Shown here in pieces: positions 1-64,000 of a DNA stretch of 64,000 bases (position 1 is the stretch's first letter; every line of letters starts with the position of its first letter). The notes below the pieces were generated by a model. The model was given only the letters and a program-made list of their open reading frames with translations. It ran no database searches and had not been told where the DNA came from. The position numbers and the translations under genes are program-made. This DNA comes from Alphaproteobacteria bacterium (lineage in GTDB: Bacteria > Pseudomonadota > Alphaproteobacteria > Micropepsales > Micropepsaceae): NCBI GenBank assembly GCA_028865545.1, contig JAGWJY010000005.1:43787-107786 (forward strand), read 5' to 3'.

Positions 1-188
1 GATTCGGCGATCACGGCGTCCTTTTTCCCCGAAACGGCGGCGATGGCGGTTTCCACGGCTTCTTCGCCGAATTTCTTGGCGCAGCGCTCCACGCCGTCCT
101 GCAGCAATTTGGCGGTATAGGACGTCGCGGCATCCGCCCCTTTGCGCGCGGCGATGGTGGCGAAAAGCCGGTCCAGATCGTTCGACAT
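1..188 (-). CDS. hisE: Phosphoribosyl-ATP pyrophosphatase, N-terminal part (runs off the left edge)
   Basis: Reverse-strand translation from ATG at 188: [63 protein letters not shown], a HisE N-terminus with the KKFGEEAVE motif. Not in the ORF track because it is partial. Confidence 0.88.
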   Translation of the reverse strand, partial: [62 protein letters not shown]

Positions 189-1855
189 CAATTTCCTCGT
201 TCGTCCAACAGCCGCCGGGCGATGACCTGCGCCTGAATCTCGGCCGCGCCTTCGAAAATGTTCAAAATGCGGGCGTCGCACAATATGCGGCTTACCGGAT
301 AGTCGAGCGCAAAGCCATTCCCGCCATGAATCTGCACCGCGCCGTCGGCCGCAGCCCAGGCGATGCGCGCGGCCAGCAGTTTCGCCATGCCGGCCTCGAG
401 GTCGCAGCGCCGGCCCTCGTCCTTTTCACGCGCCGCGAAATAGGCGAGCTGCCGCGCCACCGCGATCTCGACCGCCGTCATCACCAGCTTGTCGGCGACG
501 CGGGGGAATTCGAAGATCATCTTGCCGGATTGCCGGCGCTCCAGTGCGTAACGCAGGCCGCTGTCCAGCGCCGAGGCTGCGACGCCTATGGCGCGCGCCG
601 CCGTCTGAATCCGCGCCGTCTCGAAGGTGCTCATCAGCTGCTTGAAGCCTTGTCCTTCCACGCCGCCGAGCAGATTCTCCGCCGGCACTTCGAAACCGTC
701 GAAGGCGATCTCGTATTCCTTCATGCCGCGATAACCGAGCACGGCGATTTCGCCGCCCGTCATGCCGGATACGGGAAACGGGTCGTTGTCGGTGCCCCGC
801 GGCTTTTCCGCAATGAACATGGACAGGCCGCGATAGTCGCCGGTCGCCGGATCGGTGCGCACCAACAGCGCCATCACGTCGGCGCGCGCCGCATGGGTGA
901 TCCAGGTCTTGCTGCCGGTAATCCTATAGACGTCGCCTTGCCGCACCGCGCGCGTGCGCAGACTGCCGAGGTCGGAGCCCGCATCCGGTTCGGTGAAAAC
1001 GGCTGCGGGCAACATCGCGCCGTCGGCAATGCGCGGCAACAAGCGCTCGCGTTGCGCCTTGGTGCCGCCGCTCAGGATGAGTTCGGCGGCAATCTCGGAG
1101 CGCGTTGCCAGACTGCCCACGCCGAGATAGGCGCGCGACAACTCCTCCGACACCACGCACATCGCCGTCTTCGACAGGCCGGCGCCGCCGTAAGCCTGCG
1201 GAATGGTCAATCCGAACACGCCGAGCGCGCTCATCTGCGCCACGATGTCGAGCGGGATGAGTTCGTCCTTCAGATGCCAGCCCTGCGCCTGCGGGGCGAT
1301 CTTCTCCTGCGCGAAGCGGAAAAACTGCCCGCGCACCAGGTTCATCGTGTCGTCGAGTCCCGGGTCGCCCGCCGTCATCGCGCCGGAATGCGCGGACAGA
1401 TGGGCGGCAAGCTCCGCACGCACCGCGGCATGTGTACCCAGAGCGATCAATTCGCCGACCACTTCGCTGCGAAATCCTCTGCGGTCCTCGTCGTCGAGGT
1501 CCAGATCGGACAGTCGCGCAATCTCGCTCTGGCTCATGGGAATGCCGCCGACGATCTGCGCCAGATATTCGCCGAAAGCGATTTGCAGAATCAGGCGCTC
1601 GACATCACCCACGCGGTTCTCGTCCTTCAGGCGGCGCGCCCAACGCGCCATCTGCCGCAGCGCCTCGACATAGGTCGCCAGCCAAGCCAGCGCATGGGCC
1701 GCACGTTGTTCGCGGTCGAGCACATCGCGTACCAGCACGCCGTCCGGCTTCAGACGCTTGCCGATGCGGTCTTTCGCGGCGGCAAGCAAACCTTCACAGG
1801 ACAGCACCGCCTCGTCGCAGCGCGCCAGAAGGTGAGGGGCAAGCATTGTCCGCAT
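188..1855 (-). CDS. Acyl-CoA dehydrogenase family protein
   Basis: 555 aa; FTEPDAGSDLGSLRT, GSKTWITHA, QIHGGNGFALDYPVSRILCDARILNIFEGAAEIQ motifs. Stop overlaps hisE start (ATGA). Confidence 0.9.
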   Translation of the reverse strand: MRTMLAPHLLARCDEAVLSCEGLLAAAKDRIGKRLKPDGVLVRDVLDREQRAAHALAWLATYVEALRQMARWARRLKDENRVGDVERLILQIAFGEYLAQIVGGIPMSQSEIARLSDLDLDDEDRRGFRSEVVGELIALGTHAAVRAELAAHLSAHSGAMTAGDPGLDDTMNLVRGQFFRFAQEKIAPQAQGWHLKDELIPLDIVAQMSALGVFGLTIPQAYGGAGLSKTAMCVVSEELSRAYLGVGSLATRSEIAAELILSGGTKAQRERLLPRIADGAMLPAAVFTEPDAGSDLGSLRTRAVRQGDVYRITGSKTWITHAARADVMALLVRTDPATGDYRGLSMFIAEKPRGTDNDPFPVSGMTGGEIAVLGYRGMKEYEIAFDGFEVPAENLLGGVEGQGFKQLMSTFETARIQTAARAIGVAASALDSGLRYALERRQSGKMIFEFPRVADKLVMTAVEIAVARQLAYFAAREKDEGRRCDLEAGMAKLLAARIAWAAADGAVQIHGGNGFALDYPVSRILCDARILNIFEGAAEIQAQVIARRLLDERGN

Positions 1856-1900
1856 GGCCCCTGAAGCATAGCGGAGTCCGCCGCGCGGCGCACCATTGCG

Positions 1901-3160
1901 TCAATGCACGGCACGGTCGACGGCGTAGCCGTTCTTCCAGATGTCGACGATCGACAGAGTGTCGGCGATGTGCTGCGTCGGGTCGCCGTTCACCAGCAGC
2001 AGGTCGGCGCGGTAGCCCGGCGCCACGCGACCACGCCTGCCGAGATGGAAGATTTCGTCGGGTAAGGCCGTCGCGGCATGCAGCGCTTCCACCGGCGTGA
2101 AGCCGGCGCGCACCAGAATCTGCAGTTCTTCGTGCAGCGCCACGCCATGAGCGCTGCCGGGGTTCGGCGAATCCGTTCCTGCCAGAATCGGCACGCCGGC
2201 CTCGTGCAAGGCGCGCGTGGTGGCGAGCGCGTTGTCGAACCAATGCGGCATCACCCTCTTATCCTTGGCGAGCAGCGTCGTCTTCTGCATCGCCGAGAGA
2301 AACGGCGCGACGCGCGGATCGGCGGCAAGCTTGCCAGCCAGGCCGGTGCCAGCGACACCGGCCCAGATATCGTCGGTCGTCAGCACGAAGATATGATGCG
2401 CCTTGGCCAAGGCGACGAAGCCGGCATCGGCCGGACGGTCGGGAAAAATATGCGCCAGACCGTCGGCGCCGCAGTCGATGGCCTCGCGCGCCATGCTTTC
2501 CTGCTGGGCGTGGACGATCGCCAGCTTGCCGTCCGCATGCGCAGCGGCGATCACGGCGCAGGCCTCGGCGCGCGTCAGCGTCGGCATGCGCTTCGGCGTG
2601 TCGTATTCGGAAAGATCCTCGAGGAAGACCTTGATGTAGTCCGATCCTTCGGCCACGCGGGCATCGATGAACGGTTTGGCGTCGGCAACGCTGGTAACCG
2701 TCGCCACCTTGAAGCCCGGCGGCGCCATTTCCAGCGGTGCCCCGCCTGCCACCGTGGCGCCGAGCCCGGCCGCCCAGGTATCGGCTTCATCGGTCCTGGC
2801 CAGCGACTGGCGCTGCGCCCGCCAGGCTTTGAAATCACGGCTGATGTCGAACATGTCGAGTTCGGTGGTGACGCCGAAGCGCAGCGCGTCTTTCTGTGCG
2901 CCGGGAAAGACATGAACATGGGAGTCGATCAGGCCCGGCAGCAGCGTCTTGCCCGCGCCGTCGACAACGGGCAGGCCAGCCGGAATATGGGCGTTCGCCG
3001 CAGCGGCGGTGATCCGGCCGTCATGGACCACGACATTGGCCCCGGCAATCACCTTGTCGCCGTCGAACACGCGCACATCGCGGATGGCGAAACTGTTGCC
3101 GGCGGCGGCGGCCGCGCCGGTCGTGAGCAGAGCGAGGGCAAAAAGCAGGATCGGGCGCAT
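1901..3160 (-). CDS. Secreted amidohydrolase family protein
   Basis: Signal peptide MRPILLFALALLTTGAAAAAG; GLIDSHVH metal motif, IVHAQQ, AGTDSPNPGSAHG. Start placed at the internal ATG (3160) rather than the ORF start 3217. Confidence 0.85.
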   Translation of the reverse strand: MRPILLFALALLTTGAAAAAGNSFAIRDVRVFDGDKVIAGANVVVHDGRITAAAANAHIPAGLPVVDGAGKTLLPGLIDSHVHVFPGAQKDALRFGVTTELDMFDISRDFKAWRAQRQSLARTDEADTWAAGLGATVAGGAPLEMAPPGFKVATVTSVADAKPFIDARVAEGSDYIKVFLEDLSEYDTPKRMPTLTRAEACAVIAAAHADGKLAIVHAQQESMAREAIDCGADGLAHIFPDRPADAGFVALAKAHHIFVLTTDDIWAGVAGTGLAGKLAADPRVAPFLSAMQKTTLLAKDKRVMPHWFDNALATTRALHEAGVPILAGTDSPNPGSAHGVALHEELQILVRAGFTPVEALHAATALPDEIFHLGRRGRVAPGYRADLLLVNGDPTQHIADTLSIVDIWKNGYAVDRAVH

Positions 3161-3274
3161 GTGCAAGTTCCCAGCAAGGTCGGACGAAGCTTGGGAAGCC
3201 AGGCGGCCGCGAGGCAAGTGCGCATGCGCGGATTTGGTGCAGGCCGTGCCTGGGATGGCGCGAACCGTGCGGAT

Positions 3275-4006
3275 TCAGGTCTCGTCGAAGCCGAGTTTGG
3301 GGCGCACCGCGTCGCGATAGGTGCGGCTGAGCAGCAGCTTGCCGCCATCCGCCAGCAGAACGTCGCTGTCGCCGTTGCGCCGCGCCGCCAGCGAACGGAC
3401 GCGATCGATACGCACGACGATCGAGCGGTGAATGCGGATGAATTCCGCGGGGTCGAGCCGGGCTTCCAGCTCGCCCAGACTGCCGCGGATCAAATGCACT
3501 CTCTTGCCGACGTGAAGGCAGAGATAATGGCCGGCGACGTCGATGTAATCGACCGTTTCCATGTCCACGACGTCGGTGCGCGCGCCATCGCGGATCGCCA
3601 TGCGCCTGACATATCGCGGCGGTTCGGCGGCGGCGCCGGCCTGCAGGCGCAATTGCCGCCGCGCACGGTCCAGCGCCTGTTGAAAGCGCTCATGACCGAA
3701 CGGCTTCACCAGATAGTCGAGCGCATTGACGTCAAAGGCCTGCAGTGCGCGGTCGTCATGTGCCGTCAGGAAGATCACCACGGGACGCCCTTGCGGCGGT
3801 AGCCGCTTGACGACCTCGAAACCGTCGATGTCGGGCAATCCGATATCGAGAAAAACAAGCAGCGGCCTCGTTTCGGCCGCGAGCCGCACCGCGTCTGCGC
3901 CATTGGCCGCTTCACCGACGACCTCGATGTCGCTTTCGCCCACGAGATAACGGCGCACGCGCTCGCGCGCCAGCGCCACGTCATCGACGATCAACGTCCG
4001 GATCAC
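3275..4006 (-). CDS. LytTR-family response regulator
   Basis: Receiver domain (TLIVDDVALARERV, FLDIGLPDIDGFEV, FLTAHDDRALQAFDVNALDYLVKPF) plus LytTR C-terminus (VDYIDVAGHYLCLH, FIRIHRSIVVRIDRV). GTG start at 4006 overlaps the kinase stop by 4 nt. Confidence 0.88.
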   Translation of the reverse strand: MIRTLIVDDVALARERVRRYLVGESDIEVVGEAANGADAVRLAAETRPLLVFLDIGLPDIDGFEVVKRLPPQGRPVVIFLTAHDDRALQAFDVNALDYLVKPFGHERFQQALDRARRQLRLQAGAAAEPPRYVRRMAIRDGARTDVVDMETVDYIDVAGHYLCLHVGKRVHLIRGSLGELEARLDPAEFIRIHRSIVVRIDRVRSLAARRNGDSDVLLADGGKLLLSRTYRDAVRPKLGFDET

Positions 4007-5094
4007 GTCCCGGCCTCGCGGCGCAACGGCAATGTCAGCGTCACGCGGGCGCGGCCGCCGGCGTCCGGCGTGAAGTGCATCTGCTGCGCAGCGCCATAAA
4101 CAACGCACAGCCGCTCGCGCACATTGGCAAGGCCGATGCCTTCGCCTTGCGAGGCCGGCGGCGTGTCCGGCAGATCGTTCTCGATCGACACCGTCAACCG
4201 CCCGTCTGCGGCGCGGGCACTGAGCAGAATATCACCGCCCGCTTTTCGCCGGGCAATGCCATGTACCAGAGCGTTCTCGATCAGCGGCTGCAGGATCATG
4301 CGCGGCAGCAGCGCGTCCCACGCCTCCGCATCGATATCGAACGTGCAGGCCACCGGCATCAGCACGGCGTAGATATCGATGCAGTTCCGCACGAAAGCGA
4401 TCTCGTCCCGCAGCGCGATTTCCTGCGGCCCGTCCTTCAGGGCCAGGCGCAGCAGCGCGCTCAATTCCGTCAACGCCCGGTCGGCGCGCGCCGGGTCCTT
4501 GTAGCCGAGGGCGGAGACCGCATTCAGCGCATTGAACAGGAAATGCGGATTGATCTGCGCCTGCAGCGCCCGCAGCTGCGCCTGCGCCAGCATGTGCTCG
4601 CGCTGGCGGTAGCGCTCGAGATGCGCCAAGGCCTGACCGATACCGACCACCGCGATATAGGTGGGGATGCAGTAGAGCCCGGTGATCGTTGCGCTGTTCA
4701 GCACGACGGCGAGGCTCATGGCGGATTTCGGCAGCACCAACAGCGTGGCCAGCGAGATGCCCAGCACCGTCAGCAACGGGACCGCGACGATTCCGACGGC
4801 GGTATGAATTGCCAGGCTCCGCCCGATCGCGCCTTCCGCGACGGGAAACCGCCGGCCAAGCCGGAACAGCGCCGGCGTCGCCAGCATCCAGGGCACGAAC
4901 AGCAGATAGACGTCGGCCAGAACATTCGGCCAGCGGGCATCGCCGCGCAATGACGACGTCACCATGATCGAGGGCGGAGTCCAGGCGATGGCGATCAGCG
5001 TCCATCCCCCGGCGATGGCAAAGGCCATTCCCAGGGTGCGGCGCCACGGCGGCGGAAGTGCGTGAAACCAGCGGGCAATCATGCCCGCAGCCAT
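4003..5094 (-). CDS. Sensor histidine kinase, LytS/AlgZ (His_kinase) type
   Basis: N-terminal TM segments; QAQINPHFLFNALNAVSAL; MILQPLIENALVHGI; GIGLANVRERL. Confidence 0.88.
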   Translation of the reverse strand: MAAGMIARWFHALPPPWRRTLGMAFAIAGGWTLIAIAWTPPSIMVTSSLRGDARWPNVLADVYLLFVPWMLATPALFRLGRRFPVAEGAIGRSLAIHTAVGIVAVPLLTVLGISLATLLVLPKSAMSLAVVLNSATITGLYCIPTYIAVVGIGQALAHLERYRQREHMLAQAQLRALQAQINPHFLFNALNAVSALGYKDPARADRALTELSALLRLALKDGPQEIALRDEIAFVRNCIDIYAVLMPVACTFDIDAEAWDALLPRMILQPLIENALVHGIARRKAGGDILLSARAADGRLTVSIENDLPDTPPASQGEGIGLANVRERLCVVYGAAQQMHFTPDAGGRARVTLTLPLRREAGT

Positions 5095-5137
5095 AGAGCA
5101 AATTCGCCCGGCCGAAAATCCGTCCGCGCCGACGCCG

Positions 5138-5539
5138 CTATTCCGCGACCGTCACCGTGACGGAAAAAATCTGCGCGGGCGGCTTGTCGGTTTCCCACGG
5201 CCGACGGTAGTCGAGCCTGAGCATGCCCTTGCCGGCGGCGACCGCCAAAAAATCCAACGCCTGCAACTGGGCACCGCCCGGCATGGTGGCGGCGCTCTGC
5301 ACCGACGAGCCTTCGAATTTCAGAAGCGGCGTTGAATCCCCAGCCACGACCCAGGAATAACCGGTTCCCGCCTGCTCTTTCAGAAGCACGCTGAGATGCC
5401 GCCCGACAGCCAGGGTGAACGATTTTCCGGCGTCGGCCTGGTGTATGACGAGAGGATCAGGAGATGCGCCCATCGCTTGGCTACCTGTGGCGAACAGCGC
5501 GGCCATGCACAGCCCAGCGAGAAATTTGTTCGTGTTCAT
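5138..5539 (-). CDS. Chagasin-type (I42 family) peptidase inhibitor, secreted
   Basis: Start ATG at 5539 with GGAGGA upstream; signal peptide; GTGYSW loop, PGGAQLQALDFLAVAAGKGMLRLDYRRPW (RPW loop), C-terminal FSVTVTV strand. Confidence 0.82.
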   Translation of the reverse strand: MNTNKFLAGLCMAALFATGSQAMGASPDPLVIHQADAGKSFTLAVGRHLSVLLKEQAGTGYSWVVAGDSTPLLKFEGSSVQSAATMPGGAQLQALDFLAVAAGKGMLRLDYRRPWETDKPPAQIFSVTVTVAE

Positions 5540-5601
5540 GACGCGTCCTCCGGGACGACTTTCCGCGCAGATTGCGACGAAACTTTGAACTCTCAAGAAA
5601 G

Positions 5602-5625
5602 CCCCCGGAGCTTGCGCTCCGGGGG
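5602..5625 (-). terminator. Perfect 10-bp stem, 4-nt loop hairpin between protease and inhibitor genes
   Basis: CCCCCGGAGC-TTGC-GCTCCGGGGG; on the minus strand followed by CTTTCTT, downstream of the C1 protease stop. Confidence 0.75.
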
Positions 5626-5643
5626 ACAGCATATTTCTACCGA

Positions 5644-6858
5644 TCAATGCTGAATTTGCTGCATGTTCTGCATCGGTTGCACATGTTCCGGTCCCGGATT
5701 CGGAATCGGGATCAATTTATACCTGGCAATGACATCAATGAGCTGGCGTGGAATGACGAACTTGTTGCTCGGCGCCTGCACCCAGGCCGCGTGATAGCCG
5801 ATATTGTTCGAGCCATACGCAATCCAGATATAGCCGCTGAGGCCCCAGCCCGTGCCCCACGAGTTTTTCACCAGCCAGGCATGCTTTACATCGTCCCAAC
5901 CGACGATCGTCACGGCGTGGTTGTAGGCCGTCATCGGTCCCTGGTTGAGAACACCGCCCGTGTAGGCCTGGAAGGCCGGCGTCGCCATCACAGCCACCGC
6001 CAGCGGGCCATGCGCGCACAGCGCCGCCTTGATCTGATCGACGGTCGGAACGGCGCCGCCCGGTGCCACCCAACCCCATGCCACATCCTGATAAAGGCCG
6101 CTGAGCCCGGATGGGCAGGTGGCATCATGTGCCGTGTATGGCAGGGTTCCCGTAGCGACGACCTTGTGAGTCAGCATCCAGTCCCACACCGGCATGTACC
6201 AGCCGCCGCCGCAAGTGCCAGCGCCGGCGCAATCGAGGATGTGCTGCTCCGACGCATTGATCATGACGTTGTTGCGGATGGCATAAGCGGATTCATAGGC
6301 GGCGACCGCCGCGAAATCCCAACAGCTGCCGCAACCGCCCTGATCTTTCACCGGCGTCACCTTGCCAAGCGTCCGCCAGTCGAAGGCCGCTGAGGAGGCA
6401 TGGCAGGCAAGAACAAACGGACCGACGTGGTATTTCATCGCTTCGGCGTCGTAGACTTTTATCGCGTCGGCGGCGAAGGCGTTCTGCTGCGGCGCTTTTT
6501 CCGCGATGCCTGCCGGCTCCTTGGCGCCGGTCAATTGCGCCAAAGAGCGATCCATCGCCGTCGTGTACCCGACGGTGAAGGTCCAGCCTCGTTGTTTGCC
6601 TTCCGCCTGCAAGGCATCGAGGCGCGCCCTGATCTGCGGCGGAGCCATCTTCAGCCGGTTCGCATAGAAGGCTTCCTGCTGGGTGTTGACCTGCGCCTGT
6701 ACGGGCGTCGCCATCATTGTGGAATTCGCCATGCCTTGGGCGCCGGCGTGTCCGGCAGCAAGACAGAAGGCGGCTGCGAAAATTGCTGTCGATACAGCTC
6801 GGCCAGATAACGCAGGCCGAGCGGATGCATACGCGAACACGTGTGTGTTTCTGCGCAT
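5644..6858 (-). CDS. Papain-family (C1) cysteine peptidase, secreted
   Basis: Signal peptide; KDQGGCGSCWDFAA (Gln/Cys), YNHAVTIVGWDD (His), LVKNSWGTGWGLSGYIWIA (Asn) all intact. Confidence 0.92.
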   Translation of the reverse strand: MRRNTHVFAYASARPALSGRAVSTAIFAAAFCLAAGHAGAQGMANSTMMATPVQAQVNTQQEAFYANRLKMAPPQIRARLDALQAEGKQRGWTFTVGYTTAMDRSLAQLTGAKEPAGIAEKAPQQNAFAADAIKVYDAEAMKYHVGPFVLACHASSAAFDWRTLGKVTPVKDQGGCGSCWDFAAVAAYESAYAIRNNVMINASEQHILDCAGAGTCGGGWYMPVWDWMLTHKVVATGTLPYTAHDATCPSGLSGLYQDVAWGWVAPGGAVPTVDQIKAALCAHGPLAVAVMATPAFQAYTGGVLNQGPMTAYNHAVTIVGWDDVKHAWLVKNSWGTGWGLSGYIWIAYGSNNIGYHAAWVQAPSNKFVIPRQLIDVIARYKLIPIPNPGPEHVQPMQNMQQIQH

Positions 6859-7110
6859 CGGCGCTCTCCTTTGTTGACGCCGTTAAGATTACTCTCGCCA
6901 GCAAGTTGTCACAATGTCGCAGTTGTGAATGTTCGATGCCGTCATAGTATTGATAGTCAATATCAAATATTACGATTCCGACATTCAAATATTGTGGAAT
7001 TTACATATCAAACAATTACTTGCAGATATTTTGCAGCACCGACCGTGCCGCCGTTATGCGCGGCTTCCTGTCGAAAAACCGCGATCCGGTGCTTTATCGG
7101 AAGGCGGATG

Positions 7111-7587
7111 TTACTTCGGTGCGGGATTCATCGTGCCCATATCGGCCGCCAGCTTCCACTCGCCCTCGGCATCCTTCTTCCAAACCGTCAGATAATGCCC
7201 GCTGGCCTTGGGGCGCACGCCGTTTTCATTTGGCGCACCGACGAAGGTCCACACACCGTCGGTCCAGCCCACGGTTGCGTCCGCGGAGACATCCGCATGC
7301 TCAGGCGACCAGCTCAGCACATTGGCCGCGGGATCGCCGTTGCCATGCTCGGCGAAGCGTTTCGCCGCCGCCTCTTTGCCGTAGATCGGCGGCTCGGTGC
7401 CGATGCCGAAGATGCGGCCGTCATCGGCCATGTAGAAGAGAAACGCCGCGTTCGACCCCTTGGCGATCGACATGGCCGAAAAGGCTCTGTCGGTATTCAT
7501 CAGGTCTTCCGTCGGTCCGGCGAAAGACTGCGATAAGGAAGACGTTGCGGCAAGAATCAAAACGAACACAAATCGGCGTGTACGCAT
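7111..7587 (-). CDS. Secreted DUF4440/NTF2-like (SnoaL-like) protein
   Basis: MRTRRFVFVLILAATSSLSQSFA signal peptide; DLMNTDRAFSAMSIAKGSNAAFLFYMADDGRIF... HYLTVWKKDAEGEWKLAADMGTMNP. Confidence 0.7.
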   Translation of the reverse strand: MRTRRFVFVLILAATSSLSQSFAGPTEDLMNTDRAFSAMSIAKGSNAAFLFYMADDGRIFGIGTEPPIYGKEAAAKRFAEHGNGDPAANVLSWSPEHADVSADATVGWTDGVWTFVGAPNENGVRPKASGHYLTVWKKDAEGEWKLAADMGTMNPAPK

Positions 7588-7708
7588 CTGCAATTCTCCC
7601 CAATTGTGGCGGGCCTGCCGCATTCCGTCCTCAAAACCGACGCGAAACGGTTTGTTTACTATATGGCGAGGGTTCCGGTTTCGCGAGAGGAAACGATGGG
7701 GGAATGCC

Positions 7709-8800
7709 ATGATCGCCTATTACAAACCACGCGATGAATCTGCGCCCGCGAAACGGCAGGCGCTTTCCCACGATCTGTTCAATGGTTTGAGTCCCAAGGA
7801 GTTCGACGAGGAAGCCAAGGCGCTGCGTGACGCCGAAGCCATGACGCCGGCGGTGCGCGCGCGCCTGAAGGCGCAATTGATCGAGCGGTTGAAAACGCCG
7901 GTGGACGAGCCGAGCTGGGGTCCCGACTGGGTGAAACGCGGCGAACGCGTTGCCGCCAGGAGCCGCAGAGATAAAGGCGTGGTCGGGAAGATACTCACCT
8001 TCGCTGGAAAGAAGAAAGAGGAAGACGAAACGCCGAAGGGAGCGTTGAGCGAGGAGGAAGCCGACGACGCGGCGATCATCTCCCGAAACATGGAAAAGAG
8101 CCGTCAGGTTTCGCATTATAAGCCGCTTTATGCGGCCGCCGCGGCTCTCGCCCTCGGCATTTTGTTCATCGCCATGTTCGTCGACTATCACATCATCCGC
8201 GAAGTTTGGACGCGCGCCCTGTCCAACGAGTTCATGGTGGTGCCGCCGGCGTTGCAGTCCTCGGTGGTGTTCAAGAGCCTGCAAGTGATCTTCGCGGTGC
8301 TGATCGTGCACTTCATGCTGAAGATCACCGGCGCCTATGGCCGCAACACGATGATTGCCGCAGCCTTCGTCATGGCGATCGTGATGATCGGCGGTCTGGG
8401 CTATCTGGTCGCCTACAACAACATGCTCGGCGGCACGTCGACGACGCTGGAACAGCGGCAGATCTCGGCGCCGCAGTCCAATTCGATCGATGCGCTTTTC
8501 AACCCCGGCGTCCAGCGTATCGCGGCGACGCAGCCCGAGGTCTCTACGGCGGGCGCGGCCGACGGCGTTTCGCTCGGCCTGCCGAAATTGTCCCAGAAAT
8601 CGCTGGCTGACGCCGATTCCTGGTTTTGGCTCGCCTTCGCCAGCGTGATATTCTTCATCGTCACCACGGTGGCGGCGTTGTATATGCAGATCGTCGAGAA
8701 CAACATCCGCAATTATCACATCTCGCACGACTACAAGCATCGCCAGAAGCAGTTCGCGCAGCTTCACCTGCTCGAACTGGCCGATCAGAAGGTGTCCTAG
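7709..8800 (+). CDS. Multi-pass membrane protein of unknown function
   Basis: ATG at 7709; charged ~130-aa N-terminal cytosolic region then several hydrophobic segments (YAAAAALALGILFIAMFV, VIFAVLIVHFMLKI, MIAAAFVMAIVMIGGLGYLV, FWLAFASVIFFIVTTVAALYM). Confidence 0.8.
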   Translation: MIAYYKPRDESAPAKRQALSHDLFNGLSPKEFDEEAKALRDAEAMTPAVRARLKAQLIERLKTPVDEPSWGPDWVKRGERVAARSRRDKGVVGKILTFAGKKKEEDETPKGALSEEEADDAAIISRNMEKSRQVSHYKPLYAAAAALALGILFIAMFVDYHIIREVWTRALSNEFMVVPPALQSSVVFKSLQVIFAVLIVHFMLKITGAYGRNTMIAAAFVMAIVMIGGLGYLVAYNNMLGGTSTTLEQRQISAPQSNSIDALFNPGVQRIAATQPEVSTAGAADGVSLGLPKLSQKSLADADSWFWLAFASVIFFIVTTVAALYMQIVENNIRNYHISHDYKHRQKQFAQLHLLELADQKVS

Positions 8801-8813
8801 GAACGGGGAAACG

Positions 8814-9515
8814 ATGAAGCGGATATTGCTGGCGGTCGCTACGGTGGGCGCCCTGGTGGGCGGCGGCGTACTGGCCACGCAACTTTCCGGAGAGGCGCCG
8901 GATGCGAACGCTGCGCCGGCGCCGCAGCGCATCATCATCGGGCTGGACCTGTCGCGCAGCAATCCGTTGATCGCCGATCCGGCCTTCGCCGCCAAAGTGG
9001 CGGATCGCATCGCGGCCATCGTCGGCAATCTCGGCTTCGCCTCGGAAGTGCATGTGCGCACTTTCGGCAATTACGACGCCACGTCGAACACCTTCGCCTA
9101 CGACACCGTGCTGTCGGTGCGCAACCGCCCCGAAAACGTTGCCGCGGAAATCCGCAAGCTGATTGCCGGTACGCCCTATCTGGTGCGGAACGGCAAGTGG
9201 CGAGCGCAGGAGAACACCAATATCCTCGCCTTCCTCGACAATCTTTCGCAGAGCATCGGTTGCGCCGGCATGCCGACGACCATCGTGCTGGCGTCTGACG
9301 GGATCGAGGATTCCGACTATGCCAGGCTGATGCGGCGCGACGCCCATCTGCCGCCGCCGGACGGACGACCGTTCCAGGGTTGCGCGGACTTTGAAATCCT
9401 CGGTCTCGGCCAGGGCGCCGACAGCCCGCGCCTGACCTCGCACTTGCGCGGCGAATGGGGGCGCTGGGCCCTTGCAGCCGGCTTCGCGCGCTTCGAAGGC
9501 CTGAACGACTGGTAG
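8814..9515 (+). CDS. Exported VWA-like domain protein
   Basis: N-terminal signal/anchor; IIIGLDLSRSNPL (DxSxS), NTNILAFLDNL (Thr), TIVLASDGIEDS (Asp). Confidence 0.72.
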   Translation: MKRILLAVATVGALVGGGVLATQLSGEAPDANAAPAPQRIIIGLDLSRSNPLIADPAFAAKVADRIAAIVGNLGFASEVHVRTFGNYDATSNTFAYDTVLSVRNRPENVAAEIRKLIAGTPYLVRNGKWRAQENTNILAFLDNLSQSIGCAGMPTTIVLASDGIEDSDYARLMRRDAHLPPPDGRPFQGCADFEILGLGQGADSPRLTSHLRGEWGRWALAAGFARFEGLNDW

Positions 9516-9558
9516 TAAGCTTTTATTTTTAAAAGAAAATATTTCGCGCTCCGCTGCC

Positions 9559-9587
9559 TTGACATAGAATACTCTATTATATAGAGT
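9559..9587 (+). promoter_or_regulatory. Putative sigma70-like promoter with palindromic operator over the -10 region
   Basis: TTGACA at 9559-9564, 17 nt, TAGAGT at 9582-9587; perfect inverted repeat ACTCTAT-TAT-ATAGAGT at 9571-9587. Confidence 0.55.
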
Positions 9588-9616
9588 TATCTACGTTCAC
9601 TGAAGGAGCGACCCGC

Positions 9617-10174
9617 ATGTCCCTATCTCCGCAAGAAGCCGCCAGCACGCTGTCGGATGTCGAACGCGCCGCACGGCGCAGCGGTCAGGCCTATGGCTAC
9701 CGCAAAGCCTCGCCGCATCTGATCGTCTGGGGTCTCATCTGGGTGGTCGGCTACGCCACCACCGACCTGCGCATGGAATACGCAAATATAGTCTGGCCGG
9801 TACTGACGGTCCTGGGCGTGGCCCTGTCCACCTATGTGGGCCGCTGCGAATCGATCCAAGGCGGCGGACGTTACCGGAGCAGCTGGCGCGTCCTGGGCCT
9901 TGTCGCCCTTGCCATCATCTTCATCGGCGCGACCTATTCCATCATGGGGCATGTCAGCGGACCGCAGCAGGGTGCCTTCATCCCGCTCCTGGTGGGAACG
10001 GTCTACGCGGGCATGGGCCTCTGGCTCGGACCGCGCTTTCTGGTGACGGGGCTCGCCGTCATCGTTCTCACGCTTGGCGGCTATTTCTATCTGCAGGAAC
10101 ACTTCCTGCTGTGGCAGGCCGTCGTCGGCGGCGGCGCGCTGATCCTGGCCGGCCTCTGGCTGCGGACGGTGTGA
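9617..10174 (+). CDS. Small multi-pass membrane protein, conserved hypothetical
   Basis: 185 aa; several TM segments; GAGCG RBS upstream. Confidence 0.8.
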   Translation: MSLSPQEAASTLSDVERAARRSGQAYGYRKASPHLIVWGLIWVVGYATTDLRMEYANIVWPVLTVLGVALSTYVGRCESIQGGGRYRSSWRVLGLVALAIIFIGATYSIMGHVSGPQQGAFIPLLVGTVYAGMGLWLGPRFLVTGLAVIVLTLGGYFYLQEHFLLWQAVVGGGALILAGLWLRTV

Positions 10175-10176
10175 CC

Positions 10177-10485
10177 ATGGAACAGCCAGATTCCATCATC
10201 CACCAGCCCGTGCGCCTCAAGATCATGTCGGCTCTGAAAGTGCTGCCGGCCGGCGAGCAGATCGAATTCGTCCGCTTGAAGGCGATCGTCAACGCGACCG
10301 AAGGCAACCTCGGTGCTCATATCACGACGCTCGAAGAGGCGGGTTATGTCGCGGTGGAAAAAGACTTCGTCGCAAAACGCCCGCGCACCCGCGTCGCGCT
10401 GACCAAGCAAGGCCGCCGCGCCTTCGAAGACTATGTCTCCTATCTGCGCGACATCATCGACGCCGAACCGAGAGCCGCCCAATGA
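10177..10485 (+). CDS. Winged-helix (MarR-like) DNA-binding transcriptional regulator
   Basis: HQPVRLKIMSALKVL...FVRLKAIVNATEGNLGAHITTLEEAGYVAVEKDFVAKRPRTRVALTKQGRRAFEDYVSYL. Confidence 0.85.
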   Translation: MEQPDSIIHQPVRLKIMSALKVLPAGEQIEFVRLKAIVNATEGNLGAHITTLEEAGYVAVEKDFVAKRPRTRVALTKQGRRAFEDYVSYLRDIIDAEPRAAQ

Positions 10486-11141
10486 ACACCTCGCCTACCG
10501 GTAAGCATCCTGGCCGGACCCTGATCGGTCTCCTCCTCGCACTCGGCCTGCCGTTTTGCCATCTCGGGGACCTCGGCACGGCCTATAGCGGCCTGGGGCC
10601 CCTGATGGGCGGCGAAGTGCTGTGGTGGGCGCTGGCCGCCGTCATCCTGCTCTATGTTCTTCTCGTCGAGCACAAACCGCTATCTTCCATCGGCGCGCGC
10701 CGACCTGGCGCCCTCGACATCGTGCTGGCGGTCGCCGCCGCCGTCATCATGGTGGTGGGCATCGGACTTATCTTCACCTTTCTTCTGCCCGCCCTCCATC
10801 TGAGCGTCGCCAAGCAAATGAACAACGCACTTCAGACACCATTGTGGTTCCGCGCCCTTCAGGTAACGCGAGCGGCCGTCGTCGAAGAAACCTTGTTCCG
10901 CGGCTACGGTTTGGAACGCATCCGGGAAGCGACGGGAAGCAAGATCGCGGCCGGCGTCGTGACCTGGGCGCTGTTCGCCGCCGCCCATATAACGTCATGG
11001 GGACTGGGACAGGTCATCATCGCGGCGTTCGGCGGCCTGATCCTCACCCTGCTCTATCTGTGGCGGCGTAATCTTTGGGTCAACATGATCGCCCACTGGC
11101 TTACGGACGGTTCGGCTTTCCTGTTCATGCCTCACGGATGA
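10482..11141 (+). CDS. CPBP-family intramembrane glutamic endopeptidase (CAAX-protease-like)
   Basis: VEETLFRGYGLERI and FAAAHITSWGLGQ, NMIAHWLTDG motifs; start overlaps upstream stop (ATGA). Confidence 0.88.
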   Translation: MNTSPTGKHPGRTLIGLLLALGLPFCHLGDLGTAYSGLGPLMGGEVLWWALAAVILLYVLLVEHKPLSSIGARRPGALDIVLAVAAAVIMVVGIGLIFTFLLPALHLSVAKQMNNALQTPLWFRALQVTRAAVVEETLFRGYGLERIREATGSKIAAGVVTWALFAAAHITSWGLGQVIIAAFGGLILTLLYLWRRNLWVNMIAHWLTDGSAFLFMPHG

Positions 11142-11179
11142 GATCGCAGAGCCTCAATCCGTTTTCGTGATGGTCCGTT

Positions 11180-12058
11180 TCAGATACGTCCGGCGATCCG
11201 TGCCCGAATCTGTTCCGGCGTGACGCCGCTTTCGCGTAGCGCCCGCAATGTCGCCGCGCGATCGCGCTTGGAGAATTTGCGGCCCTGCTCGTCGAGAATG
11301 AGACGGTGATGCGCATAAGCGGGCGCCGGCAAGCCGAGCAGCGCCTGCAGCACCCGCTGAATGTGGCTGGCGGCGAACAGATCGTTGCCGCGCGTCACCA
11401 GCGTCACGTCCTGAAAAGCGTCATCCACCACCACGGCCAGATGATAGGCCGCCGGCATCTCCTTGCGCGCCAGCACGACATCGCCGAACAACAAGGGCTG
11501 CACGGCGATGCGGCCCGTTTCGCCACGAGGCCCCACCCCCTTTTCCTCGAAGAATAAATCGCCGACGGCGCGCGCCGCCTTCACCACGTCCAAACGCAAT
11601 GCATAGGCTTCGCCGCTTGCCATGCGGCGCCCACGCTCCTCGCCGGACAGCGAACGGCAAGTGCCGGGGTAGATCGGCCCATCCGGACCGTGCGGCGCTT
11701 CCGCAGAGCGGGCGATTTCGTCGGCAATGTCCTGGCGTGTGCAGAAGCAGGGATACAACAACCCGCGCTTTTCCAGAGTGCCGAGCGCGGCGCTGTACGC
11801 GGCCATGCGCGTCGACTGCCGCAGCACCGGGCGCACGAAATCCAAACCCAGCCATTGCAGATCCTCCAGAATCGCCGCGTCGTATTCCGGCCGGCAGCGC
11901 GCGGCATCGATGTCTTCGAGACGCAACAGAAACCGTTCGCCGGCGTCGCGCGCAAACAGCGCCGCAAAGGCATGACCCAGATGCAGCAATCCGGTCGGGC
12001 TCGGCGCAAAGCGGGTGACGATCACGATTGGACAGGGTTGGGGCCGCGTGACAATCAT
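11180..12058 (-). CDS. gluQ: Glutamyl-Q tRNA(Asp) synthetase
   Basis: TRFAPSPTGLLHLGHAFAAL, LRLEDIDAARCRPEYDAAILEDLQWLGL, KFSKRD; short (~290 aa), lacks anticodon-binding domain. Confidence 0.88.
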   Translation of the reverse strand: MIVTRPQPCPIVIVTRFAPSPTGLLHLGHAFAALFARDAGERFLLRLEDIDAARCRPEYDAAILEDLQWLGLDFVRPVLRQSTRMAAYSAALGTLEKRGLLYPCFCTRQDIADEIARSAEAPHGPDGPIYPGTCRSLSGEERGRRMASGEAYALRLDVVKAARAVGDLFFEEKGVGPRGETGRIAVQPLLFGDVVLARKEMPAAYHLAVVVDDAFQDVTLVTRGNDLFAASHIQRVLQALLGLPAPAYAHHRLILDEQGRKFSKRDRAATLRALRESGVTPEQIRARIAGRI

Positions 12059-12087
12059 GCGGTGGGAATGAAACCAGGAGCAAGTCC

Positions 12088-12759
12088 GTGGCGCTGTCCG
12101 GTCCGCGTCTTGAGCCGCTACGCGGTCCGGCCACACATCTGGTCGTGCTCTGTCACGGCTATGGTGCGGACGGAAAAGACCTGATCGAAGTTGCGCCCCA
12201 TTTGCAAAGCGCGCTGCCGGGCGCCGTTTTTGTTGCGCCGAACGCTCCGCAGCCCTGCCCCGGCGCCGGCTATCAATGGTTTCCGATCTCCCGCATCGAT
12301 CCGCATGAGATGCACAAGGGCGTCGAAGGCGCCACGGGCTTGCTGGACGCGTTTGTGCAAGCCGAGCTTGCGCGTCTCGCGCTGACGCCCGACCGTCTGG
12401 CACTGGTCGGCTTCAGCCAGGGCACCATGATGGCGCTGCATGCGGGACTGCGCGGGCCTATCAAACCGGCGGCAATCGTGGGCTTTTCGGGGCTGTTGAC
12501 CGGCACAGCGCCCTTCGTAGGCAATATCCCGCCGGTCCTGTTGACCCATGGCGACGCGGATTCCGTGATTCCACCCGAGGCGCTGTTCATGACCGCCGGG
12601 GCGCTTGGTGCCGGCGGCGTGCGGGTGCAATGGCACGTGTCCCAAGGGCTCGGGCACGGCATCGACGAGACGGCTCTGGCGCTGGCGAGCGGGTTCCTTG
12701 CCCTGGCGTTCGGCGGCAGACTGGCGCCAAGCGGCGAGGCCTGCTGCACTCTTCGCTGA
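12088..12759 (+). CDS. Phospholipase/carboxylesterase-type alpha/beta hydrolase
   Basis: HLVVLCHGYGADGKDL, LVGFSQGTMMALHAGL, LTHGDADSVIPPEA, GLGHGID. Confidence 0.85.
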   Translation: MALSGPRLEPLRGPATHLVVLCHGYGADGKDLIEVAPHLQSALPGAVFVAPNAPQPCPGAGYQWFPISRIDPHEMHKGVEGATGLLDAFVQAELARLALTPDRLALVGFSQGTMMALHAGLRGPIKPAAIVGFSGLLTGTAPFVGNIPPVLLTHGDADSVIPPEALFMTAGALGAGGVRVQWHVSQGLGHGIDETALALASGFLALAFGGRLAPSGEACCTLR

Positions 12760-12877
12760 AGCGTCGCCATTCCGTCACACCGAATCGCGTAACGTACTGG
12801 CCGTATTGGCATCGCAGCGACTTGCCCGTACACTTGAGCCAGGCAAGAGGAGGCACGGTCTTCAGGGAAGCTTCGTC

Positions 12878-13438
12878 GTGTTAGCCGCCGCGCGCAGTCC
12901 CGACAACTGCCCGGCTCTCGTGCTCAACGCGGACTTTCGCCCGTTGAGTTACTTTCCGCTGTCGTTGTGGTCCTGGCAGGACGCGATCAAGGCAGTGTTC
13001 CTCGAGCGTGTGAACATCCTCGAACAATACGACCGCACCGTCCACTCGCCCTCCTTCGAGATGCGCCTGCCCTCGGTCGTCTCGCTCAAGACTTACATAA
13101 AGCCGGCGCGTAATCCCGCCTTCACGCGGTTCAACGTTTTTCTGCGCGACAGTTTCGAGTGCCAGTACTGCGGCGACGGCGAGGACCTCACTTTCGATCA
13201 CGTCATCCCGCGCTCGCGCGGCGGACGTACGACCTGGGATAACGTCGTCACCGCCTGTGCGCCGTGCAACCTGCTCAAGGGCGGACGGCTGCCGCACCAA
13301 ACCGGCATGCAGCCGCGTCATCGCCCGCACCGACCGACCGTCATCGAACTGCGCGACAACGGCCGGCGCTTTCCGCCGAATTACCTGCACGAAAGCTGGT
13401 CGGATTATCTCTACTGGGATACCGAACTCGAGCCCTAG
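12878..13438 (+). CDS. HNH endonuclease family protein
   Basis: GTG start (12878); VFLRDSFECQYCGDGEDLTFDHVIPRSRGGRTTWDNVVTACAPCNLLKGGR. Confidence 0.85.
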   Translation: MLAAARSPDNCPALVLNADFRPLSYFPLSLWSWQDAIKAVFLERVNILEQYDRTVHSPSFEMRLPSVVSLKTYIKPARNPAFTRFNVFLRDSFECQYCGDGEDLTFDHVIPRSRGGRTTWDNVVTACAPCNLLKGGRLPHQTGMQPRHRPHRPTVIELRDNGRRFPPNYLHESWSDYLYWDTELEP

Positions 13439-14073
13439 CCCGTTCTGGCCGGCCGCCACATCGCGATCAGAGGCGGGGCGCCCGGCGGTGCGATGTTGCG
13501 CTTGGCGATAAAGCCGCAACGCTCATAGAGCCTGGTGTTCCTGGGGTTGGAGTTTTCCAGATAAGCAGGCACCGCATTCTTGTCGGCGCGCGCCACCGTG
13601 GCTTCGAGCAGCGCGCCACCCAGCCCCAGGCCTTGCAGTCGCGGCGCCACGGCGATGAAGGCGAGATAAAAATGGCGCTCGGGCGGATGGTTTTTCTCCA
13701 TCGCGTCCGCCATGGCGGAGCCACGCATCAGCCGCGGAAAGCCGCACAGCCGCACGAACAAGGGCAACAGCCGCATCTGCTCCGCGAATCCGCCGGGGCT
13801 GGCAGGTGCCTCGGGCGGCAACCATGCCGCGGCTGCGCTGGCATCTTCGCTCATCCACACTTCGCCGAAAGGGATGGCGCGTTCCTTGAGCAGCCAGAAG
13901 AAGAATTTCTCCAGTGCCTGGGCGCGTTTGGGACCCTTACGCGCGATCCAGTCGAACACCGGATCGGTGAGGAACGCGGCTGCGAACAGCCGTGACAGGA
14001 GTCCGGCGTCGGAATCATTGGCGCGCCGCGGCGTAGAGGCAGCCGCCAGGAGCGCATGACGATCTTCGCTCAT
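13435..14073 (-). CDS. GNAT-family N-acetyltransferase
   Basis: HFYLAFIAVAPRLQGLGLGGALLEATVARADKNAVPAYLENSNPRNTRLYERCGF. Confidence 0.85.
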   Translation of the reverse strand: MSEDRHALLAAASTPRRANDSDAGLLSRLFAAAFLTDPVFDWIARKGPKRAQALEKFFFWLLKERAIPFGEVWMSEDASAAAAWLPPEAPASPGGFAEQMRLLPLFVRLCGFPRLMRGSAMADAMEKNHPPERHFYLAFIAVAPRLQGLGLGGALLEATVARADKNAVPAYLENSNPRNTRLYERCGFIAKRNIAPPGAPPLIAMWRPARTG

Positions 14074-14642
14074 ATCCGCGTGGAGAGCGCGATCGCGAGG
14101 CGGCATCCCGCCTTGATGGCGCCGCTGAGCAACCGATAGGCGGGAGCTTCTTCGGCGCCGTGGGCCAGCGCCGTTTCCCGATGGGCGATCTCGTCGGCGC
14201 GAAAGGCCGCGACGGTCTTCTTCAAGGCAGGATCGGCGTCACCCAGCCGTTCGATCTGACCGGCATAATGTTCGTCGATCACTTCCTCGACGGCCGCCGT
14301 GCAGGCCATCGCGGCCTTCTCGCCCATCAGCGCCGTCGCTGCGCCCAGCGTGAACCCGGCAACACGCCACACGGGCTCGAGCGCCGTCGGACGCACGCGC
14401 CTTTCGTTGATCAGAGCGTCGAAGGCCTTCAGATGCTCTTCTTCCTGCTTGGCCATGTGCTTGATCGCCATGGCCGTCTTCGACGAGGCTTTCGAGGCGC
14501 CGAACACCGCCAGCTGGCCTTCATAGATGCGCACCGCGCCATATTCGCCGGCGTGGTCCACGCGAATCATGGCGGCGATGTCTTCTTTGGCGCCGACGCC
14601 CGGAGCTGCCGGGCGCGTGCGGCGTTCTGGTTTGCTGCTCAT
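14070..14642 (-). CDS. coq7: Demethoxyubiquinone hydroxylase (COQ7 family)
   Basis: MIRVDHAGEYGAVRIYEGQL, HMAKQEEEHLKAFD, AVEEVIDEHY, FRADEIAHRETA di-iron motifs. Confidence 0.92.
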   Translation of the reverse strand: MSSKPERRTRPAAPGVGAKEDIAAMIRVDHAGEYGAVRIYEGQLAVFGASKASSKTAMAIKHMAKQEEEHLKAFDALINERRVRPTALEPVWRVAGFTLGAATALMGEKAAMACTAAVEEVIDEHYAGQIERLGDADPALKKTVAAFRADEIAHRETALAHGAEEAPAYRLLSGAIKAGCRLAIALSTRI

Positions 14643-15145
14643 GCCTTTCTCCTGGTCAGAAAGAATGGCTTGCGGCTGGCCAGCAAATATCCGCCCAAAA
14701 GCGATACGCCGAGCGAGAAGATCGCGTTGTAACCCGCCAGTGAGATGCCGAAGAGCCGCCAAGCCGCCACGTCGCAGCGTACGACAGGCGCCACATGGCT
14801 GAGATCGGTCATGCTGGTGGCAATGAAGCGGTCGCCGGTGCACGACGCCGGCCCAGGAAGCAATTTCCATTCGACGCCCGCCTGATAGGCGCCGATGAGC
14901 CCGGTGACGGCGATGAGAATCAAGGCCAGCCACGCCATCGCCACGGTCATCTTCCGGCCGATGAGCCCGGACGCGAACAGGATTGCGCCGCCAAACCCAA
15001 TCAAAATGGCCGCGTCGAGCGGCCAACGCTGCCAGTGGCACATCTCACAGGGAACGACGCCGCCGATATATTGAAAGCCCAGCGCGCCGAGAATCATGGC
15101 CAGTGAGTAGGCGCCCGCGAGAGCGGCGATGTTTTGTGCACTCAT
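14639..15145 (-). CDS. dsbB: Disulfide bond formation protein B
   Basis: [12 protein letters not shown] motif, second Cys pair (CTGDRF...VVRCD), 4 TM segments. Confidence 0.88.
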
Positions 15146-15573
15146 TGCGCAAAGATCCTTGTCTCGTCGTGAAACGCTTTGAACTCGAGCGCATTGCCGC
15201 TGGGATCGCGGATGAAGAACGTCGCCTGTTCGCCAACTTGCCCTTTGAAACGCACAACGGGTGCGATGACGAAGTCAACATGCGCCCTGCTCAATTTCTC
15301 GGCGAGTTGACTCCATTCGTCCATGGCGAGAACGACGCCGAAGTGACGCACCGGTACGTTCTCACCGTCGACGTGATTATATTCTTTATGTGCGCGCTCG
15401 TTCGGGCTTAAATGCGCCACGATTTGGTGGCCAAAGAAATCGAAGTCTACCCACTCTGCGCTTGAACGCCCTTCGGGGCAGCCGAGCAGCTCGCCATAGA
15501 AGGCGCGCGCCTCCGCAAGGTCGCGTACCGGGAAGGCGAGATGGAATCGGGGTCGTTCGTCGTGCTGCCTCAT
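15142..15573 (-). CDS. VOC-family (glyoxalase-like) protein
   Basis: [47 protein letters not shown] ... [16 protein letters not shown]. Confidence 0.88.
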
Positions 15574-15615
15574 AATGAGACTAGAGAAGCAAGATACGCG
15601 GTAAAAGGGAAGCCT

Positions 15616-16371
15616 ATGCGTAGAAATGGGGCAACCCGTGGAAAAAAGCGTGCGCCGCGGCGTGTGGTCCATCGCGAACTGTTGAAGATCGAGGGCCGCG
15701 CTGTTGAGGTGAGCGTGAAACTCAATCCAAGGGCTCGGCGCCTGATTGTGAAGGTTCACCCCACGAGCGGCGAGGTCAGCGTCGTGGCGCCCTCGAAGCG
15801 GGCGCTGGACCGTGCGCTCGAGTTCGCCCGCGGCCAGACCGACTGGATCGCGCGGCAACTCGCCCATGTGCCGCAACGCGTGGCGCTGGTTCCCGGCGCG
15901 CACATTCCATTCCGCGGTGTCGATCATCAGATCGCACGCGGCGAAGATGTCCGTGCGCCGGTGTGGGTTGATAAAGATCATGCGGTCATTCATGTCGGCG
16001 GCCGCGCCGAACATGCGCCGCGCCGCCTGCTCGACTTCCTCAAACGGCAGGCGCGCCGCGAGCTGGAAGCCCGCTCCTTTGAACTGGCCGCCCGGCTGGG
16101 CCTGCGGCCGAAGCGTATCACCGTGCGCGACACCGCCAGCCGCTGGGGCTCCTGCTCGTCGACCAAATCGCTGTCGTTCTCCTGGCGGCTGATCCTGGCG
16201 CCTGCTTTCGTGCTCGATTACGTCGTCGCCCATGAAGTCGCACATTTGCGGGAAATGAATCACGGACCGCGCTTCTGGAAGCTGACGCACGAGCTGGTCG
16301 GCGACGTCAAACGGCCGCAGGCCTGGCTGCGCCAGCATGGCGCAGGCCTGCATCGCTACGGCGCGCGCTAA
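15616..16371 (+). CDS. SprT/YgjP-type (DUF45) metallopeptidase
   Basis: [52 protein letters not shown]. Confidence 0.9.
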
Positions 16372-16374
16372 AGC

Positions 16375-18348
16375 TCAGGTGCCGCTGAACAACTTGTCCA
16401 GCAGCTGCTGCAAGCCGTCGCTTTCCGCGGGCTTCTGATCGGGCTGGCCAGCGACGGCAACGGCCTGTCCGGCAAGCGGCCGTACCGGCAGACCGGCTTC
16501 GGCGTTCTCCATGAACGTCTTCCAGATATAGGCCGGCAGCTTGCCGCCCGTGGCCCGCTTCATCGGCGCATTGTCGTCGTTGCCGACCCACACACCACAC
16601 ACCAAATCGGCGGTGAAGCCGACAAACCAAGCGTCGCGATAATCTTGGGTCGTGCCGGTCTTGCCGGCGCTCGGCCTCTCGTCAAGCCGCGCCGCCTTGC
16701 CGGTGCCCGTCTGCACAACTTGCGACATGATCGTCGTCATTTTTGCGAGATTGTCCTGCGACATGACTTGGTCCGGCGCGCCGGCCTTGCGCTGCCACAG
16801 GATCTTTCCGTCTTTCGTGCGTATGCGGATGATACCGTAAGGCGCCACGCCGTCGCCGCCATTGGCGAAGGGTGCGTAAGCGGAGGTCAATTCGAGCGGC
16901 GTCACCACACTGGTACCCAATGCAAGAGAAGTCACCGCCATAAGCGGTGTGTCGATGCCCAGCCGCTTGGCTGTGCGGGCGACGACGGCGGGTCCGACTT
17001 CCGCGGTCAGTTGCGCGGCCACAGAATTGGAGGAATCGGCGAAGGCCTTGGTCAGCGTGATTTCGCCCTGATATTCGCCTTCGAAATCGGCGGGCTTCCA
17101 GCCGTGAATGTCCACCGGCGCGTCGTCCATCAGATCATCGGGATTATGCCCGTGTTCGAAGGCGGCCAGATAAACGAAGGGCTTGAAAGCCGAACCGGGT
17201 TGGCGCTGCGCGTCGGTGGCACGGTTGTAAGAACTGTCCTCGTAAGAACGCCCACCCACCATGGCGCGTACGGCGCCGTCCGGCGTCATGGCGACGAGCG
17301 CAGCCTGGCTGGCGTCGAATTTGTCGCCGTCTTCGTCCAGGCCGGCGTTGACGGCGCGTTCTGCTTCGGCCTGCGCGTCCAAATCGAAACTGGTGTCGAC
17401 AATCAGCGCTTCCTTGGCGTCGCCGACATAGCCGGGAATCTGCGAGATCACCCAGTCGGCGAAATAACCCGAACCCGGCGTCGCCGTGCCGCGCACGATG
17501 CGCGAGCGTGTGGCCTGCGCATCCTCGCAGGTGCGCGCATCGATATAGCCCGCCTCCTGCATGGCATGCAGCACGACATTGGCACGGGCCTGACTGGCGT
17601 CCGGATCGGCGAGCGGGTTGTAGTGGGCGGGCGCCTTCACACTGCCGGCCAGCATCGCCGCCTCGGGCAGTGAGAGCTTCTCCGCGCGCTTGCCGAAGAA
17701 ACGTTCGGCGGCAGCCTCGATGCCGTAAACGCCGGCACCGAAATAGACGCGGTTGAGATAGAGCGTAAGGATTTGATCCTTGCTGTAGCGCGACTCCAGA
17801 TAGAGCGCGAGCACGGCTTCCTCGATCTTGCGGTCGAAAGTGCGCTTGGGCTGCAGGAACAGGTTCTTCGCCAATTGCTGGGTCAGCGTCGAGCCGCCCT
17901 GCACGACGTGGCCCACCATCATGTTCTCAAAAGCCGCCCGCATGATTCCGATAGGGTCGATGCCGATGTTCTCGCGGAAGCGCCGGTCCTCGATGGCGAT
18001 AAAGGCGTTGGGCACATAGGACGGCAGTTTGGTGACGTCCACCATGACGCCCTGGGTGAGGCCGCGTTGGGCGATCAGCCTTCCGCGGTCGTCCAGAATG
18101 GTGATGGCGCGCGACGGGCCATTCACCAACAGACTGTTGACGTCGGGCAATTCCGACAAAAAGCGCGAATAGAATATCCCGCCGAAGATGGCGCCCCAGG
18201 CAGCGACCAGCACCACCACATAAGGCCAAGTCCGCTTGCGTGGTTTGCGCTTGGCGCCGCGTTCGGGCGGCTGCTCGCCATCACCCTCGGCGATGGCCGC
18301 AATGCGCTCGCGCGTGCGCCGGTTTGTCTCGGATTGCTTGCGCACCAT
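16375..18348 (-). CDS. Penicillin-binding protein 1A family (bifunctional)
   Basis: Transglycosylase [27 protein letters not shown], and transpeptidase [34 protein letters not shown]. Confidence 0.93.
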
Positions 18349-18350
18349 GC

Positions 18351-18392
18351 GTTAACCCTTGGAGGCGGCAACTTTGGCCTCCAAGGGTTAAC
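18351..18392. promoter_or_regulatory. Perfect 16-bp inverted repeat (10-nt loop) abutting the PBP1A start codon
   Basis: GTTAACCCTTGGAGGC (18351-18366) / GCCTCCAAGGGTTAAC (18377-18392); PBP1A ATG occupies 18346-18348. Confidence 0.8.
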
Positions 18393-18416
18393 AGGCGTTA
18401 AACAAATCTGGCGGCT

Positions 18417-19340
18417 TCAGTTGCCGATTTTGAGGTTCGCCATGCCGTCGCTGGAAAGCTTGCCGCGATAAGCCTTGATCTTGACGCTTCCCGACCCCAG
18501 GGCACTAACCCTCGGGTCCACCGCGGTGCCGCCGAAATTCAGGCTGCCGGATCCCATAATATCGACATTCAGTGGATCGGCGGTGCCGTCCGCGATGGTG
18601 GCCGAACCCGAACCGGCGATGTCCACTTTGGTCGGACCATTGACGCTCGCCGCCGTAAAGTCGCCGGAGCCGGCGATGTCCACATTGACGCCGTGGGCGA
18701 TGCGCCCGACCGCGATCGAGCCGGAACCGGCGATATCGGCATTCACCGAATCCGCTGCGCCGACGCGAATGTCGCCGCTGCCGGCCGTATCCGCCTTCAG
18801 CGGGCCTGCAACATCGCCCACCGTCACCTTGCCGGACCCGGCCAGCGAAATTTTCGCTTCGGAAACGCGTCCGATCGTCGTCTCGGTGCTGCCGTCGGCG
18901 GAAAAGTTCATCGGGCCGTCGGTGTTGCCGATATTGGCGTTGCCGATCAGGTCGTCGACCTTCACCCGCGTGCCTTTGGGCACGACGACATTGATGATGA
19001 GGTTTTTCGATTTGTTTTCGCCCAGATGCGAGAAATCAAACCAGCGGTGCCAATCCCACACATCGTTGAGGTTGTGGCCCTCGATGACGAGTTCGCCGTT
19101 CGTGGCATGAACGGTCAACGTGTTGACGCGCTGCCTGAGGCCGTTGACCTGCAGAAGTACCGGCCCGCCATCCCGGACGTCGACTTTCAGGTTGCCCACG
19201 ACGCCGTTGACCCGGAGGGCATGGACATTGAAAGTCTGTTGCTGACCTGTGATCCAGTCGGAGTCAGCCGCCCTGGCAGGCAGGATGACGAGGGCGGCAA
19301 TGGCCGCGCCGATCACAAAAGATTCGATCCGGTTGCGCAT
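18417..19340 (-). CDS. Secreted DUF2807 (GIN-domain, head-adhesin-like) protein
   Basis: Signal peptide; repeated GSG motifs in a beta-helix-like region (DIAGSGDFTAASVNGPTKVDIAGSGS...). Confidence 0.82.
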   Translation of the reverse strand: MRNRIESFVIGAAIAALVILPARAADSDWITGQQQTFNVHALRVNGVVGNLKVDVRDGGPVLLQVNGLRQRVNTLTVHATNGELVIEGHNLNDVWDWHRWFDFSHLGENKSKNLIINVVVPKGTRVKVDDLIGNANIGNTDGPMNFSADGSTETTIGRVSEAKISLAGSGKVTVGDVAGPLKADTAGSGDIRVGAADSVNADIAGSGSIAVGRIAHGVNVDIAGSGDFTAASVNGPTKVDIAGSGSATIADGTADPLNVDIMGSGSLNFGGTAVDPRVSALGSGSVKIKAYRGKLSSDGMANLKIGN

Positions 19341-19565
19341 GGTGCCTCCAGGGGCAATTCGTGTCCGAATGACAGATAGGCTCTCCCCACTGTTATGGAC
19401 GCACAATAAATTTCACAGAGCCAGCCCCCACCGAGGGAAGGGGAACAAAATAGCGACGGCGGCTGGGATCTGCGGTACGGCTTGAGGGAGAAACGCCGCA
19501 TCTTCCGCCCTGAATATGCAATTTCAACGCGCTCTCATCGGTTGAGCCGGTAGAGCGCCATCGCG

Positions 19566-20249
19566 CTAGGCCATCAACCGGTATCCACCGCTTTCGGTTA
19601 CCAGGATGCGGGCCTCGCCGGGGTTCAACTCGATCTTCTGGCGCAGGCGATAGATGTGGGTTTCCAGTGTGTGGGTGGTCACAGCCGGATTGTATCCCCA
19701 AACTTCATGCAGCAGGGTCTCGCGCGGCACGGTGTCCCCGCAGCGGTAGAGGTATTTGAGGATGTTGGTTTCCTTCTCGGTCAGGCGGATTTTCCGTGAA
19801 TCGCCCTCGAGCAGCAGCTTGGCGCTGGGGCGGAACGTGTAGGGGCCGATGCGATACATCGCCTCTTCGCTGCGGCCGTGACTGCGCAGATGGGCGTGGA
19901 CGCGCGCCATCAGCACGGCGAAGCGGAAGGGTTTGGTGACGTAATCATTGGCGCCGGAATCGAGACCTTCGATGGCGTCATGGTCGGTGTCCGCAGCGGT
20001 CAAAAGCAGGATGGGGCAGGTAATGCCCTGGCCACGGAAATCCCGGCAAAGCGTACGGCCGTCGCCGTCGGGCAGGCCGACGTCGAGGATCATGAACTCA
20101 TACAGGCCTTCGCTCGCCATCCGGCGCGCGCTGGCGCAATCGGCGGCTTCCACGACCATGCAATCGCTCTCTTGGCTCAATTGCTCCGCCAATGAGGTCC
20201 GGAGCATGTCGTCGTCTTCGACCAGCAAAACGCGCTTGGCGCTGGACAT
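19566..20249 (-). CDS. OmpR/PhoB-family response regulator (no adjacent kinase)
   Basis: Receiver VLLVEDDDMLRTSL, MILDVGLPDGDGR, TKPFRFAVLMARV; C-terminal winged helix TEKETNILKYLYRCGD...THTLETHIYRLRQKIE. Confidence 0.9.
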   Translation of the reverse strand: MSSAKRVLLVEDDDMLRTSLAEQLSQESDCMVVEAADCASARRMASEGLYEFMILDVGLPDGDGRTLCRDFRGQGITCPILLLTAADTDHDAIEGLDSGANDYVTKPFRFAVLMARVHAHLRSHGRSEEAMYRIGPYTFRPSAKLLLEGDSRKIRLTEKETNILKYLYRCGDTVPRETLLHEVWGYNPAVTTHTLETHIYRLRQKIELNPGEARILVTESGGYRLMA

Positions 20250-20320
20250 ATTGGGGGATCATCCGAGGGGCGGCGCAGGACTCTACCCGGTTTTGCAGCG
20301 CGGGTGTATTGGGAAGACGC

Positions 20321-21412
20321 ATGCACAAATCCGCCCCTTTCCGAAAACGTCCGAAATCGGCGCCAGCCGGATCATCTCTTGCGCGCGTGGCACGCGCCGC
20401 CGACGCCTTGCGTCAGGGCCTGCCGATCCGTCTCGAAGGGCGCACAACGTTTACGATGCTGGCGGCGGAAACACTCGGAGACCATCGTCCCGGCAAAGGC
20501 GCCATGCTGGTCCTGAGCCATGCGCGCGCGCGCACTTTGAAAATCCGTCTCTACACGCCCGATATCGTAGCATTGCCGCTCGATGCGCGCACGACGGCGG
20601 AGCGCATCCGCGCCATCGCCGATCCTACCGCCGATCTTGCCACACCGTTGAAGGGACCGTTCGAGCCCGTACGCGAAAAACTTCCGGAAGCTTTCACCGC
20701 TTCGGTGAAGCTGGCGAAGCTCGCGGGCCTGCTGCCCGCAGCAGTTCTGCGCAAGGCGGGCACGAAACGCGGCACCGTGGACGTTTCTGTGAAGGACATT
20801 CTCTCTTACGAAACGGCCGCCGCCGCGAGCTTGAAGCTGGTGACGCGCGCGCGCGTGCCGCTGCAAGGCGCCGAACACACGGAGCTCGTCGCCTTCCGCT
20901 CCGGCGACGGCGCGCCGGAGAACATCGCCATCGTCATCGATCGTCCGCTGACGCCCGGACCGGTGCTGGCGCGATTGCATTCGGAATGCTTCACCGGCGA
21001 TCTTCTGGGCTCGCTAAAATGCGATTGCGGCGCGCAGCTGCGCGGCGCCATCGAAACGATCTCCAAGGCCGGCGGCGGCGTGCTGCTCTATCTGGCGCAG
21101 GAAGGTCGCGGCATCGGGCTGATCAACAAGCTGCGCGCCTATCGCCTGCAGGACCAAGGCTTCGACACCATCGAAGCCAATGAGCGGCTCGGCTTCGAGG
21201 ACGACGAACGGCTCTATGCCGTCGCCGCAAGAATGCTCGAGCTTCTGGGTTACAAATCCGTGCGGCTGCTGACCAACAACCCGGAGAAAGTCAAAGGCCT
21301 CGAAGCCGCCGGCATCGTGGTGGCGGAGCGCGTTCCCCATGCCTTCCCCAGCAACGATCACAACCGCGCTTATCTGCGCACCAAGGCCGAAAAGGCCGGG
21401 CATCTTCTCTGA
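20321..21412 (+). CDS. ribA: GTP cyclohydrolase II with long N-terminal extension
   Basis: LHSECFTGDLLGSLKCDCGAQL zinc site, YLAQEGRGIGLINKLRAYRLQDQGFDTIEAN, LLTNNPEKVKGLEAAGI. Confidence 0.92.
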   Translation: MHKSAPFRKRPKSAPAGSSLARVARAADALRQGLPIRLEGRTTFTMLAAETLGDHRPGKGAMLVLSHARARTLKIRLYTPDIVALPLDARTTAERIRAIADPTADLATPLKGPFEPVREKLPEAFTASVKLAKLAGLLPAAVLRKAGTKRGTVDVSVKDILSYETAAAASLKLVTRARVPLQGAEHTELVAFRSGDGAPENIAIVIDRPLTPGPVLARLHSECFTGDLLGSLKCDCGAQLRGAIETISKAGGGVLLYLAQEGRGIGLINKLRAYRLQDQGFDTIEANERLGFEDDERLYAVAARMLELLGYKSVRLLTNNPEKVKGLEAAGIVVAERVPHAFPSNDHNRAYLRTKAEKAGHLL

Positions 21413-21497
21413 CACGGCAAAATCTGCCGGGGGCCTGCGCCGCGCACCTCGGTATTCCGCCCTCGCCGTCTGGCAAGACGCTTGCTTGTAGGACGCT

Positions 21498-22085
21498 ATG
21501 ACGGCCATCGATTTCTCCAGTCATGCGGTGAATCCCGCCGCGCAGGGTCCCGCGACTGCGATCACTTCTGCGCAGAGTTCCGACAGTTCGGGCTTTTCGT
21601 TCGGCGACCTGCTGGACATCATCAATCCGCTGCAGCACATCCCGGTCGTCTCGACGATCTACCGGGCCATCACCGGCGACCAGATCGGCACGCCGGAAAA
21701 GATCGCGGGCGATACGCTGTATGGCGGCGTCATCGGCTTCATCGCGTCGGTCGCGGACTCCGCCTTTCAGGCGATTACGGGCAAGAATGTCGGCGATACG
21801 GTGCTGGCCTTCCTGGAAGGCGACGGAGCGACACAAACCACATCGGCTCCGACACCGACAAATGTCGCCAGTGCGCAAACCGGTACTGCCAGTGCAGCAG
21901 CACAGCCGTCGACACCCCCCGCGACGGTGACGCCGGCGAGCGCCGTCAGTGCACCCGACATCTCCGCCTTGCTGGCCTCGCTGTCGCGCAAAGGCGTCGA
22001 CGCCGACATGGCGACGCGCGCGGCCTACGCCTATCGTCAGGCGATCGGCCTGACAGCGCCGGCGCAGCTCACGCCGGCATATTAG
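21498..22085 (+). CDS. Hypothetical protein with A/T/P-rich linker
   Basis: 195 aa; FSFGDLLDIINPLQHIPVVSTIYRAITGDQIGTPEKIAGDTLYGGVIGFIASVADSAFQAITGKN core. Confidence 0.65.
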   Translation: MTAIDFSSHAVNPAAQGPATAITSAQSSDSSGFSFGDLLDIINPLQHIPVVSTIYRAITGDQIGTPEKIAGDTLYGGVIGFIASVADSAFQAITGKNVGDTVLAFLEGDGATQTTSAPTPTNVASAQTGTASAAAQPSTPPATVTPASAVSAPDISALLASLSRKGVDADMATRAAYAYRQAIGLTAPAQLTPAY

Positions 22086-22762
22086 ACGCTGGTGTAATCC
22101 CTCTCGCCGAAGATGGCGGTGCCGACGCGCACATGGGTCGCGCCGTAGCGGATGGCGGTGTCGAAATCGTCGCTCATCCCCATGCTGCGATAGGGCAGAT
22201 CGGCTTCATCCGCCAGTTTCGCCAGCAAAGCAAAATGCGGCGCCGGAGGCTCGTCAAGCGGCGGAATGCACATCAAGCCGCGTAGATTCAATCCCAGCGC
22301 GCGCACCTCGGCGATGAAGGCGGCGGCGTCCTTGGGGGCCACACCCGCCTTCTGCGGTTCCTCGCCGGTGTTGACCTGGATCAACAGTTCGGGCGCGCGG
22401 CCGACCTTCTCACATTCGGTTTTCAGCACCTGCGCCAGCTTCGGCCGATCGACCGAATGAATCGCGTCGAACAGCGCCACCGCCTCGCGCGCCTTGTTGG
22501 TCTGCAAGGGGCCGATCAAATGCAACTCGATATCCGGGAATTCCTGTTTCAGCGGCGCCCATTTTGCCTGCGCTTCCTGCACACGGCTCTCACCAAACAG
22601 GCGGTGGCCCGCGGCGAGCGCCGGCCGGATATGGGCGGTGTCATGCATCTTGCTGACGGCAACCAGCCGCGTGAAGGGCGCGGGCTTCAACGCACCCTTT
22701 CGCGCCGCCTCGATGCGCGCCAGGATGAGATTGAGATTCTCCGCGATGTGTTCCGGACCCAT
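22082..22762 (-). CDS. YggS-family PLP homeostasis protein
   Basis: RLVAVSKMHDTAHIRPALAAGHRLFGESRVQEAQAKW, LHLIGPLQTNKA, LLIQVNTGEEPQKAG, SMGMSDDFDTAIRYGATHVRVGTAIFG. Confidence 0.92.
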   Translation of the reverse strand: MGPEHIAENLNLILARIEAARKGALKPAPFTRLVAVSKMHDTAHIRPALAAGHRLFGESRVQEAQAKWAPLKQEFPDIELHLIGPLQTNKAREAVALFDAIHSVDRPKLAQVLKTECEKVGRAPELLIQVNTGEEPQKAGVAPKDAAAFIAEVRALGLNLRGLMCIPPLDEPPAPHFALLAKLADEADLPYRSMGMSDDFDTAIRYGATHVRVGTAIFGERDYTSV

Positions 22763-22765
22763 GGC

Positions 22766-23365
22766 ATGAGCGATAGCTTGACGAGACGGAAGCTGGCAAG
22801 GGCCGCGGCGCGGCTTGCCGTGCAGGCCCGCCATGCGTTGCCGCCGCTGGTCCTGTTCACCGACGACGACCGCCTGCCGGAGCCAGTGGCCGCGGCACGT
22901 GCTTTGCCGCGCGGCAGTATGGTCGTTGTGCGCTCGCGCGACGCGGCGCGGCGCACTGTTCTTGCCGCGGCGCTGACGGTGCTGGCCCGCAAACGCGACT
23001 TGATCGTGCTGGTCGCCGGCGAGCATTTTCCGGATGCCGACGGCGTGCATCTGCCGGAGGCGCATCTCGGCGACACGATGCGGTGGCGCGCGCGACACCC
23101 ATCGCTGTTGATTACCGCATCCGTGCATTCCTTCGCAGCGCTTGGCAAAGCGATGCGCTTCTCGCTCGACGCGGTTTTTCTTTCTCCGGTCTTTCCGACG
23201 GCAAGTCACCCCGGCCGTACCGCCTTGTCGCCTGTGCGCGCGAATCTGCTGGCGCGCCGCACGCCGCTGCCGATCTATGCGCTGGGCGGAGTCGAAGCGC
23301 GCAACGCCGCGCTGCTGTCGGGGTTCGCCGGCATCGCCGCGATCGGCGCGCTGTCGGTTCGCTGA
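22766..23365 (+). CDS. Thiamine-phosphate synthase family protein
   Basis: LVLFTDDDRLPEP, GVHLPEAHLGD, ITASVHSFAAL, AVFLSPVFPTASHPGR, PIYALGGVEARNAAL. Confidence 0.8.
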   Translation: MSDSLTRRKLARAAARLAVQARHALPPLVLFTDDDRLPEPVAAARALPRGSMVVVRSRDAARRTVLAAALTVLARKRDLIVLVAGEHFPDADGVHLPEAHLGDTMRWRARHPSLLITASVHSFAALGKAMRFSLDAVFLSPVFPTASHPGRTALSPVRANLLARRTPLPIYALGGVEARNAALLSGFAGIAAIGALSVR

Positions 23366-23373
23366 AATGACCG

Positions 23374-26300
23374 TTATTTGCGGCCGAATCTCCGCGCCAG
23401 TTCCGGCAGGAACACGAGATTGAGCAATGTCGAGGTCAGCAACCCTCCAAGCACCGTAACGGCCATCGGGCCCTGAATTTCCTGGCCCGGCTTGTCGATG
23501 GCCAACGCCAGAGGCAACAGCCCGAGCGCCGTGACGGAAGCGGTCATCAGGATCGGGATCAGCCGTTCCTGTGCGCCCTGCAGGACCGTCTGCAGATTCC
23601 AGGACCGACCTTCTTCTTCGACCAGATGTTCGTAATGAGCCAGCAGCAGAATGGCATTGCGGCCGCTGATGCCAAACACGGTCACCAGCCCGACCAGCAC
23701 ACCGAGCGTGAGACCAAGGCCGGTCAGCCACGCCGCTAAAATTCCGCCGATCAGGCTGAACGGAAGGTTGGCCATGACGAGCCAGGCATGTGCCGGCCAG
23801 CGGAAGCTGATGAACAGCACCATCACGATGAGGGCGAAGGCAAAGGCCGAATAGAGCAGGAATTCGAAGCGCGCCTTTTGTTCGGCGGCGGCAGCGCCGG
23901 CGAAATCCAGATAGGTGCCGGCCGGCAGCACCACGTTCCGGGCGATCCTGGCCTTCGCAGCAGACACGACGTCCTGCAGGGACCGGCCCGAGACGTTGAA
24001 CGTCACGGAGACGAAGCGCTGGCCGCCGTCGTGGCGGATGCTGTAGCGGCCGTCGGTCGGCGCAATTTCTGCCACTTGGGACAACGGTACGGCACCAAGC
24101 GGCCCACCGATCATCAACTTCGAAAGTTCCACGGGGCTATGGCGCAGACGTGCGGGAAGCATGACCACGACGTCTATGGAGCGCGTGCCGACATAAGTCT
24201 GACCGACGGTGGTGCCCGCATAATCCGCCTCGATGGCGTCGAGCACATCCTGGGTGTTCAGACCGGCCGCGGCCATTTGCTCGGGCAAGAGGCGGATGCT
24301 GAGTTGCGGCGTGCCGCTCTGACGCGAGAACTGCAGATCGACGATCCCCGGCACGTCGGAGATCGCGCGAACGATGTGGCTCGCCGCCGTGTCCAACGTA
24401 TCGAGATCGTCTCCGAATATCTTGATTGCAACCTGCGCCGTCTCGCCCGACAGGCTCTCACTGATGCGATCGCCGAGAAAGGTCACCACTTCGGTCTGGA
24501 TGCCGGGATAACGCGAAAGGACCTGTCGCAACTGATTTTCCGCGACGGATTGGTCGATGTTCGCGTCGGCCTTCAGCTCGACATGGAATTCGCCCTCATG
24601 CGGCCCGTTGGTGTCCTCGCTGAGATCCGCGCGCCCGATTTCCTCCTCGACCGTCTTGACGTATGGAAGTTCGAGAATTTCCCTCGAAACGCGCACGCCT
24701 ATGCGCTTCATTTCGTCGATCGACGTTCCGGGGATGGCCGTTTGCACCTGGATGACAAAATGGCCTTCCTTGAAATCCGGCATCAGCGTTCCACCCAGGA
24801 AGGGCAGCAACAGAAGCGAGCCTGCAAAGAGGACAACCAGTCCGCCGACCACCAGTTTGAAATGCCGGTCGGCGTGCCCGATGGCCGTGGCTTGCAATGC
24901 TTTCAGCCGAGTCAGCCATGACGCGTCTTCGTGGGCATCCTTCGCCCGCAGGAAAAGCGCGCACAAGGCGGGCGTTGCGGTCAGCGCGACCGCCAGGGAC
25001 GCGAGCACCGCCAAGATGAAGGAGAACGCCAGCGGTCCGACGAAGCGGCCCTGGACGCTGGTTGAGAAAAGTTCCGGCAGGAATACGGCGATGACGACCA
25101 GCGTGGCGTATATCACCGGACCGCGCACTTCCAGGGCGGATTCGAGGATGACGTCCAGGCGTGTGCGGGGCCTGCCGGACAATGCATTCTCGCGCAGGCG
25201 CCGCAGGATGTTCTCGATCCCGATGATGGCGTCGTCGACCAGAACGCCCAGCGATACCGCAAAACCGCCGAGTGTCATCGTGTTCAGAGTCTCTCCGCGC
25301 CAATTCAGCACCGCGACGGCGGCAACGAGCGACAACGGAATCGCCAGGAAGGTGATGAGCGCCGAACGCCAGTCGCGCAGAAAGAGGTAAAGCACGGCCA
25401 GGATCAGGAGCCCCGCCAACAACAGCGCCTGTTCGAGGTTCCCCAGTGCCCGCTCGATGAAATTGGCGGGACGATGCAGCGCGGGATAAACATGGATGCC
25501 TTCAGCTTCGAGCCGCGGCGTCAGTTCGGCGAGCGCCGCTTCAGCCGCGTGCGTCACAGCGAGGGTGTTGGCGCCGTATTGGCTGGTGAGCACCAGCAGC
25601 ACGCCGGGCCTGCCCTCTATCAGAGTGTCACCAGGGCGAAGCGCCGGCGCCTGCTTCACGGTCGCCACATCGCGCAGCAGGATCGGCGTGTTGGACCGCA
25701 CCGCCAGCACGGTGTCCCCGATGGCCTGGATATCGGGCGTCGGTGTCGGCAATTGCAGAAGGATGCGCTGGCTTTGCGTATCGATGAACCCTGCACCACG
25801 CAGCGCGAGAGATTTGCGCGCGGCGTCCACAAGCTCGCTCAGCGTGAAGCCATAGCTTGTCAGCTTTTTCAGATCGGGCTGAATGTGAATTTGGCGGACC
25901 GCGCCGCCATACACCGTGACATAGGCGACACCGGGGACGGCGAGCAGATGCGGCTTCAACAGCCAGTCTGCCCTGTCGCGCAAGGTGTAGGCGTCAACCT
26001 TGTCGGACACGAGCCCGATGCGCAGCAGATCCATCGTGCTCGAAAACAAGGGCGAGAGCTTCGGAGGACCGACGCCGCTCGGCAAGCTGGTCTGCACCTC
26101 GGATAGAAGTTCGGAGATACCCTGGCGCGCGTGATAAAGATTGATCCCACGATGAAATTCGATGGTGATGACCGACAAGCCGGGGATAGACTTTGATCGT
26201 AGCGTCAACAGTCCCGGCGCGCCGTTGATCGCGTCTTCGAGAGGCTTGGTGACCAACTGCTCCACCTGCATGGGAGAGAGACCCGGCGCCTCCGTCTGGA

Positions 26301-26442
26301 TCGTCACCGAGGGTGGAACGAACTCAGGAAAGACATCGAGCGGCGTTTGAAACGCGCTGAAGGCCCCGAGTACCAATGCAAGAAGCGTTAGTGCCGCGAC
26401 GGCACCCTTGCGGCGCAGGCACAACGCGACGAGCCAGCGCAT
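23374..26442 (-). CDS. CusA/CzcA-type heavy-metal efflux RND transporter
   Basis: 1022 aa; QTPLDVFPEFVPPSVTIQTEAPGLSPMQVEQLVTKPLE; VSLGVLVDDAIIGIENILRRL (TM4 acidic motif); FKEGHFVIQVQTAIPGTSIDEM. Confidence 0.92.
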   Translation of the reverse strand: MRWLVALCLRRKGAVAALTLLALVLGAFSAFQTPLDVFPEFVPPSVTIQTEAPGLSPMQVEQLVTKPLEDAINGAPGLLTLRSKSIPGLSVITIEFHRGINLYHARQGISELLSEVQTSLPSGVGPPKLSPLFSSTMDLLRIGLVSDKVDAYTLRDRADWLLKPHLLAVPGVAYVTVYGGAVRQIHIQPDLKKLTSYGFTLSELVDAARKSLALRGAGFIDTQSQRILLQLPTPTPDIQAIGDTVLAVRSNTPILLRDVATVKQAPALRPGDTLIEGRPGVLLVLTSQYGANTLAVTHAAEAALAELTPRLEAEGIHVYPALHRPANFIERALGNLEQALLLAGLLILAVLYLFLRDWRSALITFLAIPLSLVAAVAVLNWRGETLNTMTLGGFAVSLGVLVDDAIIGIENILRRLRENALSGRPRTRLDVILESALEVRGPVIYATLVVIAVFLPELFSTSVQGRFVGPLAFSFILAVLASLAVALTATPALCALFLRAKDAHEDASWLTRLKALQATAIGHADRHFKLVVGGLVVLFAGSLLLLPFLGGTLMPDFKEGHFVIQVQTAIPGTSIDEMKRIGVRVSREILELPYVKTVEEEIGRADLSEDTNGPHEGEFHVELKADANIDQSVAENQLRQVLSRYPGIQTEVVTFLGDRISESLSGETAQVAIKIFGDDLDTLDTAASHIVRAISDVPGIVDLQFSRQSGTPQLSIRLLPEQMAAAGLNTQDVLDAIEADYAGTTVGQTYVGTRSIDVVVMLPARLRHSPVELSKLMIGGPLGAVPLSQVAEIAPTDGRYSIRHDGGQRFVSVTFNVSGRSLQDVVSAAKARIARNVVLPAGTYLDFAGAAAAEQKARFEFLLYSAFAFALIVMVLFISFRWPAHAWLVMANLPFSLIGGILAAWLTGLGLTLGVLVGLVTVFGISGRNAILLLAHYEHLVEEEGRSWNLQTVLQGAQERLIPILMTASVTALGLLPLALAIDKPGQEIQGPMAVTVLGGLLTSTLLNLVFLPELARRFGRK

Positions 26443-26446
26443 TGCT

Positions 26447-27421
26447 CTAATCCTCGTCTGACGACGCGTTGGCCGACGGCGGATTCAGCTCACGTGCCAG
26501 CAGCAAGCTTCCACCCTGAACAACCGCAGAGGGTGCCGGCGCCGCACCGGGCATGAAATAACCGCCGGCGATCGGCCGTGAGAGATCGAGCACGTGGCGT
26601 GTGAAGACGCCGCCGCCCTGCGTGGCGTAGTACCAAGCTTTGTCGCCATTCAGCACCATGGCGTCGGCCGGGATGAGCACGCCGGCAACAGGCTTGCCCG
26701 AAGGCATGGTGACGAGCAGGCGGTCGCCTTCCGCCAGATCGTTGCTGACAATGAGCGCGAAATAGCTGCGGCCGGGGATTTCGACGTCCGCCGGAGCGTT
26801 CCATATCTTTTCCGTCGTCCACGATGGTGCGCCGGAGGCATATCCGATGCGCTGCACGGTCAGTCGATCGGCCGTCCGCTCAGGGCTTGCCGACAACGGA
26901 AAGGTGACGTGAATCAGCACAAGCTTTCCGCTCGCCAAACTCGCCAAAACCCCCCGGCCGTTTGTCAGCCATGGCGCATCGCGGCCATAGGTCGTGGCCT
27001 CTTTGCGTTGTGCCAAGGTGAGAGCGGCCTCGTCGGTCAGTGCCTGTTTCTCGGCGGCATCCAGCGTCTCGCGGGACACCGCAAGCGCACCGGCGAGTTT
27101 GCGATACCGGGTGAGCGTCGCGGCGCTTTGACGTGCGGCCGCTTCAGCGGTCGTCACCTCGGAAACCGCCTGCGCCAAAGTCTCAAAGTTGCTGACTTCA
27201 CCGTAACCTTGAATCTGCGGCGTGTACGCGACGGCCCGGATCGGTGCCGTTCGTATGCCGATATGCGCCGCATCGTCAGCGGAGAGAACCACGCCGAGCT
27301 GCGGCGTGGCCTGCGCCTTGTCGGCGCTCCCGCCGGATGATTTGCCGTCGCAGCCAGCCAGCGCAACCAGGCAAAGGCCCGCTGCCGCAACCAAACGTGC
27401 CGCCCGGAGAAGTCTAAACAT
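26447..27421 (-). CDS. RND periplasmic adaptor-like lipoprotein, short variant
   Basis: Lipobox VALAGC; VVLSADDAAHIGIRTAPI, GDRLLVTMPSGKPVAGVLIPADAMVLNGDKAWYYA; overlaps operonically with the RND gene. Confidence 0.75.
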   Translation of the reverse strand: MFRLLRAARLVAAAGLCLVALAGCDGKSSGGSADKAQATPQLGVVLSADDAAHIGIRTAPIRAVAYTPQIQGYGEVSNFETLAQAVSEVTTAEAAARQSAATLTRYRKLAGALAVSRETLDAAEKQALTDEAALTLAQRKEATTYGRDAPWLTNGRGVLASLASGKLVLIHVTFPLSASPERTADRLTVQRIGYASGAPSWTTEKIWNAPADVEIPGRSYFALIVSNDLAEGDRLLVTMPSGKPVAGVLIPADAMVLNGDKAWYYATQGGGVFTRHVLDLSRPIAGGYFMPGAAPAPSAVVQGGSLLLARELNPPSANASSDED

Positions 27422-27583
27422 CCAAACCAGATGCCGTATGCGGGAGGGATCGCCCGGCTGCCCCGTTCGTCCGCCTTCGGCCATTGTCACGATGACACCT
27501 GTCGTCTTTTCCCCAAGACGGACGGTCTGTGCGTGCTTGCGCCCGCCAAATTGCCACCGGTTTCTATGGCGCGCAAGCCGACG

Positions 27584-28768
27584 TCATACATGCAGCTTCA
27601 GGTGCAGGAATACCGCGTCCATGCCGATGCGTGGCGCGCCGTTGTAGAAGGCGCCGGCGTTGCGGCTGTAGTGCAGCTGCTGCCAGCCGACGGTCGCCTG
27701 CAGATTGGCGTTGACGACATAACCGACGGACGCATTGACACCGCGCACGCCGATGATGGACGCGCTCACCGGGCTGTCGGCGGTGCCGCTGCCGTATTCG
27801 CCGCCGACGATCCACGGCCCATAAGTCAGCGTGGTGCTCAGATGCGCGCTCTCGGTACCGCCATTCGCCTGTGCGTCGTTGATGTCGAAGGCAAAGGTGT
27901 TGCTGTGGCGATAGGCGCCGCCCACGGCCAGCTTCATGTCGTCATTGATGTTGTAATCGATCTCGCTGCCGACACCCCAGTCGGTCAACCCTGCATGGCC
28001 CGGCGTCTTGGCCTCGGCATGCGCCACGGCCAGGCCGCCGTAGAAGCCCACTGAAAACGGCCCGAAATAATCGCTGTAGCTGACGGCTCCCTCCCAGATG
28101 CTTTTCTGGCGGTTCGAAACCTGGGGACCACGCGACAGGAACGGGATCACATCCTTGCCTTCGGACGGTGTATAGGAGGCGGCAAGCTCGAGACCAAAGA
28201 GCCTCGGCGTGTAGTAGGACACCTTCGCGTAGTTGAGCGAGGACTCCACAGCGCTGTTCAGGGTGAAGACTTTGTTGAAGGCGCGGCCGGTGGTCGGATC
28301 GCGAAAGAAGGTGGCGTTGGGATTGTCGAGCGAGGTGGCGTCGTCGACCACCGGCCCCGTGACGGCCAATGCGTAAGCCGCGCCGTCGGTCATGCCGAGT
28401 TCGACACGACCCAACCCGGTCTGCGCCACGCCGTAGACTTTCTGCACGAAGTTATCGCCGTAGTTATCGCCGGAAAGTTTGTCGTGATAAGCCTCGAAGG
28501 CGCCCTTCAAGCTCAACGCCAGCCCGCTGTCGTAGTCGCGCTCCAGAGCGGTCGTGATCGCCAACGCCCCGGTGGCCGATGTCTTGTCGATGCCGGCCGC
28601 CGTCGGCTGATGGGCGGCGAATGCCGTACCCTGCGCCGTGCCGCCGATCGTCAAGCTCAAATTGCCGACGTCGTGGGTGTAGGGATCGATGTTCCAGTCG
28701 CCCAGCCCGGACGCCATGGCCGGAGCGGCAAGGAATCCGGCCAAGCCAGCCAGCAGATACGCTTTCAT
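27584..28768 (-). CDS. Porin-like outer-membrane beta-barrel protein
   Basis: Signal peptide MKAYLLAGLAGFLAAPAMA; alternating amphipathic strands (LNYAKVSYYTPRLFGLELAASYTPSEGKD, ASVGYVVNANLQATVGWQQLHY), aromatic C-terminus. Confidence 0.72.
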   Translation of the reverse strand: MKAYLLAGLAGFLAAPAMASGLGDWNIDPYTHDVGNLSLTIGGTAQGTAFAAHQPTAAGIDKTSATGALAITTALERDYDSGLALSLKGAFEAYHDKLSGDNYGDNFVQKVYGVAQTGLGRVELGMTDGAAYALAVTGPVVDDATSLDNPNATFFRDPTTGRAFNKVFTLNSAVESSLNYAKVSYYTPRLFGLELAASYTPSEGKDVIPFLSRGPQVSNRQKSIWEGAVSYSDYFGPFSVGFYGGLAVAHAEAKTPGHAGLTDWGVGSEIDYNINDDMKLAVGGAYRHSNTFAFDINDAQANGGTESAHLSTTLTYGPWIVGGEYGSGTADSPVSASIIGVRGVNASVGYVVNANLQATVGWQQLHYSRNAGAFYNGAPRIGMDAVFLHLKLHV

Positions 28769-29019
28769 GTCCCCACTCCAAACTCTCTGTAGCAGATTTC
28801 GTTTCCGGCAAGCCGAATGGCACGCCGCTGGACCGGCTGGTTGCGGCCTTTTAACGGACAAACCACCGACTTTAATGTTAAACCATTATAACAAAAGCCG
28901 ATCCGGGCGAAGGCCAGGCGCGTTGCGCGCGGCCTTGCGGCCCATTATAAGCCGAAGCCGCCTGAAATTCGGGGGGTTGCCGGTCTCGGCTGGCTCAAGA
29001 AGGATTGAAGAGCGACCCG

Positions 29020-29472
29020 ATGCGAATTTTAGCCCTGATTGCGTGCGGCCTGCTGTTGGCGGGTTGCGGTTCCTCCAGCAGCGATGTCATGCAGGACAGC
29101 GACACTGGCTCCACCGCCATTTCCAGCGACAGCGGTCAGCGCACATTAGGCGTCAATTCCTATTTGTGGCACGCCACCCTTGACACTCTGTCCTTCATGC
29201 CCCTCGCCTCCGCAGATCCGTTCGGCGGGGTTATCATCACCGACTGGTATTCCGCGCCGCAGAACCAGGACGAGCGGCTGAAGGTCACGGTCTATATCCT
29301 CGACCGCCATCTGCGCGCCGACGGTATCCGGGTCGCGGTGTTCCGCCAGACCAAGACGGGCGGCACCTGGCAGGACGCCCAGGTCAATCCCGACACGGCG
29401 ACCAAGCTGACCGACGCCATCCTGACGCGCGCGCGCGAGCTTCGTCTCGCCACCCAGGCCCCCAAAAGCTAG
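29020..29472 (+). CDS. DUF3576 family lipoprotein
   Basis: MRILALIACGLLLAGCGSSSS lipobox; LGVNSYLWHATLDTLSFMPLASADPFGGVIITDWYS. Confidence 0.85.
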   Translation: MRILALIACGLLLAGCGSSSSDVMQDSDTGSTAISSDSGQRTLGVNSYLWHATLDTLSFMPLASADPFGGVIITDWYSAPQNQDERLKVTVYILDRHLRADGIRVAVFRQTKTGGTWQDAQVNPDTATKLTDAILTRARELRLATQAPKS

Positions 29473-29569
29473 GCCTAGCCCTTTCTGCGCCAGTCTGCCC
29501 TCGTCGAGAGGGTGGAATTGCCTGCGCAATTGCCGCAAAACATCCCAAGCTTAAGGATTCGACGATCAC

Positions 29570-32106
<2,537 letters not shown>

Positions 32107-32110
<4 letters not shown>

Positions 32111-32640
32111 GAACTACCGGCGCAGCCCTGACGCTTGGACTGGCGCTGCTGCTGGCGGGTTGCGGTTTTCACCCCTTGTACGCCGTGCCGGGCGGCGCGC
32201 ATGGCAGCGTGCACCGCTCCCTGGGTTCGATCTATGTCGAGCCCGTTCCCGACAGACTGGGCTACGAACTGCGCAATTCGATGATCGATGTGATCGACGG
32301 GCGGGCTGAAGAGGCGGGCGCCGCCTATCGCTTGCAGCTGACGCTGGCGATCAACAGCGAAGCCATCGGCGTGCAAAGCCAAGTCGTCGGCACGATCACC
32401 CAGACGGCGATCACCCGCTACAACGACACACTGACCGTCAATTACGAACTGGTAGATGCCAAGACGGGCAAGGCGATTACCAGCGGCACCGAAACAGGTC
32501 TTTCATCGTACAACGTGCTGTCGTCGCCTTACGCCACGCTGGCCGTGCAGCAGGACGCCGACAAGCGTGCCGCCGACGACATCGCCGACCGCATCCGCAT
32601 TGACCTGGCGGTCTACTTCTCGCAACAGCCGAAGAGATGA
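32107..32640 (+). CDS. lptE: LPS assembly lipoprotein LptE
   Basis: Lipobox [12 protein letters not shown]; gene order leuS-lptE-holA. Confidence 0.88.
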
Positions 32641-33659
32641 TCGTCAAGGCATCCGAGGCCGATCGCACCGCGAAGAACCCGCCGCGCGGGCTCGTCGCCG
32701 CGCTGGTCTTCGGGCCCGACAGCGGCTTGATCCGCGAGCGGGCCGAGACGCTGCTGAAGACCGTGGTCGAGGATCTCTCCGATCCTTTCCGCGTTTCCGA
32801 TCTCGACGAACAGACCCTGTCTAACGATCCGGCGCGACTGTCCGACGAGGCGGCGGCGATCTCGATGCTCGGTGGGCGGCGCGTCGTACGTGTGCGCGGT
32901 GCGGGCAATGGCTTGGCCAAGCTGTTCGAAGCCTTCCTGGAAAGTCCCAAGGGCGACGCGCTGGTTGTGGTGGAAGCGGGCGATCTCGCCAAGGGTTCTG
33001 CGTTGCGGCGCGTCTTCGAGGAAGCGGACAAGGCCGCAGCCATTCCCTGTTATGCCGATTCCGCGCGTGATCTCTCCGAAGTGGTCCGCGACGCTCTGAA
33101 GGCCGAAGGCCTTTCCATCGCCTCGGACGCGCTGGAAGACGCCGTGTCCCGCCTTGGATCCGACCGCGGCGTCACACGGCGCGAACTGGAGAAACTGGCC
33201 CTGTATGCCCGCGGCCAGAAACAGGTCACGCTCGAGGACGTGCGCGCGGCCATGGGCGACGAAGCCGAAGCGCGCATCGAAGAAGCCTGCGACGCGGCGG
33301 GTGCCGGCGATCTCGCGCGCCTTGATCTGGCGCTGGAGCGGTTGTGGACGGCGGATGTTTCGCCCGTCGCCGTGCTGCGCCTGGCAATGTCGCATTTCCA
33401 CCGCCTGCTGCTGGTGGGCGCCGAAAGCGCGCGGGGCGAAAGTCTGGACGGTGCGATGCGCAAGCTGCGCCCGCCGGTGCATTTTTCGCGGGCCTCCTCC
33501 TTCAAGGCACAGGCGCAACGCTGGAGCGAGAGCAAGTTGTTCGACGCCCTCGATCTGCTGTTGGAAGGCGAGTCCTTGTGCAAAACGACAGGCGTGCCTG
33601 CCGAAGCGGTCTGCGGCCGGACCTTGTTCAACGTCGCCGCCATGGCGAGAATGCGCTGA
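32637..33659 (+). CDS. holA: DNA polymerase III subunit delta
   Basis: [58 protein letters not shown]; leuS-lptE-holA synteny. Confidence 0.92.
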
Positions 33660-34420
33660 TGCTGAAAGTCCGTATCATTCCTTGCCTAGACGTGAAGGAT
33701 GGCCGCGTCGTCAAGGGCATCAATTTCGTCGGCTTGCGCGATGCGGGCGATCCCGTCGAGCAGGCGATGCTCTACGACAAGGCGGGCGCCGACGAACTTT
33801 GCTTCCTGGACATCACCGCCAGCCATGAGAAGCGCGGCATCCTGCTCGACGTCGTGCGGCGCACCGCGGACGTCTGTTTCATGCCGCTGACCGTCGGCGG
33901 CGGCGTCCGTACGCTGGACGACATCCGCGCCCTGCTGCTGGCCGGCGCCGACAAGGTGTCGGTCAATACCGAAGCGGTGCGACGGCCCGAATTCATCCGT
34001 GAAGGCGCGGAGAAATTCGGCAGCCAATGCATCGTCGCCGCCGTCGACGCCAAACAGGTGGCGCCCGGCAAATTCGAAGTCTTCACCCATGGCGGGCGCA
34101 ACGCCACCGGCCTTGATGCGGTCGCTCATGCCGTCAAACTCGTCGAATACGGCGCCGGCGAGATTCTGCTCACCTCCATGGACCGCGACGGCACCAAGAT
34201 CGGATACGACCTGCCGCTGACGCGCGCCATCGCCGACGCCGTATCGGTGCCGGTGATCGCGTCGGGCGGCGTGGGCACACTTGATCACCTGGTGGAAGGG
34301 GTTCGCGACGGCCATGCCAGCGCGGTTCTGGCGGCATCAATTTTCCATTTCGGCCAAGCCACCATCGCCCAAGCCAAAGCGACCCTTGCCAAAGCCGGAC
34401 TATCCGTGCGCAATACGTGA
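33659..34420 (+). CDS. hisF: Imidazole glycerol phosphate synthase subunit HisF
   Basis: [66 protein letters not shown]. Confidence 0.97.
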
Positions 34421-35457
34421 GTCCCGCGGCGGAGCGATACAACGACATGGATCAACCTCGCACGGCCACGATTCGCTCGACGGGCCATCTGAGACTGCAG
34501 GAAGTCCACGCGCTGGCGGTGCCGGCGCGCCCGCTGCGCCTGCGCCGGAGCATGACTCTGGAAGATGCCTTCCGCGCCACCGTGCTGGAATGTCTGGCCC
34601 ATGTCGCAGCCAATGTTGCCCCAGTCGTCCGCTCGCGCGACGTGGAAGGCCTGCATCAATTGCGCGTCGGCCTGCGCCGACTGCATGTCGCCTTCTCCGC
34701 CTTCGGCGACGAATTCCGCACGCCGGCGCTCATGGATCTGAAAGCCCGCACCAAGGCCTTCACCGACGCCATCGCGCCGGCCCGCGATCTTGACGTGTTT
34801 ATCGATGAACTGTTCGTGCCGATGGCCGAACAGCTCGGCCATGACGACGCGTTCCGGATCCTGCGCGCCCGCGCCGAAGAAGCCCGTATTCGGGCCTGGG
34901 ACGAGGCCGTGGAACATATTTCAAGCCACGAATTTTCTGTGTTTCAGGACGACGTGGCGGCTGCTGCGGAAGCGCGTTCCTGGCTCGGCGGTCACGACAT
35001 CGCCATCGACCTGAAAGCCCGGTTGGCGGTGCGGGTCCCGGTGATGAAGGCGGCCGGACGGATGATGGACGAGCACCTGATGCGTGTGCGCAAGCGCGGG
35101 CGGCGCGTGAAGTCGCTGGAGCAGCGCGACATGCACAGGCTGCGCATCGCCCTTAAGAGGCTGCGCTATGCCACGGAATTTTACGGCCCGCTCTACAAGA
35201 AAAAGGTGGTGAAGCGGTATCTCGGCCATCTGAAACGGCTTCAGGACTTGCTTGGCGCGCTCAACGATGTGGCGCAGGTGCGCTCCGTGCTGGCGCGCTT
35301 GATCGCCGACGAGTCGACGACGCCGCATACCCAGGCAGATCTGTGCTTTGCGGCCGGCCTGATCAACGGTTGGCATCGCGCCGGCGCCGAGCGCATCGGC
35401 AAGAAGGCACTGCGCCGCTGGGACAAATTCAAGCGCCAGAACCCGTTCTGGGCGTAA
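34417..35457 (+). CDS. CHAD domain protein
   Basis: [44 protein letters not shown] conserved His motifs. Start could also be the ATG at 34447. Confidence 0.88.
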
Positions 35458-36055
35458 GCCCTCCGCGCACCTGCAGCGGCGCGTTGAGTTCGGCGATCGC
35501 CGGCGTTCCGTCCCTATCCAGCGACAGCACCAGAGCCGCGGTCAGATCCAGTTCAGACGGCATCGGCGCCGACATATCCCAGTTTGTCGCCAGCACATAG
35601 GCGGCACGCAGCACACCCATATGCGTCACGGCGACGATATCCGTTTCCTGCCCCGCGATATCTTCGAGAAAGCTGCGAAGCCGCGCATGCAATTCGCCCG
35701 TCGATTCGCCGCCGGGCGGACGGAACGCCAAGCCGTGGCGGGCGCCTGCACGCTCGAAAGCGTCCTCGCCGTCGCGCGCCAGCATCTCGGCACGGGTCAA
35801 TCCTTCCCAGCTGCCCCAGTTCTGCTCGGCGAGGCGCTCGTCGATCGTCGGGTTTTCGAGACCCAGCAGCGCCGCCGTCTGCCGCGCTCGCAAGCGCGGA
35901 CTGCAAAACGGACGGGCGGAATCGAACCCCGCCGGCGGCAGAAGGCCCGCCATCTTCGACCGCCCTTCATCGCTGAGCGACGTATCGATGGTCCCCTGGA
36001 CGCGCTTTTCGGCGTTCCAGGCAGTGGGTCCGTGACGAACGAGGGCAATGCGCAT
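35429..36055 (-). CDS. Histidine phosphatase family protein
   Basis: MRIALVRHGPTAWNAEKRVQGTIDTSLSDEG; ENWGSWEGLTRAEML-like AEQNWGSWEGLT; VTHMGVLRAA. Confidence 0.9.
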   Translation of the reverse strand: MRIALVRHGPTAWNAEKRVQGTIDTSLSDEGRSKMAGLLPPAGFDSARPFCSPRLRARQTAALLGLENPTIDERLAEQNWGSWEGLTRAEMLARDGEDAFERAGARHGLAFRPPGGESTGELHARLRSFLEDIAGQETDIVAVTHMGVLRAAYVLATNWDMSAPMPSELDLTAALVLSLDRDGTPAIAELNAPLQVRGGLTPRTGSGA

Positions 36056-36093
36056 GACGAAATTCTTCACAACCATTCAGTCGGCGACGCGGG

Positions 36094-36888
36094 TCAAATC
36101 TCCAGCTCGGCAATCACCGGCACGTGATCCGACGCCTTCGCCCAGCCGCGCATCTTCCTGAGGATGGTCTGCGAACGCAGCCCGCCCTTGAGGGCCGGGC
36201 TGACCCAGATGTGGTCGAGGCGACGGCCGCGATCGGACGCTTCCCAATCGGCGGCGCGATAGCTCCACCAGGAATAGATCTTGTCCGTGTGCGGAATGAA
36301 TTCGCGCGTCACATCGGTCCAGTCGAAGGCCGCCTTGGCTTCGCCGAGCAGGTCCGTCTCGACCGGCGTATGGCTGACGACGTCGAGCAGCTGCTTGTGG
36401 CTCCACACGTCGTGTTCCAGCGGCGCGACGTTGAGATCGCCGACGAGCACCACAGGCGTGTTGCGCTTGGCTTTCTTCTTGGCAAAAAAGTTCACCATGC
36501 CGCGCAGAAAATCGAGCTTGTGGGCGAATTTGGGATTGACCGCGGGATCGGGAATGTCCGCGCCGGCCGGCACATAGAAATCGTGCAGTTCGAGACCGTT
36601 CTCGAAGGTGGCGCAGACATGGCGCGCATGACCTTCGCGGCAGAAATCCTCCACCGCCGTCTTCTTGAACGGCAAACGCGAGAGGATCGCCACGCCGTGA
36701 TAGCCCTTCTGGCCGTTGATCGCCTGGTGCACATAGCCCAGCTTCTCGAACGCCTTGCCGGGAAACAACTCGTTGGCGACCTTGGTCTCCTGCAGGCAGA
36801 GCACGTCGGGCGCCTGTTCGCGCAGCAGCCGCGCCGCCAGGTCAATCCTCAAGCGTACCGAATTGATGTTCCAGGTGACGATTTTCAT
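36094..36888 (-). CDS. xth: Exodeoxyribonuclease III family protein
   Basis: [67 protein letters not shown]. Confidence 0.95.
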
Positions 36889-37979
36889 GCGGCCTCGCAA
36901 AGCGGCCAACGGGCGCGCGCCGTGACGTTCAACGGATCGAACAGATCGAGCTGGGCGCGTTCGATCCCCGCCCAGGCGACCATCGCCGCGTTGTCGGTAC
37001 AAAGTTTCGGCGGCGGAACCTTCATCTCGAATCCTTCTGCGGTGGCCAGCGTGGCGAGCGCGTTGCGGATGGCGGAATTGGCGGCGACCCCTCCGGCGAT
37101 GACAAAGGCGGGCGTCGGCGTCTGCGGAAAATCGCGATGGAACAACGCCATCGCGGCGCGCGTACGGTCGCGCAGGATGTCAATCACCGCAGCCTGGAAC
37201 GATGCGGCGAGATCGGCGGGATCGACCTGCTGCTCCAGGGTCAACTGGCGGACAGCGGTCTTCAGGCCGGAAAAAGAGAAATCTGCGCCTTCGCGCCCGC
37301 GCATCGGCCTGGGCAGGTCGTAACGCCGCGCATTGCCGCTACGCGCCAGTTCTTCGATACGGGGCCCGCCCGGGTAGGGAAGCCCAAGAAGCTTCGCCGT
37401 CTTGTCGAAGGCCTCGCCGGCGGCGTCGTCGATGGTGGTGCCATAGAGCCTGAAACGGCCGACGCCTTCGGCGCCCAGAAGCTGGCAATGCCCCCCCGAG
37501 ACCAGCAGCAGCAGGAAGGGAAATTCGACGCCCTGGGCAAGCCGTGCACTCAGGCCATGGGCCTCCAGATGGTTGACGGCAATCAGCGGCTTACCGGCCG
37601 CCAGCGCCAGCGCTTTGGCGGTGACCAAGCCGACCATCACCCCGCCGATCAGCCCCGGCCCGGCGGTGGCGGCGACAGCATCCACGCCGGCAAGGCCGAC
37701 GCCGGCATCTGCCAGGGCCTGCTCAACGATCCCGTCCAGCATTTCGATGTGGGCGCGCGCGGCAATTTCGGGTACCACCCCCCCGTAAGGCCTGTGCTCG
37801 TCAAGCTGGCTGAAAATCGTGTTGGACAGGATCTCGCCCGGCCCGGCGCCCTGGCCGCGCACCACCGCTGCCGCGGTCTCGTCGCAGCTTGTTTCGATGC
37901 CCAAAACAGTCCATGCGCGCAAAGCCAAAGCCCGTGTTAAGTAGGAACAGCCTCTAACCTGAAAATGCTCATGCCGCAA
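36885..37979 (-). CDS. tsaD: tRNA N6-adenosine threonylcarbamoyltransferase TsaD
   Basis: [47 protein letters not shown]. Real start uncertain; ORF start overlaps the divergent hemC. Confidence 0.95.
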
Positions 37980-38897
37980 AGCTCCTCCCTTCGTATCGGT
38001 ACCCGCGCCTCCAAACTCGCCCGCGTCCAGGCGGACACCGTCGCGCGCCTCCTGACGGAAGGCGGCACGGCTTGCGAGACCATACTGGTCAAGACCACCG
38101 GCGACCGCATCCTAGACCGGCCGCTGGCCGATGTCGGCGGCAAGGGCCTGTTCACCAAGGAACTGGAGGAGGCGCTGCTCAGAGAGACGGTCGATCTTGC
38201 CGTCCATTCCATGAAGGACGTGCCCACCGCGCTGCCCGACGGACTGGGCATCGCCGCCATGTTGCCGCGCGAGAACCCGGCCGACGTCCTGATCGCCAAG
38301 ACGGCACGGACGCTGTCCGACCTGCCCAAAGGCGCACGCGTCGGCACCAGTTCAGTGCGGCGCAAGGCGCAGCTCCTCCGCGCCAGGCCGGATATCGAAT
38401 GCGTGCTGTTGCGCGGCAATGTCGATACGCGCCTGGCCAAACTCGCCGCCGGCGAGATGGACGCCATCCTGCTGGCGATGTCCGGTTTGAAACGGCTTGG
38501 CCTGGCCGACCGGGTCACCTGTGTTCTTGATACGGATGAATGGCTACCTTCCCTGGCGCAAGGCGCGGTGGGGATCGAAATCCGCATGGCCGATATGCGC
38601 ACGGCGTCGCCGGTTGCGTTGCTCGACCACCCACAAACATCCGTCGCCCTGGCCTGCGAGCGCGCCTTTCAGGGCGCGCTTGATGGATCCTGCCGGACGC
38701 CGATCGCCGGCCTCGCCATAATCGAAGGCTCGCGCCTCTCTTTCCGCGGCGAAGTCGTGGCGCCCGATGGAAGCGCTTTCGCGGAGACCGCCTTCAAGAT
38801 CGAGCTCGGCAGCGAGCCAATGAAAGAGGCCGCCAAGGCCGGGCGCAATGCCGGCGCAGAACTTCGTCCGCGTGCGGCGCATTGGCTCGGTCTGTAG
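37965..38897 (+). CDS. hemC: Porphobilinogen deaminase (hydroxymethylbilane synthase)
   Basis: [70 protein letters not shown]. Confidence 0.97.
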
Positions 38898-38910
38898 GAT
38901 TTCCCGGCTG

Positions 38911-39324
38911 CTATTCGTCTTTCGCGGGCGCGTCGTCGGCGAGGCTCTTGACGAGATCGAGAACCCGCTTGCGTACCTTGGGGTCCTTGATCCGCATATA
39001 AGCGAGCGACAGCTGCAGCCCTTCGCCGCTCGACACGAACTCGAGCACGGGCGGTGTTTCGTTTTCGGTGAAGCCGGGCGAGCCGGGAAGCTGATCGGAC
39101 ACGCTCTCGTAGAAATAATAGATTGGCACACCAAGAATACGGGCAATCTCGAACAAGCGGCCGGCGCCGATTCGGTTAACGCCCTTTTCGTATTTCTGCA
39201 CCTGCTGGAACGTCAGGCCGAGCAGCTCGCCCAGACGTTCTTGACTCATGCCGATCATCATACGGCGCAAGCGCAAGCGGTTTCCCACTTGGGCGTCGAT
39301 TGGGTTGGCTTGTTTCTTTGGCAA
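38911..39324 (-). CDS. XRE-family transcriptional regulator (type found next to lnt in alphaproteobacteria)
   Basis: VGNRLRLRRMMIGMSQERLGELLGLTFQQVQKYEKGVNRIGAGRLFEIARIL. Confidence 0.92.
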   Translation of the reverse strand: MPKKQANPIDAQVGNRLRLRRMMIGMSQERLGELLGLTFQQVQKYEKGVNRIGAGRLFEIARILGVPIYYFYESVSDQLPGSPGFTENETPPVLEFVSSGEGLQLSLAYMRIKDPKVRKRVLDLVKSLADDAPAKDE

Positions 39325-39407
39325 GGGCGACTACGCGATTGGTGTTTAGGACGGAGACCTTATCCGTAGTCGTGCAATAACGAAAAGATTAAAACGCTGC
39401 CACCAAC

Positions 39408-40973
39408 CTAGTTACGTAATTTTCCTCTGGAAAACATCAAAGCCAAGCCCATGCTGGCGCTTACGAATAGCCAGAACCACAAGTCGCCGAAGCGCGAATA
39501 AAGAGTGTGTGCAATCGCTGCGGGAAGACTGCCATCAACAACTCCTTGTCGATCAAGACTGAGCGTTGCCGTGATTCGCCCTAAAGGATCGATGATGGCG
39601 GAGATACCGGTGTTGGCTGCACGCGCTACGGGTATGCCCTCTTCAATTGCTCGCATTCGTGCCACCAGCAGATGCTGCAACGGCCCGGCCCAAGGCCCGA
39701 ACCACGAATCATCCGTTACGTTGACAAACCAGCCCGGTCTCTTTTCGCCTACGACGGCGCCCGGAAAAAGTATCTCGTAGCAAATCAGCGGGCCGACCGG
39801 CGGGACGCCCGGCACATCATACGTATGCGGACCGTCTCCGCGGGCGAAACTGCCGTCGATGCCGGTAAGTTTGGTTAATCCCCATTTGTCGAGAGTTTTC
39901 TCAAAAGGCAAATATTCGCCGAACGGCACCAAGTGGAACTTGTCATAGGTCGCCAATAGTTTCCCGCCGGAACCGAAAATGAAGAAGCTGTTGTAGAAGC
40001 GGTTGGGGCCCACATCGCTGCGCTGCTCGCGTATCGCGCCGGTCATCAACAACCGACGGCCCGACGTCAGCACGGCGATCTGGTCCAGTGCCGGCGGCTC
40101 GCGTTCCAGAAGGAACGGGGGTGCAGCTTCGGGCCAGACGATGATCGTCGGCGGCGATTTGGCCGGCATCTCACTGAGCGACACCAGCCTGTCCCAATTC
40201 CGCAAGATGTAACGCGGCTCGTATTTCTCTGCCTGCGGAACGTCGGGCTGGACCAGTCGCAACCGGACGCCCGGTACGTCCACCGTCGGCGTCACGGCCA
40301 ATCTTGCTTCGCCGCCAATCCAAAGAACCGTGAACAGGCCGGCCATGACCGCCGGCAAAATCCATTTGGGCCTTGCATGGAAAAGCTCTGCCAGCGAGGC
40401 GCCGAATAAAATGGTGAGCAGGGTCAGCGTGTAAGACCCAAACAGGGCGGCGCTCTGCAGAACAGCGAGCGACGCGCCCCAGCCATAGGCTGCGATGTTC
40501 CACGGAAAGCCGGTCAGGATGTGGCCGCGCAGCCATTCCGCGATCGCGTAACAAACCGTGAGGACGAAAATTCGCGACGGCCCCTCGCGCCAGAATGCGG
40601 CGGCGACACCGGCGGCCAAGGCAATGAAAAGCGCCAGTCCACCTGGAAACAGCACCGCGACGAAAGGGATCTGCCACTCATGTGCACCCGGATTGACCAT
40701 GAAGGCATAGCCGATCCAGTGCAGACCAACGAGAAACTGGCCGAACCCGAAAGCGAACCCAGCGCCGGCGGCAGACCGGATGGGGCGCGGGCGCGTTTGC
40801 GCGCCGTCAATCAGCAGCACGAGCGCGGCGAAGCCGGCAAGCAGAAACGGAAACAATCCGAAGGGTGCGAAGCCCAGCGCCGATAAGCCGCCGGCGACCG
40901 AAGCGAACACAAAACGCCGCCACCCTCTCAGGCCGCGCACGAAATTTCCCGCTCGATCGAAGGAAAATATCAT
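39408..40973 (-). CDS. lnt: Apolipoprotein N-acyltransferase
   Basis: N-terminal TM bundle; VRLRLVQPDVPQAEKY, IVWPEAAPPF, YDKFHLVPFGEYLPF, PLICYEILFPG. Confidence 0.95.
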   Translation of the reverse strand: MIFSFDRAGNFVRGLRGWRRFVFASVAGGLSALGFAPFGLFPFLLAGFAALVLLIDGAQTRPRPIRSAAGAGFAFGFGQFLVGLHWIGYAFMVNPGAHEWQIPFVAVLFPGGLALFIALAAGVAAAFWREGPSRIFVLTVCYAIAEWLRGHILTGFPWNIAAYGWGASLAVLQSAALFGSYTLTLLTILFGASLAELFHARPKWILPAVMAGLFTVLWIGGEARLAVTPTVDVPGVRLRLVQPDVPQAEKYEPRYILRNWDRLVSLSEMPAKSPPTIIVWPEAAPPFLLEREPPALDQIAVLTSGRRLLMTGAIREQRSDVGPNRFYNSFFIFGSGGKLLATYDKFHLVPFGEYLPFEKTLDKWGLTKLTGIDGSFARGDGPHTYDVPGVPPVGPLICYEILFPGAVVGEKRPGWFVNVTDDSWFGPWAGPLQHLLVARMRAIEEGIPVARAANTGISAIIDPLGRITATLSLDRQGVVDGSLPAAIAHTLYSRFGDLWFWLFVSASMGLALMFSRGKLRN

Positions 40974-40976
40974 CGC

Positions 40977-41897
40977 TCAGCCCGCATCCAGCGTGCCGTC
41001 CGCAGCCGGCGCAAACGGACGGATACGCAAGCGCTTGACGCGCCTCGGATCGGCCTCGAGCACTTCAAAATCGTAACCGGCAGGATGGGCGACGATCTCA
41101 CCGCGTTGCGGCACGCGCCCCAACAGCGAGACGACAAGCCCGCCAAGTGTGTCGATGTCGGCCTGCGTTTCATCGAGAGGAAACGCTATACCGGTCTCAT
41201 TCCTGAAATCCTCCAGATCGATACGGGCGTCAGCGACGAAGCCGCCACCGGCCACCGGGCGGGCGTGCGGCGATTCCTCGTCATGTTCGTCGGCAATGTC
41301 GCCGACGATCTCTTCGATGATGTCTTCGATGGAAACCAAGCCGTCGGTACCGCCGTACTCGTCGATCACCAATGCCAAATGTGTATGCGTCGTCTGCATC
41401 TTCAGCAGCAGATCCAGCACGGGCATCGAAGGCGGTGCGAACAGGATATCGTGCTTGATGCTGGCGATCGGCGCCTCGCGCAACTGGAAGCGCCCATCCC
41501 CTTCGGATTCCAACAATTCCAGGACGCTCTTGAGATGCACCAATCCGGTGGGATCGTCGAGCGTCTCACGGTAGACGGGCAGGCGCGAGTGCTGCGCCTC
41601 GCGAAAGAGCACGACAAGGTCGGCGAGCGAGGTTTTTTCCTCCGCCGCGACGATGTCGGCGCGCGGCACCATGACGTCTTTCACGCGCAGCTCGCCGAAT
41701 TTCAGAATATTGGCGAGCATCGTCCGCTCTTGAGCGGACAGCGCCGGACTTTGCCGATCGCTTTCCTCGATAACCTCCTCGAGGCTTTCGCGAAATGCGG
41801 CAGCAGCCTGATCGCCGCGCAACAACAGCGCCAGACGTTTCAGCAAGGAGGGCGCCTTCTCTTCTGCGACAAGAATGACAGGTTTGGTATCGCTCAT
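40977..41897 (-). CDS. CorC/HlyC-family CBS-domain protein
   Basis: VKDVMVPRADIVAAEEKTSLADLVVLFREAQHSRLPVYRETLDDPTGLVHLKSVL; VIDEYGGTDGLVSIEDIIEEIVGDI. Confidence 0.93.
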   Translation of the reverse strand: MSDTKPVILVAEEKAPSLLKRLALLLRGDQAAAAFRESLEEVIEESDRQSPALSAQERTMLANILKFGELRVKDVMVPRADIVAAEEKTSLADLVVLFREAQHSRLPVYRETLDDPTGLVHLKSVLELLESEGDGRFQLREAPIASIKHDILFAPPSMPVLDLLLKMQTTHTHLALVIDEYGGTDGLVSIEDIIEEIVGDIADEHDEESPHARPVAGGGFVADARIDLEDFRNETGIAFPLDETQADIDTLGGLVVSLLGRVPQRGEIVAHPAGYDFEVLEADPRRVKRLRIRPFAPAADGTLDAG

Positions 41898-41902
41898 AAC
41901 CT

Positions 41903-42357
41903 TCAGGCGACCTTTCGTCCGTAAGGATCTGCGATGCCGAGAACTTTGAGAATTTTCGTTTCCAGCGATTCCATGGCTTTTGCCTGGCGTGCCGTCTGGT
42001 GATCAAAACCGAGAAGATGCAAGACGCCATGCACCACCAGATGCGTGGCGTGGTCGGCGAGATTCTTGCCGGCAGCCTTGGCCTCCGTCGCCGTGACGCC
42101 ATAGGCGACGGCAACGTCGCCCAGATAACCCGCGGCAATCGCCACCGACGGAAAGGACAAAACATTCGTCGGTTTGTCTTTGCCGCGGAAGGACAAATTC
42201 AGCGCGTGCAGATGCTTGTCCCCGGTCAGCAGGATCACCAGGGAGGCGTCCGGATCAGCGCCGCCGCGCACAAGTGCCAAGCCGGCCGCGCGCTTCAGGC
42301 GGGCGCCGAGACCCCGCGTCTTCCGCCATTTCGCATCTTGAATTAAGAGCGTGATGC

Positions 42358-42361
<4 letters not shown>
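41903..42361 (-). CDS. ybeY: Endoribonuclease/rRNA maturation factor YbeY
   Basis: LNLSFRGKDKPTNVLSFP; HLVVHGVLHLLGFDHQ (HGxLHLxGyDH-type). Confidence 0.94.
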
Positions 42362-43382
<1,021 letters not shown>

Positions 43383-43386
<4 letters not shown>

Positions 43387-44738
43387 TGCACGAGCACCTT
43401 CTCGACGGGCAGCGTCAGAGCGCCTTTGAGACTGTTGGCAAGAGCCGCCTCGATGCGCACATCGACGATCCGTCCGATCAAAGACGCCGCGCCGTCGACG
43501 TGAACCGGCTGAAGGTATGGCGTCCGCCCCACGGCCTGTCCTTCCCTTCGCCCTGGTTTCTCAAACAGGACGGGCAGAATACGCCCGGCACAAGCTGCAT
43601 TAAAGGCATCCTGCTGGGCGCTTAAGAGCGCCTGCAAGGCCTGAAGGCGCGCATCCTTCACGTCTTCCGGAATCTGCTTGCTCGCGGCCGCGGCCGGCGT
43701 TCCCGGACGCGCACTGTATTTGAACGAGAATGCCTGGGCATAGCCGACATCGCGCACCAGCGACATGGTCGCCTCAAAATCCTTGTCCGTCTCGCCGGGA
43801 AATCCGACGATGAAATCGGAAGACAGCGCGATGTCGGGACGCGCGCTGCGGAAGCGCTCGACCAGACGGAGATAGTCACCGGCGGCGTGCTGACGGTTCA
43901 TCGCCTGCAAAATGCTGTCCGAGCCGGACTGCACCGGCAGATGCAGATAGGGCATCAGCAGGCCGATATCGCGATGCGCGGCGATCAAATCGTCGCTCAT
44001 GTCGCGCGGATGGCTCGTCATGTACCGCAACCGTTGCAGCCCTGCGATCTGCGCCAGCGCGCCGATGAGGCGGGCAAGCGACCAGACCTCGCCGTCCGGC
44101 CCCGGGCCGCGATAGGCATTGACGTTCTGTCCCAGCAAGGTGATTTCACGCGCGCCTTTGGCCACAAGGTCTTCGGCCTCCGCCACGACATGCGCGACCG
44201 GGCGCGAAAATTCGCTGCCTCGCGTATAGGGCACGACGCAGAAGCTGCAGAACTTGTCGCAACCTTCCTGCACCGTGAGAAAAGCGGCCGGCCCGACGCC
44301 GGCGCTGTTTTCCGGCAGGGCGTCGAACTTGGCTTCGGCGGGAAAATCGGTTTCCAAGGCATGCCCGGCGCCGCGCGCAAGCCTGGCGATCATCTCGGGC
44401 AGACGGTGATAGGATTGCGGACCGACCACCAAATCGACGGCGCTCTGGCGTGCGAGAATCTCGGCGCCTTCGGCCTGCGCCACGCAACCGGCGACCGCGA
44501 TCATCATGCTTCCGCCGCCGCGCTGTCTGGCATCCTTCACTTTTTTGAGACGGCCGAGTTCGGAATAGATTTTCTCGGCAGCTTTTTCGCGGATGTGGCA
44601 GGTGTTGAGGATCACCATATCGGCATCCTCCGGCACATCCGTCGGGCCATAGCCGAGCGGCGCCAAAAGATCCGCCATACGGGCGGAATCGTAGACGTTC
44701 ATCTGGCAGCCATAGGTTTTGATGAACAGCTTTTTCAT
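43383..44738 (-). CDS. miaB: tRNA-2-methylthio-N6-dimethylallyladenosine synthase
   Basis: [64 protein letters not shown] domain end. Confidence 0.96.
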
Positions 44739-44798
44739 GACGGGCGGTTATCGGCGATAGGTCGCCAGAACACAAGAAATCCCGGCGGCGGGCCTCGA

Positions 44799-45647
44799 TC
44801 AGGCCGCGGATTCCACAGAAACATTGTCGGATGTGGGCCCGTTCGCGACTTGCCGTCCACCCGCCAGGGCCCGCCTCAGCCCGCTGCGGATCGTTGTCTC
44901 GGCCAGGGCCGAAATCTTCTTGCGCCCTCCGACACCGTCGACGGTGATCGGTGCATGATACTCGACGACGACATCCAAGGGGCCAGCCGCCAGCATTTCC
45001 CACAGGTGCGGCAGCAGTTCCATGTCGCCGTACCAGGCGTAGAGCGGACGATCCTCCCGTCCCATCGGCATGCCATGGATGCCGACATAGGAGATCGAAA
45101 CCGGCTGCACCGGCACATATTGCGGACGGCCGGCGGCGTCGGTCCCTACCTCGGCCTCCGTTGCACCCATCAATGCGCTCTTGAACGCGACAACGCGATT
45201 GCCGTCGGTCGACGTGCCTTCGGGGAACAACACCAGCGCGTCGCCATCATGCAGGCGATCACGGATGATGTCGCGCGCCTCACCCGTTCGGGCGCGCTTT
45301 TCACGATCGACATAAACCGTCTCCTGCAGACGAGTCAGCGTTCCGAACAGCGGCCATGTCGAGACGTCCCGACGCCCGATGAAAGATACACGCGCTGTTG
45401 CCGACAGGATCAGGATATCGAGATAGGACGTATGGTTGGCCACCATCAGGACGCCACGGTCCTGGATCGGTTTACCGATGACCGTGACGCGGATGTCGAA
45501 CAACCGGCAAAGCAGTTTGTGGAAGCGGTTGGGAAAGGTTCTGCGCTGCTGCAGTTTGAAACGCACCGCCAAAAACTGCCAGGGCATGCTGGCGAGCGTC
45601 AGAATCAAAAAAATTACGAGAACGACGATCGCGCGCAGCTGAGGCAT
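44799..45647 (-). CDS. 1-acyl-sn-glycerol-3-phosphate acyltransferase (PlsC-like)
   Basis: GVLMVANHTSYLDILIL (NHxSxxD), LVLFPEGTSTDGNRV. Confidence 0.9.
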   Translation of the reverse strand: MPQLRAIVVLVIFLILTLASMPWQFLAVRFKLQQRRTFPNRFHKLLCRLFDIRVTVIGKPIQDRGVLMVANHTSYLDILILSATARVSFIGRRDVSTWPLFGTLTRLQETVYVDREKRARTGEARDIIRDRLHDGDALVLFPEGTSTDGNRVVAFKSALMGATEAEVGTDAAGRPQYVPVQPVSISYVGIHGMPMGREDRPLYAWYGDMELLPHLWEMLAAGPLDVVVEYHAPITVDGVGGRKKISALAETTIRSGLRRALAGGRQVANGPTSDNVSVESAA

Positions 45648-45656
45648 AATGGCTTG

Positions 45657-46067
45657 TCAGCGTGGCTTTCTCGGCACGCCGTAGAGTTCGAGGCGGTGGT
45701 CGATGAGTTCGAAGCCGAGCTCTTCCGCCACGCGACGCTGCAAGCGTTCGATTTCTTCGTTGCGGAACTCAATGACGCTGCCCGAATGCACATCGATCAG
45801 ATGGTCGTGATGCGATTCCGGAATTTCCTCATACCGGGAGCGTCCGTCACGGAAATCATGCCGCTCCAGGATACCAGCGTCTTCGAACAGCTTCACCGTG
45901 CGATAGACGGTGGCGATGGAGATGTGCGGATCCAGCGCCGAGGCGCGGCGGTAGAGTTCTTCCGCATCGGGATGATCAGCGGCATCCGACAGCACGCGCG
46001 CAATGATCCGGCGCTGCTCGGTCATCCGCAGTCCCTTGTCGACGCAAAGTTTCTCGATCCTGGTCAC
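45657..46067 (-). CDS. Fur-family transcriptional regulator
   Basis: KGLRMTEQRRIIARVLSDAADHPDAEELYRRASALDPHISIATVYRTVKLFEDAGILERHDF. Confidence 0.93.
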   Translation of the reverse strand: MTRIEKLCVDKGLRMTEQRRIIARVLSDAADHPDAEELYRRASALDPHISIATVYRTVKLFEDAGILERHDFRDGRSRYEEIPESHHDHLIDVHSGSVIEFRNEEIERLQRRVAEELGFELIDHRLELYGVPRKPR

Positions 46068-46116
46068 GTTTTTCCCCTTGCTCCATTGAGGGCGATTCTA
46101 GTCGAGTTCACGGAGC

Positions 46117-46572
46117 TTACAGCCAAATCAGGGGAAGTTTCACACTCAAAATCACCGCATCCCCCCCATCGCCGACCTTGTCGCCATAGTAGCCCCGGCG
46201 GCGGGCCACTTCGGCAAATCCAAGCCGAATATACAGCGCTTTTGCGGCTTCATTGGCTTGGGCGACCTCCAAAAACATTGTCTCCGCACCCATCTGCCGC
46301 GCCTTCTCCGCCGCCGCGCGGAGCAAAATTGTACCGATGCCGCGTCGTCGCGCCGCAGGCACCACTGCGAGCGTCAGGACTTCGGCCTCGTCTCCGGCGA
46401 CGCGCGCAAGAATGAACCCGCCGACATCACCGTCGACAAGATACGCGTAAGTGCCTGGCTGCGCCATCAGCCGCGCTATCCAGTCGGCACTCCACAAATC
46501 GGTGAAGGACGTTGCATGCAACCGGGCTAGGATATCCACGTCACACGGATGGGTAAGCAGGACCGGCGTCAT
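46117..46572 (-). CDS. rimI: Ribosomal-protein-alanine N-acetyltransferase
   Basis: EVLTLAVVPAARRRGIGTILLRAAAEKARQMGAETMFLEVAQANEAAKALYIRLGF; adjacent to tsaB. Confidence 0.9.
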   Translation of the reverse strand: MTPVLLTHPCDVDILARLHATSFTDLWSADWIARLMAQPGTYAYLVDGDVGGFILARVAGDEAEVLTLAVVPAARRRGIGTILLRAAAEKARQMGAETMFLEVAQANEAAKALYIRLGFAEVARRRGYYGDKVGDGGDAVILSVKLPLIWL

Positions 46573-47231
46573 GATCTGGCTGCGGGCAGTTTTGCATCCG
46601 GCGCACGCAGATAAAGCGGACGGGGCACGAGTCCCGTCGGTTCAAGTCGCGCGCCGAGACGAGCGACCCATATGGCGTTCGGTGCGATGACCGCCGACAG
46701 GCGCACCGCTTTGCCGCAGGCGCGCAGCGCCTCAGCCATGCGCGCTGCCGCGGTGCCGGCCAGAACAGTATCCGCCGTTGCGGCCGCCAGAAGAGCCCGT
46801 GCGCCTTCGAATGTTTCCAGACGTGCGCTCGAGGGCATGCCTTCGCCGAGGATTTCGAGGTAGACCTCGTCGCGGCGCGCATCGTGAACCGCCGCGGCGA
46901 CCGATATACCTGTTTCGCTGCGCGCCTGCTCCGCCATCGCAGCAAGGCTTGTGACGCCGGTCAACGGCTTGCCGAGCGCGAGGCGAAGACCGCGCATGAA
47001 GGCGAGGCCGACGCGCTGGCCGGTGAATGTTCCGGGGCCGACGGTCACGGCAAGTCTGTCCAAGGCGGGAAACGTCTCGCCCGCTTCGCCCATCACAGCC
47101 TGGACCATGGGCGCCAACGCTTCGGCGTGGCCGCGTTCCATGACCTCGTAGCGGTGCGCGAGCACACGCTCGTCTTCCAGAAGAGCGGCGGAGCAGGCAC
47201 CCAACGCGGTATCGACGGCGAGAATTTTCAC
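46569..47231 (-). CDS. tsaB: tRNA threonylcarbamoyladenosine biosynthesis protein TsaB
   Basis: MKILAVDTALGACSAALL, HAEALAPMVQAVM, VTVGPGTFTGQRVGLAFMRGL. Confidence 0.95.
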   Translation of the reverse strand: MKILAVDTALGACSAALLEDERVLAHRYEVMERGHAEALAPMVQAVMGEAGETFPALDRLAVTVGPGTFTGQRVGLAFMRGLRLALGKPLTGVTSLAAMAEQARSETGISVAAAVHDARRDEVYLEILGEGMPSSARLETFEGARALLAAATADTVLAGTAAARMAEALRACGKAVRLSAVIAPNAIWVARLGARLEPTGLVPRPLYLRAPDAKLPAARS

Positions 47232-47243
47232 GTCCGCCCGTCC

Positions 47244-47849
47244 TCAGACAATCTTGCAGGCCTCGTCAAAGGACAGACGCGGACCGCGTTCGCGAAGATG
47301 CGCCGGGTCGCCATAGCCGAGATTGCACAGAAAGTTCGACTTTACCGCCGTGCCCGCGAAGAATTCGCGGTCGACGCCTTCATTGTTGAACCCCGACATC
47401 GGACCGCAGTCGAGCCCCAAGGCTCGCGCGGCGACGACGAAATAGCCGCCCTGGATGGAACCGTTGCGGAACGCCGTTTTCTCCACGTGCTTGGGCTCCT
47501 TGAACCAGTCCTTGGCATTGGGACTTTGCGGATAGAGCTTGGGAACGTGGCGCACGAAGTCGAGATCGTAACCGATGATCGCCGTGGCGGGCGCTTCCAT
47601 CGTCTGACGCACATTGCCGGCATCGAGATGCGGTTTCAGACGCTCTTTCGCTTCCTTCGAGACGACGAACGCAACGCGCGCCGGGCTGACATTGGCGCTG
47701 GTCGGACCCCAGCGCATCAGATCGTAGATCGCCATCAGCAGCGCCGGGCTGATCGGCTTGTCCTGCCAATGCCTGTGCGTGCGCGCGTTGCGGAAGATCG
47801 TGTCGAGTGCTTCATCGTTGACGGCGTGTGACACGGCGCGCTCCTTCAA
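47244..47849 (-). CDS. Nitroreductase family, malonic semialdehyde reductase RutE-like
   Basis: LMAIYDLMRWGPTSANVSPARVAFVVSKEAKERL; ALGLDCGPMSGFNNEGVDREFF; ends RLSFDEACKIV. A GTG at 47834 is an alternative start. Confidence 0.88.
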   Translation of the reverse strand: MKERAVSHAVNDEALDTIFRNARTHRHWQDKPISPALLMAIYDLMRWGPTSANVSPARVAFVVSKEAKERLKPHLDAGNVRQTMEAPATAIIGYDLDFVRHVPKLYPQSPNAKDWFKEPKHVEKTAFRNGSIQGGYFVVAARALGLDCGPMSGFNNEGVDREFFAGTAVKSNFLCNLGYGDPAHLRERGPRLSFDEACKIV

Positions 47850-47891
47850 GCGAATCGATGCGAGGCAAAAGTCGCAGAAAATGACCTGGGA

Positions 47892-48449
47892 TCAAACCGC
47901 TTCGACGGCGCTCACTTCAGGCACGTAATGCCGCAACATGTTTTCGATGCCGTTCTTCAACGTCATGGTCGAGGACGGACAACCGGCGCAGGAACCGCGC
48001 ATGTGCAGGAAGACAATGCCGGTCTTGTCGTCGAAGCCCTTGAAGATGATGTCGCCGCCGTCCTGCGCCACGGCCGGACGCACCCGGGTTTCGATCAAAT
48101 CCTTGATCTGCGCGACGATTTCATCGTCATCGCCGCTCGGGACGTCATCGGTTTCTTCGGCGGGGCCTTCGATCAGCGGCAGACCGCGCGTGAAATGCTC
48201 CATGATGGCGCCGAGAATGGCGGGCTTCAGGTGTTTCCAGTCGCCGTCCGTCTTGGTCACCGAGATGAAATCGGCGCCGAAAAAGACGCGTCCGACCTCC
48301 GGAGTCTCGAACAGCGCACGCGCCAACGGCGAACGCTGGGCCGCCTCGCGCGACGGAAAATCGGCGACAGCGCTCTCTCCCATGACCTCAAGGCCGGGCA
48401 GGAACTTCAGCGTCGCCGGGTTTGGCGTGGATTCGGTCTGGATGAACAT
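47892..48449 (-). CDS. NifU family Fe-S scaffold protein (Nfu type)
   Basis: [75 protein letters not shown]. Confidence 0.95.
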
Positions 48450-48516
48450 GGTCTTCTTTCTGGAGCCGTTCCAATCTAACTTTAGATGGACCCGAACCGC
48501 CCGCAGATCAAGGCGG

Positions 48517-48738
48517 CTAGAAGTCCGAGATGATGCCCTTTTTTTCCCAATCGCCATAACGGGTTGGCTCGGGACCGGATTGTCCACCCTGCTCGGGTGG
48601 GAGTCTTTCGCCCCTTGGTGCGCTATTGCGGCGGGCCTCGGCCTCGGCAAGGGCGCGTTTGGCCGCCTCGGCGATCCGCGCCTTAACCACGCGCGCCGGC
48701 GTCTTGGCCGGCTGTTCCAATGCTTTCCGTTTTGTCAT
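48517..48738 (-). CDS. DUF1674 family (SdhAF4-like succinate dehydrogenase assembly factor)
   Basis: Small protein ending [19 protein letters not shown], a DUF1674 signature; ATG at 48738. Confidence 0.88.
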
Positions 48739-48808
48739 CGTCCCGACCGCTTGACCTGCCTGCCACGAACCATACATCACCCTTGCCACAGATGGAGGGC
48801 GCCCGCCC

Positions 48809-49669
48809 GTGAATACGCTGCGAACCGGATTGTTGATGGCCGGACTGACGGGACTTTTCGTCACGGTCGGCTTTCTGATCGGCGGCCCGACGGGCATGAC
48901 CATCGCCTTTCTGTTTGCCGTCGGCATGAATCTCTTTGCCTATTGGAATTCGGACAAAGCGGTCCTCGCCATGTATGGCGCGCGGGAAGTCGACGAGCGA
49001 ACGGCGCCGCGGCTGGTCCAGCTTGTCCGCCAGTTGAGCCAGACCGCCGGGCTGCCGATGCCGAAGGTCTGCATTGTCGAAAATCCGCAACCCAATGCCT
49101 TTGCCACGGGACGCAACCCCGAACACGCCGCGGTGTGCGTGACCACGGGACTGCTTCAGCGTGTCAGCGATGAAGAATTGGCGGGCGTACTGTCGCACGA
49201 ACTCGGTCATGTGAAGAACCGCGATACGCTGACGATGACGATCACTGCAACCATCGCCGGTGCCGTCTCGATGCTGGCGAACTTTGCGTTCTTCTTTGGC
49301 GGCGATCGGCGCAACCCGCTGGGCTTTGTCGGCGTGTTGCTGGTCGCGATGCTGGCGCCCATTGCCGCCGTTCTCGTGCAAGCGACAATCAGCCGGACCC
49401 GTGAGTTCGAAGCGGACCGCGCCGGTGCGGAGATTTCCGGACGCCCGCTGTGGCTGGCTTCCGCCCTGGCCCAGTTGGAGCGCGCGGCGCAACTGACCGA
49501 CAATCCGCCGGCCGACGCCAATCCGGCGACGGCGCATATGTTCATCGTCAATCCGCTGCATGGCGGGTTGTCCGGCTTGTTCGCCAGCCATCCTTCCACG
49601 GAGGAGCGCATTGCGCGGCTGCGGGCCATGGCCGGAGCGCCGGCGAACACGCCCGGTCCCTGGGGATGA
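48809..49669 (+). CDS. htpX: Zinc metalloprotease HtpX
   Basis: [16 protein letters not shown]; four TM segments; [24 protein letters not shown]. Confidence 0.96.
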
Positions 49670-50949
49670 GCGCACAAGGAATGCCGGCGCGGGCCGCGGC
49701 ACAAGCCGTTCTGTCCGATGTCTTGCGCAAGAGACGCCCGCTTGATGCGGCCTTGACGGCGACGACGTCGCTGGAAGCCCGCGATGCGGGATTTGCACGC
49801 GTCATCGCCAGCGAAACGCTGCGGCGCCTTGGTCAGCTCGAGGCGCTCATCCGCGCTTATGTGCCCAAGCCGCCTGCCCGCAATCGCGCTGGCGCCACGC
49901 CGGAAATCCTTCTGGCCGGCGCCTGCGAGTTGTTGTTCCTCGACGTTGCGGCCCACGCTGCCGTCGACGGCGCCAATCGTCTGGCGCAGGCGGACGACAA
50001 GGCGCTTCATTTCAAACCCCTGATCAACGCGGTGCTGCGCCGCGTGGCGCGCGAAGGCAAAGAGACGGCCGCGAGGCAAGACGCCGCCCGCCTCAATACA
50101 CCCGACTGGCTTTGGCAAAGATGGCTTGAGGCGTTTGGCGAAAAGACGACGCGGGCTATAGCCGCGGCGCATCTGGGCGTGCCGCCGCTCGACATTGTGA
50201 CGAAGGATATGCCGCCCAGCATTGCGGAAGCGGCACCGCTGTTCGGCAACGTCTGGCGCTGCCCCGAGCCGCTTCGCGTCGATGGCCTGCCGGGTTACCA
50301 AGACGGCGACTGGTGGGTGCAGGACGCAGCGGCGACCCTGCCGGCCAGTCTTCTCGGCGACGTCCGCGGCAGAGAGGTTATCGAGCTGTGCGCCGCGCCC
50401 GGCGGCAAGACCGCCCAACTCGCGGCGGCGGGCGCATATGTGACAGCCGTCGAACGCGATGAAATGCGCTTGGTGCGGCTGAAGGAAAATCTGCAACGGC
50501 TGCATCTCGATGCCCATTTGATCAACAAAGACGTTCGCGATTTTCATCCCGAGCATCCCGCGCCCTTCGTCCTGCTGGACGCGCCCTGCAGCGCCACCGG
50601 AACTATCCGGCGTCATCCCGAACTGCCTTGGATCAAAGGCGCCAGCGACGTGATGTCCTGCGCCCAGGCCGCCGGCGAATTGCTGGAGGCGGCCGCCGCG
50701 ATGACTGCGGTCGGTGGACTGCTGGTCTTTGCGGTGTGTTCCTTGGAACGCGAGGAGGGACCGGAGCAGATCGCGGACTTCCTGCGCCGCCGCACGGATT
50801 TCATGCGCGAACCGATCGCCGCGCAGGATATCTTCGGCTTGTCCGAAGCGATCGATGCCAACGGCGATCTGCGAACCCTGCCCTGCCATCTGGCTGAGAA
50901 AGGCGGCATGGACGGATTTTACGCCGCCCGCCTCAGGCGCCGGTCATAG
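49666..50949 (+). CDS. RsmB/NOP family 16S rRNA m5C methyltransferase
   Basis: NusB-like N-terminus; [52 protein letters not shown]. Confidence 0.92.
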
Positions 50950-52977
50950 CCGGCCGAGGGCGTAGGCGATCGCCAGATAAATCTTGCCGGTATCCGCCGA
51001 AAGGATCGTCGAGGCGAGCAAACCGCCACCGTCGCCATCGCGGGCACGGGCGAGGAGCGCTTCGAACTCCTCCATATAGGCATTGGACGAATCGCGGAAC
51101 TGCGCGTTCTCGCGATAGAGCGTGGCGATGCGATGGACGGCATCGCCGTCGATAGACGCCGCCAGCCGGCGCGCAAAGATGCCGCGATCACCCGCCAGAT
51201 AGCGCCGCCATTCGTCTTCCTGCGGCGTGGTATCGGCGACAATCGCGTCGAGATCCACGGCCATGTCGGACAGCGCCGCCTGCAGTGCTCCGAGCGCTGC
51301 CGCCGCCGCCGGTTTCAGATCCTTGCGCACTTCGCCGGTTTCGGCGGCCGCCAGCAGCGTGCTCATCTGCCAGTTCTTGGGCTCGCCTTCGCCCGGCTTG
51401 CGCTTGGAACGCTGCGTGAGCTTGCGGGCCAAGCCGCGCAAACCGTCGGCGTCGGCTTCCACATGTTCTTCGGCCTTGCTCCGTGGTGCCGGTCTGGGAG
51501 CCGAACGGGCATGGATCGTCGAAAGCGTGCGGGCGGACAGATCGAGAATTTCTTCGGTTTCGGTGCGCACCATCTGGCGCACACGCTGCGCTTCCTGCTG
51601 GGCAATGCCGGGCAGCGTGAGAAGATGGCGTTCGACTTCTTCCACCGCCTTGGCCAGCGTGGTGCGGATTTCATTGGCTTCGGCGGACAGTTCGCCCGCC
51701 GTGCGCAACAACCTCTCGCATTCCGCCATGGCTTCGCCGACCAGGCCGCGTGTATCCGCTTTCGCCTGGCTGGCGGTTTCGCCGATCAGGGTTTGCGCCC
51801 CCGCGCCCGCTTCGCGCAGCGCGTTGATCAGATGCGCCAGCGTGGTGTTGGCCTCATCGCTGGTTTCCTTCAGCCGCTCCGCTTCGCGCGCGAAGCTTTG
51901 CGTCAGCTGGCCGGTACGCGTGCCTGCGTTGGCCATCAGGGTTTCGAGATGACGTTCCGCTTCGCCGGTGACCATCTCGAACTTCGCCGCCTCGCCGCCC
52001 AAGGCCGCGATGGCGTTTTCCATGGCTTCGCGTTCCGCCGACAAGGCGTTCTCGAAGGTGACGCTTTCGTCCTTCAAGCGCAGCATCAATTCGTTCATCG
52101 CCGCACGTTGCCGCTCCTGACGGCCGAGCACGAATTCGGCGCGCGCCATGGCGGCGTCGGCGACGGCTTCGATGCGCTTGGCCTGCTTGTCGAGTTCGAC
52201 GGCCGCAGCATGCGGTGCGTCGGCGGCGGCATTGGCGGCCTGCCGGAAGTTCGCCGACTGGGTGTCGAGCAGCTGGCCCGCCGTCTTGAGCGTTCCCTCG
52301 GCCGTTTCGATGACGGCCTTGAGCTGTGCGGCGCGCCCTGCCACCGTTTCACTGGCGCGCGAGGCGGCATCGGCGAGCGTGCCCGCCACGCCTTCGATGC
52401 GTTCGCGCTCCTGGATCAGACGCGCGGTGAGCGCTTCGCCGCGGATGTCGACGCGCGCGCCGGCTTCGTCCAGCGAGGCAATCTGATTTTCCAGCACGCT
52501 TTCCAAAGCGCGCAAGCGCGTGAAGGCACCATCGAGACCGGCATTGAGCGCATCGAGTTCGCGCCGCACCGCGCGGCCGAGACGAGCCGCGGTGCGCGAG
52601 GCGGTTTCGTCGGCCGAGAAAAGGCGGTCGGTCGCCTCGACCAGCGCTTCGGCGGCGACGCCCATCGATTGGCCGCGCGACAGCGCCCAGGCGGCGGCGA
52701 TGAACAGCAACGGCGGCACGAAGGTCGCCGCCACGAACAAGGCCAGTTCCTGAACGTCGAGCGCGGCAAGTCCTTTGGGACCGAAATAGCCCCACAGATA
52801 CGCGCCCGCTGCGCCCGCCCAAAAGGCGGAGAGCGTGAGCGCAAAGACCATCACGGCGAGGCTGAACCGCATGGTCGCGTTGGACCGCTGGCGGGCACGG
52901 GCATCCGCATCCCCGTCCAAAGGTTCGGCAGTCTGCAGCACGACGGGCTGATTGCGGTCGGACGCGGTGGTCGCCAT
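50944..52977 (-). CDS. Large coiled-coil membrane protein, possibly TipN-like polarity factor
   Basis: ~677 aa; two N-terminal TM segments (MVFALTLSAFWAGAAGAYLWGYF, LALFVAATFVPPLLFIAAAWAL) followed by ~400 aa of Ala/Glu/Arg-rich coiled coil. Confidence 0.6.
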   Translation of the reverse strand: MATTASDRNQPVVLQTAEPLDGDADARARQRSNATMRFSLAVMVFALTLSAFWAGAAGAYLWGYFGPKGLAALDVQELALFVAATFVPPLLFIAAAWALSRGQSMGVAAEALVEATDRLFSADETASRTAARLGRAVRRELDALNAGLDGAFTRLRALESVLENQIASLDEAGARVDIRGEALTARLIQERERIEGVAGTLADAASRASETVAGRAAQLKAVIETAEGTLKTAGQLLDTQSANFRQAANAAADAPHAAAVELDKQAKRIEAVADAAMARAEFVLGRQERQRAAMNELMLRLKDESVTFENALSAEREAMENAIAALGGEAAKFEMVTGEAERHLETLMANAGTRTGQLTQSFAREAERLKETSDEANTTLAHLINALREAGAGAQTLIGETASQAKADTRGLVGEAMAECERLLRTAGELSAEANEIRTTLAKAVEEVERHLLTLPGIAQQEAQRVRQMVRTETEEILDLSARTLSTIHARSAPRPAPRSKAEEHVEADADGLRGLARKLTQRSKRKPGEGEPKNWQMSTLLAAAETGEVRKDLKPAAAAALGALQAALSDMAVDLDAIVADTTPQEDEWRRYLAGDRGIFARRLAASIDGDAVHRIATLYRENAQFRDSSNAYMEEFEALLARARDGDGGGLLASTILSADTGKIYLAIAYALGRL

Positions 52978-53148
52978 GAACTTCCTCGGATTACGCTGAC
53001 GCTTGTGGAGCTTAACCATTCAAAGCCTTGAGCGCGAGCGATTCAGCCACTTTGTCCAAGGGATAATTGGCAAAAGGCTCGATATAATTTACGCTGTATA
53101 TTTAACTGCCGGACGCCTGTCCGGCGGACCTTGGAGAGGTGATCGGAC

Positions 53149-53844
53149 ATGGGTGCATTGCTGGCGGCGGCGGCCGTCTTTCTCGGCATTCATCTGCTGG
53201 TTTCCGGAACGAAGCTGCGCGGCATCATCGTCGCGAAGATCGGAGAAAATCCGTATCTCGGCCTGTTCGCGCTGTCGTCGCTCGGCGCCATCGTCTGGCT
53301 CTGCATCGCCTACGGCCATGCTTACGCGAGCGCAGACAACCGTGCGCTGTTCGATCTCGGCCAGGGCTTCCGCGACGCCGCGATTCCGGTGATGGCGATC
53401 GCCTTCGCGCTGGCCGTGCCGGGCATCCTGATGTCCAATCCGACATCGGCGCGGCAAGAGAAGGCCGCGGTGCGCGGCGTACTTCGCATCACGCGCCATC
53501 CTTTCCTGTGGGGCACGGCGATCTGGGCGGGCTATCACCTGCTCGCCACGACGACATTGGCATCGGCGATCTTCTTCGGCACGTTTTTGATCCTGGCGCT
53601 GCTCGGCACGCGGGCCATTGACGGCAAGTGCAGACGCAGACATGGCCCCGAATGGCAGGCTGTCTCCTATCAGACCTCGAACATTCCTTTCGTCGCGATT
53701 CTTGCCGGCCGCAATCATTTCGTGGCGCGCGAATATTTCGACTGGCGTTTTGCGGCGACGGTAGTGGGGTTTGTGGTGTTCCTGCTGATCCACAGCACGC
53801 TGTTCGGCATGTCGCCATTTCCCAACGCCTGGCTGCCGTTCTAG
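53149..53844 (+). CDS. NnrU family membrane protein
   Basis: ITRHPFLWGTAIWAGYHLLA; six-TM topology; GHAYASADNRALFD. Confidence 0.88.
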   Translation: MGALLAAAAVFLGIHLLVSGTKLRGIIVAKIGENPYLGLFALSSLGAIVWLCIAYGHAYASADNRALFDLGQGFRDAAIPVMAIAFALAVPGILMSNPTSARQEKAAVRGVLRITRHPFLWGTAIWAGYHLLATTTLASAIFFGTFLILALLGTRAIDGKCRRRHGPEWQAVSYQTSNIPFVAILAGRNHFVAREYFDWRFAATVVGFVVFLLIHSTLFGMSPFPNAWLPF

Positions 53845-54617
53845 TCCCGGCGGTAATAGCGATAAGCGTAGGCGTGCGTAAAACCGGCGCTTTCGTAAAG
53901 CGCGCGCGCCGGTGCGTTCGCTTCTTCAACACTGAGAAAAACGGCGCTCGCGCCGTGCGCATGACTCCAGTCCGCGATCGCGCGCAGCACATGTTTCGCA
54001 TAGCCGTGCCGCCGGAAAGGCGAAGCCGTGCGCATGAGATTGATGCCAACGCGGCCCCCGGCCAGCGCGGCCATGCCGCAGGCGACGGCCGTGCCCTGTA
54101 CGACGACGGTGATGCGCACATGCGGGACGGCGATGCGCGACAGGATTTCGAGACGCTCCCTGCCATCCGCCGGCGAATGCGAACCTGAAATCACCAAGGC
54201 GTCGAAGCCGTCATTCGCTTCGTCCAGCGTTTGCGTTTCCGCAGCCGCCTCGCAACGCCTGCGGACGGTATCGACGTCGGCCGTCCACACCAGCGACGGC
54301 GAAACGACGGCATAGCCGCGGGCGGCGAGCAGGTCGGACAGACCTGCGGGCTTTGTGCCCGAGGTCACCTGGAACATCGGCGCCAAACCGCGGGCGCGAT
54401 ACGCGCGCTCGACCTGCGCAACAGCCTCGCCCGCGTCGTCTCCTTGAAAATCGGGGGTGGCCACCGAATTGGCGCGATGGCTGAGCCCGCCTGTGAAGCG
54501 CAACAACCACCCCGACAGCGGCACCATCTGCCGGGCCGGCCAGGTCAAAAGCGACGGCGGCTCAAGACATTGAGCCCAGTCGGTGTCGTTAACTGGCTTT
54601 TGACGCAATTGCCCCAT
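53841..54617 (-). CDS. GNAT-family N-acetyltransferase
   Basis: INLMRTASPFRRHGYAKHVLRAIADWSHAHGASAVFLSVEEANAPARALYESAGFTHAYAYRYYRR. Confidence 0.88.
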   Translation of the reverse strand: MGQLRQKPVNDTDWAQCLEPPSLLTWPARQMVPLSGWLLRFTGGLSHRANSVATPDFQGDDAGEAVAQVERAYRARGLAPMFQVTSGTKPAGLSDLLAARGYAVVSPSLVWTADVDTVRRRCEAAAETQTLDEANDGFDALVISGSHSPADGRERLEILSRIAVPHVRITVVVQGTAVACGMAALAGGRVGINLMRTASPFRRHGYAKHVLRAIADWSHAHGASAVFLSVEEANAPARALYESAGFTHAYAYRYYRRD

Positions 54618-54646
54618 CCTCCCTGGGCCACAACGGGGATACGCAC

Positions 54647-54997
54647 ATGTCCAGCCGGCAATGTGCCGTCGATCTCGCCCACCTGGCCCGTTATACGGGC
54701 GGGGATGACGCTATCAACGCAGAAGTCCTGAGACTCTTCGATACGCAAACCAGCGAGATCGTCGACCGCCTTCAGGCCATACTCGACGCGCGGGACGCCA
54801 AATCCTGGCGGGAAGCCACGCACACGTTGAAAGGCGCGGCGCGCGGGGTCGGCGCTTTCATGCTCGCCGATGCGGCGGCCTTCGCCGAACCGATCGATCC
54901 GGTCAAGGATCGCGGCAACGCCTCCATCGCCATCAAGGCGCTCAAAATGACCGCGTCGTCCGTTCAGTCGTTCATCAAGTCCTACTTGAAGGACTGA
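54647..54997 (+). CDS. Stand-alone Hpt (histidine phosphotransfer) domain protein
   Basis: EATHTLKGAARGVGAFMLADAAAFAE: H-x-LKG-x-A phosphoacceptor motif. Confidence 0.88.
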   Translation: MSSRQCAVDLAHLARYTGGDDAINAEVLRLFDTQTSEIVDRLQAILDARDAKSWREATHTLKGAARGVGAFMLADAAAFAEPIDPVKDRGNASIAIKALKMTASSVQSFIKSYLKD

Positions 54998-55311
54998 ATC
55001 TTCGCGTCGAAGGCCTGGAATTCGAGCGCAATCGAACGGTCCACCAGCGTCCGCCAGACCGGTTCGGCAATCTCGGGGCTCAATCCGACCTTCCGGGCCT
55101 CCGCCAAGACCTTTGCGACGACATCCTCGATGCGCGCTTCGTCACGCACGACCCCACGATCCGATTTGATTTCTGCTGCACGTTCGATATAGCGCTGGCG
55201 TTCGGAAAGGAGCTTCACCAACGCCCTGTCGAGCCGGTCGATCTCGACCCGCAACTGGGACATGGTTTCGCATTGCCCCGGCAGTCGATCCTGTGGGTCA
55301 GTTGTCGTCAT
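54982..55311 (-). CDS. Chorismate mutase (AroQ class)
   Basis: LRVEIDRLDRALVKLLSERQRYIERAAEIKSDRGVVRDEARIEDVVAKV...EPVWRTLVDRSIALE. Confidence 0.9.
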   Translation of the reverse strand: MTTTDPQDRLPGQCETMSQLRVEIDRLDRALVKLLSERQRYIERAAEIKSDRGVVRDEARIEDVVAKVLAEARKVGLSPEIAEPVWRTLVDRSIALEFQAFDAKIQSFK

Positions 55312-55350
55312 GGTCCGTCGTTCTGCCTCGTCGGTGTCCGTGGAATATGA

Positions 55351-56825
<1,475 letters not shown>

Positions 56826-56975
56826 CTTCGCTTTGCCGCAGTTGCTCCGGAACGAAGTGCTCTGCCTCACTAACGGTTCGTTTCCCGCAGGGCGCCTTCA
56901 AATCTCCTGAAGTCTGCAACCCTCGCGCAGCTTGGCTGATTGCGGTCGGTGCAACATTGCGCCTCGCAGTAAGAT

Positions 56976-57004
56976 AATAAATTATTGTATTGCAATAATT
57001 TATT
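56976..57004. promoter_or_regulatory. Perfect 12-bp inverted repeat, putative operator
   Basis: AATAAATTATTG-TATTG-CAATAATTTATT, 38 bp upstream of the DUF2975 start. Confidence 0.6.
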
Positions 57005-57042
57005 TCTGTAGTAGTGTCCTGCCGTCGCTATTGGAGACGGTT

Positions 57043-57588
57043 ATGGCAACGGACAGCGCAGCAAATCTCTCCTGGTTGAGCCGGATGATGGCCGGGTTTT
57101 CCACCGTCGGTGTTCTGATCCTTCCCATCATGGTCGCCGTGACCTTCCTGTTCCCCGACCGAACGGGATGGCTGATGTTCGACATCAATCATCTCGGTGC
57201 GGCGATCAGCACCGCGGTGCCGCTGCCGTACCGGATCGGCGCGCTCATCTGTGAAATGGTGCCGACGGCGTTCACGCTCTGGGCGCTGTGGTCGCTGCGC
57301 CAGCTCTTCCTGAAATACGGCAAGGGCGATGTGTTCTCCGCCGCCGCGCTGCGCTATCTCAACAACGTCGCCGTGGCCCTGTTTGCCAGTGTTGTTGTGG
57401 GCTTCGCGATGCAGGCGCCGATCTCGTTTCTTCTGACATGGTCGCTCGGACCCGGGCACCGCAACATCTCCCTCAGCTTCGGCAGCGGCGATGTGGCCAC
57501 CTTGTTCATGGCCGGCGTGGTGCTGGTCATCGCCCGGGTGATGGTCGAAGCGCGGCGCGTAGCCGACGAAAACGCGAAGTTTGTCTGA
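57043..57588 (+). CDS. DUF2975 membrane protein
   Basis: Four TM segments; LWALWSLRQLFLKYGKGDVFSAAALRYLNNVAVALFAS; followed by XRE gene with stop/start overlap. Confidence 0.82.
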   Translation: MATDSAANLSWLSRMMAGFSTVGVLILPIMVAVTFLFPDRTGWLMFDINHLGAAISTAVPLPYRIGALICEMVPTAFTLWALWSLRQLFLKYGKGDVFSAAALRYLNNVAVALFASVVVGFAMQAPISFLLTWSLGPGHRNISLSFGSGDVATLFMAGVVLVIARVMVEARRVADENAKFV

Positions 57589-57797
57589 TGGCGATCATCG
57601 TCAACCTGGATGTGATGCTCGCCAAGCGGAAGATGCGCTCGAAGGAGCTTGCCGAGACCATCGGCATCACCGAGGCCAACCTGTCGCTGCTGAAATCTGG
57701 CAAGGTGAAAGGCGTGCGCTTCGAGACGCTGGAGCACATCTGTGCCGCGCTCGATTGCCAGCCGGGCGATCTTCTGGAGTTCCGTCGCGAGGCGTAA
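57588..57797 (+). CDS. Small XRE/Cro-CI HTH regulator
   Basis: VNLDVMLAKRKMRSKELAETIGITEANLSLLKSGKVKGVRFETLEHICAALDCQPGDLLEFR. Confidence 0.93.
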   Translation: MAIIVNLDVMLAKRKMRSKELAETIGITEANLSLLKSGKVKGVRFETLEHICAALDCQPGDLLEFRREA

Positions 57798-57996
57798 ACG
57801 CGCTGCCGGCATCTCACAACTGTGGGGATATATAATATCTGGTAATTCGACCGTGTCGGTTCAAGGGGCGCCGGGAAAATTTCGGCGCCTGCGACAAATC
57901 CGAAAAATTGCAAACAATGTCAGCGGCGGAGCACTGACCATGTCGCAGTTTGCAGCCGATCCATTCAGTCTCATTCGCGATAAGAAATATTTTCCG

Positions 57997-59172
57997 TCAG
58001 CGATTGAGTTCGCGCATGGCGCCGTCGAGACCGGCAAGCGTCAACGGGAACATCCGGCCGCTTAGGATCTGCGAGACCAACTGGATCGACGGCGTGTAGT
58101 CCCAATGCTTCTGCGCCACCGGATTGAGCCAGACGATGTGGGGGTAGATCTGTGCCACGCGGTCGAGCCAGATGGCGCCCGGCTCCTCGTTCCAATGCTC
58201 AACGCTGCCGCCGGCCATGGTGATCTCATACGGGCTCATGGTGGCGTCGCCGACAAAGACGATCTTGTAGTCGTGGGGATATTTGTGCAGCACGTCCCAG
58301 GTCGGAACCTTCTCGACATGGCGGCGGCGATTGTCCTTCCACACGCCCTCATAGAGGCAATTGTGGAAGTAGTAGAAATCCATGTGCTTGAACTCGGTGC
58401 GCGCGGCGCTGAACAACTCCTCGCAAAGCTTGACGTGCACGTCCATCGAGCCGCCGATGTCGAAGAACAGCAGCACCTTCACGGTGTTGTGGCGCTCGGG
58501 CACCAGCTTGAGGTCGAGATAACCCTTGTTCGCCGTTTCGCGGATGGTGCCGGGCAGATCGAGCTCAGTCTCGGCGCCGGTGCGCGCCCATTTGCGCAAG
58601 CGGCGCAGCGCCACCTTGATGTTGCGGGTTCCCAGCTCGACGGCATCGTCGAGATTCTTGTATTCGCGCCTGTCCCAGACCTTCACCGCCTTGCCGTGGC
58701 GCGATTTGTCCTGGCCAATGCGGACGCCTTCGGGATTGTAGCCATAGGCCCCAAAGGGCGAGGTGCCGGCGGTGCCGATCATCTTGCTGCCGCCTTCATG
58801 GCGCTTCTTCTGCTCTTCGAGACGCTGGCGCAGTGTCTCCATCAGCTTGTCCCAGCCGCCCAGAGACTCAATCAGCTTCTTGTCCTCTTCGCTGAGGAAT
58901 TTTTCGTTCAACTTGCGCAGCCAGTCTTCGGGAATCTCGGCAACGAGGTCGTCGTCGAGCGTCTCCAGCCCTTCGAAGACATGGGAGAAGACACGGTCGA
59001 ACTTGTCGAGATTCTTTTCGTCCTTCACCAGCGCGGTGCGCGATAGGTAATAGAACTCGTCGACCTTACGGCCGATCACGTCCCTCGACAACGCCTCCAT
59101 CAGCGCCAGATATTCCTTCAACGTAACGGGTATCTTGGCGGCGCGCAGTTCGTCGAAGAACGCGAAGAACAT
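57997..59172 (-). CDS. CoxE-like VWA domain protein
   Basis: 391 aa; KVLLFFDIGGSMDVHVKLCEELFSAAR, VFVGDATMSPYEI, WLNPVAQKHWDYTPSIQ. Confidence 0.9.
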   Translation of the reverse strand: MFFAFFDELRAAKIPVTLKEYLALMEALSRDVIGRKVDEFYYLSRTALVKDEKNLDKFDRVFSHVFEGLETLDDDLVAEIPEDWLRKLNEKFLSEEDKKLIESLGGWDKLMETLRQRLEEQKKRHEGGSKMIGTAGTSPFGAYGYNPEGVRIGQDKSRHGKAVKVWDRREYKNLDDAVELGTRNIKVALRRLRKWARTGAETELDLPGTIRETANKGYLDLKLVPERHNTVKVLLFFDIGGSMDVHVKLCEELFSAARTEFKHMDFYYFHNCLYEGVWKDNRRRHVEKVPTWDVLHKYPHDYKIVFVGDATMSPYEITMAGGSVEHWNEEPGAIWLDRVAQIYPHIVWLNPVAQKHWDYTPSIQLVSQILSGRMFPLTLAGLDGAMRELNR

Positions 59173-59182
59173 CGCCGGACCT

Positions 59183-59764
59183 TCAGTGGGGTGCGGGCTG
59201 GCCGCTGCCCGCGATATTCGCCATCGCATCGCGATAGGCCGCGTTGAGGAACTCGGTCTCGGCGTCGTTGTCGCGCGGATCGGCATATTCGATGGTGACC
59301 TGCACCGTCCAGGCACCCAGAAGCGCGCTGGCGAACAGGGTGCGGTAATGCAACGATTCCAGCTTCGCGGTCTCATAGGTGCGCGTGTAGATCGACAGCG
59401 GCGCGTCCTTCGCTCCGATGGAGCGCGTGCTTTCGTCGATCATCCGACCGCCGGTACCCTCCTGCACCACAAAATCGGGGGCCAGGATCGCCTTTGGATC
59501 ATAGGCGCCATGCAGGGGTTCGAGCGTGACCGTGCCGTAGACGCCGTCCAGTGCGGAATAGGCGCAGAAGTCGGCGCCGGCTTCCGGATCGCGTTCGCCG
59601 ACGGCGTCGCGCTCGAAATGACCGACCTGCTGCGGACAGACGAAACCGGACGCCGTGTGCACCTTGGCGCCGTCGGCGCCGTCGGCGAACGGGTCAGCGT
59701 TGTCCTGGGCATAAGCGGCCCCGGCAATGCACAGGACGGCCAAAAAGCCGATGCCGTATTTCAT
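59183..59764 (-). CDS. Secreted hypothetical protein
   Basis: 193 aa; signal peptide MKYGIGFLAVLCIAGAAYAQDN; lies between moxR-like and coxE-like genes. Confidence 0.75.
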   Translation of the reverse strand: MKYGIGFLAVLCIAGAAYAQDNADPFADGADGAKVHTASGFVCPQQVGHFERDAVGERDPEAGADFCAYSALDGVYGTVTLEPLHGAYDPKAILAPDFVVQEGTGGRMIDESTRSIGAKDAPLSIYTRTYETAKLESLHYRTLFASALLGAWTVQVTIEYADPRDNDAETEFLNAAYRDAMANIAGSGQPAPH

Positions 59765-60615
59765 CCCCGGTTCTCCCGCCTCGCCAAAAACGCCAGCCGT
59801 TCGAAGAGGTGTACATCCTGCTCGTTCTTCAGCAAAGCGCCGTGCAAAGGCGGGATCAGCCGCGCCGCATCTTTCTCCCGCAGCGTCTCCGGCTCGATGT
59901 CCTCGTTGAGAAGCAGCTTCAGCCAGTCCAGCAATTCGCTGGTGGAGGGTTTCTTCTTGAGGCCGGGCACCTCGCGCAGCTGATAAAAGGCGTTGAGCGC
60001 CTCGGCGGTCAGCTGCTGCTTGATGCCGGGATAATGCACGTCGACGATCTTCTGCATCGTCTCGCGGTCGGGGAACTTGATGTAGTGGAAGAAGCAGCGG
60101 CGCAGGAAGGCGTCGGGCAGTTCCTTCTCGTTGTTGGAGGTGATCATGACGATGGGGCGGACGGCGGCCTTGATCGTCTCGCCGGTCTCGTAGACGAAGA
60201 ACTCCATGCGGTCGAGTTCCAGCAGCAGGTCGTTGGGGAATTCGATATCGGCCTTGTCGATCTCGTCGATCAGCAGCACCGGGCGCACCTCGGACTCGAA
60301 GGCCTCCCAGAGCTTGCCCTTCTTGATGTAGTTCTTGACGTCCTTCACCCGCACATCGCCGAGCTGGGAGTCGCGCAGGCGCGTCACCGCGTCGTATTCG
60401 TAGAGGCCCTGCTGGGCCTTGGTGGTGGACTTCACATGCCAGGTGATGAGCGGCGCGGCGAAGGCTTCCGCCACTTCATAGGCGAGCTGGGTCTTGCCTG
60501 TTCCGGGCTCGCCCTTGACCAGCAGCGGGCGCTCCAGCGTCACCGCAGCGTTGACCGCGATCCTGAGATCGTCGGTGGCGACATAGTTCCTGGTACCTTC
60601 GAAACGCACACTCAT
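59761..60615 (-). CDS. MoxR-family AAA+ ATPase
   Basis: RPLLVKGEPGTGKTQLAYEVAEAF (Walker A), VRPVLLIDEIDKADIEFPNDLLLELDRMEFFV, MITSNNEKELPDAFLRRCFFHYI. Confidence 0.94.
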   Translation of the reverse strand: MSVRFEGTRNYVATDDLRIAVNAAVTLERPLLVKGEPGTGKTQLAYEVAEAFAAPLITWHVKSTTKAQQGLYEYDAVTRLRDSQLGDVRVKDVKNYIKKGKLWEAFESEVRPVLLIDEIDKADIEFPNDLLLELDRMEFFVYETGETIKAAVRPIVMITSNNEKELPDAFLRRCFFHYIKFPDRETMQKIVDVHYPGIKQQLTAEALNAFYQLREVPGLKKKPSTSELLDWLKLLLNEDIEPETLREKDAARLIPPLHGALLKNEQDVHLFERLAFLARRENRG

Positions 60616-60727
60616 TCCAATCTTCTCGTGGGGAGCAAGCGAAGCGTAGGTGTGAGCCGTTGCACGCGCAAGGTGGCCCTCGTCCCGGTCACACGTTAAG
60701 CTATCGCAGGGTCAAGGGGTAAACCGC

Positions 60728-61135
60728 ATGGGTATGGCATTTGCGGCAATCCTTGTAGCGGGGATCGCCGGCACCTTCACCGATTGGCTGTTCATGGGCG
60801 TGCTGTTCCACAGCGCCTACAACACCTATCCGGAAATCTGGCGTCCGGGCATCCGGGCCGGCGCCGACAAGGGCGCCATCGTCTGGGCGAGCGCGCTGGG
60901 CTTTGTGATGAGCGCGGCGGCCATCGTGTTGTGTGCGCTGGTGGGCATCGGCGGCATCTGGGGCGGATTGGGCGTCGGCCTATTGGTGTGGATCGCCGGA
61001 CCGCTGCCGGTGATCGTCATCAACGGGATGTTCGTGAAGATCGACAGCAAGATCACCGTGGCGCATTGCCTTGGTTATCTGGCGCGCCTGCTGATCGCGG
61101 GCGCCGCCGCCGGACTGCTGCTGCCGCTGTCATGA
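60728..61135 (+). CDS. Small membrane protein (DUF1761-like)
   Basis: Four hydrophobic segments; GTFTDWLFMGVLFHSAYNTYPEIWRPG. Confidence 0.6.
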   Translation: MGMAFAAILVAGIAGTFTDWLFMGVLFHSAYNTYPEIWRPGIRAGADKGAIVWASALGFVMSAAAIVLCALVGIGGIWGGLGVGLLVWIAGPLPVIVINGMFVKIDSKITVAHCLGYLARLLIAGAAAGLLLPLS

Positions 61136-62646
61136 CCGTCGCGCATGTCTACACCGTCGCCTTCCAAGGCATCGAGGCGCGCGAGGTCGACGTGCAGGTG
61201 CACATCGCCGACAGCGGCGGCGGGCAGTTCAATCTGGTAGGCCTCGCCGACAAGGCGGTGGGCGAAAGCAAGGAGCGGGTGCGCGCGGCGCTGGCCGCCA
61301 TCGGATTGGCGCTGCCTTACAAGCGCATCACGGTGAACCTGGCGCCGGCCGATCTGCCGAAAGAAGGCAGCCATTACGATCTGCCCATCGCACTCGGCCT
61401 CTTGGCGGCGATGGGCGTCGTCCCGGCGAGCGAGATGGCGGGCTATGTGGCGCTGGGCGAGCTGTCGCTGGACGCGCAGATCACCGCCGTCGCCGGCGTG
61501 CTGCCCGCGGCGCTCGCCGCCTCGGAACAGCAGCGCGGACTGATCTGTCCGGCGTCCTGCGGCGCGGAAGCGGCGTGGGCGGGCGGCGTCGCGATCATCG
61601 CCGCGCCGTCGCTGATCGCCCTGGTCAATCACGTCAAGGGCGTGCAGGTGCTGAACCCGCCCAGCGCCAAGCTGGCGGAAGATACGCGCAGCGTGCCCGA
61701 CCTCAAAGATGTCAAAGGTCAGGAGACGGCGAAGCGCGCCATCGAGATCGCCGCGGCCGGCGGCCATAACCTTCTGATGATCGGGCCGCCGGGCGCGGGC
61801 AAGTCAATGCTGGCGCAGCGCCTGCCGGGCCTGTTGCCGCCGCTGGACGCGCGCGAGGCGCTGGAGATTTCGATGGTGCAGTCGCTGGCCGGCGAATTGC
61901 CCGACGGCACGATCTCGCGGCGTCGGCCGTTCCGCGCGCCGCATCATTCCGCCTCGATGGCGGCGCTGGTCGGCGGCGGCTTGCGGGTGAAGCCGGGCGA
62001 AGTGTCGCTCGCACATCTGGGCGTGCTGTTCCTCGACGAACTTCCCGAGTTCCAGCGCGCGGTGCTCGACTCACTGCGCCAGCCGATCGAGAGCGGCGAA
62101 GCCATCGTGGCACGCGCCAACGCGCATGTGCGCTATCCGGCGCGCTTCCAACTGGTGGCGGCGATGAATCCGTGCCGCTGCGGTTATCTCGGCGATCCGG
62201 CGCAGGCCTGCGGGCGGGCGCCCAAATGCGCGCAGGATTATCAGGCGCGGATTTCCGGACCGCTGTTCGACCGCATCGATCTGCATGTCGATGTCGCCGG
62301 CGTGTCGGCCTCCGATCTGGCGCTGCCGCCGCCGTCGGAATCGAGCGCCGATGTCGCCGCGCGCGTGGCGCAGGCGCGCGACATCCAGCGCGCGCGCTAT
62401 GCCGACGACGACGTGCGCACCAATGCGGAAGCGGACGGCGCGTTGCTCGAGCGCGTGGCGACGCCGGACGCAGCCGGCGCGAAGCTGCTCAGCCAAGCCG
62501 CCGACGCGATGCGACTGACGGCGCGCGGCTATCACCGCGTGCTGCGGGTGGCGCGGACCATCGCGGATTTGGCGGGCGCGGACGGCATCGGTCGGACGCA
62601 GGTGGCCGAGGCGCTGTCGTTCCGCCGGCTGGCGCAGCTGGCGTGA
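61132..62646 (+). CDS. comM: YifB/ComM-family Mg-chelatase-like AAA ATPase
   Basis: TVAFQGIEAREVDVQVHIADSGGGQFNLVGLADKAVGESKERVRAAL; GPPGAGKSMLAQRLPGLLP; NPCRCGYLGDPAQAC. Confidence 0.94.
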   Translation: MTVAHVYTVAFQGIEAREVDVQVHIADSGGGQFNLVGLADKAVGESKERVRAALAAIGLALPYKRITVNLAPADLPKEGSHYDLPIALGLLAAMGVVPASEMAGYVALGELSLDAQITAVAGVLPAALAASEQQRGLICPASCGAEAAWAGGVAIIAAPSLIALVNHVKGVQVLNPPSAKLAEDTRSVPDLKDVKGQETAKRAIEIAAAGGHNLLMIGPPGAGKSMLAQRLPGLLPPLDAREALEISMVQSLAGELPDGTISRRRPFRAPHHSASMAALVGGGLRVKPGEVSLAHLGVLFLDELPEFQRAVLDSLRQPIESGEAIVARANAHVRYPARFQLVAAMNPCRCGYLGDPAQACGRAPKCAQDYQARISGPLFDRIDLHVDVAGVSASDLALPPPSESSADVAARVAQARDIQRARYADDDVRTNAEADGALLERVATPDAAGAKLLSQAADAMRLTARGYHRVLRVARTIADLAGADGIGRTQVAEALSFRRLAQLA

Positions 62647-62680
62647 AATAATCGAACATTGTTTTTCGGATTGGGCATAA

Positions 62681-62705
62681 CCCCCCCGGGGGGAGGGGGG
62701 TGGGG
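62681..62705. repeat. Homopolymeric C7G6-A-G6-T-G4 tract
   Basis: CCCCCCCGGGGGGAGGGGGGTGGGG directly read. Confidence 0.9.
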
Positions 62706-62823
62706 CCACCGCACAAGGGCGGCCCGCCGACGCCTTGCGCGTCTGTCTATGTATGTGGGCGCAGTGCCGCCGCCTTCAAGCCCCTGCGACGTTCGGTAGC
62801 TGGTGGATGGCAGCAGCCTTGAG

Positions 62824-62952
62824 TTATGCGCGAATGCGTAGGTAGAAATCGCCACGCGCCACGCACAAAGGCAAATCGTGCAAACAGACACCGCGCAAAC
62901 AGACCTCGTAAAATACGTTTGCATCAATCACGGCGGCGAATGTCGAGATCAT
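62824..62952 (-). pseudogene. Truncated PIN-domain toxin (N-terminal remnant, 42 codons)
   Basis: Reverse-strand ATG at 62952: MISTFAAVIDANVFYEVCLRGVCLHDLPLCVARGDFYLRIRA*; begins like PIN toxins (first catalytic Asp in VIDANVFY) but is far too short. 2 nt downstream of the antitoxin stop. Confidence 0.6.
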
Positions 62953-62954
62953 TC

Positions 62955-63413
62955 CTATTCAAGGTTCAGTCGGCGCTGCTCCGCAGCCAATTCCGCCAGC
63001 GCTTTCTTTCGCTCCTCCCTCGATTCGTTTTCGAATTTGATCAGGTCGCCAAATTTAACCCGCCGGTGGCGGCCGACCATCCGGTGACCGATCTTGCCTT
63101 CGTCAATTAATCTGGTGAGGTGCGGCCGGGATACATTCAGATAATCCGCCGCTTGCTGCGTCGTCAGTTCCGCCTGATAGGGAATGACGGAAAACGGCGC
63201 GCGATTTGCCATCTGCGTCAGCACGGTCATGATCAACGCGACTGCGCGCGCCGGCAAAGGAACGACGACCTTCGGGTCGTCCTGCACGATAATCTTGATG
63301 TCCTGTTTTGTGTTCGCAACCGCAGCCAACTTCTCGGCCGCATTGCGCGCTATCGTGGCCTCGGCTTCGTTGGCGACGAACGGACCGCCACCTTGGTCCA
63401 GCAGCGCAAACAT
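62955..63413 (-). CDS. Excisionase-type HTH protein, probable antitoxin of a PIN-domain TA module
   Basis: AELTTQQAADYLNVSRPHLTRLIDEGKIGHRMVGRHRRVKFGDLIKFENESREERKKALAELAAEQRRLNLE. ORF may extend to 63455. Confidence 0.8.
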   Translation of the reverse strand: MFALLDQGGGPFVANEAEATIARNAAEKLAAVANTKQDIKIIVQDDPKVVVPLPARAVALIMTVLTQMANRAPFSVIPYQAELTTQQAADYLNVSRPHLTRLIDEGKIGHRMVGRHRRVKFGDLIKFENESREERKKALAELAAEQRRLNLE

Positions 63414-63697
63414 ATCTGTTCCCCAATCCCACATATATCCGGCGGCGACTTTCAAACCGCCGCCAAACGCATTATCCGCAATAAACGAAATAAACGTAAA
63501 TGCATTTTCTGCAAGGCAGCTACCGAGAATTTTATCCTCTTAAGCATGTAAAATACTAACACGCTGAAATATCTGCATTTCCCATGAAACCAAAGCCGTC
63601 CTAAACCGGTGCATCAATATTATGGCGCCGCCCCGACCCAGCCGTGGATTTGACCGCGCCGCGCCGGCCGTACAGCGCAGCACCAAGACCCGGACAT

Positions 63698-64000
63698 TCA
63701 GTAGCTCTCCGACGGCGGCTGCATGCCGTGATAGATCGCATTGGCCTCGGCGATGTCTCTGGCGGCGGCTTTCTCGTCGCCCTTCCGCCGTTCGGCCAAG
63801 CCCAGCCGGTATTCGAGGCCGGCATTTTCGTAAGTGCGGTAGCCCTTGGGCTCGAGCCGCAGCGCCGTCTTGCAATCGGCGACCGTTAAAAGCGGCTTGT
63901 TGCTGCGCCGGTAGAAATCGCCGCGGTTGGTCAGCGCCTCGGGCGTGGGATCGAGAGCGACGGACCGGTTGAGATCTGCGAAGGCCGAGCAGCAGCAAAC
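63698..64000 (-). CDS. TPR-like repeat protein, C-terminal part (runs off the right edge)
   Basis: Reverse-strand frame open from 64000: ...AFADLNRSVALDPTPEALTNRGDFYRRSNKPLLTVADCKTALRLEPKGYRTYENAGLEYRLGLAERRKGDEKAAARDIAEANAIYHGMQPPSESY*. Confidence 0.7.
   Translation of the reverse strand, partial: VCCCSAFADLNRSVALDPTPEALTNRGDFYRRSNKPLLTVADCKTALRLEPKGYRTYENAGLEYRLGLAERRKGDEKAAARDIAEANAIYHGMQPPSESY

What the first reader, a model, noticed from the sequence alone, without database searches (positions are those of the whole stretch)
5138..6858. Papain-family protease encoded directly upstream of a chagasin-type inhibitor
Sequence: a secreted C1 protease with all four catalytic positions intact (Q/C in KDQGGCGSCW, H in YNHAVTIVGW, N in KNSWGTGWG) is followed on the same strand by a secreted I42-like inhibitor with the GTGYSW and RPW loops. 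Knowledge: chagasin-family inhibitors block papain-like enzymes, but many bacteria with I42 genes have no obvious cognate C1 protease. Inference: this is a dedicated protease/inhibitor (self-protection or activity-timing) cassette, a minimal two-gene module like a secreted-effector/immunity pair.
Basis: partly seen in the sequence, partly recalled or inferred. Interest (0 to 1): 0.7.

Follow-up and report, generated by a model that had tools for sequence, protein, structure and literature searches.

The report
Papain-like protease beside chagasin-type inhibitor
An uncultured alphaproteobacterium carries, side by side, its only papain-like secreted protease and its only chagasin-type inhibitor of such proteases; the same pairing recurs in distant bacterial phyla, so the inhibitor very probably guards the cell against its own enzyme.

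Summary
Both genes are on the minus strand: C1A pre-pro-protease 6858..5644 (PF00112 E 8e-50, catalytic Q/C/H/N present) and exported I42 inhibitor 5539..5138 (PF09394 E 4.5e-15, chagasin fold). They are the only C1 and only I42 found in this genome. The adjacency is widespread: in a tree of 81 C1 proteins the window enzyme lies in a fully supported set of 20 from several phyla, where 17 of 18 members with readable flanks have an I42 gene next door (either side), against 6 of 33 in the sister set (three of them fusions). Two more signs of matching: 17 of 18 I42s paired with this set carry a GTG loop where pairs outside it have TTG/STG/ATG, and export signals agree in all 14 pairs examined (12 both, 2 neither). 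A hairpin like an intrinsic terminator is conserved between the genes, so this is not a plain operon. Inhibition of the neighbour is inferred, not measured. It works like SpeB/Spi and staphopain/staphostatin, with unrelated families and an exported inhibitor. No paper in the held library describes C1-I42 linkage. The effector/immunity reading is not shown.

The parts
5644..6858 (-). C1A papain-like pre-pro-protease, 404 aa, only C1 gene found in the genome
   Evidence: PF00112 E 8.3e-50; single genome hit; model pLDDT 86, Foldseek to procathepsins and propapain
6739..6858 (-). Signal peptide of the protease, about residues 1-40 (cleavage site by eye)
   Evidence: Hydrophobic stretch near the N-terminus; not run through SignalP
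6433..6705 (-). Pro-domain, about residues 52-142, with motif VGYTxAxDxxLxQLxG; cathepsin-propeptide-like fold, no Pfam I29 hit
   Evidence: Confident helices in model, Foldseek alignment spans whole pro-enzymes, no I29 match in 81 members
5800..6390 (-). Catalytic domain, residues 157-353, Q173, C179, H314, N332
   Evidence: Pfam stretch, conservation
5602..5625 (-). Intrinsic-terminator-like hairpin between the two genes
   Evidence: same place in G040 and G063 with altered loop and tail; -24 to -28 kcal/mol
5138..5539 (-). I42 chagasin-family inhibitor, 133 aa, only I42 gene found in the genome
   Evidence: PF09394 E 4.5e-15; single genome hit; model pLDDT 88, Foldseek to EhICP2 and chagasin
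5465..5539 (-). Signal peptide of the inhibitor, about residues 1-25 (cleavage site by eye)
   Evidence: Hydrophobic N-terminus, no lipobox
5351..5371 (-). BC loop AGTGYSW (residues 57-63), Gly where chagasin has the first Thr of NPTTG
   Evidence: GTG in 17 of 18 inhibitors paired with this C1 set, 0 of 6 pairs outside it
5195..5203 (-). FG loop RPW (residues 113-115)
   Evidence: Alignment

Best explanation
A dedicated protease/inhibitor pair. The C1A enzyme is exported as a zymogen kept inactive by a divergent cathepsin-type pro-domain (inferred from the model). Once matured it acts in the periplasm or outside the cell, most likely as a digestive enzyme (inferred). The I42 protein is exported to the same compartment and plugs the active-site cleft of enzyme that matures too early or stays in the envelope, through its GTG, PGG and RPW loops (inferred from the family: chagasins bind papain-like enzymes with three loops, PMC7863939). 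The conserved hairpin between the genes lets the protease be transcribed alone or in excess, or the inhibitor separately, so the inhibitor sets a threshold (inferred). Shown here: both families, both folds, sole members in this genome, adjacency conserved over phyla, loop signature, agreement of export signals.
For: Only C1 and only I42 of the genome are neighbours. Pair kept in G063, and in G040 as far as the contig reaches. In the 20-member C1 set 17 of 18 with readable flanks have I42 adjacent, against 6 of 33 in the sister set (Fisher 1e-7, relatedness ignored); both gene orders, plus fusions L179, L195, L200. GTG loop in 17 of 18 inhibitors paired with the set against 0 of 6 outside. Export signals agree in 14 of 14 pairs, including two without signal in either protein. 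In the window's order six of seven genera, and most I42-only genomes, lack C1, and the I42-only loops are often eroded.
Against: No inhibition measured. A terminator-like hairpin separates the genes. Only 6 of 26 genomes with C1 but no adjacent I42 have an I42 at all, so many bacterial C1 enzymes manage without one. C1 and I42 distances do not correlate within the 12 closest pairs. The first Thr of NPTTG, whose change together with its neighbour lowers affinity for papain (PMC5014320), is Gly here, so affinity could be low.
Confidence: 0.72

Rival explanations
1. The I42 protein mainly blocks foreign papain-like proteases (from protists, plants, predators or other microbes), as Cip1 of Pseudomonas syringae does, and sits beside the C1 gene because both belong to one locus for exported proteins.
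For: Cip1 inhibits tomato proteases and papain (Ki 4 nM) and most Pseudomonas genomes lack C1A (PMC5014320); orphan I42 genes are common here too; Legionella I42 is enriched among type II secreted proteins (PMC12239567).
Against: It does not explain adjacency in several phyla, fusions to C1, the loop that tracks the C1 set, or pairs in which both proteins lack a signal.
Confidence: 0.13
2. The I42 protein is a folding helper or export chaperone of the protease rather than a brake, or serves both ends, as was suggested for staphostatin.
For: Pairs always share compartment; a chaperone role for staphostatin has been suggested (cited in PMC3462683).
Against: The enzyme has its own cathepsin-like pro-domain, which in this family does the folding work (general knowledge); the inhibitory loops RPW and GTG are kept in pairs and eroded in orphans.
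Confidence: 0.07
3. The pair is a toxin/immunity unit used against neighbouring bacteria.
For: Two-gene layout, patchy distribution within the order, and recurrence in distant phyla.
Against: No delivery domain, no secretion-system gene beside it, no variable toxin tip; plain signal peptide and pro-domain.
Confidence: 0.05

Closest known systems
SpeB/Spi, staphopain/staphostatin and Bacteroides C10 protease/inhibitor pairs (PMC3462683)
   Same: Contiguous genes for an exported papain-fold cysteine protease and a small beta-sheet inhibitor; inhibitor on either side of the protease gene in Bacteroides, as here
   Different: Other families (C10, C47; Spi, I57); Spi and staphostatins are thought to act in the cytoplasm whereas this I42 is exported; those pairs are co-transcribed, here a conserved terminator-like hairpin intervenes
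Chagasin/cruzipain and other protozoan I42 (ICP) inhibitors
   Same: I42 fold and loops controlling an endogenous C1A enzyme
   Different: No signal peptide and no gene linkage described in the protozoa; NPTTG instead of GTG loop
Cip1 of Pseudomonas syringae and ICP of P. aeruginosa
   Same: Exported bacterial I42; P. aeruginosa ICP is the closest solved relative of the window inhibitor
   Different: Most Pseudomonas genomes lack C1A; Cip1 blocks host proteases; NPTTG loop (PMC5014320)

Membership tests
MEROPS C1A (papain) peptidases | Papain fold domain with Gln, Cys, His, Asn | tested here: met
MEROPS C1A (papain) peptidases | Synthesis as a zymogen with an inhibitory pro-domain | tested here: inconclusive
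   Pro-domain fold seen in the model and matched to pro-enzymes, but no Pfam I29 hit and no biochemistry
MEROPS C1A (papain) peptidases | Proteolytic activity blocked by E-64 | not testable with these tools
   Needs purified enzyme
MEROPS I42 (chagasin) inhibitors | I42 sequence profile and Ig-like chagasin fold | tested here: met
MEROPS I42 (chagasin) inhibitors | Three binding loops NPTTG, GxGG, RPW | tested here: inconclusive
   RPW kept; BC loop is AGTG and DE loop PGGAQ, variants shared by the paired subset
MEROPS I42 (chagasin) inhibitors | Inhibition of papain-like enzymes | not testable with these tools
   Needs a Ki measurement
Staphopain/staphostatin and SpeB/Spi type pairs | Contiguous protease and inhibitor genes, conserved in relatives | tested here: met
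Staphopain/staphostatin and SpeB/Spi type pairs | Co-transcription | tested here: inconclusive
   Same strand, 104-bp gap, but a conserved terminator-like hairpin; no RNA data
Staphopain/staphostatin and SpeB/Spi type pairs | C47 or C10 enzyme with a cytoplasmic I57- or Spi-type inhibitor | tested here: not met
   C1A enzyme, I42 inhibitor with a signal peptide: it works like these pairs but is not a member

The most novel reading that the evidence does not exclude
C1A-I42 pairs are an old bacterial self-protection module found across phyla, in which the inhibitor's BC loop (GTG against TTG) has co-evolved with one clade of enzymes; orphan bacterial chagasins would then be inhibitors that lost their own enzyme and turned to other targets.
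Probability: 0.4. Interest if true: 0.7.

Novelty: new variant of a known kind. Interest (0 to 1): 0.57.

Why it matters
A 2016 study states that a role for bacterial chagasins had not been elucidated and notes that most Pseudomonas lack a C1A target (PMC5014320); an earlier survey notes that a bacterial chagasin had been verified only against a eukaryotic enzyme (PMC2784779). The pairs found here name a likely physical target for the inhibitor in about twenty lineages, some with named relatives (Dolichospermum, Sphingomonas, Lutibacter, Levilinea), so the question becomes directly testable. The GTG loop offers a built-in specificity experiment.

Tried and rejected
Plain operon: weakened by the conserved hairpin. 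Tree mirroring as proof of co-evolution: significant over 21 pairs but absent among the 12 closest, so it shows joint inheritance at depth at most. Pro-region motif as predictor of an I42 neighbour: the pattern was too crude and the sister set has a variant of it. Promoter scan: none found, uninformative here. The window pair as a plasmid passenger: only distant C1 hits on plasmids. First count of the loop signature left out L070, which has SAG; corrected.

Full report
WHAT IS THERE. Both genes are on the minus strand. The protease runs 6858..5644 (404 aa), the inhibitor 5539..5138 (133 aa). Pfam places them in Peptidase_C1 (E 8.3e-50) and Inhibitor_I42 (E 4.5e-15), far above the curated cut-offs. 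Catalytic Q173, C179, H314 and N332 are present; over 81 relatives the first two are invariant and the others at least 90% conserved. The protease's best solved relatives are bromelain, ananain, ficin and cathepsins, the inhibitor's P. aeruginosa ICP, amoebiasins and chagasin. The inhibitor's open frame begins at TTG 5647, overlapping the protease stop, but the likely start is ATG 5539, where relatives also start and a signal peptide follows.

STRUCTURE. AlphaFold2 with alignments of loci fetched here gives confident models (inhibitor pLDDT 88, protease 86). Foldseek matches the inhibitor to EhICP2 (E 6e-10) and to chagasin alone or bound to cathepsin L or falcipain. It matches the protease to whole pro-enzymes (procathepsins K and L, propapain) over about 330 columns, so residues 52-142 form a cathepsin-like pro-domain, although no member of the alignment reaches the Pfam I29 model.

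BETWEEN THE GENES. The 104-bp gap holds CCCCCGGAGC-GCAA-GCTCCGGGGG followed by CTTTCTT at 5625-5602. G040 and G063 have the same stem in the same place with other loop and tail (-24 to -28 kcal/mol). I read it as a conserved, probably leaky terminator. The scan shows no excess of such sites over shuffles in this region, so conservation in place carries the point, not the hit itself.

CO-OCCURRENCE. One C1 and one I42 were found in the genome. In its order (96 genomes) C1 is found in 6 and I42 in 10. The intact pair is in G000 and G063. G040's contig ends inside C1 directly upstream of its I42, showing the last 23 codons; G059's contig ends 26 bases after C1. A third order member, G049, has the different ImmA type described at the end. 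Upstream, a DUF4440 gene is shared by the window, G063 and G059; downstream neighbours differ (hisE in G063 and G040, a sensor kinase and LytTR regulator in the window), so the conserved unit is the pair. In the class sample both families occur together in 7 of 387 genomes against 1.3 expected (p 7e-5), always within 2 kb; in the phylum sample in 4 of 399 against 1.4 (p 0.04), adjacent in 3. Most of these cases beyond G000 are the ImmA type.

BEYOND THE PHYLUM. A scan of one genome per GTDB species with the C1 alignment gave 80 loci. An I42 profile built from 47 Pfam-identified loci was run over six frames of their flanks. In the tree of 81 catalytic domains (quick method, SH-aLRT support) the window lies in a set of 20, split from the rest with support 100, with members from Pseudomonadota, Acidobacteriota, Cyanobacteriota, Chloroflexota, Thermodesulfobacteriota, Spirochaetota and Bacteroidota (labels as in the records, many of them MAGs). 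Of these 17 have an I42 neighbour, 2 are cut by a contig end and 1 (L137, a long branch) has none. The match in L136 is weak (27 bits). In the sister set of 61, 27 have none, 6 have a neighbour or fusion, and 28 are too short to tell. I42 lies downstream in most but upstream in L124, L125 and L127, on the opposite strand in L134, and is fused to C1 in L179, L195 and L200. Of 26 genomes whose C1 has no I42 beside it, 6 have an I42 anywhere.

MATCHING FEATURES. At the BC loop (NPTTG in chagasin) 17 of 18 inhibitors paired with the window's C1 set have GTG, the exception being L070 (SAG), whose enzyme is a very long branch; none of 6 pairs or fusions outside the set has it, and the Pseudomonas and other distant orphans have TTG, STG, ATG or similar. 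Orphans in the window's own order are mostly altered at one or more loops, except L063, which keeps GTG and RPW. Signal-like N-termini agree in all 14 pairs examined: 12 exported, 2 (L131, L070) without a signal in either protein (a hydropathy rule, not SignalP). C1 and I42 distances correlate over 21 pairs (rho 0.55, p 5e-4) but not within the 12 closest. The simple tests ignore relatedness.

MECHANISM. Shown: families, folds, linkage, loop and compartment matching. Inferred: export as zymogen, maturation, and blockage of prematurely active or retained enzyme by exported I42 through the GTG, PGG and RPW loops; protease excess or separate control through the hairpin. Not shown: inhibition, transcript structure, substrate.

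PRIOR ART. Contiguous pairs of other families (SpeB/Spi, staphopains/staphostatins, Bacteroides C10) are established (PMC3462683). For bacterial I42, inhibition of own or of host enzymes had been proposed (cited in PMC2784779), a role was called not elucidated in 2016, and Cip1 blocks host proteases (PMC5014320). Ten searches of the held library gave no report of C1A-I42 linkage; most subscription journals are absent, so this does not prove novelty.

A SECOND C1-I42 SYSTEM. In G049 and several others I42 is the C-terminal domain of an ImmA/IrrE-type metallopeptidase, directly beside a short C1 protein without signal. It is unrelated in layout to the window pair, occurs on plasmids of bacteria and an archaeon near defence genes, and is not among PADLOC systems as such, though the ImmA part resembles CapP and the regulator CapH of CBASS. 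It shows that C1 and I42 have been joined more than once, and deserves its own study.

Noticed in passing
L066 4112-9104 (G049); similar in L071-L075; plasmids L202 (Sphingobium pTA15-1), L203 (Haloarcula marina), L204 (Burkholderia glumae): Conserved gene row: small ORF, XRE regulator (CapH-like), ImmA/IrrE-chagasin fusion (CapP-like), short C1 peptidase without signal, ~270-aa unknown protein, often with a phosphopantetheinyl transferase, uracil-DNA glycosylase and MazG_C protein; on plasmids near AbiEii or restriction genes. Looks like an undescribed protease-based defence or stress cassette.
   Followed up: partly
L179, L195, L200: Natural fusions of an I42 domain and a C1 domain in one protein (Myxococcota or Deltaproteobacteria MAG, Levilinea, Chloroflexota MAG).
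   Followed up: partly
L070 6045-8530 (G397): C1 protein of 677 aa with a long C-terminal repeat region, followed by a 99-aa I42; neither has a signal peptide.
   Followed up: partly
window 7114-7671 (-), L060 7915-8391 (-), L061 1485-2090 (-): DUF4440-family gene kept directly upstream of the protease in three species of the genus, with a low-G+C stretch (46%) at 6859-7110 between.
   Followed up: no
L063-L065, L067-L069: Orphan I42 genes of the same order in genomes without any C1; most have altered binding loops, suggesting other targets or decay.
   Followed up: no
C1 proteins of A3, residues 94-111 of P0002: Divergent cathepsin-type pro-domain with motif VGYTxAxDxxLxQLxG, not covered by Pfam I29.
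   Followed up: partly
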